Shown here piece after piece: positions 1 to 64,000 of a stretch of 64,000 bases of DNA. The stretch spans positions 2,681,001 to 2,745,000 of the forward strand of contig NC_053047.1 in the NCBI RefSeq assembly GCF_003473485.1, written 5' to 3'. Numbering within the stretch: the stretch's first letter is position 1; the number at the start of each line of letters is the position of its first letter. Source of the stretch: Medicago truncatula. Lineage: Eukaryota > Streptophyta > Magnoliopsida > Fabales > Fabaceae. Under the pieces are notes generated by a model. The model did not search any database. It was given only the letters and a program-made list of their open reading frames with translations, and had not been told where the DNA came from. The position numbers were made by a program, and so were the translations under genes.

Positions 1-78
1 CTAGGGCCTATTTGATACCTATATATAATTGGATAAGTAATTAAGCTAAGTTAGTATACATGTGTTTTATGTTTATAA

Positions 79-243
79 GGGCAACCGGTGCACTAAAGCT
101 CCCGCGCATATGCAGGATTTGGGAAGGACTCCCACCATTTTTGGTGTATTGTACGCAGCCTTAGCCTATTTTTGGTATAAGAGGATGTTTGCAAGACTTG
201 AACCTACGACCTTTCAGTCACATGACAACAACTTTACCCTATT
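79..243 (-). mobile_element. Au-type SINE, degenerate
   Basis: Read on the minus strand, this has the layout of the plant Au SINE: a tRNA-like B box (GGTTCAAGTC near 200), then the family core AGGCTAAGGCTGCGTACAAT at 143-162, then GGGAGCTTTAGTGCACCGG near 86-104. The core phrases are the ones I remember from Au elements of cereals and legumes. The A box side is short and diverged. It is a non-autonomous retroposon copy and codes for nothing; a weak reading frame on the plus strand across it is not a gene. Confidence 0.8.
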
Positions 244-3025
244 TTATGTTTATATAGCTGTAATTTGTTTGAGTAGGAAAAAAATTGAGTCATTATCACA
301 ATTATCTCTGAATATATTTAAATCACAAAAACATCTTTAAATATGTCTTTATTAGTAATTTTATGAACTAAAGTGTCTAAAACTATATATATTAATGACA
401 CATTAAAGTTACAAATATTTGGCGATAAAAAAAAAATATTGACTAACAAAAACAATATTGATGTAATTTTTTTGTAATTCTGATGCATTCAGAAACTATT
501 TCAAGAACGTCTCACAAACTTAAGAATCTAAATGAGTTTTTGCTCTAATTTATTTAGTATGTGTTTGGTTTAGCTTCTATCCCTGCAGCTGCAAATCTGG
601 TCGTGGAAAACAAGAAACTATTATCCGTTGCTTCAGAAAAACGTGTGTCCAAGCCTCATTCCACCGCGGTTCCAAACATACACTTAATTTTTTTAATTGC
701 TTAACTAATTACCCAATGGAATCTAATTAGGTCCATATAGCACAAGAAATATTATTGTTTTAGGGTACAGTGATCAAGAAAAACTGAAAAGGAAATGTTA
801 ATGGTTTAACCTTTAAATTAGGGAAAGTGCTTTGTTGAACACTAGGCACTTAAAAGAAGGTGCCACCATAAAGGAATTCCCAAAGTTTACTAGTAAAAAA
901 TTAATAAAGCCTAATTATATGATGCATGGAGATTATGTCTTTTTCTTGCTCAATGAATCGATAAATCCAATATGGTAAGTGTTGTTTACTTTTTTTCCTC
1001 TATAGTGTGTTCCTATCCATAAATCTCTCAATCTGTGTAGGGGAAAGTACATAGCATAAGGTGTAGTCTTAAAAATTGTAGTCTTTTTTAAAGGCTCTCA
1101 CGTGTAATTTGTGATATAATTAGCACTATTCACTTGGACAAATAGTAGCAATAAGTTTTTTTAATGGTTGAAACTTATGCCGATTTTACCAAAATTTATA
1201 TGTCATGTGACTCATACTTTATTCAAATCTATTCTCATTTTAGTGATTGTAATTTGAATTTCAACCAATAAAAAACTATTAGAGGATGAAAGTATCATTC
1301 AGTGTTTTTAGAATTTGAATCCAAAATTTTGGTGATTCATTACCTAAGGACTTGATTTACATTTTACAACAAGGGAGGAAGGTACATTCTAAGAGAAGAA
1401 AAACAAAATAAAAAGAAAGAGAGAGAACATTAATATCACACTTGTAGCCTTAAAAACACTAGCAATACTATGTAACAACAATATCTTATAGAACACACTC
1501 TGAACTCTTCCACACACAAAAATAATCACGATTTCTTCTATGGTTTTCCCTCAAACTAGTTGTGGAACTTCACAAAGTTCATGCTTGATTAGGTGGTTGT
1601 CTATATTTCCTTGCTCTCCTGAATTCATATATCACAACAAAAAGATATTTAGAATATGAGAAATATATAGAATAGGATGAGATGAACTATATGAATAGAA
1701 ATAAGATGACATGAAAACAAAGTTTTAAAAATCAGTTCGAATTGGCCGGGTTAACTTGAATCAGGAATTATATAGTTCATCGGTTGGTTTGATCCCGATT
1801 ATACCACAGTATAATTGAAACATTTTAAAAAGGGTTGAATCGTGTTAAATTGGTTCAACCTTTTTTCAATTTTTCATTATTAGTATTTTTTAATACTTTT
1901 TGTTTATATATTTATTTATTAATTTATCATCCAATTTAACCATAGTTGAATAGGGTTAATCAATTGAACTATGATCTAAAGAGTTCACGGATTCGATCTT
2001 TTATCATATTTTTTAAGACATTATATCAAATCGAAATTCTATGATACGACATCATGTGCAATGCTTGGTTTCTTAAGCTACATCTTAATCGTCACAATGG
2101 GTCCTAAAATTTAGAGTACTTAATTAATCAAAATAAAAAAGCAGCAAATTCCATTTTGATTTTGAATTAAGTCTTGAATTGGATTGTTGAATTCAAATGT
2201 GGCAAAAAGTTGTTCAAGATCCTTAAATAAATTAATCAAGCTTTCCATAAAAAGGAAAAAGAGCTACCTAATCCTTTTTTTTTCTCCTTCTTTTCCCTCC
2301 AATAACTAAAGTGGTACAGTTCTTCACCCCAATGTCTTTTTTTTTATTTCTCATGAAAATAAGAGAAAGATCGTTTAGTTAAAGAAGCTTTTGATAAAGA
2401 GTGAAAACTATCACTCTTTCTTGAGTACATTATGCACCAGCTTTCCTTAGCAAAAGAAAAATTGTGCAAGCCTAGGCCTAAGGAATATAACTATATGGAT
2501 TTTAGCATTGGATATTCTTCATTCAAGTTCAACATTTTTTTACAACAAACGAGAGAATTAGCGGCAGGAAATTTGGTTTTTAGAGCTGGTTGTAACCAGC
2601 GTCAATCCTAACTTCCGATGGTTGAAGAAATGGCGCAAAATTTGACGCCGTTAAAAAAAAAAAGTAACGGTTACAGACAACGGCCGGCATATGATTTATG
2701 TCAGTGACAACCGACACTAACCATATCTGACCATATAACTCTACTTTGTTGTATTACATCCTAAAATATCTTAGCATATACTTAAAAAGTTAAATATGAT
2801 TAGAAAACTCTTGAAAATATTTTTATTGCGTTAATGCATATCCATTAAACTCAATTTAAAATAGCATAGTGAACTATGTCATCTTATCTTGTTTGTACAT
2901 TGATACTTCAACTTTTTTAAAACTCTTAATGACCCTTAGTTTCCCTTTCCTTTTAAAGTACTAAGCCATGCATATTATGTGAAGAAAAGTATAAAAAAAA
3001 AAGTATATAATATAAATGTGTATAC
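244..3025. other. AT-rich intergenic DNA with repeat fragments
   Basis: No gene can be supported here. About 1,715-2,000 holds a dispersed repeat of the form TCAGTTCGAATTGGCCGGG...GGTTGGTTTGATCCCG, related to sequence near 10,135-10,220 and inside an intron at 28,470-28,635. About 2,550-2,735 holds a GC-richer patch with CGCCGTT and ACGGCCGGC motifs that could be a DNA-transposon remnant, which I could not assign. The part next to 3,025 should contain the intron or 3' untranslated region of the CLE gene. Confidence 0.5.
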
Positions 3026-3298
3026 TTACCTGTTATGTATTGGATCAGGTCCATTAGGTACTCTTCTCTTGCTAACAATGACAAGTCTAGAATCTGAATG
3101 AAGGGCATGTCTTTGCATGCTAACCAACTTTAATTGCCTAGAGAGAACATTCACATTCATTGGAACAAGAATTGTTCTTTTGGTTTGGTGATTCATTGTT
3201 GAGATTGTAAGGAACATAAACCACATGATTCCTAGAGATAACAAAGCACCAAAAAACAACCTTCTACAACTAAAACTAAACCTAAAACTAGTATCCAT
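3026..3298 (-). CDS. CLE family signalling peptide precursor, CLE25/26 type
   Basis: This is a 90-residue secreted peptide precursor. It starts at M (3,298), has a basic N-terminus and a hydrophobic segment at about residues 14-34 that would act as a signal peptide or anchor, then a variable region, and ends in the CLE dodecapeptide RRVPNGPDPIHN at residues 78-89 followed by R. The motif has the invariant V-P-x-G-P-x-P-x-H-N residues and is one residue from the Arabidopsis CLE25 dodecapeptide as I remember it. CLE peptides are trimmed, modified with hydroxyproline, and perceived by CLAVATA1/BAM-type receptor kinases; CLE25 is known in vascular and drought signalling. The open frame continues upstream of this start, but the hydrophobic leader points to 3,298. 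The final codons read AAC AG|GTAAGT, a strong splice donor, so the true C-terminus may lie in a second exon below 3,026; I could not find that exon. Confidence 0.88.
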   Translation of the reverse strand: MDTSFRFSFSCRRLFFGALLSLGIMWFMFLTISTMNHQTKRTILVPMNVNVLSRQLKLVSMQRHALHSDSRLVIVSKRRVPNGPDPIHNR

Positions 3299-3793
3299 AT
3301 TTTTTATATCTCTTATGAATTTCCACACAATGGAAGTGACTTGAAGTTGAAGGCAAAGGTACAAGAGTGTTTCAACAACATTGTAGCATTGATTGACCAC
3401 AAAAAGATGAAATGATGAGAAGCAAAGATAGAAAAAAATTGAAATAGATTGAAAAATGGGAGGACAAAGTAATGAAGTAGAATGTGTGAGAAAGATTTTA
3501 AAGAGGGAAATGTGAGAAAGGGTGAAGACTGAAGAGAGCATGGACAAACATAAAAGGCCAATGAATCAGAAAAGTTTGTTATTTGAGACTCTTTATGTGT
3601 TAAAAAAAAAGGGTCCACTTGAATTCTCTTTTTGTTGAGTTTGTGCATTTTCATGCAACTAAGAAAGGGGGTCTCTCTATGATCTCTCTTAACTTTCACA
3701 TATTCTTAAATAGTACTTTGAAGTATGTTGAACTAAAAAATAAACTTTGTAAATCATGTGAATTGCTGATGCCTGATAGAAATTTTTGGAAAA
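3299..3793. other. CLE gene upstream region
   Basis: Leader and proximal promoter of the minus-strand CLE gene. On the minus strand it is rich in CT runs. Open frames of 128 and 173 residues here have no recognisable domain and read as chance frames across the leader. Confidence 0.4.
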
Positions 3794-4019
3794 TGTTGGA
3801 ACATGCGTGAAAATTGAGTTAAAAGATTAAACACAATTTTCTATGTTGGATAAAACTAGTGTAGTGTGAATTGAAAAATGTGAAAGTCCCACATCGAATG
3901 GAACATACACATTAGTAGTATTTATATAATGGGGGTGCACCTCTAATAGAGGTACATAATTATGTGAACGAAGTAAGCACTATATAAAAAATATATATTG
4001 ATATAGATTTTATTATTTG

Positions 4020-4396
4020 AAAATATTTTTGAACGCAATCTATAATATTTTGGAAAACAATCTGAAATATTTTGGTATCCAATCTAATGTACTTTAATTT
4101 TTGATCTGATATATATTTTGGTACATAATATATTTTTTTACTCAATATAATATATTTTGGTACTCAATTGAGATATTTTTTTATTAGATCTAATATGTGA
4201 ATTACTTTGCTAAAATATTTTTGAAGGCAATCTATAATATTTTGGAAAACAATCTGAAATATTATTCAATCTAATGTATTTTAGTTTTTGATCTGATATA
4301 TATTTTGGTACATAATATATATTTTTACTCAATAAAATATATTTTGGTATTCAATTGAGATATTTTTTTATTAGATCTAATATGTGAATTACTTAA
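4020..4396. repeat. Tandem duplication, ~190-bp unit, two copies
   Basis: The units start near 4,020 and 4,212. Both run from AAAATATTTTTGAA through CAATCTATAATATTTTGG to TTAGATCTAATATGTGAATT. They differ by a few substitutions and a short gap, so the duplication happened within this LTR copy and is fairly old. Confidence 0.85.
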
Positions 4397-4787
4397 TGCC
4401 AAAGTAATGTATTACTTGTTCAAAAAGTTTCTTACTTATTAGTTGTGAATTTTCTCTGTAAACAGAGAGCTCACATAGCGGGCAAAAGTTATGGTGCATA
4501 AGGAAATCCTTATGTTAACGAGTTGTCGATAACTCTTTCTCTCTTCTCCCTTCGGCTTGTGTTAACGAGTTATTCCTCTCCTCATCTCCTTTTTCTATCC
4601 CTTTAGAATTTGAGTGTTCTTAAGACCACAATTCCTGTTCGGTTTATTGTCCCTTCGGTTTTAAGAATGGTCTTAAGAGCATAGTTCCCTCAATTATTTA
4701 TGTCTCTTTAGAATAAATAATATTTTAAGACCATAGTCCATTTTCGGTATAATAAGAATGATCTTAAAAATATATTCTTCTTCAATT

Positions 4788-4861
4788 CTTGAAGATGTTA
4801 TATGTTAGATTGGTGATAACACCACTTGAAGATGTTATATGTTAGATTGGTGATAACACCA
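4788..4861. repeat. Perfect 37-bp direct repeat, two copies
   Basis: Two adjacent copies of a unit starting CTTGAAGATGTTATATG and ending GATAACACCA. The copies look identical, so the duplication is recent compared with the LTR that holds it. Confidence 0.9.
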
Positions 4862-5079
4862 TATTTGAGTGGTCATAGTACCATAGTACCGCAAAGTTGT
4901 ATTTGAGCTTGTTTTATCCTGGAGGCGTGGTTGATAGTCTGCCTTGCATAATGCCACAAAACGTTTTAAAGAGAACGACCTGGTCGTAACTTAACCTAGT
5001 AACAACTTCGCTAGTTATTCTCTAACAAAATACAATTTGGAAAACCAAAATACAACTGTTTGGAAATCCAAAAACAACA

Positions 5080-6049
5080 GAAAGTATCGAGACTGGAAAT
5101 CCAATTCCATAGTGTGACCCTTGTCAGACAGATAACTATGATCTTATAAGGATGGTCCAACATATCTTAATTGTTCTGACACCATCTTAGAATTTGAGGT
5201 GGGTTTAATTCAACTTTTACGAAATCAGTTTATAAGGTAAAGATTGTCCATCTCTTATAAACACATTTTAGATCATCTCGAATGTACTATAACTCTACAT
5301 CTCTTATGGCAAATTAACTTTAAAATGGTAAGTCCAAAAATATTTATGATATCAAACATGATTACCCACATTTTCTTCTTACTTTTAAATTCAAGTATAA
5401 TTTCACAAAGAAATATTTCATTAACAATATTATAAATCTCTCTTTCTTTCCATTTTTATCACATCATTTACTTATCGTATCTATTTCTATCTCTCACATC
5501 GGTGTTCAAACTATTCATCCCAAAGAGACCCTCATTTTTGTCCTCTCAACAATGTTCCTATGGAGGGTGAAGCCTAAAAGGAAGGATTTTATTGGCCTCT
5601 TCTCTCTTTAACCGACCTTGCCAAGGACATTTTTTTTAATAGAAACATCTCTTTCTTTTTGTTAAAGTCTTTTTGTGGCGTGCAAATTGATTCCAAGTAG
5701 GCCTACAACAAAGTTTTAACTGAAACATCTCTAGTAACTCCTATAAAAGGTTCATTTTAAGACTAATTATATCGTGCACAAGTGAAGATATGATGAAACT
5801 TATTGATTGATTGTTAGAAAAAATTGTGGATGATAGATCATTATATTACTTATGCAGTATAGAATTAGTCTATCTCTAATATTTTTTTGTACGCACTATT
5901 TAAAATTGAACTCCTTCACCAATAGTAAGTTGTAAGAGGCTTGTAAAAATGGCTTCACTTGCTTAGCCCTTAAGCAGATACAATATGATGATTTGGTCCC
6001 ATAATTGAGCCATCATGGCCTACTAAGTTGATTACGAATGTTTTAGTTG

Positions 6050-6086
<37 letters not shown>

Positions 6087-6139
6087 ACCACAATCTAACA
6101 CAAGTAGTTGGTGCACATAGTGTGAATGTAGATGTTCAG
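5080..6139. other. Intergenic, no gene seen
   Basis: AT-rich with short frames only. An uninterrupted (TA)n microsatellite lies at about 6,052-6,080. Confidence 0.6.
6052..6080. repeat. (TA)n microsatellite
   Basis: About 14 TA units in an uninterrupted run. Confidence 0.95.
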
Positions 6140-6302
6140 GTCTTAATTTTAAGTTATTTTGATCACACATAAGTCCTTTAAGTTTGTAAACGTTTTCAAT
6201 TTAGTCCTTCTGACACAACATCGTTCTGGTTAACAGAAGGACTAAATTGAAAACGTTTACAAACTTAAAGGATTTATGTGTGATCAAAATAACCTAAAAG
6301 AC
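6140..6302. mobile_element. Fold-back MITE
   Basis: Two arms of about 70 bp form a near-perfect palindrome around a ~21-bp loop. The left arm runs from GTCTTAATTTTAAGTTATTT to TTTAGTCCTTCTG (6,140-6,212), and the right arm is its reverse complement (6,234-6,302). Transcribed, it would fold into one long hairpin, the type of locus that gives rise to small RNAs. No coding capacity. Confidence 0.85.
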
Positions 6303-6384
6303 CAATTTATTATAAATTTCAAATTTAAAGGACCTATGATGTAATTTAACTTTTTATTAATAAAAAAAGAAGTTGATTTGACCT

Positions 6385-6970
6385 AACCACTCGCATTTCA
6401 ATTTCTCAATTGAAATTGATTTGTTAAAAATTCATTTAAATATCCTTCCAACAGTTTTGATTTAAAGACTATATAGTTATTATGAATTTTCATGTACATG
6501 TACGTGTAGTTTAAGTAACAAGCTCTTTTATGAACTGTGTATGAAAAAAAGGATGCATGCTTTTCCTTTTCTCCAATGCTAGTCATAAGAATTGAGGTCT
6601 TTGACCATGCATGCAATTCATCCTTTTTTTTTACAAATCAAAATCAAAAGCAGAATAAAAGCAAATTAAAAGGCATGAAGAAAAACTCACGTTATCCTAG
6701 TGATAAAACCAAATTGACATGTGACATGAAGTTGATATGAGTTTAGCATACTTCATGATCACCCAACATTTACTCCTTCCATTTATTTAAGATTTAAAAA
6801 AGAAAATCATTTTTTATGTTTTCGTTATGTTTTGAAGTTTTCTGAATTTATTTTGTTAAAAAATACTTTTTAAGCTGAAAAATGAAATAGGTATTCTGAT
6901 TAGCTTTTGGGGAATTTTGGTCTAAATAGAAGAAAGATAAAAACATACTATATGGTGTCTATAATTTACA
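6385..6970 (+). repeat. Left arm of a long-range inverted duplication
   Basis: This stretch reappears, reversed and diverged, at 18,360-18,910. Shared landmarks are TGACCTAACCACTCGCATTT (left) against its complement near 18,895, the block GCAATTCATCC with an A/T run, CAAATCAAAATCAAAAGCAG, and CTGAAAAATGAAATAG. The short frames across it at 6,398-6,740 are not genes. The origin is unknown; it may be a non-autonomous transposon or a segmental copy. Confidence 0.75.
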
Positions 6971-7128
6971 ATCATATTATTAAAAGCTATTCTAACATGC
7001 ATAATTTTCAACTTGAATGTTTTTTCAACCATATTTATGTTTTTTTTAAACCTCTAAATTATTTCTATTTGTAAAAAAAATCCAAATTCAAATGCCAATA
7101 AGTCAATTTAATGAAGATAAAAAAAAAA

Positions 7129-7481
7129 AAGGCTTAATTGCACTCCCCCCCCCCCCCAATTTTTTGCTAATTGTGCGATTTTGCACCCCCTCTTTTTTTT
7201 TGAGTGATTTTGCACCTCATCTTTTTGCCCCCTTTTTGATTTTGCACCCCATCTTTGTGTTCAATTGCACTTTTGCCCCCTATCTTTTTGCTAATTGTGC
7301 GATTTTGCACCCCCTCTTCTTTTTTTTTTTGAGCGATTTTGCACCCTATCTTTTGCTCATTTTCCCCTTTTTTAATGATGATTTTGAATAAAACACAATT
7401 GGCTACAAAATCGCTCATAAAAAAAGAGAGTGTAAAATCACACAATTAACAAAAGATAGAAGAAAAGTGCAATTAAGCCTT
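7129..7481. mobile_element. MITE with 16-bp perfect terminal inverted repeats
   Basis: It begins AAGGCTTAATTGCACT and ends with the exact reverse complement AGTGCAATTAAGCCTT. The interior holds direct repeats of GTGCGATTTTGCACCCC and GAGCGATTTTGCACC, with a run of 14-15 C near 7,144. The flanks are A-runs, so the target duplication cannot be read. Two overlapping frames (99 and 92 residues) across it are low-complexity and not genes. Confidence 0.85.
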
Positions 7482-7748
7482 AAAAAAATACAAAACTTGA
7501 TCACAACAAGAAAAATCATGATTTATTGGAGCCTACTTCCGCCATTACTTGACGGATCATGGATAGTCTCGTTTGGTCAATAAAATAAGTGTTGGTAACT
7601 TTACTGGCGGTCTAGTCCGCGAGCTATGAGGTTGGAATTTTTTTGAGTATTACTGCATTTTTAAAAATAAGTCTATGGTATTACTACGTTTTTTCCAAAA
7701 TGTTTTAGTTAGCGAGGATATAAATTACTTGTAAAGTTGCCTTAATTA

Positions 7749-7793
<45 letters not shown>

Positions 7794-9689
7794 TGTGGTA
7801 TTTAGAGTAAAAGATTTAAAAATAACGTCTTGGTGAGCTTAACTTTTTTTTTTTTTGACAAGATCGGTAAACTTAACTTTGTTTGTAGAGATATTACTTA
7901 AGAGGTCGATGTTCGAATCATGTGGAGTTTGTTTTCACAAAATATATATAGTTCAATCATGCATATTGTTTGCAATTTGTTTTTACCTTCTCTTACACGA
8001 TCACTTCAAATAATCCGATGCAAGCAACAATAAACATATATAGGAGGGAGATAATGTTTCCTCTACAATCCCTTCAAAACAATGTTAAGCTTCAAGACTT
8101 TCAACAATCATCCTCTTATACACCACACACAAAAACAAAACAAAAAACCATCCTTTTTTTTTTTTTTTTTTAAGGAAAAAACAACAATCTTGTTACTATC
8201 ATTTATCTCTTTAAAAAATAACTTTCACCATTAACCACACCATTCCCTTTAAAAACAACCACTTCACCAAAGAAGAAAACAAATTTTCATCTAATTTTAA
8301 AAAAGGTCATCCTTATTTAGAGCGGTTAAAAAGCATTTTTCAGTTTGAATTTTCCATCATCACTCTTTGTCTAGCCTCCCCCCTTATTGATTTCTGAAAA
8401 AGTTTCTCTCGGATAATTGGCAGCAGATTATTTCCAAGATTTCTACCTCTTACTTCATCGACTTCCTTGTTGAGACTAGCAAGAAAAGAAAAAAAAGACA
8501 CATTCATTCTCCTGCGTCTTAATACACTGAACATTATCTTCAGTACACTTCCAGTCGTTGTTTTACATAATTGTTTCAACCTCTTGCCTTCCGGATTTAG
8601 TGGTGCATACCTCTGTAGGGTAAACTACAAAAATGGTGCAGGGTAGTAAAATGGGTTAAAAGGGTTTGAAATAGGGAGAATATGAGATTCTTCCCTTTTC
8701 AAAATCCAATGAAAAACCACTAATTCAGAGAGAGACTAACTAGAGATAAAGAGGGGTTGAAAAGAATTATACCAATGATTATCCTCCATGTTATTGTGAC
8801 TTTAATACTTAACTGTATAAGAAATGCTGTCTATGATTACCAATATAGGTAGACAACCATAACTTGAACTTTGCTTATGTAACATAAACTAAGGCTATCG
8901 TTGAATGTAGGAAACGAGACTTTGGTTTAATAGATTTGTTTTCAATGCATCAACAATATATATTTCCATAATAACATTCCATATGAAAAATTCTATTATT
9001 TTTTATTTTTGATCGAAAAGAGAAAAATTCCATAATAACATAACACTAGATAGCGATTTGAGTTTTTTAAGAATTTAATACGGCACACCTAATTTATATG
9101 AAAGAATCGGTATATGTCATTTATAGATTTTGTTAAACAGCAAGATATTTTGAGTTCCTTAAAAAAAAAATTGTTTTAGTTACTAATGTTTTTGAACAAG
9201 GTTTTAGCTCTATAAATGATATTTGTTATATGTCATTTACAGATTTTGTTAAACAAAATAGTTTTAGTTACTTTTGTTTTAAAAGAGTTAACGTAAGGAG
9301 AAAGGTCAAGAGAGTCCCTTCAAAATACTATTTTCCCCATCCTCTGTATAAAAGAGTGTTCCCTTAAAAATAAAATAAATTTTTTTTGAAAGAGCTAGAT
9401 AATCGAAGCCCAAATTATGATAAAGGAAAAAACTGTACCATAAGTCCGTAAACAATTTCTTTATTTTTTATACCTCTCTTTTTGCACTTATACTGATATA
9501 AATGTCGCAATACAAAATTTTGGGTACACAAAAATGGAAAAAATAAAAGAAAAATAATTTTGTCACATCATTTAACATTGTTTGATTATTTTCTCTTTAA
9601 ATTTTGTGTAACTATGTGAGTGTACCCAAACATATTTTATTTGGATTTGTATTATCCAAATAAGTATTTCTCCTCTAGGGTATAGTGGC
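7482..9689. other. Intergenic, no gene seen
   Basis: It holds a (TA)n run at 7,752-7,790 and a possible weak SINE remnant near 7,850-7,935 (GATGTTCGAATC resembles a B box). The frame at 8,340-8,579 has no recognisable domain. Nothing else is supported. Confidence 0.5.
7752..7790. repeat. (TA)n microsatellite
   Basis: About 19 uninterrupted TA units. Confidence 0.95.
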
Positions 9690-10120
9690 GGGGGCGAACT
9701 TGCTTGCTTTAGGCTTACTGTGACTATTACTACATCAGATCAGACTTTTTTTCTTATATTCAAAGTCCAAAATTTATTAGTTGATGATAAGATTTTGTGG
9801 CCTAGAGGAGATAATTGTGGCAATTTTACAGTTGCTAGTATGTATGCTATGCTGAGTAACCATACAATAGAAAGAAATGATATTTGGAAAAGAATTTGAT
9901 GACTAATGGAAGGAATAATAAGATGCATTTGAGTGTGTCATTCTGTGACTACTGCAGAAAGGAGGTTGAAACAACTCTACATGTGAATAAATGTAATACC
10001 ATGCACAATGCACATAGAATGAGACATGAATTTTTTCATTATAACATAGTGGATTCATTTGAATGTGAAATGCAGTATTTGGTCTTTTGGCTTATTTGGT
10101 CATTCTACTTTATTATTTAA
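9690..10120 (+). pseudogene. LINE ORF2 remnant: zinc-knuckle (zf-RVT) region
   Basis: On the plus strand, 9,780-9,897 translates as a fragment with LWPRGDNCGNFTVASMYAML, followed in another frame by CDYCRKEVETTLHV and then a stretch ending FWLIWSF. The order D-x-LxW-x-G-x-FTV-x-SAY, then HxCxxC, xETxxHxxxxC, is the zf-RVT module between reverse transcriptase and RNase H in plant non-LTR retrotransposons. A frameshift and the stop at 9,898 separate the two halves, and neither the polymerase core nor the RNase H core is present. It is a broken remnant with no function expected. Confidence 0.7.
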
Positions 10121-10404
10121 TACAGCAATTTTTTTCATTTCAATTCTTTATATAAATTGAACAACCAATGAACTGACCGGTTTCTAGTCGGAACCAATCA
10201 GCTCGATCCGGTATTTTTAAACATTGGACAAAAGCATTTTAAGTGTTAACTAATCGAATGAATAATTAGTTTATTGACTTTGCTTTATCACTACAGTGAA
10301 TCATCACTAAGCTATAATGTAATTCCTTAATTTTCAAGTAACAAAATCCTACTAACTCATGTAACATTTTGAACATCCCAACAGCAAGTTTATCAGACTT
10401 CACT

Positions 10405-13400
10405 TCAATTGTGTTTTTCGTATTTTGATTTTCTCTTCTTTTGAGCCCATGTTGGTCCATAAATTGCCAAGAGTGTCCGGCCAAACCGCCTATCGGTTAT
10501 CTGTTGTTCAAAACAAACACTTACAGAACTCAAACTAAGGTATATTAAATTCATAATAGTAAGTCAAAAGAATTTTAATAAAACTCGATGGTTGGCAAAT
10601 AGTTTCTAATCTATGTAGTCAATGACATATAGCGTAGTGTAGCTGACGACCATGTTGGTGCTATAAGAATCCACAAAATTTTGCATATTTTGCAAAACTG
10701 CAAACACAGTACTATTGATTACTTGAATTACCTTAACAAGGGGTCCGCAAGATTCCAGCATGTCGGTTTTCGAAGGATACTCAACTACCTAGATAAAAAA
10801 ATGAGAGTTCAATGTAAAATTAGTAACCAGGAAACTATTTAGACCATGAATAAGAAAGTTAAGAAAATTATAATACATACAATAAAAGTGTCATCGCCAA
10901 CAAAGGGTGATTCTGAAATCAGCCTCATCAGAACCACATAATCAACTTCGGCATATGGAGGGGTGACACTAATGTAATCAAATGTGTCATTATTTCCTGC
11001 ATGTGAAAAATTCAAATTTACAAAATCAGAAATTTCCTTGATAATTTTTCTTACCATACTTTCTTTTGAAGGTATGGTTGGATACATTAGACCACTGATA
11101 TCTGACATAAAAAATAGACATCATGTCAGACACCATAGAAAATACATCTCAAGTAAGTGTCGGTTTTATTTGAGGAAAGGAAAAAAAAAAACTAATACAA
11201 AAATAAAAAACTATCAAATACGATGTTGGATGTAGGTTTTTGATGTTAAAAAAGATGTTTTTGGATACATTATAGGTCTATTGTAGGCAGTCTTACATAT
11301 TTGCAAGTGACTCATGCAGAACCATGAAATATTTATTGCATTTCCTTGAACAAATTCTTAACAACAGCTACAAAAAGATATCCATAAAAGTGCTTCTTCC
11401 AGAACCTTTTCTAATAATTCCTTTGTTCAGCTTTTCACATTTCAAGCAGTGTTGTCAAATAGAGGCATACCGCCACACTGCTATAACGCTGTTATAGGCT
11501 ATAGCGTAGCAGGGTTTGAACAAATCTCTATTGTTATGTGATACGTTATTTAGTATAAAATATTGTCAAATAGTAGCCATAGAAGCACTATAGCACTGGC
11601 ATCCCGCAATTCGAACAAACCACTATTTTCCATGATCCCGCGATTGACATCACTGATCTAAAGCCATAAATGTTTTTAGATTTGGGCTGGTAAAGACGAA
11701 GTTTTAAATCATTACATAACCACAACCCTTTTGTTCCAGTAGTAAGGGTTGCGGACAGAAGATGCAATGTGGATCTGTGTATAATGAAGTTAAAAGGAAA
11801 AAAGATATACATGCCTACAAATTGCTCAGCACGTTCGAAGAATTTCTCAACGCGAACAGTGTGTATGACTGAATCATCAATGAATCCAGTCACCTCTAAG
11901 TTAGGACGCAAAACATCTGATACAACCCATGGATCCATCTCAACAAAATGCACCTAAAATGTTTCCTTTTGTTAAAATCACATAATCAAGACTCCAGGAA
12001 GGAAAAAAAAATGCATTGTAAATGGGAATATCTGAAGAGTTTAATTAAGATATAGATTGCAAAACACTCATTGAAAACATCAATACCTCAGAGCATCCTC
12101 GGCTAAGTGCTTCAATTCCAACAGAACCAGTACCACTATACAAGTCTAACCAGCGTCCAGGTCTCAAGGATGCAGGACTGCCACCAGCCGCCTTGGCATT
12201 ATAAAACAAAATCATTACTATAAAGAAGAAAGTTGCAGCAAAGAAATTCTATAAACTAGATGAAACTCAATATCAATAGTTAATAAGCAAACAAGTGTAC
12301 TAAGGATCTGCTTAGATCGACTTATTTAAGATTATCTATAGAAGTGAGTCCTTGTGAGACTGAGACTGCTTAGGAGAGCTTGTGGAAACAGCTTATGACA
12401 TGTCCATAAGCTGTTTCCAGCTTTTTCCATAAACTCTCCATGATAAGCCCTTATATGAGAAGCGTTTATGCTATAAGGGCTTAAATAAGTTGTTTATCCA
12501 AACATGGTCTAAGTAATATACGAGATAACACTTGCAACTGGTACCTGTAATATATCAAAGGCTGCACCTTTCACGACCTCCATCATGGGGCGTACATCCA
12601 TGCTCTTTGGCGAGAGTAGCTTCGTTCTTCGAGCTGTTCCTCCAATAACCTATGTAGTCGTTGGAAATAAATGTCAGACATAACTTCATTGTATCCAAAA
12701 ACAAATTTCAACAAAGTACAAAGGCAGTAGGTATGTATTCGGCCCTGCAGCACGTACACAAATCACGGTCAAAACCATGTTGACATGGAAGCTTGGTTTT
12801 GTTGCTTCTACAAATTTATGGTGGAATAGCATAGGGATGCAAGAAAAAGTTACAGCCACGCATCCAAACATATGCTAAAGTAGGATGGTATACCCTTATA
12901 GGTTATAATGCTTTGATGCAACGGGTGTTAAAAAGCATACGATAAACTGAAGAAAGACGTTAACATCAGTTAACGAAGATAACAGTTTTTATTTTCCTCA
13001 TCAATTAGCACTTCCAAGTGTTAAAATGAGATTACCTGAAGTAATTTATGTGTCGTACGAGGAGGCTTAGGTTCCACAGGTGGATCCTGCACTTGTTTCC
13101 CTCCTCTTGTCTTTTGTTGCTCCTTCTTCCTCTTCGACTAAATAGTTGCAAAACACGACAAAATTCACGAAACAAAAAGTCAGCAAATCGCAACCAATCA
13201 TGTGTGATTTTATAACAGTGTAAGAAATCTTTACATATACACTATTTTTAAATAACATCTTGTTGTATAAATCAAAATAAGCCACTGCATCTCAAATTTT
13301 TCAATAACTTTATCTCAACTTAAATCATATAAGCACTTTTTTCATAAATCAACTAACATAAACTTATTCAAATTGAAAAATTAAGCAGAAAAGCAATTCA

Positions 13401-14027
13401 AACAACCCTTATAAAAGTTGTAATTTACAGTATTACAGAAATTTACAATCATATAAAAACACAAAGAGGAAAAAAAAAATGAAAAACCTTTGGAGAAGAA
13501 GATTGAGGAAAGTAGTCATCAGCATCAACATCATAACCATACCGTTCAAGTAAGATTTTTTTCTCTTCACTCGCCAACCCATTTCCTGATTCTGCAAAAT
13601 ATTCAAAAAACCCATCATTTTAAACCACAAAAAATCATTAAAAAACTGATTTTTATTTCCATCAAAATTTATTATGTGGTAAAAAAACAGCAATGATGAA
13701 CTGTGAAGCATTGACATATACAAGTAACATGTCGATACCGGTAATTATTCGATAAAATAACATAATTGAATGTAATTATATGTGTCTGTGTCGCACACTA
13801 ACAAGTGTGGGACACCGAACATGCTTTTAATTAGAAGTGTCAGTGTTACTGAGATGGGAGATGATGAACTTACTTGAAGAAGAGAAGAGGGTGAGTGAAG
13901 AAGAGGGTTTGGAAGAAAAAGTGAGAAGAGGAAGAAGAGAAGAAGGTGAAGAAGAAGATGAAGAAAGATGATTGGTTTTGGTGTTGAGAAGAAGTGGTGA
14001 ATGTGTCGGAGGGGACAAAACAGACAT
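10405..14027 (-). CDS. RsmD-like 16S rRNA (guanine-N2) methyltransferase, chloroplast-targeted
   Basis: Nine exons (minus strand): 14,027-13,874; 13,591-13,488; 13,137-13,036; 12,649-12,545; 12,191-12,087; 11,953-11,815; 10,996-10,881; 10,788-10,732; 10,500-10,405. They give a 325-residue protein with continuous frame. Residues 1-51 are Ser/Leu-rich with few acidic residues, like a plastid transit peptide. A Lys-rich linker (87-110) follows. The catalytic domain has GTARRTKLLSPK and VRPMMEVVKGAAFDIL (about 124-154), the SAM-binding motif WLDLYSGTGSVGIEALSRG (169-187), motif II VEMDP (194-198) and motif IV FDYISVTPPY (242-251). RsmD/YhhF methylates one guanine of small-subunit rRNA; the plastid ribosome is the likely target. 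Motif IV reads TPPY rather than the bacterial DPPF/Y; as far as I recall this is normal for the plant-cyanobacterial branch. Intron 6 needs a GC donor (GTAG|GCATGT) to hold the frame. Start chosen because the next exon and the leader fit it. Confidence 0.92.
11445..11650. repeat. Intronic dispersed repeat (GTTGTCAAATAG type)
   Basis: In intron 6 of the methyltransferase gene. It contains TGCTATAACGCTGTTATAGG, TATAGCGTAGCAGGG and CCATAGAAGCACTATAGCAC, a self-complementary set of TATAGC/GCTATA words. It resembles the TGTTATTAAATGGCAGCCAT repeats in the P4H intron (42.2-42.9 kb) in theme. Not assigned to a family. Confidence 0.5.
12305..12515. mobile_element. Intronic MITE, 'AAGTTGTTTATCCAAACA' family, copy 1
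   Basis: In intron 4 of the methyltransferase gene. It shares the words GCTTATGACAT, CATAAGCTGTTTCCA, GCGTTTATGCTATAAG and AAGTTGTTTATCCAAACA with copies in a DUF1336 gene intron (30,180-30,520) and a P4H intron (39,740-40,040). The ends are loosely inverted (CTTATTTAAG near the left, GCTTAAATAAGTTG near the right). Non-coding. Confidence 0.65.
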
Positions 14028-14100
14028 TGTTGGAAGAGAGTGAAAGACAGTAGTGAGAAAGCAGTTGTGTTCTGTTGAGTTAAGGATAAAATGACCGCCA

Positions 14101-15639
14101 AAGGGAAAAAAGGACTTATTTACATAATTTGGTTCTATCTCTCAATTCTAAAGAATAAGATATTTAATCGAAATAAATTGGATTTTTTAAGTTTTGTATG
14201 TAACATTTAAGTTCTTTTCAGTTAATTGATTATAATAAGATAGTCTTTTAGGTTTTAATTATATTAATAAAGTCATTTAAGTTATTTAACCGTAATATTT
14301 TGAAGATTTTAAATCTTAAAAAAACTTAAAAGATTAATTAAATAACTTAAATGACTTAAGTGGTATTAAAAAAAACCAGCAATGATAAGTGAACACACAA
14401 CATTGGGAGAACGAAATTACAAAATTGTCCATCTTTTTAAAAGTGAAATTACTTATTTGTCCATGGTGTCTAGTATTTGTTAAGAATTGTGTGTTCAGAT
14501 ATCATTTCTATAAAAAAAACTTAAAAGACCAGCTTATTATAATTAAATATTTTAAATGACTTTATGGATTATTAATCTCTTTGTTAAATACTTAGATATA
14601 CTTCATAAGTTTAATGAAGGTAGATTGATGGTTAAAATAACTTCACATTTGAATATTTTAACAAGAATGTTATTTGTAAGTGTAACTCGTGTAAACTTGT
14701 ATATATTAGGTAACAACTGTGCACTCTGAATATTTTTATTAGAGATCGCTACTCTGTCTAAAAATCAGAGGGTTATCAAAAAAAAAGTCATATATTCATT
14801 TCATTTAAAGTTTTCGTTCTAATATTAAAGTCTATTTATCTTTTATGTTGAGATGTGGAGTCCTTTAAGGACTTAAAGCTTGCACGTCAATTATGCATTT
14901 TCTCTCTTTTTATTGAAGTTGATTCTTGTGTTTCATTGGTCATTGTGCTTTTAATTGAAATATATCTTTTGTGCATTTTTACAAAGAAATCAAATCAAAA
15001 AACTTTTAATTGAAGTCTCCTTTCAATTTTGTGTTGGAGTTAAGCTATATAAGTTGTATGTTAAATTTTAAGTGTGAGATTACTGTTTGAATTAGCAACA
15101 TTAAAGTTTAGGGTATGAGTATTAGAGAACTCAAGAGGTTTAAAAAATGTATATCTTAAAAGAATGATAAATAAACGTACAAAGTATGGAGAAAAGAAAA
15201 AAAAACAAAAAAAAGTTGAAGGAATCATATAAAATGTCTCAAAAATAGTTCTCTAGTACTCTTGTATTGATTTTGAGGGTAAGTGGGTTAACAAAACTTT
15301 CATTCTCCAACAATGCAGGTTATGTTTAACTCCATTTCTTTTAATTAAACCTACTTCCCAAAAATTATCTCACCTTCATCTGAGCATCGTTATAACCTCA
15401 AAAGACTTTAATATGTGTATTTGATATTGACTTTGATTGACGATTTAGAAACTTATTTAAGCTTATGGTAATATGGCATACATGCATGACAAATATGGAA
15501 AGCTTTTTTCAAACTTGTGCGAAAAGTTGTTGATAAAGTTGTCGATAAAGCAAACTTGTTCATCAATTACTAGTTAGGAGATGAAGTTTGAGGGTGAGTT
15601 AAGTCTTTTATTTTGCTTTCACTTTTTATTTAACAAGTT
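14101..15639. other. Intergenic with decayed repeats
   Basis: About 14,225-14,570 holds inverted words (GACTTTATTAATATAATT; AAATAACTTAAATGACTT; CTTAAAAGACCAG...TTATTATAATT) suggesting an old MITE. About 14,636-15,005 is a direct repeat of 22,602-22,945. No gene is seen. Confidence 0.5.
14636..15005 (+). repeat. Direct long-range duplication, copy 1
   Basis: It matches 22,602-22,945 in the same orientation: TTCACATTTGAATATTTTAA, TAACAA-T-T-CACTCT, GAGATGTGGAGT, CTTTTTATT-AAGT-GATTCT and GTGCA-TTTTACAAAGAAA occur in order in both. Divergence is clear, with a ~25-bp length difference at the 5' side. No coding frame runs through it. Confidence 0.75.
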
Positions 15640-16845
15640 TGTTCCTTTAGGACGAGTAATAGTTCAAGTTTAAGGTTGTGATGACAGTCTGTCATATCAT
15701 ATTTTTATAGTCTTTTTATTTAAACTTTTATCTATTTTTATTAGTTTAGTATTTATTTAGAATCATTTGGAATAAATTGTAGTTTTTTATTTATTGAGTC
15801 ATGTATTATTATTATTATTATTATTGGTCAATTAGTGGTTAGTGAAGAGAATAAAGCAAAAACATGTTGTATGAAGTAATGTGATCGTACAAAGAAAAGG
15901 ATTACATGTTGAAAAAAAAAGGTGACTACACAAGTAGCATGGAGGGTGTAGGAATTAATAAACCGATTGGGCCTTTGACCCAAGAGAAAAAAGAAAGAAA
16001 AGAGCCGCCCAGGAATAGAAGGATCACGTTTTCTAAAGGAGGCACATTTTCTACAGAAGCCACGTTTTGGAGTATCACGATCGTGGAGATCAAAACGACA
16101 CATGGAATTGGGAAACAAGAACAACACCAATTGAAAGGAATTTGAGAAGCTACAACGGAAACGACGTAACTCTATCAGTTTATTTTTTGTATTATAATAT
16201 TATGTTACTTATTCCTTTGATCATGTCTAATTAGTTTTCTTTGATTAGATTTTTAAATAATTTTAATTTGAGTTGTTGAACTATGTACTCTTTGAAACTC
16301 TATTCCAATGTAATTCTAATTCTAATTTTATTCATAATTATTTGTTCATAATGCTCTTCGTATATTGATCTTATATAAAATGGTTTCAAAGATCAATTGA
16401 CTACTGATTAATCTAATGGATCAATCTAGTGGTATATGGTTGTTAGGTTATGATATAGAAATTAATGTTCATACAAAACCTTTGACAAGTATGGACTCAA
16501 CTAAGGGATTAAGGTGTTGTAGCTTCAAGAAATTAATTAAAACTACTTTGTTAATTTGTTGTTAAATTAGGAGAATAATTGTAGAAACCTTGTAATAAGA
16601 ATTAATTGATTAAAACTACTTTCTCAAAACCATTTATTTCCATTTTTATTTTCTGTTAAATTGAATATATACTTTTCATATCCCCATTTTATTAAATCTT
16701 ATTATAATTAATTGTTGTTAAAAGATTGAAACAATCACTATGTAAATGAACTTGTAAACTTTATTGATTCAATTTTTAGTACATTGATTAAAATTTATCA
16801 AAATTATCATGACTTGATCAATAGAGAACGACATACTGTCATCAC
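15640..16845 (+). mobile_element. 3' end of a Ty3-like LTR retrotransposon (tail plus 3' LTR), fossil
   Basis: The piece TTTAGGACGAGTAATAGTTCAAGTTTAAGG (from about 15,648) resembles the sequence before the polypurine tract in plant Ty3 elements. It leads into an LTR of about 1.17 kb, from TGATGACAGTCTGTCATA (15,678) to ACTGTCATCA (16,845). With the flanking bases the ends form a perfect 18-bp inverted pair, TAAGGTTGTGATGACAGT and its complement. An (ATT)n run lies at 15,807-15,826. Upstream internal genes are absent, so the copy is truncated. Family assignment rests on remembered sequence style and is moderate. Frames of 79 and 100 residues at 15,828-16,145 lie inside the LTR and are not host genes. 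Confidence 0.6.
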
Positions 16846-17398
16846 AACCTTAGTGTTGTAAACCAAATAGAGAATGAAGAAATAAATGTTGCATAGCAGA
16901 TAGAGCCATAGTTTTAATTTGGTTGATGGTGGAGAATTGATCAAATTTCAATTCGGTTTCAGTTGTATGGTGGTGGTGTGAAGGAGCTACTGTTATGTTT
17001 TGTGATAATATTTCTACTCGTATTTTTTCATGACAACACATCATTGACTGTATGTATAAAAAAATTTGACACTAGCAATGCATGTTAATTAAATTCCTGT
17101 ATGAAGTATTAATTAAGAATAGTGTTAAATATATTTTTGGTGGCTCACTCAAATTAATACTAAATGAGAAAAGCTCTGCTAAAATATTTACATCGTAGAA
17201 TGAGTTTAAATATTATACATGACGGTGTAAGATTATATTACATATGCATTCAATTATGTATTGTCACGTCAATTAATAAATATGAGAACTTGTATGTTTT
17301 TCATATTCATTACTGATGTGACAATACATCATATTATTGTTGCATGTGTAAAATAATTAGACACCGACAATAAGTTAAATCCCTGTAGAGTATATTGA

Positions 17399-17568
17399 AT
17401 ACTTCTTCCGTGTTTTATTATAAATCGTTTTAACATTTTCACTCGTATTCAAAATTGCAGTAAAAAGAGTAGTAAATCATCAATGATGTATTGATATTGT
17501 AAAACAGCGTATAATAAAACCAAAATCTTTTCTCCAAAGTGACTTATAAAAAATACAGAGGGAGTGAT
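17399..17568. mobile_element. Stowaway-like MITE
   Basis: The left end TACTTCTTCCGTG pairs with the right end ACAGAGGGAGTGA as imperfect terminal inverted repeats of the CTCCCTCCG class, and the interior has TTATTATAAATCG against CTTATAAAAAAT. These are non-autonomous Tc1/mariner-related elements. It is degenerate. Confidence 0.65.
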
Positions 17569-18359
17569 TTTTATTAGAGTAAATCACACTCTCATATCTT
17601 AAAAGAAGTTTGAATTACACTACATTCTTCCCTCTTAGGTTAAACATAGGTTCCATTCATTTGAAAAGTAAAACTTGTATTCACATCCTTTATGAGATGC
17701 TTGAATCACAACACTCTCCCTCAATAATTAAATATACATTACACTATAATATATTTTAATATAAATAAATATTTTTATGATATCTAATAAATTTTGAGCC
17801 GTTGATAGACTTTTAGCAAGTGTACTAAAAATGAATCGAAGTAATATAATTTATAAGTTCGTATCCACTGGGATTGTTTCAATTTCTACTCGGCAAAGAT
17901 GTTAAAATAAAGGATGTGTTAAGTTTATGGGTTGCCATAGGCAATAGATTAGGGTGCAATAAAAAGTAAATTCATTATATTAAAAATGGATCCATAATAC
18001 TATTTTACTTCAGAGTGTATTAGATTATTTTTTACTAGATTATTAGAAATAAAAAAAAATATAAAGGGAAGGAATTGTAGATTTTAACATAAGAGGGAAA
18101 AGGAATCTAACAAGTTTCTTTCAGGCTTTTGTCAACAAAAAAAAAATTCTTTCAGGCTTAGGGGAAGGGGGTGAAATGTTTAGTAAATATGTTTTGCATT
18201 AGAGGAGAGAGTAATGTATATTTTTAAATTTTTTTGACCAAAATGTATATTTTAACATAAGATATGAGAAAATGGTAATTCAAACATCTTTTAAAGAATG
18301 TTTTAAAAAAAAATCTTTTAAAGAAAAAAAATATAATTTACTCTTTTTATTAATATGAC

Positions 18360-18910
18360 CGAAAAATAATATACCCCATAAACTATGTTTTTCTCTTTCT
18401 TCCGTTAAAAAAATTCTTCAAATGCTAATTAGAGTAGCTATTTTCATTTTTCAGCATAGAAAGTATTTTTTTCAACAAAATATTTTTTTAAAAAACTTTA
18501 AAACACAACGAAAAGTCAAAAATTATTTCTAAAAAACTTAAACAAATGGAGGGAGTGAGTGTTGGATGATCATATATAAAGTATACTGAACTCATATCAA
18601 CTACATGTCACATAAAAATTTGGTTTTATCTGAATTTTTTATTCATGCCTTTTGCTTTTATTCTGCATTTGATTTTGATTTTTGTTCTTAAAAAAAAAAG
18701 GATGAATTGCATTCATGGTGAAAATGAAAAGTATGTTTCCTTTTTTCTTTCATGTTCTTAAAAGAGCTTGTTACTTAAACTACTCGTACATGTACATTTT
18801 GTTTTTTGAAATATACACGTTCATGTACATGAAATTTCAGAATAACTATATAGTCTAAAAAAATATCAATTTCAAATGACAAATTTGAAATGTGGGTGGT
18901 TAGGTTATTC
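18360..18910 (-). repeat. Right arm of the long-range inverted duplication
   Basis: Reverse-complement copy of 6,385-6,970. The order of shared words is reversed, with many substitutions and small gaps, so the duplication is not recent. The two arms enclose about 11.4 kb that includes the methyltransferase gene. Confidence 0.75.
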
Positions 18911-21900
18911 GGATTTCACCGGTATCTTTGATGTCAACAAGTAATTATTTACTATCCAACATTATATTAAATCAACTTGTTTTTTATCAATAGAAATTGA
19001 ACTTGGTACGTTAGAATTTACAATATTCATGTAAGAGTGTAACAAATCGTTTGGTTTTAGTATAAGATGTGCATGGAATCGTAACAAACAAAAGTAACAC
19101 AAATGAATCACAAAGTCAAATCGGCTAAACAAAACAGTTGAATCACTAAGCAAGCATCCTAAGGCACACTAAGATATATTTACCCACGTAAAAGATCCTT
19201 GATGGGATATTCTTTGAATTGATACATTTTTATTTTGTGGGAGGTCTCAATAACAACTCTAAACCCAATTACATGGCATTTGTTTCCAATTAGACAATTT
19301 CAATAAAAATTGGGTTTTCCATAACGTGGGCTTCAAACATGTTAGAACAACAAAGATTGTTGTTTACACCGATTGATTTGCTATTCCACACCTGAAAATG
19401 ACCAAAATACCTTCAACGGTAGTTAACTACCGTTCGCTCCAAAAGAACAAATTAAGCAATGAAATACAGTTGGGGGTATTAAAGGTTATTTTCATGCGTG
19501 TGATAGCTGGCTTTGAAGTCTAAAGAGCAATCTTCTAAACCAATTATGAATGTTGTTTGCCCCGTTGCTCAACCTCAGAAAAATGTTCATTGAAACTTAG
19601 ATTCCTAGAGATTTTCGCAGTGAAAATGTTGATCGAAATTTATGCTTCGATATCTTTGTTCAATTGAATACTGACTTTCGATAAATCGGAGATTTTTTCA
19701 TGCAAATTTGACCTTGGTACTGAGTTGGTACTAGATTTGAAGGTGTCGGTGTCAATGTCGAGCTGTATACCTTGCTTTGTTGTGTGTCCAAAATCCAAAG
19801 TTGGGTCCAAAATAGATTCCTACATTGACACTCCAAATTCAAATTCCTAATAGTATTTGGAGTTTTAGTTTAAGAGACAATGCACATACATGATGTTTGT
19901 TGTCTTGTTCTCTTTTATAGTATTAGATATTGGGACCATCATCAAGGGATGTCGATCAAAGAAGAAACAAGGAGTACTCTCCTACTTTCGGTCCTACACA
20001 TATCACATTCCATGCTTTAGATATATAGTACTCTTCTTTATCCACGTAGTTCATAAAAAAAATATGAAAATCAAATAATTTTGAGGAAAAAATTTACAAA
20101 AGAAAGAAGAAAAACATATATTTAAAGTTATGTTAATAAGGATTGTGTAAACAAAAATTGGATTATTCAAGAACTTTTTTAGTTTAATAAATTAATATGG
20201 AGTATATTTGAAATAACTAAAATATATTTACTATAGGAGGAGGGATAGTGCTATTAAACATGACACATAAGTACGTTCCTCTTGTTGTGTGTAAATTAAA
20301 TATTCAACAATGATTTTCTTGAGTAGACTTTTAAACTCAAAAGGGTCCAATACTATATATTTCACAATGATCGAAAAAGGATTTATTTGTTTTTTATCCA
20401 AAGAAACTAACATTGAAATTTACACATCAAAGTGTGAAAATGATGGATATTGCAAGTTCAAAAGTGCGCTTCAACATATCAAATACCTCTAAAGTTTTTG
20501 TTATAATTTAAGTTCAAAGTGTGAAAGTGAACCTTTAGTGTGGATGATAAACATCGTTTAGAATAGCCTATTCATTTGCTGGAATATGGTACCAATTGTT
20601 GGTTAGAGGGGAAGAGTTCTAGACAAAAAGTATAATATTTTCTGTGTATGTTTTTGAGAGATTTTGCTTGCTGATAAAATACTTCTTTGATCAATAACTT
20701 GGTATCTACTCAAGGCTCTCCTTGAATCATGACCATGTTGGCCTTTATAAAAACATATGTTTTCAATATCGATCTTTATTACTCTATTCGATCTTATATA
20801 TAAGAGATAATTATGCCAATAAAAATTGATGTATATAGTCCAAATATTAGATTAGATACTGACCTAATTGTCTCTTATAAATAGATTCAGATAAAATAAT
20901 ATTTTTTATTCACATATTATCCCTATATTGTAAAAGTCTCGTTAGATCAAAATAATAAAGAAATAATTGCACAAATGGATATATTATAAAAATTATGAGT
21001 TTAACTAGATTGTCTAATAATAGTTATCGACAAAGTTAATAGATGCATCACATTAGTAAGATGGTTAAAAAGAAAATAAGCCACGGTATTATCTTTTTTT
21101 TTTGTCAAATAGTTTGATGTTTAAAATTCGTTTTGTAAAGTGCATAACTTAATTGGATGTTTGGGGTTTGAACCACAATCACTGCATATAATAATGGATT
21201 GTCCATATCAATTTAGTTATGTTCACGGAGACATCACGCTATGACCATTTTAAAAAACTAGAATCATATATACTTTATACATCTTTTTATTATAAAATTA
21301 ACACTATACTTTGTGTTGAATATGGATTTGTTTTTTTATATTTTAATATTGACTTTAAGATTTTTAAGGAACAGTTATTTTGGTCAATTGATTTGAAAAA
21401 AATACTGCTGTGAGTGTACAATTTCTGCTTTTGTCAAGCAACTACGCACGGTCTAACTTTATTTTTGAACAGAAAAGAATATAATGATTCTTTTTAAAAA
21501 TGTCAACTAACCCCAGTAGAAGTATTTAGAACCAGCACATGATGAAAGTGGTCTAACATTAAACTTATTTATTTAAGTTATTGCTATTAGAACTTATTTA
21601 TGAAGTGTGAATTATTTTCCTTGGTTTTTCTTATGGTCTATATGAAAAGCTTGAAATACTTTCATATTCTTAATGCAATAGGGGATTGATATTTAGTTTA
21701 CTGGTTTAAATTATTGTTCTCAATAATGTGTATGATTAATGGTCTCAACAACTTGTATGTTTAGGAGTTGATGTTTAATGTCTTGTATTGGTTGTTGTTA
21801 TTGGTGGTGGTTATGTGTTTCATTTTTGCTACATTGGTTGGTTTAGGGTAAGAGAAGTGTTATTTGAACAATCAATTTGGTGATAACTTATTTGACAATT

Positions 21901-22601
21901 ATATTTTACAAAGAAAAAAGTGATATTAGCACGGAAACCATAGCAATAGAGAGATAAGTAAAAAGTAATGTGAGTATGAGAGAGAAAATTGTTGCAAAAG
22001 TTGTTACTAAATGGATGTTCAAATATCATTTCTCTTAGGGTAATTTTGCTTTGTGTGTTATTTGAAAATTGTGCGTGTTATCATCACTATCTTTAGTCCT
22101 TTTTGTGATTTAAAAGTGATTTCTAATATATTTTGAATTTGACTTTGAACTCTTGAGTTTTACGGGATGACAAAATATTCGAGAGAATTCTAATTAGATT
22201 TTTACGTTGAATAATTTTTTTTTAGATTTTATCTATCTCATCCCTAAACTTGGATTTATTAGAGTTTTCTCCCTAAAAAATGGAGGATTAATACCAAAAA
22301 AATAATATTTTTTGGCTATACATAAAAAATAAAAATAAAAACCTAGCTACTATTTCCATTTGTAATCAACAGTTTTTCAATGATCCCTCAAAAAAATTGA
22401 AAAACAGTTTTTCAATGAGTAACGTTGTATGTCGGCATTCGCAATAGGATATTCCTTTGTGCAGTATCTAACATTTGTTTGATTATTATATCTTCAAAAG
22501 GCATTTTGTCAAGACAAAACTAAAATATCTTCAAAAAGCATTTTTTTTTTCTTTTTTGGATAAATCCTTCCATTTTTTACTCCTTTATACACACTTATAG
22601 A

Positions 22602-22945
22602 TATTCACATTTGAATATTTTAACAAGAATGATATTTTAAAGAATGTTATTTTTAAGTGTAACTTATGTACACTCACATATATTTGGTAACAATTATACA
22701 CTCTAGATATTTTATTAGTGATCGGGACTTTATCTAAAAAATCATCAAAATCATTTTATTTAAAATGTTCATTATTATATCGAAAACTCCTTCATCTGAG
22801 ATGTGGAGTTTTTTTACTCCGACTTAAAGCTTGTTTGTCAGCTATACATTTTCCCTCTTTTTATTAAGTCGATTCTTGTGTTTCACCGACCCTATGCCTC
22901 CTCTTGTGCACTTTTACAAAGAAACCAATTCAAAAAGCTTAAAGT
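22602..22945 (+). repeat. Direct long-range duplication, copy 2
   Basis: Partner of 14,636-15,005 in the same orientation. It has a small local duplication (AAGAATGATATTTTAAAGAATGTTAT) that the partner lacks. Confidence 0.75.
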
Positions 22946-25900
22946 TTTTTAGAAGAAAATAAACTAAATAATTTTAGCTTAATTGATATAAATATCAAAG
23001 TTATTAAGTTTGAACTCAATTGTTATCGACGTTCAAACTCTATCTTTTTCGCTTCTTTGTGTTTAGGATTTTCAAAGATTATTTTAATTTTCAGTATATA
23101 AAAAAAAAAAAAAATATTAACAAGTATTCTTGAGTACTTAAGTTTTTATGGTTTTATTTTTGAGCAATTTTTATGTTGAAGAAATTTGTAGTAATATTTA
23201 TAAATTGATAAAAGTGACGTGGTAGTGCGTGCACGATTTGATGAAGAAGACATGACGTGCCTTAATAAGTGATAGTGTCAGAAAGAACAGAAAAAACATT
23301 AACAACTGTCTTCACGAACTTACCTACCTGCTGCTTCTTCTTCTGGGTTTTGTTTGTCTATGTCTATGTCTATGTCTGTCTAGTGTAGGGACACTCTTTC
23401 TCTTTCAATTGCACACGCTTTCTTTCTTCATTCATATCTCTTTCTTAATCCATATCCATCCATATAATTAATTAACATAATGAAAATGTTAATTCTATTT
23501 TATTTTAATTTATGCGGAGAAGAGCCAACGCAAGCTCTCTTTTGTTGAGAGAATTTTTAAATTTTAATATATGAAATAAAGTACATTATAGTGTACATGT
23601 GATTGTACATTTCAAGGGAAAGATATTTTGTTAGTATTAGGTAGGTTAAATGGCATAAATAGTGTTCATGTGAATTTAATTCACTTATATTTAACAAATT
23701 CTAACTCAATTGTTAAAAATGAAGAAATTGTTCGATCTTAACCTAGGTTTAAACCCGACTCTTTTACTTGTGTGTGCCGGTATGTTTATAATGATTTTTT
23801 TGAAGTTAAATTAGACTACACAGTATCAGTGAGAATCAAATTTGAGACTTAAGGATGAGCACACTCTCAAGTTTTAAGTCAATATCACCAGGCTAACTCT
23901 CAAGTGAATTGTATGCTTCTAATAATTCTTGTCATTTCATCTGCTATCCAAACAAAAGTTGATATTTGACTAAATTCAAACAGTATAAGAATAAGATCCA
24001 CCTTAAATATCAAACAGGTTACACGACAAAGGTTGACCATCTTTAAACATCTATGAAAGATGATAACCAAATGAATTGAATTATAGAGTATTTCAAGCTT
24101 AACTTACTTATTCTCAAGGAAGAGTCAATTTTAAACTAAATTCAACAAATTCAACATAAAAGTATTTTGGAATCAATTCTGTTTATTGCCGACCTACCAC
24201 CATGTGTCACTTTCTAAAGGGGTGTTTATGGATATGACTCATAAAATTGTTTAAAAAATGGATTTTTTTCCTTTTTTGACAAATGAGGTTTGGATCTTTG
24301 TGATATTTAGAATAGTATACATTTTTTTTGTAACAATAGTATATAAATATTTATTTTTCTCAATTTACCAAATCACATTCGACGTGTTTAGGGATGAATG
24401 CTTATATATCAAAGATTACATGTATCATCTCATGAAAATATTGTTAGCTTCATCGTTGAACTTTTTTAGTCTTGATTGGAGATCGAAAGAGTTTTTGATG
24501 CACTAAATTTTGTTAAAATATAAAGTTATAATTATATACCAATATATGAATAAAATTTATTAATTAATTAATTGTTGTCTAAAAATTTATTAATTAATTA
24601 AAAGGGAAGAATTTTATAGGAATAAAACATTAAGAGACAAATAAAATATTAAAATAATAAATTTTATTTTAATAAAATAACAATTAATTATATTACTTAA
24701 TTTATCCATCACGTTAAGAAATGATTTTTTTTGTTGTCAAGTTGCATGATAGCTAGAAATTTATACATAAGGTAAATAAAAAAAATTCGAAGTTCGAACC
24801 TTAGACTTTACACTTAACAATGTCTATTTTAACCGAAATATGCTTGTGGGTCAAAGAAATGGTTATTTATTAAAAAAGAAAAATAAATATTTCAAATATA
24901 AACTGTGAATTAAGAATAATTGTGTATTTAATGAAACATTTATTTAATAATATTTTTTTTAGAGCAGTAATAGTTTATATTGCTTAATGTACATTGTACA
25001 CTATTGCATGTAAGATTTATCTAGAGTAGTTTTTAGTGTGATTATTATAAATTAGAACTTTTGGCTTTTAGTGAGACTTTAAGGTATTTTGTTTTTAGGG
25101 TCTAGACTTTTTTAACCAAATATTTTAGTCGTACTTAAAGCTTTCATACCCTACAAACCAAAAATAAATAAATAAAGCTTTCGCATTATAATTAGAACTT
25201 ATTTTGTGACATTGGTTCTTTGATGTGTCGATAAGCTTAATTCGTACACCAACAAAAACAAGTGCATCAAAAACATCACACACCCAAATATTCTTTTTTA
25301 CAGTAGCCACATACACAAATTTGTCATAGACATTTAATTGAATTTTTTTTACGATATCTCCTTTTAAAATATGTTTACATTTTGTCAAAATTATAGGTAC
25401 AATGAGATTAGTGTGTACACAATGGTCTTTTTGATGAAATTACGAATCATTGGTCAAAAATATAACAATTAACAAATAATTTAGAGATGATTCAACAATT
25501 CTCGAATTTGTTTGTCAAAAAAAAGAAAAAACAATTTTCGGATTTGGAATCACATGTATCCATAGTTGATTTAAAAAATATTTTATTTCTTTTTTAGCCA
25601 AAACAAAAACATAGTTTACTCTTTTTTTTGTGTAAATCCGATATCATTCGTGCGCAACTTGCAGAGATTAATCCTTCGAGTCTTATGGGACCCAAATGAA
25701 TTGTAAACTCTTTTTAAGAATTTTAACGTTGATGGATGTTCAATGTTAGATTCGAATTCAGAACATTGGTTAAGATATAAGAGACTCGTAAAAACAAATA
25801 GTTTACTCCCTTAAAAAAATTAATAGTTTATTAAAGGGATCGAACTCTTCTACTAAAATTTAATCAAAAGAGTATAAGTCTAGTTTATGGTTATAACAAT

Positions 25901-26496
25901 TTTTTCTTAAACTTTACTTTATTTATCTCCTCGTCGAACTTCGATTATCAAACCTTGCTTTAAAGACGGAGAGTCGACAAAAACAGTTTACTTTTTTCTT
26001 TTTGAAGGAACAAAAACAGTTTACTTAAAAACTAAGATATATTTTTTCCCAAAAATATGGGAAGATAAAAGACAGAGAAATTAAAACCTCATAAATAAAA
26101 TAAATGAAGGGAATGAAAAATAATTAATTTTTACTGATATTTTATTTTTGAAGCATTAATATCAAAATTTAAACACCACTACTTTTAGAACCAAACCAAG
26201 AGTGATAAAAGAAAAAGTTTTTTTTATCTTTCATCATAGATCTCATCAACATATCCACGTGTCAAAATCTCAACCCTTGGACCACATCCTTAATAAAACC
26301 AAACTGTTCATATAATGTTTTTTTGTTTGTTATGTTCCATGAATGACCCTTCACCAGCTCAACAACGATGCTGGTGATGAAAAGCAAAACCCATTGAATT
26401 TCTGAATACCCTTTGGAAAAAAGTTTCGATTTTTGTGATTTAGAACAAGAATCACGAACTGGGTTTTGAAGAAAAAATTGAGAGAAAAATTGAAAA

Positions 26497-29400
26497 ATGG
26501 GTGGTTGTGCTTCTAAACCTAAAGTAAATGATGATGGTGTTAAAATGAAGAGAATGAATTGTCATAATCATAGAAGAAAAAGAAGAAGAATTCTTAGAAG
26601 AAGAGTTTCTTCTCATAAGATTGAATCAAATCTTGGTCACTCTAATTCTGCTTTACAAGCTTCTAATCGTGCTTCAGGTACTTAATTACTTCAATTTTCC
26701 AATTTTTTATTCAATTAGTAATTTTTTTTTTGTTAATGTTTGATCCAATGATATTTTATTATTTTTATTTTAGTTTATTAATGAGTGCTGTTGTATTTGA
26801 TTCAGTTATAATTTTTTTTTCTGAGTTGAAATTTATGATTTTTGAAGAAAATGATGATTTAATGCGTATTTGATTGATTTGAGATTGATCTGCTATATTT
26901 GATTTGATTGTAATTTTTATTTTCTGAGTTGAAATTTATGATTTTTGAGGAAAATTAAAATTTAATGTGTATTTGATTGATTTGAGATTGAAGTGGAACT
27001 AATTTTCTGTTTTTCCAGATGCTGCTTGGTTTGATTCTACTTCAGCGTTGGATTCTGAATGTGATGATGAGTTTTATAGTGTTTATGATGGTAATTTTTA
27101 ATGAAATGTGTTTATTTGAGCGTTATGTGATGGATTTATTTAATTTTATTACATGCATTATTGAATATTGTGTATTTTCTTTTTTTTTTGTATGAAATCT
27201 ATTTATTTGAGCATCATGGTATGAGTTTACCGGAGATTTATGTTATGAGTTTATAGTTTAGTTTAGTTCACGTCATGATCCTTGGTATTGCGGGGAAACA
27301 CAGTTAGATACTGTTGATCTGGCCTTAATTCCGGAGAATTGCAGTCATATATGGCAGATGCGGGTGCCTCAGCAGTTGAGGCGTGCTGAGGCATCAAAAC
27401 CTTGCCAGAAACCTCTTTTTAGAAACCCTAATTTTTATGTTAATGTTTGATCGATGGCGTCTTTGAATGGTTGTGAAATCGGGTCATGACTAGTTGCTTC
27501 ATCTCCTAAAGGAGTCGGTTTTGTGTCTGTTTATCATCGACAATAGGAACTAAGATTGCAGGCTTATAATTAGTCGAAACAAGTTTTCTTTCAATATTAC
27601 TTAATGCATGTTTGAACTGATTGTGCGATTAGTGGAATCACGGCGAGCCACTATGATTTTGTTGAAAGCTGCACTTTGGAGCTTCAACAAAATCATGGTA
27701 CCACTGTGATTTCACCAAACTCATTGCCAATCCAAACGTGCACTCGGGTCAAGTGCAAGACAATATTTTTCTGCATTGAACTCCGATAGTTCTTGAGCTG
27801 AGTTCACTATGTTTTTAACAGGAGAAATTTCTGCAACTCATGCTGATGAGAACGGAGAGGAAAGAATACTAACCCTAACCCCTGATCATTGTGGGATTCT
27901 GCCAAACAACTGTTTGCCTTGCCTTTCTTCTTCTAATCCCCCTGTTGTCGAGAAGAAACGGCCATCGAGTCCTGACACACCGAGTTCAAGAAGAAAGTCG
28001 CTTTCTAAACTGTCATTCAAGTGGAGGGAAGGGCCTTCTGACATGGCATTACGTGAGTGATCTCATTATTTTTCTCCTTCAAGCTTTTATCTATGACTTT
28101 GAAAAAGGATGATACTGTGTTGGCTATGATTGATCTACTTTTACTTCTCAGACTGCACTGACAGTGAAATAAAGCTCTTCATGTTAAGCTTGTTGTATCA
28201 TGAACTTCACAATTTTTTAGATGTTTTTGGTAGTAGTTATTTTTATGTTTTTTTTTATCGTTACTAATTATTGACTTATCTTTTGTTTCAGTTTCCCCCA
28301 GGGCATTCAAACAAAAACTAGTAGCAGGTTCGACCATTCCATTTTGTCCGATAGAGAAACAAACCCCTGGTTCTTGGTCACCACTTGAGCCAAGTTCCTT
28401 CAGAGTCAGAGGAAAGAATTACTTGAGGTATGCACCAAATGTTTGATTTGAACTAAACTTCCTTTTGTTAGCTAAAAACCGAGCCAGCCGGTTGAATTGG
28501 TATCTGACCAGTTTGCCGGTTGGTTTAATCCCAGTTGTATTGCAATTTGCTTGAATTGAGGCTGAACTAAGTTGACCATGGTCGGTACAACCGGTTTTCA
28601 TTATTTATTTGTCATCCGGATTTTAAAGCATTGGTTGTTAGGGCGGAGACTCTCTCTCTCTGTAGATAGAGGTCATTATCATTAAATTATCAAACATAGC
28701 TCCATTTTTTGTAGTTATATAATTTATTGTTGCATGGTTTTCAGGGATAAGAAGAAAGAGTTTGCTCCAAGCGGTGCTGCTTTCTATCCCCTTGGTGCTG
28801 ACCTCTTTTTGTCTCCACGAAAAGTTGACCATATTGCCCGCTATGTACAAATTCCTGCAATAAATGTACCTGGGGATGTCCCTTCTATTCTTGTTGTAAA
28901 TATTCAGGTAATTTCATATTTCCTAGTTAATTAAATTCGAACTTGGAATTTCTAATCCTTATATGAGTAGCTATTTATTGACAATTTTGTATCTTATGCA
29001 CTGAAAATTGTAAAGGTGGAATACACAGATACACATCCATCACGATTTGGATTATTTTCATTAAGATCTTAACATATTTATTTTCTTTGAAATGCAGATA
29101 CCGTTATATACTGCCTCAATCTTCCAAAGTGAAAATGATGGCGAAGGAATGAATGTGGTTTTGTACTTCAAATTATCTGAAAAATATTCTAAAGATCTTT
29201 CGGAACAATTTCGAGAAAATATCACTGTAAGTTATTGAAATATGCTCTTTCGCCTTTTTTACCCAATTTTTATGCTTCATGTTACTGAAGATTTTGCCTC
29301 TATAACTGTCTATGATTAATTTGTTCTTTTGTTTCTTGACAGAAAATGATAAACGATGAAGTGGAGAGAGTTAAAGGCTTCCCTATGGATTCGATCGCAC

Positions 29401-30690
29401 CCTTTAGAGATAGATTAAAAATCTTAGGTAGAGTGGTGAATGTGGACAATCTTAATTTAAGCGCAACAGAGAAGAAGTTGATGAATGCTTACAATGAAAA
29501 ACCTGTTCTCTCACGTCCTCAGCATGAGTTTTACTTGGTAAATACACTAACATATGCTAGTTTCATTGAATTATTATCGAAACTCGTTTGGATATTGGTT
29601 TACTCACTCATTTTCATATACAAATTTGTTTACATTGTGTCGTTTGCAGTGCACTCGTTTTTAATTGGTGCATTGGTATGCCATATGTTACTGTCGTTGG
29701 ACATCCGGATACGACACTGGCACTCAAACTCATAACATGATATAAAACATCGACTTAGACATCGGACACTGCACTGACACGTCGATACTGACAGTAATTG
29801 AGAAAATAGATTAATTGAATGGAACAACATATTTCGGAATCGGACACCATACATGATTTCAATCTTAAGTATCCGTGCTATGCATAAAGTATAATACAAT
29901 ATACAATATAATCTGAATTATCTTGATAATTTTCTATCCTGTCAAAAAAGTTCTTATTCTGAATCTCTTTTTCTCACAGGGAGAAAACTATCTTGAGATA
30001 GATATAGATGTGCACAGATTTAGCTATATTGCAAGGAAAGGATTTGAAGGCTTCATAGAAAGACTGAAGCTATGTAACCTTGATTTTGGTCTGACAATTC
30101 AGGTAATTATCTTATATCATTCGATTTGCAACATGAATTATGAACAATTTATTGTACTTTATCTATTGACATAAGCATTTGCGGAAGTGTCTGAGAGCGC
30201 TTATGAAAATAATTTACAACTTATATGTAGACAATTAACTATACTTTCTTTTAGACTACAGAAATAATAACTTGTACATAAGCACTTATCCAACAAGCAC
30301 TTAATTAAGCTATTCATTCAAACACATAGCCCTGTTTGGTTGGACAGACTAATTTAAGCTTATCTATGATCGCTTATGAGAACAACTTATAATTTATAAT
30401 TTGACTTTGTTTTATCATTTGTTATACAAAATATCACATGCATAAGCACATATATGACAAGCGTTTATGCTATAAGCGATTAATTAAGTTGTTTATCCAA
30501 ACAAAGGCTAGCACATTAATGATAAGCACTTATTCAATAAGCTTTTCATTAAGCTTTCTAGTAAATGACATAATTTCTATGGCCTTTACAGGGAAACAAG
30601 CCAGAGGACTTGCCAGAGCATTTATTATGTGCAATTCGGTTGAATAAAATTGACCACAGCACTTTCAACCAGATTGGTCTTTTAAGTTGA
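26497..30690 (+). CDS. DUF1336 / EDR2 C-terminal-domain protein
   Basis: Nine exons: 26,497-26,677; 27,019-27,090; 27,822-28,052; 28,292-28,427; 28,745-28,907; 29,098-29,226; 29,343-29,537; 29,980-30,102; 30,592-30,690. They join in frame to 442 residues with GT-AG introns. It starts MGGCASKP, an N-myristoylation signal with an adjacent Cys for palmitoylation, followed by a Lys/Arg-rich segment (18-38); membrane attachment is likely. The middle is acidic, then Ser/Pro-rich. The DUF1336 domain starts around [15 protein letters not shown] (about 197-211) and runs through [42 protein letters not shown] and [20 protein letters not shown] to CAIRLNKID near the C-terminus. The same domain ends EDR2, a lipid-binding negative regulator of cell death; this shorter protein lacks the START and PH parts, as do the Arabidopsis MGGC-starting homologues. 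Its function is unknown. It is the only plus-strand host gene of the block. Confidence 0.93.
28470..28635. repeat. Intronic dispersed repeat (CCGGTTGAATTGG type)
   Basis: In intron 4 of the DUF1336 gene. The words AGCCGGTTGAATTGG, CCGGTTGGTTTAATCCC and GTACAACCGG, ending in GGATTTTAAAGCATTGG, are shared loosely with 1,715-2,000 and 10,135-10,225. It is an unassigned short transposon family. Confidence 0.55.
29685..29865. repeat. Intronic dispersed repeat ('GACACTGACAC' type)
   Basis: In intron 7 of the DUF1336 gene. The words GGACATCCGGATACGACACTGG, CGGACACTGCACTGACACGTC and ATTGAATGGAACAACAT fit a dispersed family also seen at 13,770-13,860 and 40,838-40,990. All three copies lie in introns. 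Confidence 0.5.
30175..30520. mobile_element. Intronic MITE, 'AAGTTGTTTATCCAAACA' family, copy 2
   Basis: In intron 8 of the DUF1336 gene. It contains CCCTGTTTGGTTGGACAG, GCGTTTATGCTATAAGCG and AAGTTGTTTATCCAAACA; at least two partial copies seem to be nested or adjacent (30,175-30,330 and 30,330-30,515). Confidence 0.65.
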
Positions 30691-32562
30691 AGCTTAAACA
30701 TAAAAGAGCCTTAAGCTTAATGTAATATCATAATTACATTATAAGGATGTTAATCATAGAATATTTTGATATGAGATTCTATGGCTAACTGCCATGTATG
30801 TATCTTTGAATTTTCTCGATTCATTGATGTAAAAGTTGTAGAATGTATATGAGAATGATAAATAATTAAATTGAAAAAATTATTAAATTACTCAACAATC
30901 TCATTTTATTACTCAACATTCATGCGTGACAAGCAAATTTTGCAGTTTAAAAATAAAAATTAAATAAATTCATATAGTAGTAAGTATTACAGTTGACTGA
31001 GTCACAGAAAATGCACTAAAGTAGACTACTAAGTTACAAATCTAGTGAGTCAACAAGTCCTAGTTCAACTGACAAAATTGTCGAAATTGCTAGGTTGGAC
31101 GCCGTGACCGTAGGTTTGAATCCCGACTTATTTGATTGGGTATATGAGTTTCAGTGGTTATTTGTCATTTCATCTATCTATAAAAATAAAAAATAGAATG
31201 TTACAAATCTAGTGATAATTTTTACTATACCTTCCACTCTTTTTCATTCATTCTTTAATCTTTTATCCTCGATAACTTGAGGGTGTAATCATCCATTCAT
31301 AGTTTGAATTGAATCTGCTTGGTATATTTCTTGGACCAACAAACTCAATTGAATTTGAATGGATTTACATCCAAGTTGTATTAATATTTATTTAAAATAT
31401 AGTAATAAAAACATAAAGACAATTTTAAAAGAAACAATTAAATAGTACTATATTTAATCGTTTTTTAACATTTTTGCGCTCAAGGTGCTAATTTAACCTA
31501 TATTAGGTTTAGACTCTTCTTTGAGTTTAATCTATCTTATACTCGGTCTTTGGATCTAACGACCGGATATCTCTTATCCATTAAATAGATCCAACAACCA
31601 ATTTTTGACTGCAAATGAATGAGACAACGAGAGGATTCATATCTCATATTTTTCCACTTGATTCAAATTGACTATAAAAATCGAAGGTTGGGACTTTTCT
31701 CATCCTCCATATGACTTTGGATGTACACATTGAAGAAGTAAAAAAAAGGTCTTACTAACAAGTTCTCTAAAGACATTGTTTAAATAACTCACAAAGAAAT
31801 TTTATCTTAAAAATACAAGTTAAACACATGTACAAATCTACACAATTTTCAAGATGAAAGTCACTACTACTTTTAAATGTTTAAACAATACCTTAAAGGT
31901 ATGTTTTATGCTTCCCTCGGAAATATTCTTGTAAAAACATGTCTTTTTTCCCTTTCTCAGAATTTGTTTATTTTGGTGAAAAATAGACCAAGAATCATAT
32001 TAATTTTGCACTATGGACCCAATTTTGTTGATCCAAATATAATTACTTTGTAACTTCTGCAATGTTTAAAAAGAAACTTATGAATGATTAATTAGTTTTT
32101 TTGTTTTGTTTTAACCCTATATTTTTAAGAGGAAATGAGACACAATGATTGGTAGTTAGGTTGGGAGATAACTAAAGACCGACAAAAGATTGTTCCAAAG
32201 ATTAACTATTAATTACTTTTATTCTTTATTTATTCATTTTCATTTAATTGTTCTTTTCTTCAAGGCTCATGCTCCATATTCTTTTGTGCATTGATGCTTG
32301 ATTTTTCAAAAATGGGTATAGTTTTTGAATTTTTGAAATATTTATTTTTCCTATTATTTTCTTTGTTACCATTGAACAATGGCTGATAACTCTACATAAA
32401 AACATAAGCAGAACAACAACAATAAGACCATGGAAGAACATATATTAATTGAAATAATGAAGAAATAAAATATTGTTCATTAAAAAAGGAACAATGTTTG
32501 ACATATTTGCATAACATGAAACATAAGATAAGAAATGACAAAGTACAAACAAATGATCATTA
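30691..32562. other. Intergenic with one SINE
   Basis: The first ~150 bp should be the 3' untranslated region of the DUF1336 gene. A SINE lies at 31,045-31,200. The rest is AT-rich and without a recognisable gene. Confidence 0.5.
31045..31200 (+). mobile_element. tRNA-derived SINE
   Basis: It has the tRNA-like head TCCTAGTTCAACTGACAAA, then GTCGAAATTGCTAGG (A-box side), GACGCCGTGACC, and the B box GTAGGTTTGAATCCCGAC, followed by a tail ending in ATCTATAAAAATAAAAAATAG. This layout is common in legume SINE families. Confidence 0.75.
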
Positions 32563-32847
32563 TCATTCTCGAATTGCTGGAGAACTCATGCATCTCCCAA
32601 AAATAGAAGATAGAAAACTTCTATTTACCTTATTTTCATTTTTTGTTGATGAAGGTGGTGAATGTGGTAAAGTTTCATTTTCATGCACCTTTCTTCCAAT
32701 GTGTGACACATTTTCTTCCTTGATTTGATTCTTCCTTGGTGAAGGATTTCCATTTCCTTTTGGTTCCATGATATGCACATCTTGCCATATCCGACCCGAA
32801 GATCCTTGTCGACGAAATGAACATGAAGATCTTTGCAATGTGTTCAT
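32563..32847 (-). CDS. MASS/DUF4666-like small protein
   Basis: A single-exon frame of 94 residues. It opens MNTLQRSSCSFRRQGSSG followed by RIW, the hallmark of the plant DUF4666 family, whose Arabidopsis members MASS1-3 are MAP-kinase substrates acting in stomatal patterning. A Ser-Pro pair (NPSPRKN about 34-40, HSPPSS about 62-67) gives possible proline-directed phosphorylation sites, and the C-terminus SFLSSIFGRCMSSPA is the usual Cys-containing end. A lysine/arginine-rich middle suggests a peripheral or nuclear protein. The short length matches the smaller family members. The overlapping frames on both strands (32,498-32,728 plus; 32,681-32,908 minus) are shadows. The start is the first M before the conserved block. 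Function in this plant is inferred only from the family. Confidence 0.75.
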   Translation of the reverse strand: MNTLQRSSCSFRRQGSSGRIWQDVHIMEPKGNGNPSPRKNQIKEENVSHIGRKVHENETLPHSPPSSTKNENKVNRSFLSSIFGRCMSSPAIRE

Positions 32848-32959
32848 GATGAATTGAATTTTTCCTTGTTCTTTGGATATGTTTGTGTAACACTTTTTCC
32901 TTCAACAATTGTTTTCAACTTGATCATATAAGTCTTTTTGATTTGGAGAGAGAAATTAG

Positions 32960-34845
32960 GTATAGTTCTGGATAACAAATTGTTTTGTTTGGTTTTAACT
33001 TTTAAGATTATGGTCACCATTCATTTAGCTTTTAAATGCAAATATAGTAAATAAAATTTTCAAATTATGTCTTATCCGTACAATTTGACTGATTATTTTT
33101 CTTTTTTGAGGTGAATTTGACTGATTCTTGATTGTTGCAATATCTTGAATGCAACATGTGGTGTTATACTACTATAAAAAGATGATGCTATATTTTAGCT
33201 TGTATAATATAATAATAGACATAACACACTCATAACCACAAATTTAGACGCTTGTGGTTAGGGAATTCAAACATTCATAAATAAGCGAATCATGACCGTC
33301 TAATTAAGATCAAACTATGAGATTTTGGGGATTTTTATACACCTTTAAATATTGTTTATCTATATTATAAATTGAGTCATATAATCTTGAATGAATGGTC
33401 TAGATTTGTAACTGTTTGAATGATGAAATTTTTTAAACCAAACAATTCATATTCTATAACCACTATACGTATCTCTGACTACATTAAGATTCATTTACGG
33501 GATTGACTCTTTTGACATATGTTCTTCTATGCATTCAAGTATGAAATCAAACTTGACAACATGTTTAAGAGATCATAAAATAATTAAGAGCATTGCTACT
33601 TGGTGCGAGAAATACATTGTTTTTCGTGGATAGTTTGTCGCACTATCAAGCTTTTTCCAATAATTAATCAACCGTGTCACGTAGTATAGGTAGATACTTG
33701 ATATTTTTTTCTTTGAATTAAGTTGAAAAAATTATTCACTGTTGATATTCTTGTCATTAATTTACCATGGATTATTGGGTTTTGTAACAGTCTTGATTTT
33801 AGTATTAAGAAAATTACATAGTTATATTATACTTTACTTTTCAATTGTTGGAACACAACTAAGAATTTGGGTGAGGTTTAATTGAAAGAATATTTTCTTT
33901 GATAATATTCTTAACCTAAATTATTACAAAGATTTTCGGGTTTGTAAATTAGACTGTTTAATATTTTTTTTTCTGAAGAAACTTAGACTGTTTAATATTA
34001 TTGGTTATAGTAATAAGAAAACAACTTTAAGCCCTCTTTGTAATAAAAAAAAAAAATGTTGTGAAGGTCTCTTATAGTTTTGGTCATTAGTCTATTGTTG
34101 CTTGCTTTCGGACTCCCACCAAGTTTAATCAGGGTTCTGACTCGGTTTGATGGAGGAGTATCGGTGGATATAGGTGTAACGGAACAAGTATAGTGATGTT
34201 GGAGGTTCAGGGGAAGATTGTTAGAGTTCAAGTGTGAGTGATTAGTCATACATCGACTATGATGAGAGTTAAATGAGTGATTAGTCATACATCGACTATG
34301 ATGAGAGTTAAATGAATGATATATAAGAAGTTGACTCATACACAAAATGCTTTTAGATTTTGGATAAAGATGTGATGTCAAAATCTCTTAAGAATTGATC
34401 ATTAGCTCGTTGTTTTTGCGATGCTTCCCGCATTTTTAGTTAGTCTCATCAAATTATTGTGTTTAGTTATTCTTCACATATTTTTTATTACTCTTAGTTG
34501 TATTGCGGATTTGACTCTATGGCACTTACTTGGTTCTAAGTTCTCCTCTCCTACTCCTTAGAACAATGCAAAACAATTATTTTAGTCGTTCATTGAATCT
34601 GATACCGAGTTTTCAATATTTTGGATCCACAATAAAGGTTCTAATGGAACCTAAGAGAAATTTGAGGTATATTTTTTTTTCTTCAAAAAAGCTTGAACAA
34701 AAGATCAATTTCCATGTCTTAATAAAAATCACACAACTTCAAACAATTATTCAATAACAAAAATCATCCTTATAGAGAAACTACATATAAAAAAAAAAAA
34801 TCAAATGCAAACATCTAAATGAGTCTAACAATGTAACACAAACAC
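32960..34845. other. Intergenic; possible LTR remnant near 34.2 kb
   Basis: About 34,080-34,560 is less AT-rich and has the look of an old LTR (TGTTAGAGTTCAAGTG near 34,219; TATATAAG near 34,320), but I cannot find paired ends or a target duplication. A 39-bp tandem repeat lies inside it. No gene is supported; the 127-residue frame at 33,998-34,381 owes its length to that repeat. Confidence 0.4.
34236..34313. repeat. Perfect 39-bp tandem repeat, two copies
   Basis: Two adjacent identical units starting GAGTGATTAGTCATACATCG and ending GAGAGTTAAAT. Confidence 0.9.
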
Positions 34846-37131
34846 TTAATAATCAAAAGAAGCATCCAAAATTTCTGGAAATGTTGCCCTTATCTCACTG
34901 TCCTTGTCCAAAATACCATCCACAAATGAATTCCCTGAAAATGAATTTCCTTCACATTTCTTATGACCTTGATATTCTTTACTTGCATCACAAGCAACAT
35001 CCTCAAAACCTTCACTTGAACCACCTTGTTTATCATCACCATTACTATTGAAATTATTGGAAATTTCACCTTCATTTTGCATTATACCTGAGAGGGTCAA
35101 TGATGACATTACCCTTTGTATGTCACATTGTTGAATTTGTTGAATATCTGTCCACACTAAAGGCTCATCATTATGAAGAAAATCACTCCAATCAAAGTTA
35201 GAATTAATTTGAGCTTGTGAAGTGTTGCAGGAGTACGAAATCGGCGAGTTTAACCTTGTGAGATTAGAAGAAGATGAAGATGAACTTGATGATGCAACTT
35301 CACTTAAGACATGTTGTTGGAAATTCTCTTGGTTTGTGAATTGGTGATATTGAACTTGATGTTGCAATGGTTGAACTTGTTCATCTTTTGTGTGATCCAA
35401 AATTAGGTTGTTTTGAGAGTTTGTGTTTGTGAGGCTACTAATGTTTCCTAAGTCAGAAATCACTTGTGAAACTGGCTTATGAGTTACTGGATCAATTCCC
35501 ATTTTCATAAGCTTCTTTCTTAGTTTTGTGTTCCAGTAATTCTTGACATCATTGTCTGTTCTTCCAGGTAGTCTTTTTGCAATGCAAGACCATCTACATT
35601 AATTAAAAAAAAACAATAAAATCAATGTTTATAATGTGATTTTAAATTAGGTTATGATCTTTTATCTCAAAAGGAATGCGTAGGAAAAAAAAAATTGTTT
35701 ATAGTATTAGGATATACTAAGTTTGAGATTCATGCATGTCACAATATTAAACCAACATCTACATAAAACTTTGTCATGTTAAATTTTACTTAGTGTCGGC
35801 TTAAGGATAAGGCCAAACGAACCCGTAATTTAAGCGTTGAGCTAACCCTACTTAATCCTTTTATTGTTTTTTAATTTATGGTGTCACCTCCGTTTTAATC
35901 CATTTGAAATTTCATATCACTATTTATTCACTTTGAGACTTCACCTAACTTTAGATCTTCGATCAACTTTGGTTTTAATAGTTTACCAAGACTACTAGCT
36001 ACTAGTCCGGTCTTAAATATAAGGGTTAAAAAATATAAGCAAAATTTAACTAATTTCAATTTATTAAATGTTATTGTTCTCAAAATACCCTTTAATAAAA
36101 CAGGTTTTTAAACAAAATTAAATAAAAAAAAGGTAATTTGAAAAATACAATTATTCTTTTGATTACATCAAGAAAATTTAAATGAGGCTTAATCATATTT
36201 TTATATGTGTGTAAATACTAATTAGTTAGTTTTACTTATAATTCAGACTTGACTAAGTATAACCTAATACTGAATTAAAAAGTTGCACTTTTGTACTGTG
36301 ATCAAATGGCTATATAGAAGCCTAGATATTAAATCTCATTTTCAAATGAAGAAGCAAATATGTACATGGAAAATGTAGTTAGAACATACAAATATGATGC
36401 ATGATTATTCTACAGCAAGCATGTTATACTAAAACATATAGATCTTACTCTAAAGCCATGTGAATTATGCATTTTTTAGTTAGTGTCACATTTTTATTTC
36501 TTTCATACATTACACTGATTCTATACTCTACACAAATTTTTTAGATGTATAATAAAATAGAACATGAACAAGAACATGAACAATTGAATATTTGAATATA
36601 CCTGCTTCCTATAGCTCCATGAAGGGTAATAATGAGCTCTTCTTCTTCAGGTGTAAAACTATCATGCTTCAGATCAGGTCTTAGATAATTTGTATATCTT
36701 AGCCTGCAACTCTTACCACACCTATTCAACCCTGAAACCAAGTTCAAGTATAAAAAAACTCGGTATCAAGTCCAAAAACCGACTTAATAATATAACACAC
36801 AATATCACGTATATTGATTGCCATTTGACACTATTTATGAACATGATTTTAAATTGTAGTCTGCAACCGCAGATGCGGCCTCAATATATAAGATTTGAGA
36901 TATTCACAACGGTATCACATTCACAACCAAATCGGTCACATTATACTGCAACTGCAATTTAAAACCATGTTCGTGAATAAAGGAATTAACGAAAAAACCT
37001 GCTTTCTTTGGAACAGCTGTCCAATTTCCAATTCCATGATTGGCTACATAAGCAAGTATTTTAGCATCTTCCTCAGGAGTCCATAAACCTCTTTTCACAT
37101 TGGTCTTATCACAACAAGGAGGCCTTCCCAT
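34846..37131 (-). CDS. TDF1: R2R3-MYB transcription factor, TDF1/MYB35 type
   Basis: Three exons: 37,131-36,999; 36,731-36,602; 35,593-34,846, giving 336 residues in frame. It starts [20 protein letters not shown], and R2 (about 13-63) and R3 (about 66-115) carry the spaced Trp/aromatic residues of plant MYB repeats; the intron positions are the classic R2R3 pair. R3 continues [34 protein letters not shown] and [20 protein letters not shown]. The C-terminal part has VTHKPVSQ, a serine run, [10 protein letters not shown] and a final [20 protein letters not shown]...FDY, all resembling Arabidopsis TDF1 (MYB35) as I remember it. TDF1 acts downstream of DYT1 in the anther tapetum and is needed for pollen. 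R3 has Y in CRLRYTNYL where W is usual, a conservative change. It shares its neighbours (methyltransferase, P4H) with the Arabidopsis gene, which supports orthology. Confidence 0.92.
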
Positions 37132-37678
37132 TTTTTTCTTGAATGAGAAAGTTTAGACAAAGAAAAATGTGCAAAGATGAATAATGTGAGAAGAAAGAGT
37201 TAGTGAATGAATTATGTAATAGTGATGCAATGTGCATTGAAATGAAAGGTAAGTTTTAAAGTAGTGAAAGGAGGGTAATGTTTAAGATATGAAGAGGTAA
37301 GAAAAGCATGCAAATTTTGGATCTATATAACAACTATTGCATGATTTTATATATATGATCATCTTTATTTTGTTAACAAAATTAAAACCAAAACTATTTG
37401 TATGACATCAGAAATCATAATGCAAATGCCTTATATTCATTCATTCATATTCTCTTTCTCGTATTCTTTGGTTCCTAAGAACAGTTTCTATTTCAAGTAC
37501 AATTTGAATGACCAATTTTGTTAAAACTGAATATTATAACTAATTATGATGATACTATTGAATGACCATCCAATCAAAAATATTTCAGTGTTATATTGCT
37601 TGGTTCATATGCATGATACCTAGTTCTAGTAACTCCTAATTGAAAACATGCATTTGCATATATTACTAATATATTTTT

Positions 37679-38083
37679 GGTTTAAATGTGTCATTGGTCC
37701 CTGCACTTTCATCATATTTTGGCATTGGTCCCTGCACTTTTTTTTGTTTGGCATTGGTCCTTGCACTTTGTAAAAATATTGGTATTGGTCCCTCTGCTAA
37801 CTTTCTGTTAAAAAAAAAACACAAAACTAACGGAGTGCCACGTGGCCCAATCATTTCACGCCACGTGGCATCAATATCAATATTTTTACAAAGTGCAGGG
37901 ACCAATACCAATATTTTTACAAAGTACAGGACCAATACCAATAGTTTTATTTTTTTTTTAACAGAAGGTTAATAGAGGGATCAATACCAATATTTTTACA
38001 AAGTGTAGGGACCAATTCCAAACAAAAAAAAGTGTAGGGACCAATGTTAAAATCTGATGAAAGTGCATGGGCATATTTAAGCC
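37679..38083. mobile_element. Fold-back MITE carrying two G-boxes, 5' of the MYB gene
   Basis: Inverted ends are GGTTTAAATGTGTCATTGGT...CTGCACTTTCATCA on the left and TGATGAAAGTGCATGGGC...ATTTAAGCC on the right. The interior repeats the phrase TTGGTCCCTGCACTTT and its complement AAAGTGCAGGGACCAA many times. The centre has two perfect GCCACGTGGC palindromes at 37,837-37,846 and 37,860-37,869. It lies about 550-950 bp upstream of the MYB start. Frames of 91 and 94 residues across it are mirror images of the inverted repeat and not genes. Confidence 0.8.
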
Positions 38084-39272
38084 TATATTTTTTTATTCAG
38101 TCTGAAACAGTATACGTAAGCATTGTATCAATATTATATGAAAATTGAATCTTAGTATCCTATACTATCTTACACTATATTTTATTTTGGCAAAGAAAAT
38201 TAAGGTATATAAAGGTGTCAAATATCTACCATTTTGCCATGTCAACATGGAATTCTTTATATTCCACTGTTGTAAATATGATTTAGAAGTTAGTATCAAT
38301 GTAATGTCTTCTACTATTAAGACAAAAAAGTGAGTTTTAGTTATTTGATTAAACTTTAATATTGTATAGTCGGATACAAAATAAATTTTGTGTGCTTAAA
38401 AATCTCTCAAAGTAGGATGTCTTAATTTAATTTTGTTCTGGACTAGGTCAAAGTCTAATTGTGAGGCATAAAAGTAACAGTAAGACATGTACTCCAGAAG
38501 CAGACCACCATAGCTAACATGGGGCCGCGGGATAGGAGAAAAGAAACCCAATTGATTTGAACCCTTTGATCATCATTGAACAACGCCCTGGATTACGTGC
38601 CGAGAAAGGCTCAACCGCCTAACGACATTATGCCTATGTAGCAACTTAAACCGTCTGACTTGAGTAAAAAAAAATGTACACAGACTTATTCTGAAAAAAG
38701 AAAAAACATCTAAGCTCTTTGAGCCCTCATTGACTTGAGTCACTCCACTTCGATGATGAACAACCACATTCCAGCGTGCACCATCTACTCCGACCATCAT
38801 CTCATATTGTAGACCAATCAACTTTCCTAAGAATCACTTTTCTTTAATCTCGTAAAAAAGACACTAATTTTTTTGAATAAAAGAATTCTAAATAGGAATG
38901 GAAGGAAGGGTATCATTACATCTAATAGTTATATGCAGTTCATAGACTGAATTGAACAGATAAATTGGTTGAATTGTGAACTAACACTGCCAGCATTCAG
39001 TTTTTTGTGCAATTCGGTCGAAATTTCATTGCGTCCGAACAGTTAAAAATAGTTGAACTATGGCCTCAGAAATATCATCAGTTCAATATTGAGTTCGGTT
39101 TAAACTTTTAAGACATTTGTTAAATGTGAAAGGAGAGATTTATTTGCAAAGGAAAAGGGTAAAATCCCTAGAGGAGAACTCCTTCATTTCTATTCAATTT
39201 TCAATAATACATTTTCTATACTTTTAATTTCTCTCTGTATTCTAGTTTATAACATAAACCATGATAACCTCT
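38084..39272. other. Intergenic, no supported gene
   Basis: The minus frame 38,573-38,821 (82 residues, starting MIGLQYEMMVGVDGARWN) lies in a less AT-rich patch (38,480-38,830), but I recognise no domain; it may be a piece of an old transposon or degenerate exon. About 38,930-39,115 is an AT-rich repeat with AATTCGGTCG and GTTCGGTTTAAAC words. Confidence 0.4.
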
Positions 39273-42200
39273 CTAAGAAGAGCAAACATTGCAACTCTTC
39301 ATACATTTTCCATTACCTCCTTTACCAACCATATAAAGTGGATTTTTCTCGCATTCGCCAACTTTAGCCCACCTAGCACAATTCTCATTCTCATCAGCGC
39401 ACACTCTATCCTCCAATGCTTGTCGTACCGGTTTCTCAAAGTCGGCAACATGAATCCACTTTGTTGCTGACCACTTCTCACCTTCAATCACTGGACAGCT
39501 TCCATGCAAGCTTTTTGAATCTGTGGTTGCATCTAGATGAAGACTGAAGAACAACAAGGCGTCACCCTTCCGAGGTTTTACTGAAATCACAGAAACATAA
39601 AGCTTCAAGTGTTAAGATCCTATGCCAAAAAATGAAACAAAAGCTTACTGTTAGAATATGAGGATGTTTATATTTCGAGTTTATTGGTGTCTGAATACAC
39701 TTTAGCAGAATCCCAATCTCATTCGTCCCCAAAAACAGAATAGCTTACTGAATAAGCTCAAATAAACTGTCTAGAATAGCTTATTGAATAATTACTTATT
39801 TAAGTTGTTTATGAAAATGCACACCCTGTTTGTACAAACAACTTAATTAAGCGCTTGTAGAATAAGCACTTATAGTATACGAGCTTATTTATAAGCGATT
39901 TTTATAACAAAATATAAAGTAAAGTTAAACTGTTTTCAAGAAAATAAGCTGAAAACAATTTACTGCCATGTCATAAGGTGTGTTTTCCATAAGCTCTCCT
40001 AAACAGTCTCACAAGTATTTATGTCAGTAGATAAGTACAAATAGGTTAATCAAAACAGGCGCAGGTGGAAGCAAGAGATTTAAATCATTGTAGTGGTAAG
40101 ACATAAATCAAATAGTTTGTTCATCTCATCCATTGAAATGAGCTGATATCTTGTGAAACAACTATAAAACGCATACCTGCATATCCTTTGTGAGCACATT
40201 CTGACCAGCTCTCATCTTTTGGCTGAGACAACTTCCCCTGAAAAAGCGATCAAATTACTCATCTAGTCATGGCTTTGTTTTCTTTGTTTTGTTAGCGAGT
40301 GTGGGAGTGTTCGTCAAAAGGAACACACCAGAGAATCAAAGACAGGTGAAGGTCTTACCTCAGCATGAGGAAAAATGGTTTCTCCACCCTTCTCAACATT
40401 AGACAAATACATCAGCACCGTTGCAACACGATGGCCACCAAGTCGTTGATTAGCCTTGTCATGGAAGAAATCAAAATGTGGTTCGTATTTCTCGCCGTTC
40501 ATGTAGTGTAATACTTGCATAGACTCGCCATTCTCTGATGGATAAGGACTAGATCATAAATTTGAAGTGAAACAAAAAACCTATAAATGGACCGAAGCAT
40601 GATGGTGTCTACTACTTACCTACGGGAAGGAATGTCCATGCGGCAATTCGTGCTTCAATACCAGAAACTATTTCATCCTAAAGATTAAACAAAAGAAAGA
40701 GGAAATAAACAAGTTAACATTGAGTTTCGACGCTAAAAGCACATATGTCAAACAACTGAATTGGACAATTAAAACCACGTAGTCAACAATACAATTTAGT
40801 CTCGTGAAAACACGATTTCTTCATAAGAAATAGTTTGTAGGTATGAAGCACCGGCACAGACACAAACAATGAACAAGGACACGTCAGCACTGCTAACAAT
40901 TTAATAAACTGGATTAACTGAATGTAATCACATGCGTCAGTGTCATGGCGGTGTCCGACACGCCTTCAATTTGAAGTGTTGGTATTACAAATATTTGTAG
41001 AGAAAGGGTTATTGTGAAAGCTGGGAGGAGTCAATAATGTACATTATATTCAAATAGACACTATATATACACCACAATTAAATGCATCAAGGTTATAGCA
41101 AGAAAGATGAAGATAATGAAGTTGCCGAAAATGTGAAATTTTGTGAGAAAGAAAGAAGCTAAGAAGCAAAAGAAAAATGATCAAACGCCTCTGTAACTTG
41201 ATAATGATGAATGGTTGGTGACAATACATTTTTTAAAGATGACGCCAACGGCGCTGAGAAAATAAAGCAACGGAATGAAGAACAGATGCCTCATAAACAA
41301 GATGATGAGGGAAAAAGTAGGATTGAAACAAGTTACAGCAATAAGCCACTACATTTTCACAACTCCAAAGGAAGAATCTAGATAGGAAATGGAGAAAAGC
41401 AAAGAACTATCCTGAACACAGATTCAGAATGTTTTGAATTTAAAAACACATGAATATACCCTTGTTTACTATAACTTTTGATATTGAGATATCTTCATTT
41501 CATAGAAAAGTATAATTCAATCGACGTTTTAGGTAAGCTTTCATTCAGAAGTTAAACAACCCACTCTTCTCCATGGATCAATCTCATAAAAACATTGGAC
41601 AACCAAACTAGTTTCTAGCACATTTTTCGTCATCAAGTGTCATCAAAGATTCAAAATGCATACCTTTACTTATCCATATAACAAAAACCATGTGTTCGAA
41701 TAAAAACAATCAAAAAGCAAAACAAAAACTTGTACGCTAGATACTATAGTCACATGAAGAACCTGTGATGAGTTTTGACATGTAAAGAAAATAAATTATC
41801 TCTTATTATACCTGTTGCTTGTTGAGAAACATTCCAGAACTTGTTCTGACTTCACTTTGTATACTTTTACCAGATTCATTATCCGCCACCATAGACTTCT
41901 CCAGCTTATCCTTCGACTATAATATCACAAAAATTCAGACATGCAATTTAAGAATTTAGAATACACCTAATTCAACCCTACAGAAGCGATTTATAAGGTT
42001 GGATTCCTCCCACATATAAAAATATTTTCAGGCAATGTAAGACTCTCAACACACCAAGGATTGAAAATCTCGAGCATGCTCTAAGTGACTTGATAGCATA
42101 GCCTAACTCAAACATGCAAAACTGGCTTGGTGAGGGATGTCTCCCTCTTATAAACTAATTTCCGGCAATGTGAGATCAGTGTTATTAAATGGCAGCCATG

Positions 42201-43793
42201 ACGGATCTTAAGACAACCACTGTAAGATTTTTTTTAAGGAATGTTCGCCATGACAGCGCCATAGGGCTGCAGTGGCGTGTGTTATGAGGCGGATTTTTGG
42301 CCTTCCGCCATATACCACCATCAACAACACTGAGACTTTCAACACACCCAGAACTGAACATCAGGAGCACGACATGAGGGGCTCGATGGCATAGCCTAAC
42401 TCAAGCCTACAAAACTGGCTTGTAAGGTAAGGGATGTCTCCTGCTTAAAAACATATTTTCAGGCAACGTGAGACCAGTGTTATTAAATGGTAGCCATAGT
42501 GGAACAGCGTGGCGGATTTTAAGACGACCGCCATAGGAAATTGTGAAGGAATGTCTACCATGGCAGCGACATAGGCCGCAATGGGTTGTTTATACATCAG
42601 ACTTTTGGCCTTCACCATATTCCACCCTCCACAACACTGTGTGAGACTCGCTCAACACATCTTATCAGTTATCACACCCAGGACTGAACATCAGGACAGG
42701 AGTGCAACATGGGTGGCTTGATAGCATAGCCAAGCTCAATCCTACAAAATCGGTGTGTAAAGTAAGGGATGCCTCCCGTTTATAAACACATTTTCAGACA
42801 ATGTGAGACCACTGTTATTAAATGGCAGTCACGTGGAAAGGCGTGGCAGATCTTAAGACGACCACCATAGGAAATTTGTGAAGGAATGTCCACCATAAGG
42901 GCGCCATAGGCCGCATTGGCTTGTTTATAGGACAAATTTTTTGCCTACCAGCATTGGCAACACTGTGTGAGACTCTTAACTCACCATGTCACACCCAAGA
43001 TTGAACATCATGAGCATGACCTGATTGGCTCAATACCATAGCCTAATTCAAACCTATAAAATCGGCTCGTAAGACGATAAATGCTTTCTACTTATAAACA
43101 CATTTTCTGAACATCAGGAGCACAACATGAGTGGCTCGATATCAGAGCCTAACTCAACCCTACAAAATCAGCTTATAAGGTGAGGTATGCCTCCGACTTA
43201 TAAACATGTTATCGACTTATAAACACATTTTCGCCAGACTCTCAATATGGAACATGATATATACTATATACTATTGATTACTTCACATAACAATCAGAAA
43301 CACATACAGAAACAATGAATAAAATCCAAAACCAATAATAATCACTAAAAAAACTAACCAATTCAATAAGATGATCACATTCTTCATCAGTCAAAAAATT
43401 CTTATACAGAAAAGCCCTGCATAATACAACATAATCCACAACAACAAAAATCAAAAAAACATCAAAAAACAAAACAACCCTTTTGAAAGAACACAAGAAA
43501 AAGGTTTATGCTACCTAGGACTCCACGAGAGCTGAGTAACACGTGTCGGATCAAACTTGACTTTTGCTCCAAAAACCGATCCACGCCTGAAAACAAAATT
43601 GAAAACACCCCAACAAAAAAAGATAAGATTTTTACAACATTTTCAAACAAAGAAAGATAATTCAAGAAATGGGTATGAGAGATTCTTACGTGATTTTGTT
43701 TCCTTCTTCCAAACCAGGTAATCGAATTGAAGAAACAAAAGAAACAAAGAAGAAAAAACAGAGTAACAATGGAAGAAAACGAGGTTGGAACAT
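39273..43793 (-). CDS. Prolyl 4-hydroxylase with C-terminal ShKT domain
   Basis: Eight exons: 43,793-43,690; 43,586-43,515; 43,416-43,359; 41,916-41,812; 40,677-40,620; 40,534-40,359; 40,237-40,177; 39,580-39,273, giving 313 residues in frame. A hydrophobic leader (about 5-22) targets or anchors it in the ER/Golgi. The P4H domain has FLTDEECDHLIEL, VRTSSGMFL, the iron ligands H152 and D154 in YEPHFDFFHD, then GHRVATVLMYLSNVEKGGET, the third ligand H237 (SLHGSCPV) and K247 (EGEKWSATKWIH) for 2-oxoglutarate. The C-terminal ~43 residues have six Cys in ShKT spacing (C-x6-C-x8-C...CxxSCxxC). It hydroxylates proline in secreted hydroxyproline-rich glycoproteins such as extensins and arabinogalactan proteins, using Fe(II), O2, 2-oxoglutarate and ascorbate. 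It resembles Arabidopsis At3g28480 closely from memory. Intron 3 is large and full of a tandem repeat. Confidence 0.94.
39740..40040. mobile_element. Intronic MITE, 'CAAATAACTT/AAGTTGTTTATG' family, copy 3
   Basis: In intron 7 of the P4H gene. GCTTACTGAATAAGCTCAAAT, TTAAGTTGTTTATGAAAATG, ACTTAATTAAGCGCTTGTAG and CATAAGCTCTCCTAAACAG match words in the elements at 12,305 and 30,175. Confidence 0.6.
40838..40990. repeat. Intronic dispersed repeat ('GACACTGACAC' type)
   Basis: In intron 4 of the P4H gene. It contains GGACACGTCAGCACTGCTAA, GTCAGTGTCATGGCGGTGTC and TCAATTTGAAGTGTTGG, related to 13,770-13,860 and 29,685-29,865. Confidence 0.5.
41965..43250. repeat. Tandem array of a ~300-bp unit inside P4H intron 3
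   Basis: The phrase GTTATTAAATGGCAGCCAT or close variants starts at 42,181, 42,479 and 42,814, so the period is about 300-335 bp. Each unit also carries GAACATCAGGAGCACGACAT, GGCTCGATGGCATAGCC, ACAAAACTGGCTTG and CATTTTCAGGCAATGTGAGA. Partial units lie at both ends, so there are about four. The phrase set (GTGAGACTCTCAACACACC, CCCAGGACTGAACAT) is a widespread plant dispersed repeat; the tandem arrangement is particular to this intron. Non-coding. Confidence 0.85.
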
Positions 43794-44859
43794 TTTGATG
43801 AAAAAATTTGAAACAGAAGAAGAAACAGAACAAGAATTAAGAATGAATGTTTTTGTTATGTTAAAATAAGAGAGAGGGTTTTGTTTAGGTTAATTAAAAA
43901 ATAATTAAATGTTAATTGGACAAGAAATTCAACAAAGACTTAAGATTCCCACAGATTTGAGTTTGGCGTCTTGTTGTTTCTTTTTACTTTTCTGATGAAA
44001 ATGAAAACCCCTCTCTTTCAATCTTTCTCTTTCTGGAAGGTTCCTCATAAATTATTATTTTTACTAGAAAAAGTAAATAGGATTCTTTTTATTTTTTTAT
44101 AAAATCTTATTTGAGATATTGTCATTGTCAAACAAAAACTACCAATATATTATTTGTTGAAGAATATTAGGTGATAAATAAAATACATGAACCATTTAAA
44201 TAAATGGTTAAAATTTAATTATTGATTTTATGCATATATAGAAAATTTGATTGAATTGGAAGAATTTATTGTAAGTTTCACGGATTCTTCGATAAGGATT
44301 AATTATTGCTAAATTGATAATGAAAAATTAAAGGTAAAAAGATGTTGGTCAAAATTGTGTGGTTGAAATGATGATAAATCAATTTAGTCCCATAAATTTG
44401 TAAAAGAATAATCTAGTTTCTTAAATTGAATAACGTTAACCAATTTAATTTAATTTTACAATAACAAATTTAACTCGTTCCATTCATTTATTTAAAATAA
44501 AAAAAGACATTGAATAAAAAATATGGTGATTATCATACAATTTTGACGCATGTATTACGATGGACATGATTTATTGGTTTTCGGATAAAACTTAACCATA
44601 ATTTTAAGGGTTGTATATTTGTCTTAATGTAGTGAGAGATTAAAGATAGTCTTACATAGGCACAAGCATTTAGACACAAAATTTAGGCGCACACACATAA
44701 ATAAATAAAAATTAAAAGATAAATAAAATTGTCACATCAATCAATATCACTTTAATCTTTTTCTTTTTAATTTTTTGAATTACATGTATGTGTGCTTAAC
44801 AAGTAATATTTAGTGTTGTGCCTAACCAAGTATTTCGCGAGAGAGTATTCAAGTTAGGA

Positions 44860-45035
44860 AAATGCTAACAAGTGTTTTAGGGTATCGTTTAAGGATCCAA
44901 AAATAGTAACTTTTATATAAAAAATTATATAGTTGTGATGTTTACGCGTGTTTGACTTTTTCAAGACAAGTTTCTCTTTGTGGGTTCCTTAAACAATCTC
45001 TTAGGACACTAGTTAGCAAGACCTTTCAAGTTAAT
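44860..45035. mobile_element. MITE, 'GCTAACAAGTG' family, copy 1
   Basis: The left end ATGCTAACAAGTGTTTTAGG pairs with the right end TCTTAGGACACTAGTTAGCA as an inverted repeat. The interior GTAACTTTTATATAAAAAATT is shared with copies at 45,893 and 61,845. Confidence 0.7.
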
Positions 45036-45892
45036 TTGTTGGTCTTTCAAGACAATTTGAATGAATTAGTTTAACTTCTTAACAAAGAAAAAAAAAAGTG
45101 TCATTTGACCCCTCTACATGATCCCCTTCTCTCTAGTTAGAATTAGTTGTGTGACATGAAAGACATGTTGATCTTTCATTGGATGTTTGTGTTAAGATAC
45201 ATGTTATTATGGGGTTAGGATCCTCTCCATTTGATAAAATTAATGGAAATACACAATTTGGAGAGAGATAGACACATAAAATAGATAGTGGATCATACCA
45301 TTAAGTGGGTCCCACCATCATTGATTATTTTTTACTTTTTTCAATTTTTTTTGAGTTTATATCTCTCCAAATGGAGAAATGGAGAGGATACAAAATGGAG
45401 AAGATCTTGACTCGTTATTATGCTCATTAAACGCTATGAAGTTTGAATGACTAAAGTGTTTAACCTGTATAATTTTGATGATTGCAATGTTCATTTACTT
45501 GTTTAGAATTTTCAACATTGATTTAGGACATAAAATAAAAACATTTATTTGAGACAACTAAATTTGACAATTTTAAAATGTTTAATGGATTCATCTTAAT
45601 TAATAAAGTGTTTTTTATTTAAAAAAAAAAGTAATTGATAAAGTGTTAGATTTGGTTACTAGATAACAAAATATACAAATAGGAACAAAAGTTTTATACA
45701 AAATAAAAAAAAAATGTAACGATCTAAAAGGAGTGTAGGGAGTAAAATTTAATTGAAAGTAGTGAAAGAAAATAAATAAATAAACATGAGAAATTGATTT
45801 TAACTTTATTTGTGTATTTCTATTAATATTTACTAGTATGTCTTTAGTGATCGATCTTTCCTTAAAGAACATTTGACCAGTTAATTTAAAAT

Positions 45893-46072
45893 AGAAAATG
45901 TTAACAAGTGCCTTAAGGGAAGTTTAAAATGAAAACTTTGTCTTGAAATTTATGTATTCAACACATTAAAACATTAAAAAGTAACTTTTTTCTACATAAA
46001 AGTTATCAATTGTTTCTATTTTTTGAATCATTAACAAATGCTCTAAAGACACTTGTTAACGAGACTAGAAAA
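45893..46072. mobile_element. MITE, 'GTTAACAAGTG' family, copy 2
   Basis: The left end TGTTAACAAGTGCCTTAAGG and the right end CTAAAGACACTTGTTAACGAG form a good inverted pair. The interior has CAACACATTAAAACATTAAA and ACATAAAAGTTATCAATTG. Closest to the copy at 61,845. Confidence 0.75.
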
Positions 46073-46244
46073 TAGTCAAAGAAATTAAATAACCTTACAT
46101 GATACATTAATCTTTTTTTCTTGCTCTAAAAAAAATTCATTTTTTTATACTAAATGATACGATAATCTGAACTTTACTTTTCGTCAAAAAGAAAAATTAA
46201 ATTTTATTTGTTTGATAAATTTGTTTGTTTTTTTTGTCAAATAA

Positions 46245-46375
46245 CCTTTGGCCAGAGTTCACACATTTAAACGTAGAGAAGTGGGGTATTGGGGTTTGAA
46301 TCCCGTCCCCGACATATAATATGCAATATCCCTATAACTAAGCTAAACTCACGGGGATGATTCTAATTTATAATT
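46245..46375 (-). mobile_element. tRNA-derived SINE
   Basis: Reverse complement of the element at 61,535: GAGAAGTGGGGTATTGGGG, then B box GGTTTGAATCCCG on the given strand's complement layout, CATATAATATGCAATATCCC, and AAGCTAAACTCACGGGGATGA. It is more decayed than the 61.5-kb copy. Confidence 0.75.
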
Positions 46376-46734
46376 TGTTTGATGAGAATTTTTTTTTTTT
46401 TACAAATAATGTGAATTAACATTATTTGTCACAAATTGTATTCACATTTAAATAAATAGATTGTTTCAAATTGACCGCAAAAAATATATTTTTTTAAAAA
46501 ATCTAAATAAATAGATGAGCAAGGATGTTCCAGTAACTTTTAATAGTCAATTAAGCCTAAAACAAATTTTAATATATACCGTTTTTTTGGTTGCATTACC
46601 GCATATAAGGTATTTCTTGTTAATAAAAAACTAATGACAAATAAATTTATGTCAATAGGCTTAAGTGGATGAGATTAGTTGGGAAGAATCGATCCTTAAA
46701 AACAAAAATTAATTATCTTGAAGAATTAAAATTG

Positions 46735-46830
46735 CACAGTGAAAGTCCCGTGAATATAATTCAGTTGGCTGGATATGCGTTGTTATATGTGGGGCTGGAG
46801 TTCGAACTCCAAACACCTCATTTATTCACT
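46735..46830 (+). mobile_element. tRNA-derived SINE, short
   Basis: It carries CCCGTGAATATAATTCAGTTGG (A box), GGATATGCGTTGTTATATG, and GGGGCTGGAGTTCGAACTCC (B box), then CACCTCATTTATTCAC. It belongs to the same family as 61,535 but lacks the rest of the tail. Confidence 0.7.
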
Positions 46831-47584
46831 TTAAAAAAGATATCAAACTACTAAAATAAATTGCAAGGTGAAATACCTAAAGTTTATTAAACATTATTAA
46901 AGAGAAGGGATTATATCCTTTGAAAAAAATAAAAGGTTAAACGAGTCAATCAGTCAATGACATAAAATAATCTCCCAACCATTTCTAATTAGAATGGATC
47001 TGTCTTGCTTGAAGCTTAGCCATTCCTACGAACCAAAGGCCATAATCACTCAATTATATAATAGACAACATCACAATCACCAATCTATAATCTTTGCAAG
47101 GTGATTTAAAAAATGTCATTGTTCTTGTTCATCTTCAAAACTTGGGTGGAAATATTTTAACATTAGGATATCATAAAGTTATGAATATAAAAAGAAAAAT
47201 TATGTGAAAGAATGAATAATATGATTTGAATTTTGATAACACTTACTATAGCATTGGCGTGCAAGCACCTTTTACATTAGATTAGGTGATTCTCTATCAT
47301 AAACAGAAAATAGACAATATATTAGGTGTAGCCGTATGCTAGAGTTGTGCTAGATTTGACCTTAGGTACAAAATTGATGGTGTACATTAATATGTTAGGC
47401 TTATGTTAAACTTGAAACTTCTCCCTTTGGTTATTGGTGAAAAAAAAGTTATTGTTCTTTTTTTGTACAGATGGGGAAAGAAGAAAAAAAAATCAAAGAA
47501 AACCAAGAAAAAAACACTCTCTTACGTAGTCAATCCTCATGGCATTAGCTTCAAGAATTGAAGGGATGCTGGAAGGAGTTCATG

Positions 47585-48260
47585 TCAAAGGTAGATGGAT
47601 CGGATCTCCACCACATAACATGGAAAACGGATATTTGTATTAGCAATAAGGATGAGAACATGTAAGGAATCAAAGTAGCAAACAACATTCTTAAAATTTT
47701 GTCTCGTGGCTAGCTTTAAACGATGATGAATTGCAGATAGTTCAACATGAGTATTGTTAGAATCATCGAGATAACCGCTAAACTCGTTAATCCAAAGACA
47801 TTCCCTTGTCTGAAAAATGCCACAAAAATCAGTTATGCCAACACCACTTAGATAACTTCCATCAACATCCAACGCATTACAATCGATGCGACAAGGATGC
47901 CACACGAGAAATCTTGGGATTGAAAGGGTCCATTAGCAGCTTGAAAGCACTGATTCAACAAAGAGACAAGTTTGAAAGTTTCGGAAATCACCATGGTATC
48001 GAGGAGGGGCTCTTTCCCGACAAACATGGCATTACGCGTCTACCAATTCCACCAAAGACCAACTAAGAAGAGGGAAACATTTGGACCAACACCGTTAGAC
48101 TTGATCCAAACAACAACACCTACCATGGATATAAAATAATAATAGTAAAACTGAGTAAATGGCAAAGTTTAAAGGCATAAGAACAATCCCTCAAAGAGTG
48201 TAAGATTGTTTCCTAATGCTGCAAACAACGATCACATTAGTTATCGTGAGCCATTCTTCT
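47585..48260 (-). pseudogene. LINE ORF2 remnant: zf-RVT plus RNase H (RVT_3) region
   Basis: The minus frame 47,905-47,585 reads CRIDCNALDVDGSYLSG, GITDFCGIFQT, NNTHVELSAIHHRLKLA and VVCYFDSLHVLILI, the order of the RNase H fold in plant non-LTR retrotransposons (DGS..., E in the AEL position, DS before the last helix). Upstream on the same strand (48,260-47,910) are pieces such as LHSLRDCSYA (zf-RVT) and a W/R-rich bridge, with frame changes and stops. It is a dead 3' end of a LINE-type element and not a host RNase H gene. Confidence 0.7.
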
Positions 48261-48889
48261 ATGATGGGGCATAGAAATAATGGGGATATAATGCTTGCAT
48301 ATAAGAGTGAGAATAGGCTAAGTCGAGTTAGACTTTACAAGACCTAAGTTTGGTCTGTCAAAAAATTTAAAGTCTAGTATGTGGTTTGTCATATGCCTAA
48401 TATTTAAGCTTGAGTCTGACCTTTTGAAAACTTGATATAACATGCTAATTTGTTTAATAGCCTATTTGACTATTTCATATGAATATCTTTAAATAAGTAA
48501 TGTGATCTAATTTTAAATATACTAGCAAGCTAATAAACTAAAGAGATTAAACCCCCTTTTGATATTTAACATGTATTTTTTAGAGAATTTGACTTTATAT
48601 TATATAAGATTTCTATTTTAGTTTATAATAATATATTCAAATATGCGAAAAATTGGTATATAATAATAAGCTTAAATTGCTGAAAAGATTAAAAAAAATT
48701 AATTTAATTCAAAGTATAAAATATAATGTAATAATATTGGTAACAAATAATATTATTCATATTTACTTAAGTAAGCTGGACTGATTGGCTTAATATACTC
48801 TTTTTTTATATTTTTGGCTTGACCTTCTTACTTAAACATGCTTCTATAAAAGTCAAATCATTCTCTATTTAAGAAAAAATTGTGGTCTT
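48261..48889. other. Intergenic, AT-rich
   Basis: No gene or clear repeat seen. Confidence 0.5.
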
Positions 48890-50205
48890 GCATCCCGCTT
48901 TAAGCAGTGCATTTTCAGCATTGTTTTGCACACTTGGGATGCATATCAGCATGCTCGGGGCGCGCAACACCTTCTTCCAATATGTTTTTTTTGCAAGGTT
49001 CTTCATTTTTTCGAATGCTTTCTTTCTTTAATCTTGTTTTGGGAGTTGGAATAGAATTTTTCTATTTTGTAATGTATTCAGAGGCCACTTGAATCTCCAT
49101 CCATTGTTCCTGCCAATTTTTCGAGAGGTGCTTTGCTTTACTGAGTTACATGATTTTGCAGTGAATTACATCAAAAACACATAAAAATCACTTGAGATTA
49201 GACCAGTCCTCCATCCCTCATTTGACATTTGATGATAATATTCACGATAGATGAGTACGGGGAGCTGCTCAAACAAGTATGTATTTTCGCTCAGCAACAA
49301 ATAGTTGGCTTTGGCTTTGCCGTATAATGCGATCCCAAGTAACAAACTTCAACATCACTGCAACTTGATAACTTCTCCCATTTACCAAAGATGCGGAACC
49401 TATGATGATGACGTGCTTCACTTCCTTAGGGATTGTGCTCCATGTAATGTGACTAATTCATATTTATTCAACTTCGTAACCTTGAAAACATGGTTAAAAA
49501 CTATGTCTAAAGGACATGTTGGTAACATGTTTGCAATAACTATTTGGTGGATATGACAATTTACAAATAACCATACTCTTGGCGATAAGTAATAGAAAAC
49601 CCGAAAATGTCTTTCATTTTATAGACATCATGCGTACCGACCTAACTTATGTTAATATTCACTCTTCTGAGCACCACATTAATCGTCACATTGTTAGGGG
49701 ACCCCCCACCTCAAGATGGATGTGTTAAGTTGAATATTGACGGAAGTTGGGGTACTTCCGATGACATCGGTTTATGACGGTTTACTTCGTGACAAAGGAG
49801 ATTGGATAACAGGCTTCTAATGAGGGGATGGAAATGCGATTTTTGCTGAGCTATCTGGTGTTTACCATGGTTTGATGTTTGTAATGAATAACTCTAATCA
49901 ATAGGTTATTTGCGAGAGAAATTCTTTGGAAGTCCTCCATCTTCTTCAACATCTAGAGCACTCACATATGCATGTTTACGCTTCTTGGTGAAGATTTTTG
50001 GTTTAAAGGAGTATATTGCTAACATTTCTTTCCATCATGTTCTTAGAGAGGACAACTGTTGTGCAATTTTTTTGGCCAATATCGGACGCTCTCAAGGTTA
50101 GCTGTGACTTTTTGCTAGACTCCCTTCATCAGAGTTTGAGATAGCGTTGAGGTTCGAACCCTGAAGTAAACCCTATTTGTAGTTTTTTTTTTTTTTTTGC
50201 TTTGT
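48890..50205 (+). pseudogene. Second LINE ORF2 remnant, opposite strand
   Basis: At 49,290-49,450, CPRCGTYDDDVLHFLRDC-like text (seen as YQRCGTYDDDVLHFLRDCAP) is a zf-RVT zinc knuckle. At about 49,720-49,790, CVKLNIDGSWGTSDDIG is the first strand of RNase H, and 49,910-50,100 includes LVKIFGLKEYIANISFHHVLREDN, its last part (HVxREDNxxA). The pieces lie in several frames. A-rich tracts near 50,210-50,226 may be the old poly(A) tail. It faces the 47.6-kb remnant tail to tail and is a separate insertion. Confidence 0.7.
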
Positions 50206-50484
50206 CATTTTAAAAAAAAAAAAAAATCGAACACAACTGGTGGTGCCAAAATTGCTGGAATAAACAGTTTTCAATGGTTACTCGAGTTTGAATTCAAGAT
50301 ATCTTCTTTGTGCATGTAAATTTCAAATGGTACTTAGAATTTCATCAACTAAAAAAACATCGAGTTTTAATCGTAAATCATTCATAACATTGAAATCATT
50401 ATAAATGTTTGAATTTTATGATAATCAGTTCCAAAGCCAAACACACGAAAGTTAGCCTTTGTAAGCTATAATTTATATACCCAA

Positions 50485-50680
50485 TATTGTTTAAATGTTA
50501 TGACACGAGTCTCTTATAGTTTAACCAATGTCTTAGGTTCGAATCATGCATCACACATGCAACAACGTAAAAAATCTTACAGAGAGTTTACCTCCCAATT
50601 GAATCCTATAAGATTCGGGGGATTAGTCTCAACTGCTGCGCGGGAAGATACTGGTTTACACAAAAAAAATATAGTTTATA
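50485..50680 (+). mobile_element. SINE-like sequence
   Basis: ACGAGTCTCTTATAGTTTAACC could be an A-box side and GTCTTAGGTTCGAATCATG a B box. It is followed by GAGTTTACCTCCCAATTG and ATTCGGGGGATTAGTCTCAAC, a body seen in other plant SINEs. Moderate support. Confidence 0.5.
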
Positions 50681-50870
50681 TATTTTTGATTTAATAAACA
50701 ATCAAGAATTTAATTCTCAAAACATAAATTAATTTAAAATACGAAATACAGTTTTACAAAAACAACATTCAATTATTTTATTTTATAAAAAGAAGTACCT
50801 TATAAGAGTGTATTAGGAGAAGATGGTGCTAATAGCAATTTCCAATGAGACATAGAAAAGAAGGTTCGAA

Positions 50871-50930
50871 GGCCCAATTTCTTATCACCCAAGTCCATTA
50901 GGGTTTCATCAATCTCTCATTATAAATTCA
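50871..50930 (+). promoter_or_regulatory. snoRNA-cluster promoter: site II, telo-box, TATA
   Basis: GGCCCA at 50,871-50,876 is a site II element on the opposite strand, AGGGTTT at 50,900-50,906 is a telo-box, and TATAAAT at 50,921-50,927 is a TATA box, followed by a CT-rich leader. This trio is the known signature of plant snoRNA and ribosomal-protein promoters and fits a polycistronic RNA polymerase II transcript starting about 50,950. Confidence 0.8.
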
Positions 50931-51090
50931 CACACCAACCTTTCTCTCCTTCATCGTATCTCTCAGCCTCTCACTTCTTTTCTCAATTCTCTCCTCAGTT
51001 TCGTTTAATCTATTTGTAGTTTTTTCTCTCTTTGAAATTGTTATTTCTTTGTAATCTTAGATTTTATTTTCCTTGAATATTTGTAATGTT

Positions 51091-51176
51091 GAATGAATCA
51101 TGTGATGAGAAAAAACTGCAACAATATGATGGATTCGTTCCATGATTCTTAGTATTTAAGTCTCTGATGATCATTC
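51091..51176 (+). ncRNA. Box C/D snoRNA 1, 18S guide candidate
   Basis: Terminal stem GAATGA (51,091-51,096) pairs with TCATTC (51,171-51,176). Box C is GTGATGA at 51,102-51,108 and box D is CTGA at 51,164-51,167. AACTGCAACAA at 51,114-51,124 is complementary to the 18S rRNA segment TTGTTGCAGTT. With ATGA (51,126-51,129) as a degenerate D' box, the fifth-base rule selects a U in that segment, which by my count is the Arabidopsis 18S U615 site. The D' box is weak and overlaps the next likely C', so the target is less certain than the fold. The stretch before box D matches no rRNA I can recall. A second copy lies at 56,571-56,661. Confidence 0.78.
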
Positions 51177-51249
51177 ACTATTTTTCTTTCGATATGGTTC
51201 ATGATTTATTTTTCTTTTTTCATAGATTTTTCGTTTAATTTGAAAATAA

Positions 51250-51326
51250 AGAGATATGATGATGTTTACATTGGTCCGTGTTTCTGATTTACTGTGACCG
51301 ACAACCTTTTCCAATTTCTGATCTCT
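51250..51326 (+). ncRNA. U18: U18 snoRNA (box C/D)
   Basis: Box C ATGATGA is at 51,256-51,262 and box D CTGA at 51,318-51,321, with AGAGA/TCTCT as terminal stem (51,250-51,254 with 51,322-51,326). The guide CATTGGTCCGTGTTT (51,269-51,283) lies directly before the D' box CTGA (51,284-51,287). It is identical to the guide of human and yeast-type U18 as I remember it and complementary to 25S AAACACGGACCAATG (the last bases diverge from rRNA). The fifth base before D' selects A649 in yeast numbering. The role is 2'-O-methylation of 25S rRNA by fibrillarin in the nucleolus. This is the only copy in the window; the duplicated cluster lacks it. Confidence 0.93.
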
Positions 51327-51398
51327 GTTTCAAACAATTTTTCATATTTTTTTGTTTATGTTTGAGATTATGTGTTTCTGAAATTATATGTATAATTG

Positions 51399-51479
51399 GC
51401 TCTGTGATATTCTGCCTTTGTTGCAGTATACGCTATTCTGATTCAAATTATGAGCAGATATTTTATTACTATTGAGAGC
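51399..51479 (+). ncRNA. Box C/D snoRNA 3, 18S guide, degenerate outer boxes
   Basis: A stem GCTC/GAGC (51,399-51,402 with 51,476-51,479) closes a small RNA with C-like GTGATAT (51,404-51,410) and D-like TTGA (51,472-51,475). Inside, D' is a good CTGA at 51,438-51,441, preceded by TATACGCTATT, complementary to 18S AATAGCGTATA (11 bp). The fifth-base rule selects the G of AATAG, which by my count is the Arabidopsis G599 site. C' may be ATGAGCA at 51,450-51,456. The outer boxes are imperfect, so the exact ends are uncertain, but the guide is preserved in the second copy (56,795-56,805), which argues for function. Confidence 0.65.
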
Positions 51480-51515
51480 TTAAACATTTCATTTGATTTT
51501 TAATTATGAGTTTGT

Positions 51516-51606
51516 ATTGCTGTGATGAATTAAGAAAAATTTCACATGTCAGACTTCAGAGATTTTTATAATCAATGAGAATGACAATTCTTAATTTCTG
51601 AGCTGG
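51516..51606 (+). ncRNA. snoR58Y: snR58/snoR58Y-type snoRNA (box C/D)
   Basis: Box C is GTGATGA at 51,522-51,528 and box D CTGA at 51,598-51,601, with GCT/AGC at the ends. ACATGTCAGACT (51,544-51,555) stands before a D' box CAGA (51,557-51,560) and is complementary to 25S AGTCTGACATGT. The fifth base selects the C of GAGTC, 14 nucleotides from the U18 target A649, that is C663 in yeast numbering, the known snR58 site. C' may be ATGAGAA near 51,575. The two 25S guides in one transcript therefore serve neighbouring sites. Confidence 0.85.
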
Positions 51607-53821
51607 ATTTTTTAATAAACTTTAAAACGAAGCTTAGGCGTAAGATCAAGTGAAATAATTGATGTGTGCGTTTAAACATTTGACTCGCATACATTAATAA
51701 TTTCTCGTGTTTTGTTCGTCTGGGCTTCATTTTGGAGTTTTGGTCACTGTAATGTTTAATAGTTTATTTTATGTATGTTGTATTGACGGGAGATTTCCGA
51801 TAAATCTCAGTACTTATTTGGGAGCAAATTGAAAAGTGTTTGTATATTTCTCAAGTAACCGTCATATATTAATGGTTCTGGTGTTGATGGTGCCACCTTA
51901 ACTGGTGGCATCTCCGCTGGAGTTGTCTCATATTCCATTGCCTTGGATAGCGGCGTTGCTGCTTTTACCATTTGGGTCGGCCATGAGACATACATTTTCC
52001 TTTTATCCGACTTTTAATTTATTTTATTGTTAATGATAGCAAGTTAGGAGAAGAGGGATTGAGACTCATTTAAATTTATATTGAGAGAGGGATAAAGATC
52101 CTTGAGGGTACTTGGGTTGTATTACTCTTGTCGAATTCATCGTTTTGGTCCATTGTGTAGCTGAATTTACATTGCAAGGATAGTAAATTTCTATTATTTA
52201 TGCAGTTGAATTTATCTATTTTCTGTTGCAGTTTTTACCATGGTATGAAGATAATGGAATTAGACCCTATGAAGGGAACAAGTGATTTAAATAGTCTCAT
52301 TTGTTGTAGTAATTGTGTTGTAAATATTAATTGTAATTTATTTAAGTCAGAAATGTGGAAAATTATAAATTTGAAAATTCATTTTAGCATTGTTATTAAT
52401 ATAAGTCATCCATATTTATTCTAGGTTTTCTTTTACTTACCGATGTTATTTTCATAGTACACAATAAATTAAAGACTTTTAATTTTTTAATTTTTTACAA
52501 GAGGTTCAATACCAATTAGCGAATCACTTTGTGTTGGTAGTGATGTTTATTTAGATAGAACTGCTGTGACTTATGATAACCTAAATTTCAATATCAAAAT
52601 AACAATTGAAAACGTGAGTCTCATAAGAAAAATACTACAAAACTGACCCTTAAATTTTGCAATTCTATCTGTTTTGACCCCCAAAACCAATTTTTAGTAA
52701 AAAAGTAATAACATGTGGCACCTAATTTAAGATGCCATGTCTGCGTAGACCGAATTAAAATTGACATTGGGGGTCAAAACTACCAAAGATGCAAAATTTG
52801 GGGATGGTTTTGTAGCATAAGGTTCCATCCCCAAAAACTGTCAAAGATACAACATATTTCTTGTTAAAATAACAAATCTGAATTTAGATTTCAAGCATAA
52901 ACAAATTCGAAGATGATTAGTGTTCAATATAAAAATTTAATGGTATTGTTATGTTAAGAAAATAGGTTTGCCATCCACAATCTTCTTTTGAGGTAATTCA
53001 ACTTGTGAAGATTATAAGTAGAAAATCACGAACATGGAGATAGTTTCATTAATCTGAAAAGAAGTGAGTTTCATTAACTTAATGAAAAAATAGAAATAAA
53101 TGAAGCAATTTTAGAAAGTAAACGATGATGAACAACATATCATAATTATGATAGGAAGAGAGCGATTGAAAATGTGAAAGAAATATCGATTGTCCTTTAG
53201 GATTCGAAATGGTTACGTGGCATTGTCAAGTTGAGGCATTTTCTTCTTTGCTATCCTATAATGCCTCCCATACTGGTTAACAATAGGGTAGTGTTAGGTC
53301 TTCATCAATTTCATGCCTTCCTTTAATATCCTTTTTTTGGTTACATTCCTTTAATATCCCTTGGCACAACTACTCCAATTTGAATACAGAATACCTTATG
53401 TGATGCACAAACCTTGACTTTAAATTAAGATCAATTCAAAAGTGCAAAATCAATTATATCAAATCAATTTTATTTCTTCAAAATCAAATTTGATTGCTTG
53501 ATCAAAGGTTGAACCAAACACAAACTAAATCCTTCAATTCAACAAACTTAGCTACAACTGATGCGTCAAATCAACCTATATTTCTTCTTTTTGTGTTTCG
53601 TTATTATTCCTTTTCGTCTTCATTTTTTCCTCCCACACATAACACATACGTTATAATAGAAATAACATTTATACTAAAAGTACAATAAAATGTGAAAACC
53701 AAGACAGAGAATATTAAATTATAATTTTCCAATTTCCTATTATTATATTATTAAAAACATAATATATCTTTTTCAAATTCACATATATTATTGAAAAAGT
53801 AACAAAAAAAGCCTTATAATT
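51607..53821. other. Spacer between snoRNA cluster and peptide gene
   Basis: A minus frame at 51,807-51,995 (62 residues, MYVSWPTQMVKAATPLSKAM then Pro/Ala/Glu-rich) lies in a less AT-rich patch; I recognise no family and no matching copy exists downstream, so it is not called a gene. About 52,625-52,855 is a MITE-like sequence with inverted words (TTTTGACCCCCAAAA; TTGGGGGTCAAAA; GCAAAATTTGGGGATGG). About 52,850-53,300 is the spacer repeat matched at 55,180-55,900. Confidence 0.5.
52625..52855. mobile_element. MITE-like inverted repeat
   Basis: ACTACAAAACTGACCC...AAATTTTGCA on the left mirrors TGCAAAATTTGGGG...GGTTTTGTAGCAT on the right, and ACCCCCAAAACC mirrors TTGGGGGTCAAAA. It is absent from the duplicate unit, so it inserted after the duplication or was lost there. 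Confidence 0.6.
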
Positions 53822-54016
53822 TTATGGATTTGTAACCTTCCTAGGAGGAGGAGAGGGGCAACATGGGCTTGCCCTATAGCATGGCAGATATGGCATGCAA
53901 ACCTTTTTCTCATCCCATTGAACAATTTCATTCCCTTGAACTCCTCCAACAAGTGTGCTCACAAAAGCAAAAAGTATTACAACAAACTTCAACACCACCT
54001 TCAAAGAAGAATCCAT
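53822..54016 (-). CDS. Small secreted cysteine-rich peptide, unknown family
   Basis: A 64-residue frame. Residues 1-28 form a clear signal peptide (basic K6/K10, hydrophobic VVILFAFVSTLVGG, small residues before the likely cut after VQG). The mature part NEIVQWDEKKVCMPYLPCYR... has four Cys (C40, C46, C52, C53) and a Pro-rich tail PSPPPRK. A TATA box (complement of TTATTTATA) sits about 80 bp upstream at 54,094-54,102, well placed for a minus-strand transcript. A duplicated, interrupted copy at 57,234-58,277 conserves the signal peptide and the cysteine region. I know no named family with this pattern; a role in signalling or defence is only a guess. The single exon is inferred. Confidence 0.7.
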   Translation of the reverse strand: MDSSLKVVLKFVVILFAFVSTLVGGVQGNEIVQWDEKKVCMPYLPCYRASPCCPSPPPRKVTNP

Positions 54017-54722
54017 TTTAAAACTTAACTTTCTTGATAAATAAAACGAAATTTGTTATTAACTTGTAATGATGTGCAAGAGGGGTTGTGTACTTATTTA
54101 TACAAATTCGCAAAGTTGATAATCACGGAAATTTCTATTCAATATTAAAAAAAACATAAATTAAAGGGTGTGAATTAATAGAAAAAAAATATTTTTAATA
54201 ACCCCTTTTTATAGAAAAATATTTCATACGATATCGGTCAAGAAAAACTAGTGGTAATTTACTTCGCAATATGAAATTATTGTGATCAATGTCAAACTAT
54301 CAAAATTGCAAATAAATGATACGAATACATGATGATTAATAGAAAATTTAATTCATGTTGTAACCTTGTTTAGTCACAATTGACGGGTCAAATCAAAGAA
54401 TGATTATTATTTGCTCGATCGTAATTATGATTTAATTTACTATATTGTGGAAGCTGTGACTATTATTTGCAAAGAATGGTACATAAAGATAAAGAAAGAT
54501 AAATTTGCTTTATGTTTTTACTCTAAAAATGGAAAACATGCATTTGTACCCATGCATGAGAAAACAGTTTGTTAAGAATCCATGTGGTTGAGGTTATATC
54601 AAGATTGTTTGTTACACATATATGCTACGTTACGTTGCTTAATAGAGTAATTTGTGCTAATAGTAAATATCCAAAGTGTTAAGGTTACAAGACCAAGGCT
54701 TTTAAATTAAGAGATATTATAG

Positions 54723-54872
54723 TACTCCCTTCGGTCCTATTTATAAAAAAAAGTTAATTTTTTAGATTCATTCAATAATTGATGTACCTAGTCTAGAAAT
54801 AGTCCAAATACATCAACTATTCAATGAATGAAAAAAGTAAATTATTTCTTATATATAGGACCGGAGGGAGTA
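54723..54872. mobile_element. Stowaway-like MITE
   Basis: Terminal inverted repeats TACTCCCTTCGGTCCTAT and ATAGGACCGGAGGGAGTA, a TA at each end, 150 bp long, and no coding capacity. It lies at the join between duplication units A and B. Confidence 0.9.
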
Positions 54873-55169
54873 TTAAGCATTTTAGACGAGAGTTATTCTG
54901 TGATTAAGAAATAATATCACACTGTAATTGATTAGAGAAAGTCAAACCATAGCTCTAGGAAGCAATTATTAGGACAACAAATATGTTTCTATATATTGTA
55001 CCAATATACCTTGTGATGATTTACCCTAAAGTTACCGATCCTCAATCCAATAAGTTCGACGAGTGATGTTATTTGAACTTTAAAATTCACAATGCATTCT
55101 AACATATAAATAATATTATTGATATGATTTGTTAGAGGAAGAAACTAATTGAAAAAAATGGAACCTTAC

Positions 55170-56330
55170 GTTGTCAAAAAAACAACACATTTCTTGTCAA
55201 AATAACAATTCTGAATTTAGATTACAAGCATAAATAAATTCGAAGAGGATTAATGTTGAATATAAAATGTAATGGTATTGTTATGCAAAGAAAATAGTAT
55301 TGTTATCCATAACTACTCTGTGGGACTTCAACTTTTATGGGTTTTGTTTGGTCCAATACTTTGCTTTCACTAAGTTCATTAGAGTTGAATTATTTCTTCA
55401 TAGAGAATACGGATAATAGTCAATTTGCTTAACACAACAATATTTATATTCTTCTAGGCTACTAACTTATAAATTAAATAATACTCGGATTTTGAGGATT
55501 GAAATCTATTTTTATATTGACTCTTTTTATTCTCTTCATTTTTTGCTAGTTATTATTGTAAAAAAAAGGTTACTTCATTGCATAAAAACCAAAGAATGAA
55601 GATTATAAGCAGAAAATCACAAACATGGAGATAATTTCATTAATATGAGAAAAAGTGGGTTTCATTAATGAAAAATATAAATAAACGAAGTAATTTCAGA
55701 AAGTAAATGATGATGAATAACATATCACAATCATGATAAAAGGAGAGTGATTGAGAGTGTGAAAGAAAGATCGATAGTGTGTTATGATCCGATCGATATG
55801 GTTAGATGATGCCGTCAATTGATACATCGATCTAATATGGTCAGTGTTAGGTTTTCATCAATTTCACGCCTTTCTTGATAATACCCTTTGGCACCTACTC
55901 CAATTTGAACACCTTATTTGATGCACCTAAGTTGTTTTCTATGTTTCCTCTTCTAAACCAGGTTACTTGATCTTCAATGATTTCTTCAATGATTTCTATG
56001 TTTACGCATCCTAGCAAGTTGTAACTCAACTCTTGATGGATATTTTTGTGATAAACTCATGTAATTATGATTTGACTATGTTGTGGAAGCTTGTGACTAT
56101 GAGTTGTATTATTTGCAAAGAATAGGTCAATAGGACATAAAGAGAAACAAAGATAAAGTGGCTTTATGATTTTACTCTTTTTAAGCTGATCTTATTAGAG
56201 GGAAGGAAGAACAAACAAAATATTGATTTTATTTTTCAGAATGTACCCATGCATATGATAAAACCTTGTTCAGAATCCATGTGGTTGCAGTTATATCAAG
56301 AATCAAACTGTACCATTTGATTTGAGGAGG
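55170..56330 (+). repeat. Duplication unit B: spacer and peptide-upstream copy
   Basis: 55,180-55,300 matches 52,850-52,970 (TTTCTTGTCAAAATAACAA, AGATTACAAGCATAAA, AATTCGAAGA, GGTATTGTTATG). 56,060-56,300 matches 54,418-54,600 (TGTGGAAGCTTGTGACTATG, TACCCATGCATATG, CATGTGGTTGCAGTTATATC). The peptide gene is not found between them, so unit B is incomplete. Confidence 0.75.
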
Positions 56331-56570
56331 AAAACATTGATATGCTATGTTTCTTAATAGAGTAATTGTGTGAGACACTAACTTTATTCAATTAATAATA
56401 ATTAAAAGACAAGTACCTTATGAGAGGGTGTATTAATAGACGGTGGTGCTAATAGTAAATATCCAAAGACCAACTAGTCATTCACAACCTTGCCTATAAA
56501 TTGACACACCAAGCTTCTCTCAGCCTCTCACTTCTCAGTGTTCAATTTCTTTGAATCTATTTGTGTTATG

Positions 56571-56661
56571 GAATGGATCATTTGATGAGAAAAAAACTGC
56601 AACAATATGATGGATTTGTTCCATGATTCCTAGTATTTAATTAAGTCTCTGATGATCATTC
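56571..56661 (+). ncRNA. Second copy of snoRNA 1
   Basis: GAATGG/TCATTC stem, C-like TTGATGA (56,582-56,588; the first base departs from the RTGATGA consensus), guide AACTGCAACAA intact, box D CTGA at 56,649-56,652. Four extra bases (TTAA) lie before box D compared with copy 1. It may still make a snoRNA, but the upstream promoter is weaker. Confidence 0.6.
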
Positions 56662-56767
56662 TTTTTCTTTTCCTTTTCCAATTTCTGATCTATGTTTCAA
56701 ACAATTTTCATTTAATTTTTTTGTTAAGAGTTAATGAGTTATGTTTCTGAATTGAATCTAATATATG

Positions 56768-56815
56768 TGTGGTGATATTCAGCCATTGTAGCAGTATACG
56801 CTATTCTGAGAGCTA
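56768..56815 (+). pseudogene. Partial copy of snoRNA 3
   Basis: It keeps GTGATAT and the guide TATACGCTATT with CTGA (56,795-56,809), but the sequence between D' and the final stem has been removed, leaving CTGA joined directly to GAGCT. At ~45 nt it is too short for a normal box C/D snoRNA. Confidence 0.55.
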
Positions 56816-56867
56816 TATTATATTTAAATTTTTGTGTTGTTTGTTTAGAATTAGTAAAATAAATTTT

Positions 56868-56955
56868 TTCTACGATGATGAACTAAGAAGTAAATTTACA
56901 TGTCAGACTTGAGATTTTACAATCAAAGAGAAACAGTTCTTGTTCACCGAGCAGA
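56868..56955 (+). pseudogene. Decayed copy of the snR58-type snoRNA
   Basis: Box C ATGATGA (56,875-56,881) and the guide ACATGTCAGACTT (56,899-56,911) remain, but D' reads GAGA and box D reads CCGA, so it probably no longer forms a stable box C/D particle. Confidence 0.6.
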
Positions 56956-57324
56956 TTTTTTTTTTTACACATTTTAATTATTTTTTCAACAAAACTTTCT
57001 TTATATCAAAACTCGCATGTGGGAGACTGAAAATAGATGTGTGTAATTTAAAAGTTTGAATTACATACACCGAATTTTAGTCTGTTATATGCGGTTTTAT
57101 TATAGAGAATTTTTTTAACTTTTATTATTTCAAAGTTTTTTTTTACAAGGACGAAAATCAAAACTGATCTAAATTATAGGGACGAAAATCATATTTAAGT
57201 TTATTTTTTTTTATTTACAATTGTACTTATATTTTAAGGATTTGTAACCTTCTTACCTCTTAGAAGAAGGGGGGCAACATGGGCTTGTTCTATAACATGG
57301 CAAATATGGCAAGCAAACTTTTTT

Positions 57325-58161
57325 TACTGTTATTTTTTACACCCAATGGTCTTCTCCCGCGCTCTGTAATTTTTTCAAAAATGCCCTTGTGCATTTCGGA
57401 TTTTAAAATCCAGATTCATGTTTACTATTACGGATTTTATTATCCGGACAATTCTTATGTATAATCAGTCATCAGACTCTCTCACATTTTATTGAGTTTC
57501 ACTTTTAAAAACAACAAAAAACTAAGTAAAAGATGCTTAAAACTTGTCAAATAAAATCATAAAAATAGCACCAAAAAGTTCTAAAAATCAAATAAAACTA
57601 ATGCAATTTTTTTCCGGAGAATATGAGAAATTGAAAAAAAATGAAAAATGGGTCTAAACGATGAAATTTTGGATTTTGAGGGGTGGAGTCCCATAAGAAG
57701 TCCATTCTAAGGGAGTCATGGTCCTTGAATTTTTTTTCTGATTTTCTGGGGAAGTTTCGGAGCAATCCGATCAAGTAGCCCGAAAACCCGATTTTTGACT
57801 AAGAACAGGTAACAATGACCCAAAAACGGAAGGATGAGAGTTAGGAAGATTAATATTATCCATAAAATGACTATTCATGTTAAAAATATGTTTAGAATTT
57901 GTGGTGATACAGTTCGGATTATATATCCGAACCGTTTTACCTTGAAAAAGGGTGTTTAGGGGGTTTCCGGATTATGTAATCCGGAAACATCATGTAACAC
58001 ACCTTATTTTTTGAAGTTTCCGGATTACAAAATATCCGGAAAAATCTGTAACTCCATTTTTCACCCTATAATAAAGGAAAACACCATTCCGAATTATGAA
58101 ATCCGGAAGCTCAAGAACATTTTTGAAAAAAAGATAGGGAGCGCGAGGAAACGTAATAGTC
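57325..58161. mobile_element. 837-bp Mutator-like non-autonomous insertion with 9-bp target duplication
   Basis: The insert is bounded by AACTTTTTT at 57,316-57,324 and again at 58,162-58,170, a 9-bp target duplication typical of Mutator-like elements, and the intact paralogue has a single similar site (AACCTTTTTC, 53,909). The ends read ACTGTTATTTTTTAC and, inverted, ACTATTACGTTTCC, so the inverted repeats are short and imperfect. The interior is non-coding and contains six palindromic CGGAT-type motifs. Frames of 61, 67 and 106 residues across it are not genes. Confidence 0.75.
57395..58107. repeat. Six dispersed CGGAT...ATCCG palindromes
   Basis: TTCGGATTTTAAAATCC (57,395), CGGATTTTATTATCCGG (57,431), TTCGGATTATATATCCGAA (57,913), TTTCCGGATTATGTAATCCG (57,964), TTTCCGGATTACAAAATATC (58,017) and CCGAATTATGAAATCCGG (58,089). 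All share the arm CGGAT with an AT-rich centre. They are unevenly spaced, with a gap from 57,450 to 57,910. Confidence 0.8.
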
Positions 58162-58900
58162 AACTTTTTTCTCATGCTCTTCAACAATTTCATTCCCTTG
58201 AACTACTCCAACAAGTGTGCTCACAACAACAAAAAGTATTACGACAAACTTCAACACCACATTCAAAGAGAATCCATTTTAAAACTTTAACTTTCTTAGC
58301 AAATAACACGAAATTTATTATTAACTTGTAATGACATGCAAGAGAGATGTGTACTTATTTATACAAATTTGCAAAGTTGATAATTACGTAAATTTCTATT
58401 TATCATGCGCAAAACTTAGAATCATTTTCTTTTTTAATTTAAGTATTCTTTTATTTTGAGCTAGAAGTAGATTGAAATAAAGGAAATATAAAAATAAAAA
58501 CATAAACCTAACCAAACAAACTATAAAAAAAAAACATAAATTAAAGGGTGTGAATTAATAGAATTTTTTTTTTTTTTTTTTTATGATCCCTTTTTATAAA
58601 AAAATATTTCAAAAGATATTGGTGAAGAAAAACTAATGTTAATTTACTTTGACATGTGAAATTATTGTGATCAATGTCAAACTATCACAATTGCAAAGAA
58701 ATGATGCCTATTCATGATGATTAATAACAAATTTAATTCATGCTATATCGAGACAACAAATCAGGTTATGATGAGGATAAAGATAAAGTTGGGTTTAAGA
58801 TTTTACTCTTTTTAAGCTGATCTTGTTAGAGGAAGGAAGAAGAAACATTTTTGTTTTTGAACAGGCAAGAACAAACAAAAATATTGAATTTATTTTCCAC

Positions 58901-61534
58901 CTTTGGTACCGAGCATATTTTCTTAATTAACCTTATAATGAAACTTTTCGGCAATAAAGATGGAAAATTGACTTAGAAGGAAACTTTCATACGATGAATG
59001 CAAGAAAGTTGACATGCGTGGTATACATTTTAAATAACATACATTAATTTTCTAGCTTTCTTTGTTGCGGAGGCTTCATTCTAGATAAATTTTTAAAGTT
59101 TAAATGTTTAAATATGTTGTATTGATGGGAGATTTCCGATAAATCTAAGAAAGATAAGTACATACATTTAAGACTATTTCCGACATTTTAAATCACATAT
59201 AATGTTTTTGAATTAAAACTAACGGAAAGAATCAAAATGTGTAACAGAGAGAAGTTAAGAAACCAAAATAAATCAAATTTTAATTAAAGAACCAAAGCGA
59301 TACTAATTAAATAGTTAAGAGACCAAAAACATAATTTGGCCTTAATTTTAAACATGAAATATTGTTTTGAACAGTATCTTTCAAAAAAATGCTTCGTAGA
59401 ATAAGAGCCTGTTTGAAACACTTCTCAAAAACTATTTTTCAGTTTTTAAAAACTTGAAAATTAAAAACTTTTTTGCTAAACTATTTTTTAAAATTACAGT
59501 TTTGGAAACTGTTTTGAATTTTTTTAGTTTTGGGGACTAAAACTAAAACATGTAAAATGATAACTATTGTGAGAAGAGGACTTGTATATTTCAAAAACTG
59601 AAAACAAAAACTATTTCAAAAAAAAAAGTATCTTACTTATTAGGGCGTTTTAGGTGTTACTAATAGCACAATTTAGAAGAATGGGGTTGTAATATTATTG
59701 ACAAACATATTTTGACGTCGTATAAAAATATATTGTTTAGAAATATTTTGTTAGAAAACAAAATTATTGTTCAAATAACATTTTATTTTTGATAGACAAT
59801 TTTGTTGTGGTTTTCTTATTCATTTTAACAAGCATATTCATTTTAGTTATGGTTTTCAGATTCATTTATGATTATAACAAAAAGAATCCCCTTCACACTC
59901 TTGATATCAATCTCATCTTCACACTCTCTCTATAATATGATTTTTGTAGGGTACAATATCGCTTTGACTAAAATAAATCATAGAGTTGGTGATAACATGC
60001 ATGATATAAATTTCAATCTTTGCAAGCATGGAGGAAGAGAATCGAGAGTTAATACGAATGCAAGTAAGTGATATATTTTAATTTTTAAACCTTAGGTTAG
60101 AGTCCCTTAAAAAAACCTTAGGTTAGAGTGTCTTTGTTAATGTGTTATTTGTGAAGTTTTTAGTATAGAATAGGAGAGGTATTGTAAGTTTAATTTTTTT
60201 TGACAAAAAGGTATTGTAAGTTTAATGAAATCTAAATGTTATCACCTTTAAATGAATTCAAGTTTTATGGACTTGGTGTGAATTATTACTTTGTTTTCAC
60301 CAAGCTCATAAGAGTTGGATCCATTTTAAAAACACAATAACAATAAATTCAATTAACTTTCAAGTCCTCTTACATTCCATATTACAAATTTTGTAATTAA
60401 CACAATTGTCCTTTGAAAATTACTTAGAATATTTTATTTCTTTCTAATAAAATATAAAATGAAGGAAAGAGGAGGTTTTTTAGTTTTTATTTTTAAATCT
60501 TACGTATTTACCAAAAGATATCATGACATGGAGGAGCAAGTAAATTTCCAAAACAAATCAAGAGAGAATTGATCTACCATTAATATGTCTTGACTGCCTC
60601 GATTAGGAAATAACGAGCAATCTAGTTTTATTTACAAACTCTAAATAAATAAAGAGGATAATAGAAGAAGTGTGATGCTTGTTAATTTGCATCTTATCAA
60701 AAGTTATGGATGGTTTTGTCCGTAATGTTTGTTTAACTCAAATTGAGTAGAGCTATAACAATTGATAAAAAAAAAAATTAAAAAAAATTAAACATTGTTG
60801 TTTGTCCATGATGGGATTGAAACCCAAAACCTCTTATTAAATAAGATTTTTTTTTTCATCTTTTCATCCAATTGCTCTTGAATACTCAACAAACAATGTT
60901 AATATTGCTAGATCGAACATTTTTCATGTGGGGTTATCTCAAGGGACATCCAATGATTGTTAACTTGCAATTACTTGAGAAAATGACCCTTATTCCTTAT
61001 AATCAATTTTGTCTATTTGGCCTAAATGAACAAAAATAAAGTAGTTTTATGTTTTAGAGGGATAAAAATCAAAGATGTAGTATATTTACAAGGATTAAAA
61101 AAAAATCACATACAAAAAACTCTTATTACACATGGAAATGAACAAACTACCCTTAAAATAAAATATAATTCCAATTGTATAAAAAATTCTTTCAATTTTC
61201 TTTCTCATTCACATAATGCTTTTTCATCACAAAATGAGATTACATAGCCCACACATACGCAATGTAAGCTAAAAATTATTTATGCAACAAGTAACCACCT
61301 AACTACCTTGAGTAAAATTCATAAGACAATATATTTATCAAAACGATAAGAGGAGTGATATAAACGCTCTCTTTTCAACAATCACAACTCTAGCAAATAC
61401 TTTTTTATTGGTTGAAATAAATGTTGATTCCACATTGACTTTATCTAATAAAAAAATGAGTGTGAAATTCAGGGTTGGAACACATAAGATATTTATTGTA
61501 TAGAAACTCATATAATAAAGATAAGGTTTGATCC
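58901..61534. other. Intergenic, no gene seen
   Basis: About 59,040-59,145 repeats pieces of 51,690-51,810 (GTTGTATTGATGGGAGATTTC), a further scrap of the duplicated unit. The rest is AT-rich with short frames of no recognisable domain (59,868-60,071; 61,026-61,247). Confidence 0.5.
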
Positions 61535-61665
61535 CCATGAGCTTAGCTCAATTGGTAGGGATATTGCATGTTATATGCAGGGGCTGAGATTCGAACTCCG
61601 GACACCCCACTTCTCCACAATTAAATTGTGTGAGCTCTAGCCACTAGGCTACTTGACCAAAAAAA
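61535..61665 (+). mobile_element. tRNA-derived SINE
   Basis: It has CCCATGAGCTTAGCTCAATTGGTAGGG (A box), GATATTGCATGTTATATGC, B box GAGATTCGAACTCC, then CACCCCACTTCTCCACAATT, AAATTGTGTGAGCTCTAGCC and ACTAGGCTACTTGACC with a short A-tail. It is the most complete SINE in the window. Confidence 0.85.
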
Positions 61666-61844
61666 AAGGAAGATAAGGTTGGATTAGAATTTTAAAGAAT
61701 GACGACCTTTATTTTATAAGTCTGAGTTTATAAAAATGAATTAAATTAAATATAAAAACTTAATATAATATCAGAGTTCATCGATGCAGACCATATCCAA
61801 CCAATAATATTGAATGCGTTGGGGTGTATTTCATTTTTTTTAGG

Positions 61845-62015
61845 GAAATGCTAACAAATACCCTTATAGCACTTGATAAGAGGTTTAAAATAGAAATTTT
61901 TTCCTGGAATTTGTTTATTCAACACGTTAAAACATCAAAAAGTAACTATTTTTTACATAAAAGTTATCAACTGTTTCTATTTTTTAAATCCTTAACAAGT
62001 GTCCGTTAACGAGAC
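61845..62015. mobile_element. MITE, 'GCTAACAAATACC' family, copy 3
   Basis: It shares CAACACGTTAAAACATCAAA, AAGTAAC and ACATAAAAGTTATCAACTG with 45,893-46,072, and ends in GTCCGTTAACGAGAC. It abuts the solo LTR at 62,041. Confidence 0.7.
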
Positions 62016-62040
62016 TTTTTTTAAGACCCAAGTAAATTAT

Positions 62041-62937
62041 TGTTGGAACACTAGTGTATATTGGCAAAAACTTGGAGTATACTAGTTGTTATGTGGAGCC
62101 TTTGGAATGTAAACACAAGGATGGAGAAACTAGTGTAAAGTGTGAATTGAAAATTTAATGTCCCACATTGGGTAGATCACACACTCTAGTAGTGTTTATA
62201 TATGTGGGATATCACTTCCAAGGGTGTGCCCTTGGGGTACACACTTTTGTGAACGGAGTGAGCGCTTGCCAAAAATTATATATAAGACACACGCGCGCGA
62301 CGCCGTCCGACGGACCGGGCTTGGGCTATAAAGAAATATATTTTTGGTGCTCAGAAAAATGAAAAATAATTTTTTATTTTTTGCTCCGAGATTCCCACAC
62401 GCGGAGACCAAGTCTCACCCGTTTTCCACACGCGCAAGCTTCAGCTCCACGTTTCCGCGTCGTGGGTTACCGTTACGTGGGTCGTGGGCTAACGTTGGCG
62501 GGTCGCGAACCGGGTCGGCGGAGAAAACGAGGTCAAATCCCCTCTATAAATAGAGAGCTCGGGAATGAGATTCTTTACTCCAAAACCAAGAATCGAATCC
62601 TCTTCTCTGGTTTTCTCCCCTTCTCATCTCCCTCGGTTTGTGTTGACGAACCGTTCTTTTCTTCCTCCTTGTTTGGTTTCTCGAGTGGTCTGCGTACCAT
62701 ATTAGAGTGGTTTTTCGAAACCATATTGAGGTGTTATTCTCGAGCGATTTCTGGCAGTGCAACCTTTAATCGTACAGAAAGAATCTGAGCTGTTTTATCC
62801 TGGAGACGGCGCGGTTTCTAGTCTACCTTGCACAACTTAGGTAGTAACGCAAAACGTCTTAAAGAAAGCGACCTGGTCGTGATTCACCTCGGTAATAGTT
62901 TCAAAGCTCTGTCGTAATTTTAAATCCAAAAACAACA
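62041..62937 (+). mobile_element. Solo LTR, Copia-like family A (short copy), fossil
   Basis: It begins TGTTGGAACACTAGTG and ends AAATCCAAAAACAACA. Flanks are ATTAT and ATTAC, a possible 5-bp target duplication. A good TATA (CTATAAATAGAG near 62,541) fits LTR promoter structure and gives the plus orientation. The middle is strikingly GC-rich (62,285-62,540) against AT-rich surroundings. Two short frames inside (62,344-62,788) are not genes. No internal coding region is present. It is less expanded than the 3.8-kb relative. Confidence 0.75.
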
Positions 62938-63352
62938 ATTACATATAACACTTGATTATGTTAAAGTTTATTAAAAGTGATGCCTCACCTTTTTTATAAG
63001 GAAGTCATACCTCCACCTTTTTTATTTTTTTTAAGGAAGTGATGCCTCCACCTTATAAAAACCTAATGATATCAACAATAACATTAACCACTCAAACGTT
63101 TTCATCGTTCTCCCTTAGTGTGCACGTGTAAACCTCTCTATAACTCTATTATTTATTGCTCTCCTTCAAGTGAAGACATAATGCTTAAAGCTCAACATCT
63201 TCATTATTTTTCCTTTTCCGTAAAGATTATTCTCGTTGAATCTTGAAGTGCAATTGAAGAACAAACTATTATTTACTCTTTACTCCTCATATACAATATA
63301 TATACTTAGATGATCATTGATCAACATATACCAAATTGTGTTAAGATTCAGA
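62938..63352. other. Upstream region of the last candidate exon
   Basis: Contains a CT-rich repeated piece (GTGATGCCTC-CACCTT near 62,981 and 63,039) and a TATA-like ATATATATAC at about 63,296. Confidence 0.4.
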
Positions 63353-63418
63353 ATGCAGCTACTAGGGTCCATAACCCATTTAATTTTCTTCATAATCTCG
63401 GCTTACATTTTCCATGGT
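63353..63418 (+). CDS. Candidate signal-peptide first exon (partial gene)
   Basis: MQLLGSITHLIFFIISAYIF then H, 21 residues plus one base, ending in CATG|GTAATTTC, a good donor. It has a hydrophobic core and a polar N-terminus, like the first exon of many small secreted plant proteins (a signal peptide separated by an intron). A TATA-like element lies ~55 bp upstream. No second exon could be identified before the window ends, so the family is unknown and the call is tentative. Confidence 0.35.
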
Positions 63419-64000
63419 AATTTCATATTTATAGTGTCCACTATATCTATCCATAATTCATATACATCGTGTAATTTTTTTTATTCATATACTTACAATT
63501 ATATATTAGAGGTCTACCTAAAAACATTTTTTTACGGTTGTCTGAAATACCACACCCTCATGTTACGACTACATATATCATTTATTAAATAAATGTTACA
63601 TATGTAAATTGTTACTTATAATAGTGATCGAAGAGTGTAGAGATTAACTCATTTTTATTTTTCCAATGAACTTTATTGGATTTACTATTAATAGTTAGTT
63701 GACACTATGGTTAATGTGGGTCACAATTTTACATTTAAGTGATCTTAATCGTTGATTTAAGATCAAACAGTTTAAATTACCATCGTCAGTTTCACACATT
63801 TAATTGATCTCGGATTTTGATTTAGATCGGACGATCAAGATACAATACTGTATGATGCAGTTACCATGTCTAATTCAAATCCTAGCTAGTGTGCGTAACT
63901 ATGTAGCACGATACTCAAATTAAAGGCACATCCTTTGTTTGACACCCACATACGTAGTTATATTCAATCACTTGCATGAAATTTTTGTTTTGTTGCTAAT
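63419..64000. other. AT-rich end of window
   Basis: Possible intron of the preceding candidate. The words TTGATCTCGGATTTTGATTT and GGACGATCAAGAT near 63,800 look like a common MITE fragment. No second exon is seen. Confidence 0.35.

Follow-up and report, generated by a model that had tools for sequence, protein, structure and literature searches.

A plant box C/D snoRNA gene cluster and its decaying downstream copy in Medicago truncatula

The region 50871-51606 of a 64,000-nucleotide stretch of Medicago truncatula DNA (the whole of which is called the window here) raised two questions: whether it holds a polycistronic cluster of snoRNA genes, and whether such genes are kept linked by the closeness of their target sites on the rRNA. 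The original prediction had placed a promoter there and, downstream of it, four box C/D units, among them U18 and a guide of snR58 type, and had proposed that neighbouring targets explain the linkage. When the whole window was searched with cmscan, six matches exceeded the Rfam gathering scores, all of them box C/D snoRNAs on the plus strand. Four of the six formed a first cluster at 51095-51608 in the order Z199-U18-U54-snoR64, in agreement with the four units predicted, and the other two belonged to a second cluster. The region 50871-51608 is very probably an ordinary plant RNA polymerase II box C/D snoRNA gene cluster of four units with a decaying duplicate downstream.

Promoter and units of the first cluster

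This analysis established the snoRNA families of the first cluster together with their boxes, the pairing of the guides and the motifs of the promoter. Z199 occupied positions 51095..51172 of the plus strand (Rfam RF00200, snoZ199; 89.1 bits, cut-off 47), with the C box at 51102, the D' box ATGA at 51126 and the D box CTGA at 51164. U18 followed at 51251..51325 on the same strand, with the C box at 51256 and CTGA as D' and D boxes at 51284 and 51318; its score for RF00093 (SNORD18) was 42.9 bits with a cut-off of 41, a marginal excess of 1.9 bits. U54 was located at 51398..51480 (plus strand; RF00206, 55.5 bits, cut-off 40), with the C-like box GTGATAT at 51404, the D' box CTGA at 51438 and the D-like box TTGA at 51472. 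The last unit, at 51514..51608 of the plus strand, matched the snoR64/Z200 family (RF00267, 91.6 bits, cut-off 45) and had the C box at 51522, the D' box CAGA at 51557 and the D box CTGA at 51598; it is the unit that had been predicted as snR58-type. All four units thus resemble their Rfam families in exceeding the gathering cut-offs, U18 only barely. Canonical C boxes (RUGAUGA) and D boxes (CUGA) were present in three of the four (Z199, U18 and snoR64), while U54 deviated in both and yet passed its cut-off. The spacers between the units were 78, 72 and 33 nt long. Terminal-stem duplex energies, as raw values without a shuffled control, were -5.6 kcal/mol for Z199, -7.2 for U18, -8.7 for U54 and -3.3 for snoR64, the stem of which was weak.

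Upstream of Z199 a site II element (TGGGCC on the minus strand, 50871..50876; motif definition from PMC4660826), a telo box (AAACCCTAA on the minus strand, 50898..50906) and a TATA box (TATAAA on the plus strand, 50921..50926) were found. Among the 159 TATAAA motifs of the window (89 on the plus and 70 on the minus strand), none but the one at 50921 was preceded within 100 nt by a site II element as well as a telo box. The predicted promoter is supported at the level of sequence. Promoters of this type, with upstream telo-box and site II elements, have been described from polycistronic snoRNA genes of plants (PMC4660826, PMC3022908). Compared with these at the level of sequence, the locus showed the same three elements before the first snoRNA, and no difference was found. 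From the position of the TATA box, transcription would start about 25-35 nt downstream, near 50950.

A single precursor from this promoter would carry Z199, U18, U54 and snoR64. In each unit the C and D boxes would be brought together, and the standard C/D proteins (15.5K, NOP56, NOP58 and fibrillarin) would then bind; the snoRNAs would be trimmed from the precursor without splicing. Alternatively, the units could be intronic, within a protein-coding host gene from whose transcript splicing would free them. Intronic clusters are known from plants and are commoner in rice than in Arabidopsis (PMC3022908), but here the promoter motifs stand immediately upstream of the cluster. Moreover, between 47932 and 57960 there was no stop-to-stop reading frame of at least 100 codons, which makes an intronic origin unlikely, even though short exons would still be possible; we give this alternative hardly any credence. 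Elsewhere in the window, protein-coding pieces above the Pfam cut-offs were present on the minus strand at 34846-35598, 39273-39611 and 32563-32901, with a Myb-like DNA-binding domain, a 2OG-Fe(II) oxygenase with ShK domain and DUF4666 as their domains.

Predicted rRNA targets of the guides

Guide pairing was judged on non-plant 18S and 25S rRNA and on printed plant 25S primers, not on M. truncatula rRNA. The non-plant sequences were obtained by scanning prokaryote genome contigs with a pattern that joined the complement of the U54 guide to that of the Z199 guide across a gap of 5 to 30, which yielded eight contigs (L001-L008) that contained both sites by construction of the search pattern. 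Eukaryotic SSU rRNA was found by Rfam in all eight. The gap between the two sites was 5 in each contig, which places the +5 nucleotides of U54 and Z199 16 nt apart. In the viral contigs that were scanned, the paired target sites were not found. The eight contigs represent eukaryotic rDNA filed under bacterial genomes, probably as contaminants; L002 and L004 contain several group I introns. The LSU matches of L004 and L008 covered the stretch of the U18 and snoR64 sites; the U18 site was present in both and the exact snoR64 site in neither. The site of the Z199 D guide, in the form searched, was not found in the eight contigs. As these two sites were absent from the non-plant sequences, the plant 25S letters were taken from printed primers.

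The D' guide of Z199 paired over 12 nt with non-plant 18S rRNA (U at +5), that of U18 over 13 nt with 25S rRNA (A at +5) and that of U54 over 13 nt with 18S rRNA (G at +5); for each guide, none of 400 shuffles reached an equal length. The snoR64 unit had no pairing run of at least 9 nt beside a box with the non-plant rRNAs. Over 11 nt, and with one further G.U pair, the core of its guide was exactly complementary to a primer derived from Arabidopsis 25S rRNA (PMC3261831), with C at +5; the same target stretch recurs in a tobacco 26S primer (PMC8190079) and in a primer of PMC6391382. The D guide of Z199 formed 11 contiguous base pairs, with U at +5, with a plant 25S segment that is contained whole in a primer labelled 25S (PMC5407837) and in a 26S-5S unit primer (PMC3095306). 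All four units therefore carry an antisense element at D or D' with the target nucleotide at +5, and complementarity of more than 10 bp beside D' was seen in each (11-13 nt, with non-plant rRNA or a plant primer). The long exact 25S matches that had been predicted were thus found for U18, with its 13 nt in non-plant 25S rRNA; for the snR58-type unit the exact match comprised 11 nt beside the G.U pair and was seen with the plant primer only.

How unusual such pairing is depended on the box. Among the 158 plus-strand CTGA sites of the window, the top three were those of U18, U54 and a U54 remnant in the second cluster, each with 13 nt, and the next best had 11 nt; the best pairing among the 132 minus-strand CTGA sites was also 11 nt. 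Of the 477 plus-strand ATGA sites, two unrelated ones reached 13 nt of rRNA pairing and one 12 nt, and two of the 422 on the minus strand reached 12 nt. As the D' box of Z199 is ATGA and a 12-nt match is not unusual among ATGA sites, the assignment of Z199 rests on the Rfam match.

The target nucleotides were compared with Table 1 of PMC8053127, which lists as methylated in Arabidopsis 18S G599 (U54) and U615 (SnoR13) and 25S A661 (U18), C675 (SnoR58Y), U676 (SnoR58Y, non-canonical) and U3301 (SnoR13). The +5 nucleotides U, A, G and C of the D' guides correspond to U615 (Z199), A661 (U18), G599 (U54) and C675 (snoR64), and the distances between the sites, 16 and 14 nt, agree as well. The original prediction had named U615 and G599, 16 nt apart, which fits both this table and the gap in the non-plant contigs, and its two 25S sites 14 nt apart are consistent with A661 and C675. 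The +5 U of the Z199 D guide was taken as U3301 from the assignment of U3301 to SnoR13 rather than by a count along the full 25S rRNA. Z199 was assigned to Arabidopsis SnoR13 by target sites only. The snoR64 unit has the D' guide to 25S C675 that characterizes SnoR58Y, and on this target site, rather than on a comparison of gene sequences, it would be of the SnoR58Y/snR58 type. The same table assigns a separate SnoR64 to 25S U2884, so the snoR64 of Rfam and the Arabidopsis SnoR64 may be different genes. The likeness to Arabidopsis SnoR13, U18, U54 and SnoR58Y thus consists in identical target nucleotides by the D+5 rule, and the names were equated by target only.

By analogy with Arabidopsis, the cluster would be transcribed and processed in M. 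truncatula, and the mature RNPs would direct the 2'-O-methylation of the rRNA nucleotide that pairs with the fifth position from D or D'. The proposed targets are 18S U615 and 25S U3301 for Z199, 25S A661 for U18, 18S G599 for U54 and 25S C675 for the snoR64 unit, with 25S U676 perhaps as an additional target of the last.

The locus resembles the conserved plant snoRNA clusters of PMC5122169 in having several C/D genes close together; the set Z199-U18-U54-snoR64 is not one of the ten conserved clusters named in the clusters section of that paper. This gene order was not found in the literature searched, which did not extend to the primary Arabidopsis cluster papers, and it may well already be in print. 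The words Z199 and U54 both occur in a paper on cotton (PMC11222342).

A second, decaying cluster

A second copy of the cluster, absent from the original prediction, was found about 5.5 kb downstream at 56386-56961. Block-wise similarity between the two clusters began upstream of the promoter (50767 matching 56386) and extended to the end of snoR64. The upstream part of the second copy (56386..56574, plus strand) retained TATAAA at 56495, and the 1 kb preceding the Z199 of this copy contained neither an exact site II element nor an exact telo box. This Z199 (56575..56657, plus strand; 84.2 bits, C box TTGATGA) matched the first at 74 positions of the alignment, with 4 mismatches and 5 gap columns. 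The D' guide of this copy was intact, and a 4-nt insertion left its D guide with 7 contiguous base pairs instead of 11. Of U18, a 3' remnant with the following spacer could be aligned at 56672..56766 (plus strand), the 5' half including the guide being deleted. The U54 remnant (56772..56835, plus strand) fell short of the cut-off of 40 with a score of 21.5 bits; it retained the 13-nt guide, while the part after D' was shortened and the left arm of the stem was altered. The snoR64 copy (56867..56957, plus strand; 57.4 bits) had lost the D' box CAGA, had CCGA as D box and a weak terminal stem (-1.2 kcal/mol). The second cluster would yield at best a Z199.

This copy demonstrates that decay happens at this locus, and further copies of the genes may exist elsewhere in the genome, so that the first cluster could itself be a pseudogene cluster with recognisable sequence and no expression. 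However, guides and boxes or box-like motifs are kept in all four of its units, and it has kept site II, telo box and TATA box, unlike the second copy. That the first cluster is a set of pseudogenes is consequently very unlikely.

Around and between both clusters, at 52839-54604 and 55172-58847, lay several direct repeats, about 60-240 bp long and 76-91% identical, in no single simple order. Matches to MIR2619 and MIR2593, which are Medicago names, at 52640-52810 and 54741-54854 were rejected as microRNA genes. Their scores (91.0 and 75.6 bits for MIR2619, cut-off 113; 54.0 and 53.2 bits for MIR2593, cut-off 96.2) were below the Rfam cut-offs, and the matches occurred on both strands, a pattern that palindromic, MITE-like repeats would produce. 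Self-complementary stretches at 6147-6299, 14251-14377, 17220-17369 and 37699-38070, which match their own reverse complements at 72-90% identity, are probably MITE-like elements as well.

Linkage of guides with neighbouring targets

The proposal that the genes stayed together for acting at neighbouring sites was evaluated with 87 guides retyped from Table 1 of PMC8053127. A range such as SnoR131-133 was entered under a single name. The two sites in 5.8S rRNA were left out, as were U2922 and G2923, to which no snoRNA is assigned. Sites within 16 nt of each other occurred in 67 of the 3741 guide pairs, and 20,594 of 200,000 random quartets held at least one such pair. Two such pairs, as in the first cluster, were formed by only 902 of 1,000,000 random quartets of these Arabidopsis guides. 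Judged from the pairing lengths and the D+5 numbering, the footprints of the guides nearly abut, with gaps of about 3 nt on 18S and about 1 nt on 25S rRNA. Both results would be compatible with selection that keeps the cluster together because its guides lie side by side on 18S ~595-622 and 25S ~657-682 and equal co-expression matters.

Against this, the low frequency refers to one cluster chosen post hoc from the tens that plants possess; PMC3022908 counts 40 non-intronic loci for Arabidopsis and, for rice, 41 independent clusters. In ten other plant clusters, none of the 18 member pairs with mapped sites was within 16 nt. These ten, which are no census, were named in PMC8053127 and PMC5122169 and have members in Table 1 of the former; members without a listed site (e.g. 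SnoR4, SnoR5 and HID1) were excluded, as were the U36 cluster and snoR167-snoR47, in which fewer than two guides had such a site, and some of the ten are rice clusters judged by Arabidopsis sites. The second copy, moreover, loses its members one by one. As U18, U54 and snoR64 are damaged there and Z199 is nearly intact, no strong need for all four guides together is apparent. The human and yeast counterparts are situated at separate loci, which also counts against such selection. We therefore regard it as improbable that neighbouring targets hold the cluster together. A functional module in which the two guide pairs on these abutting stretches are produced in a fixed ratio, and in which methylation or folding of each rRNA segment depends on its pair so that the genes remain linked, is highly improbable. 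One cluster does not establish the neighbouring-target idea.

An origin of the guides with neighbouring targets by duplication of one ancestor was considered and set aside. Five of the six pairwise similarity scores between units were matched by 31 to 297 of 500 shuffles. The score of U18 with snoR64 was reached by 1 of 500 shuffles and may be explained by the C and D boxes common to both units.

Of the original prediction, the C/D cluster with U18 and an snR58-type guide, the promoter and the neighbouring targets have stood, whereas the linkage driven by those neighbours remained unsupported. The cluster consists of known snoRNA families within a known gene organisation; it is a sound annotation and no new kind of system. 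It fills a region in which protein-based pipelines annotate nothing. In addition, the presence of an intact and a decaying cluster side by side suggests that snoRNA copies in plants vanish piecemeal, by the loss of promoter elements, a D' box or half of a unit with its guide.
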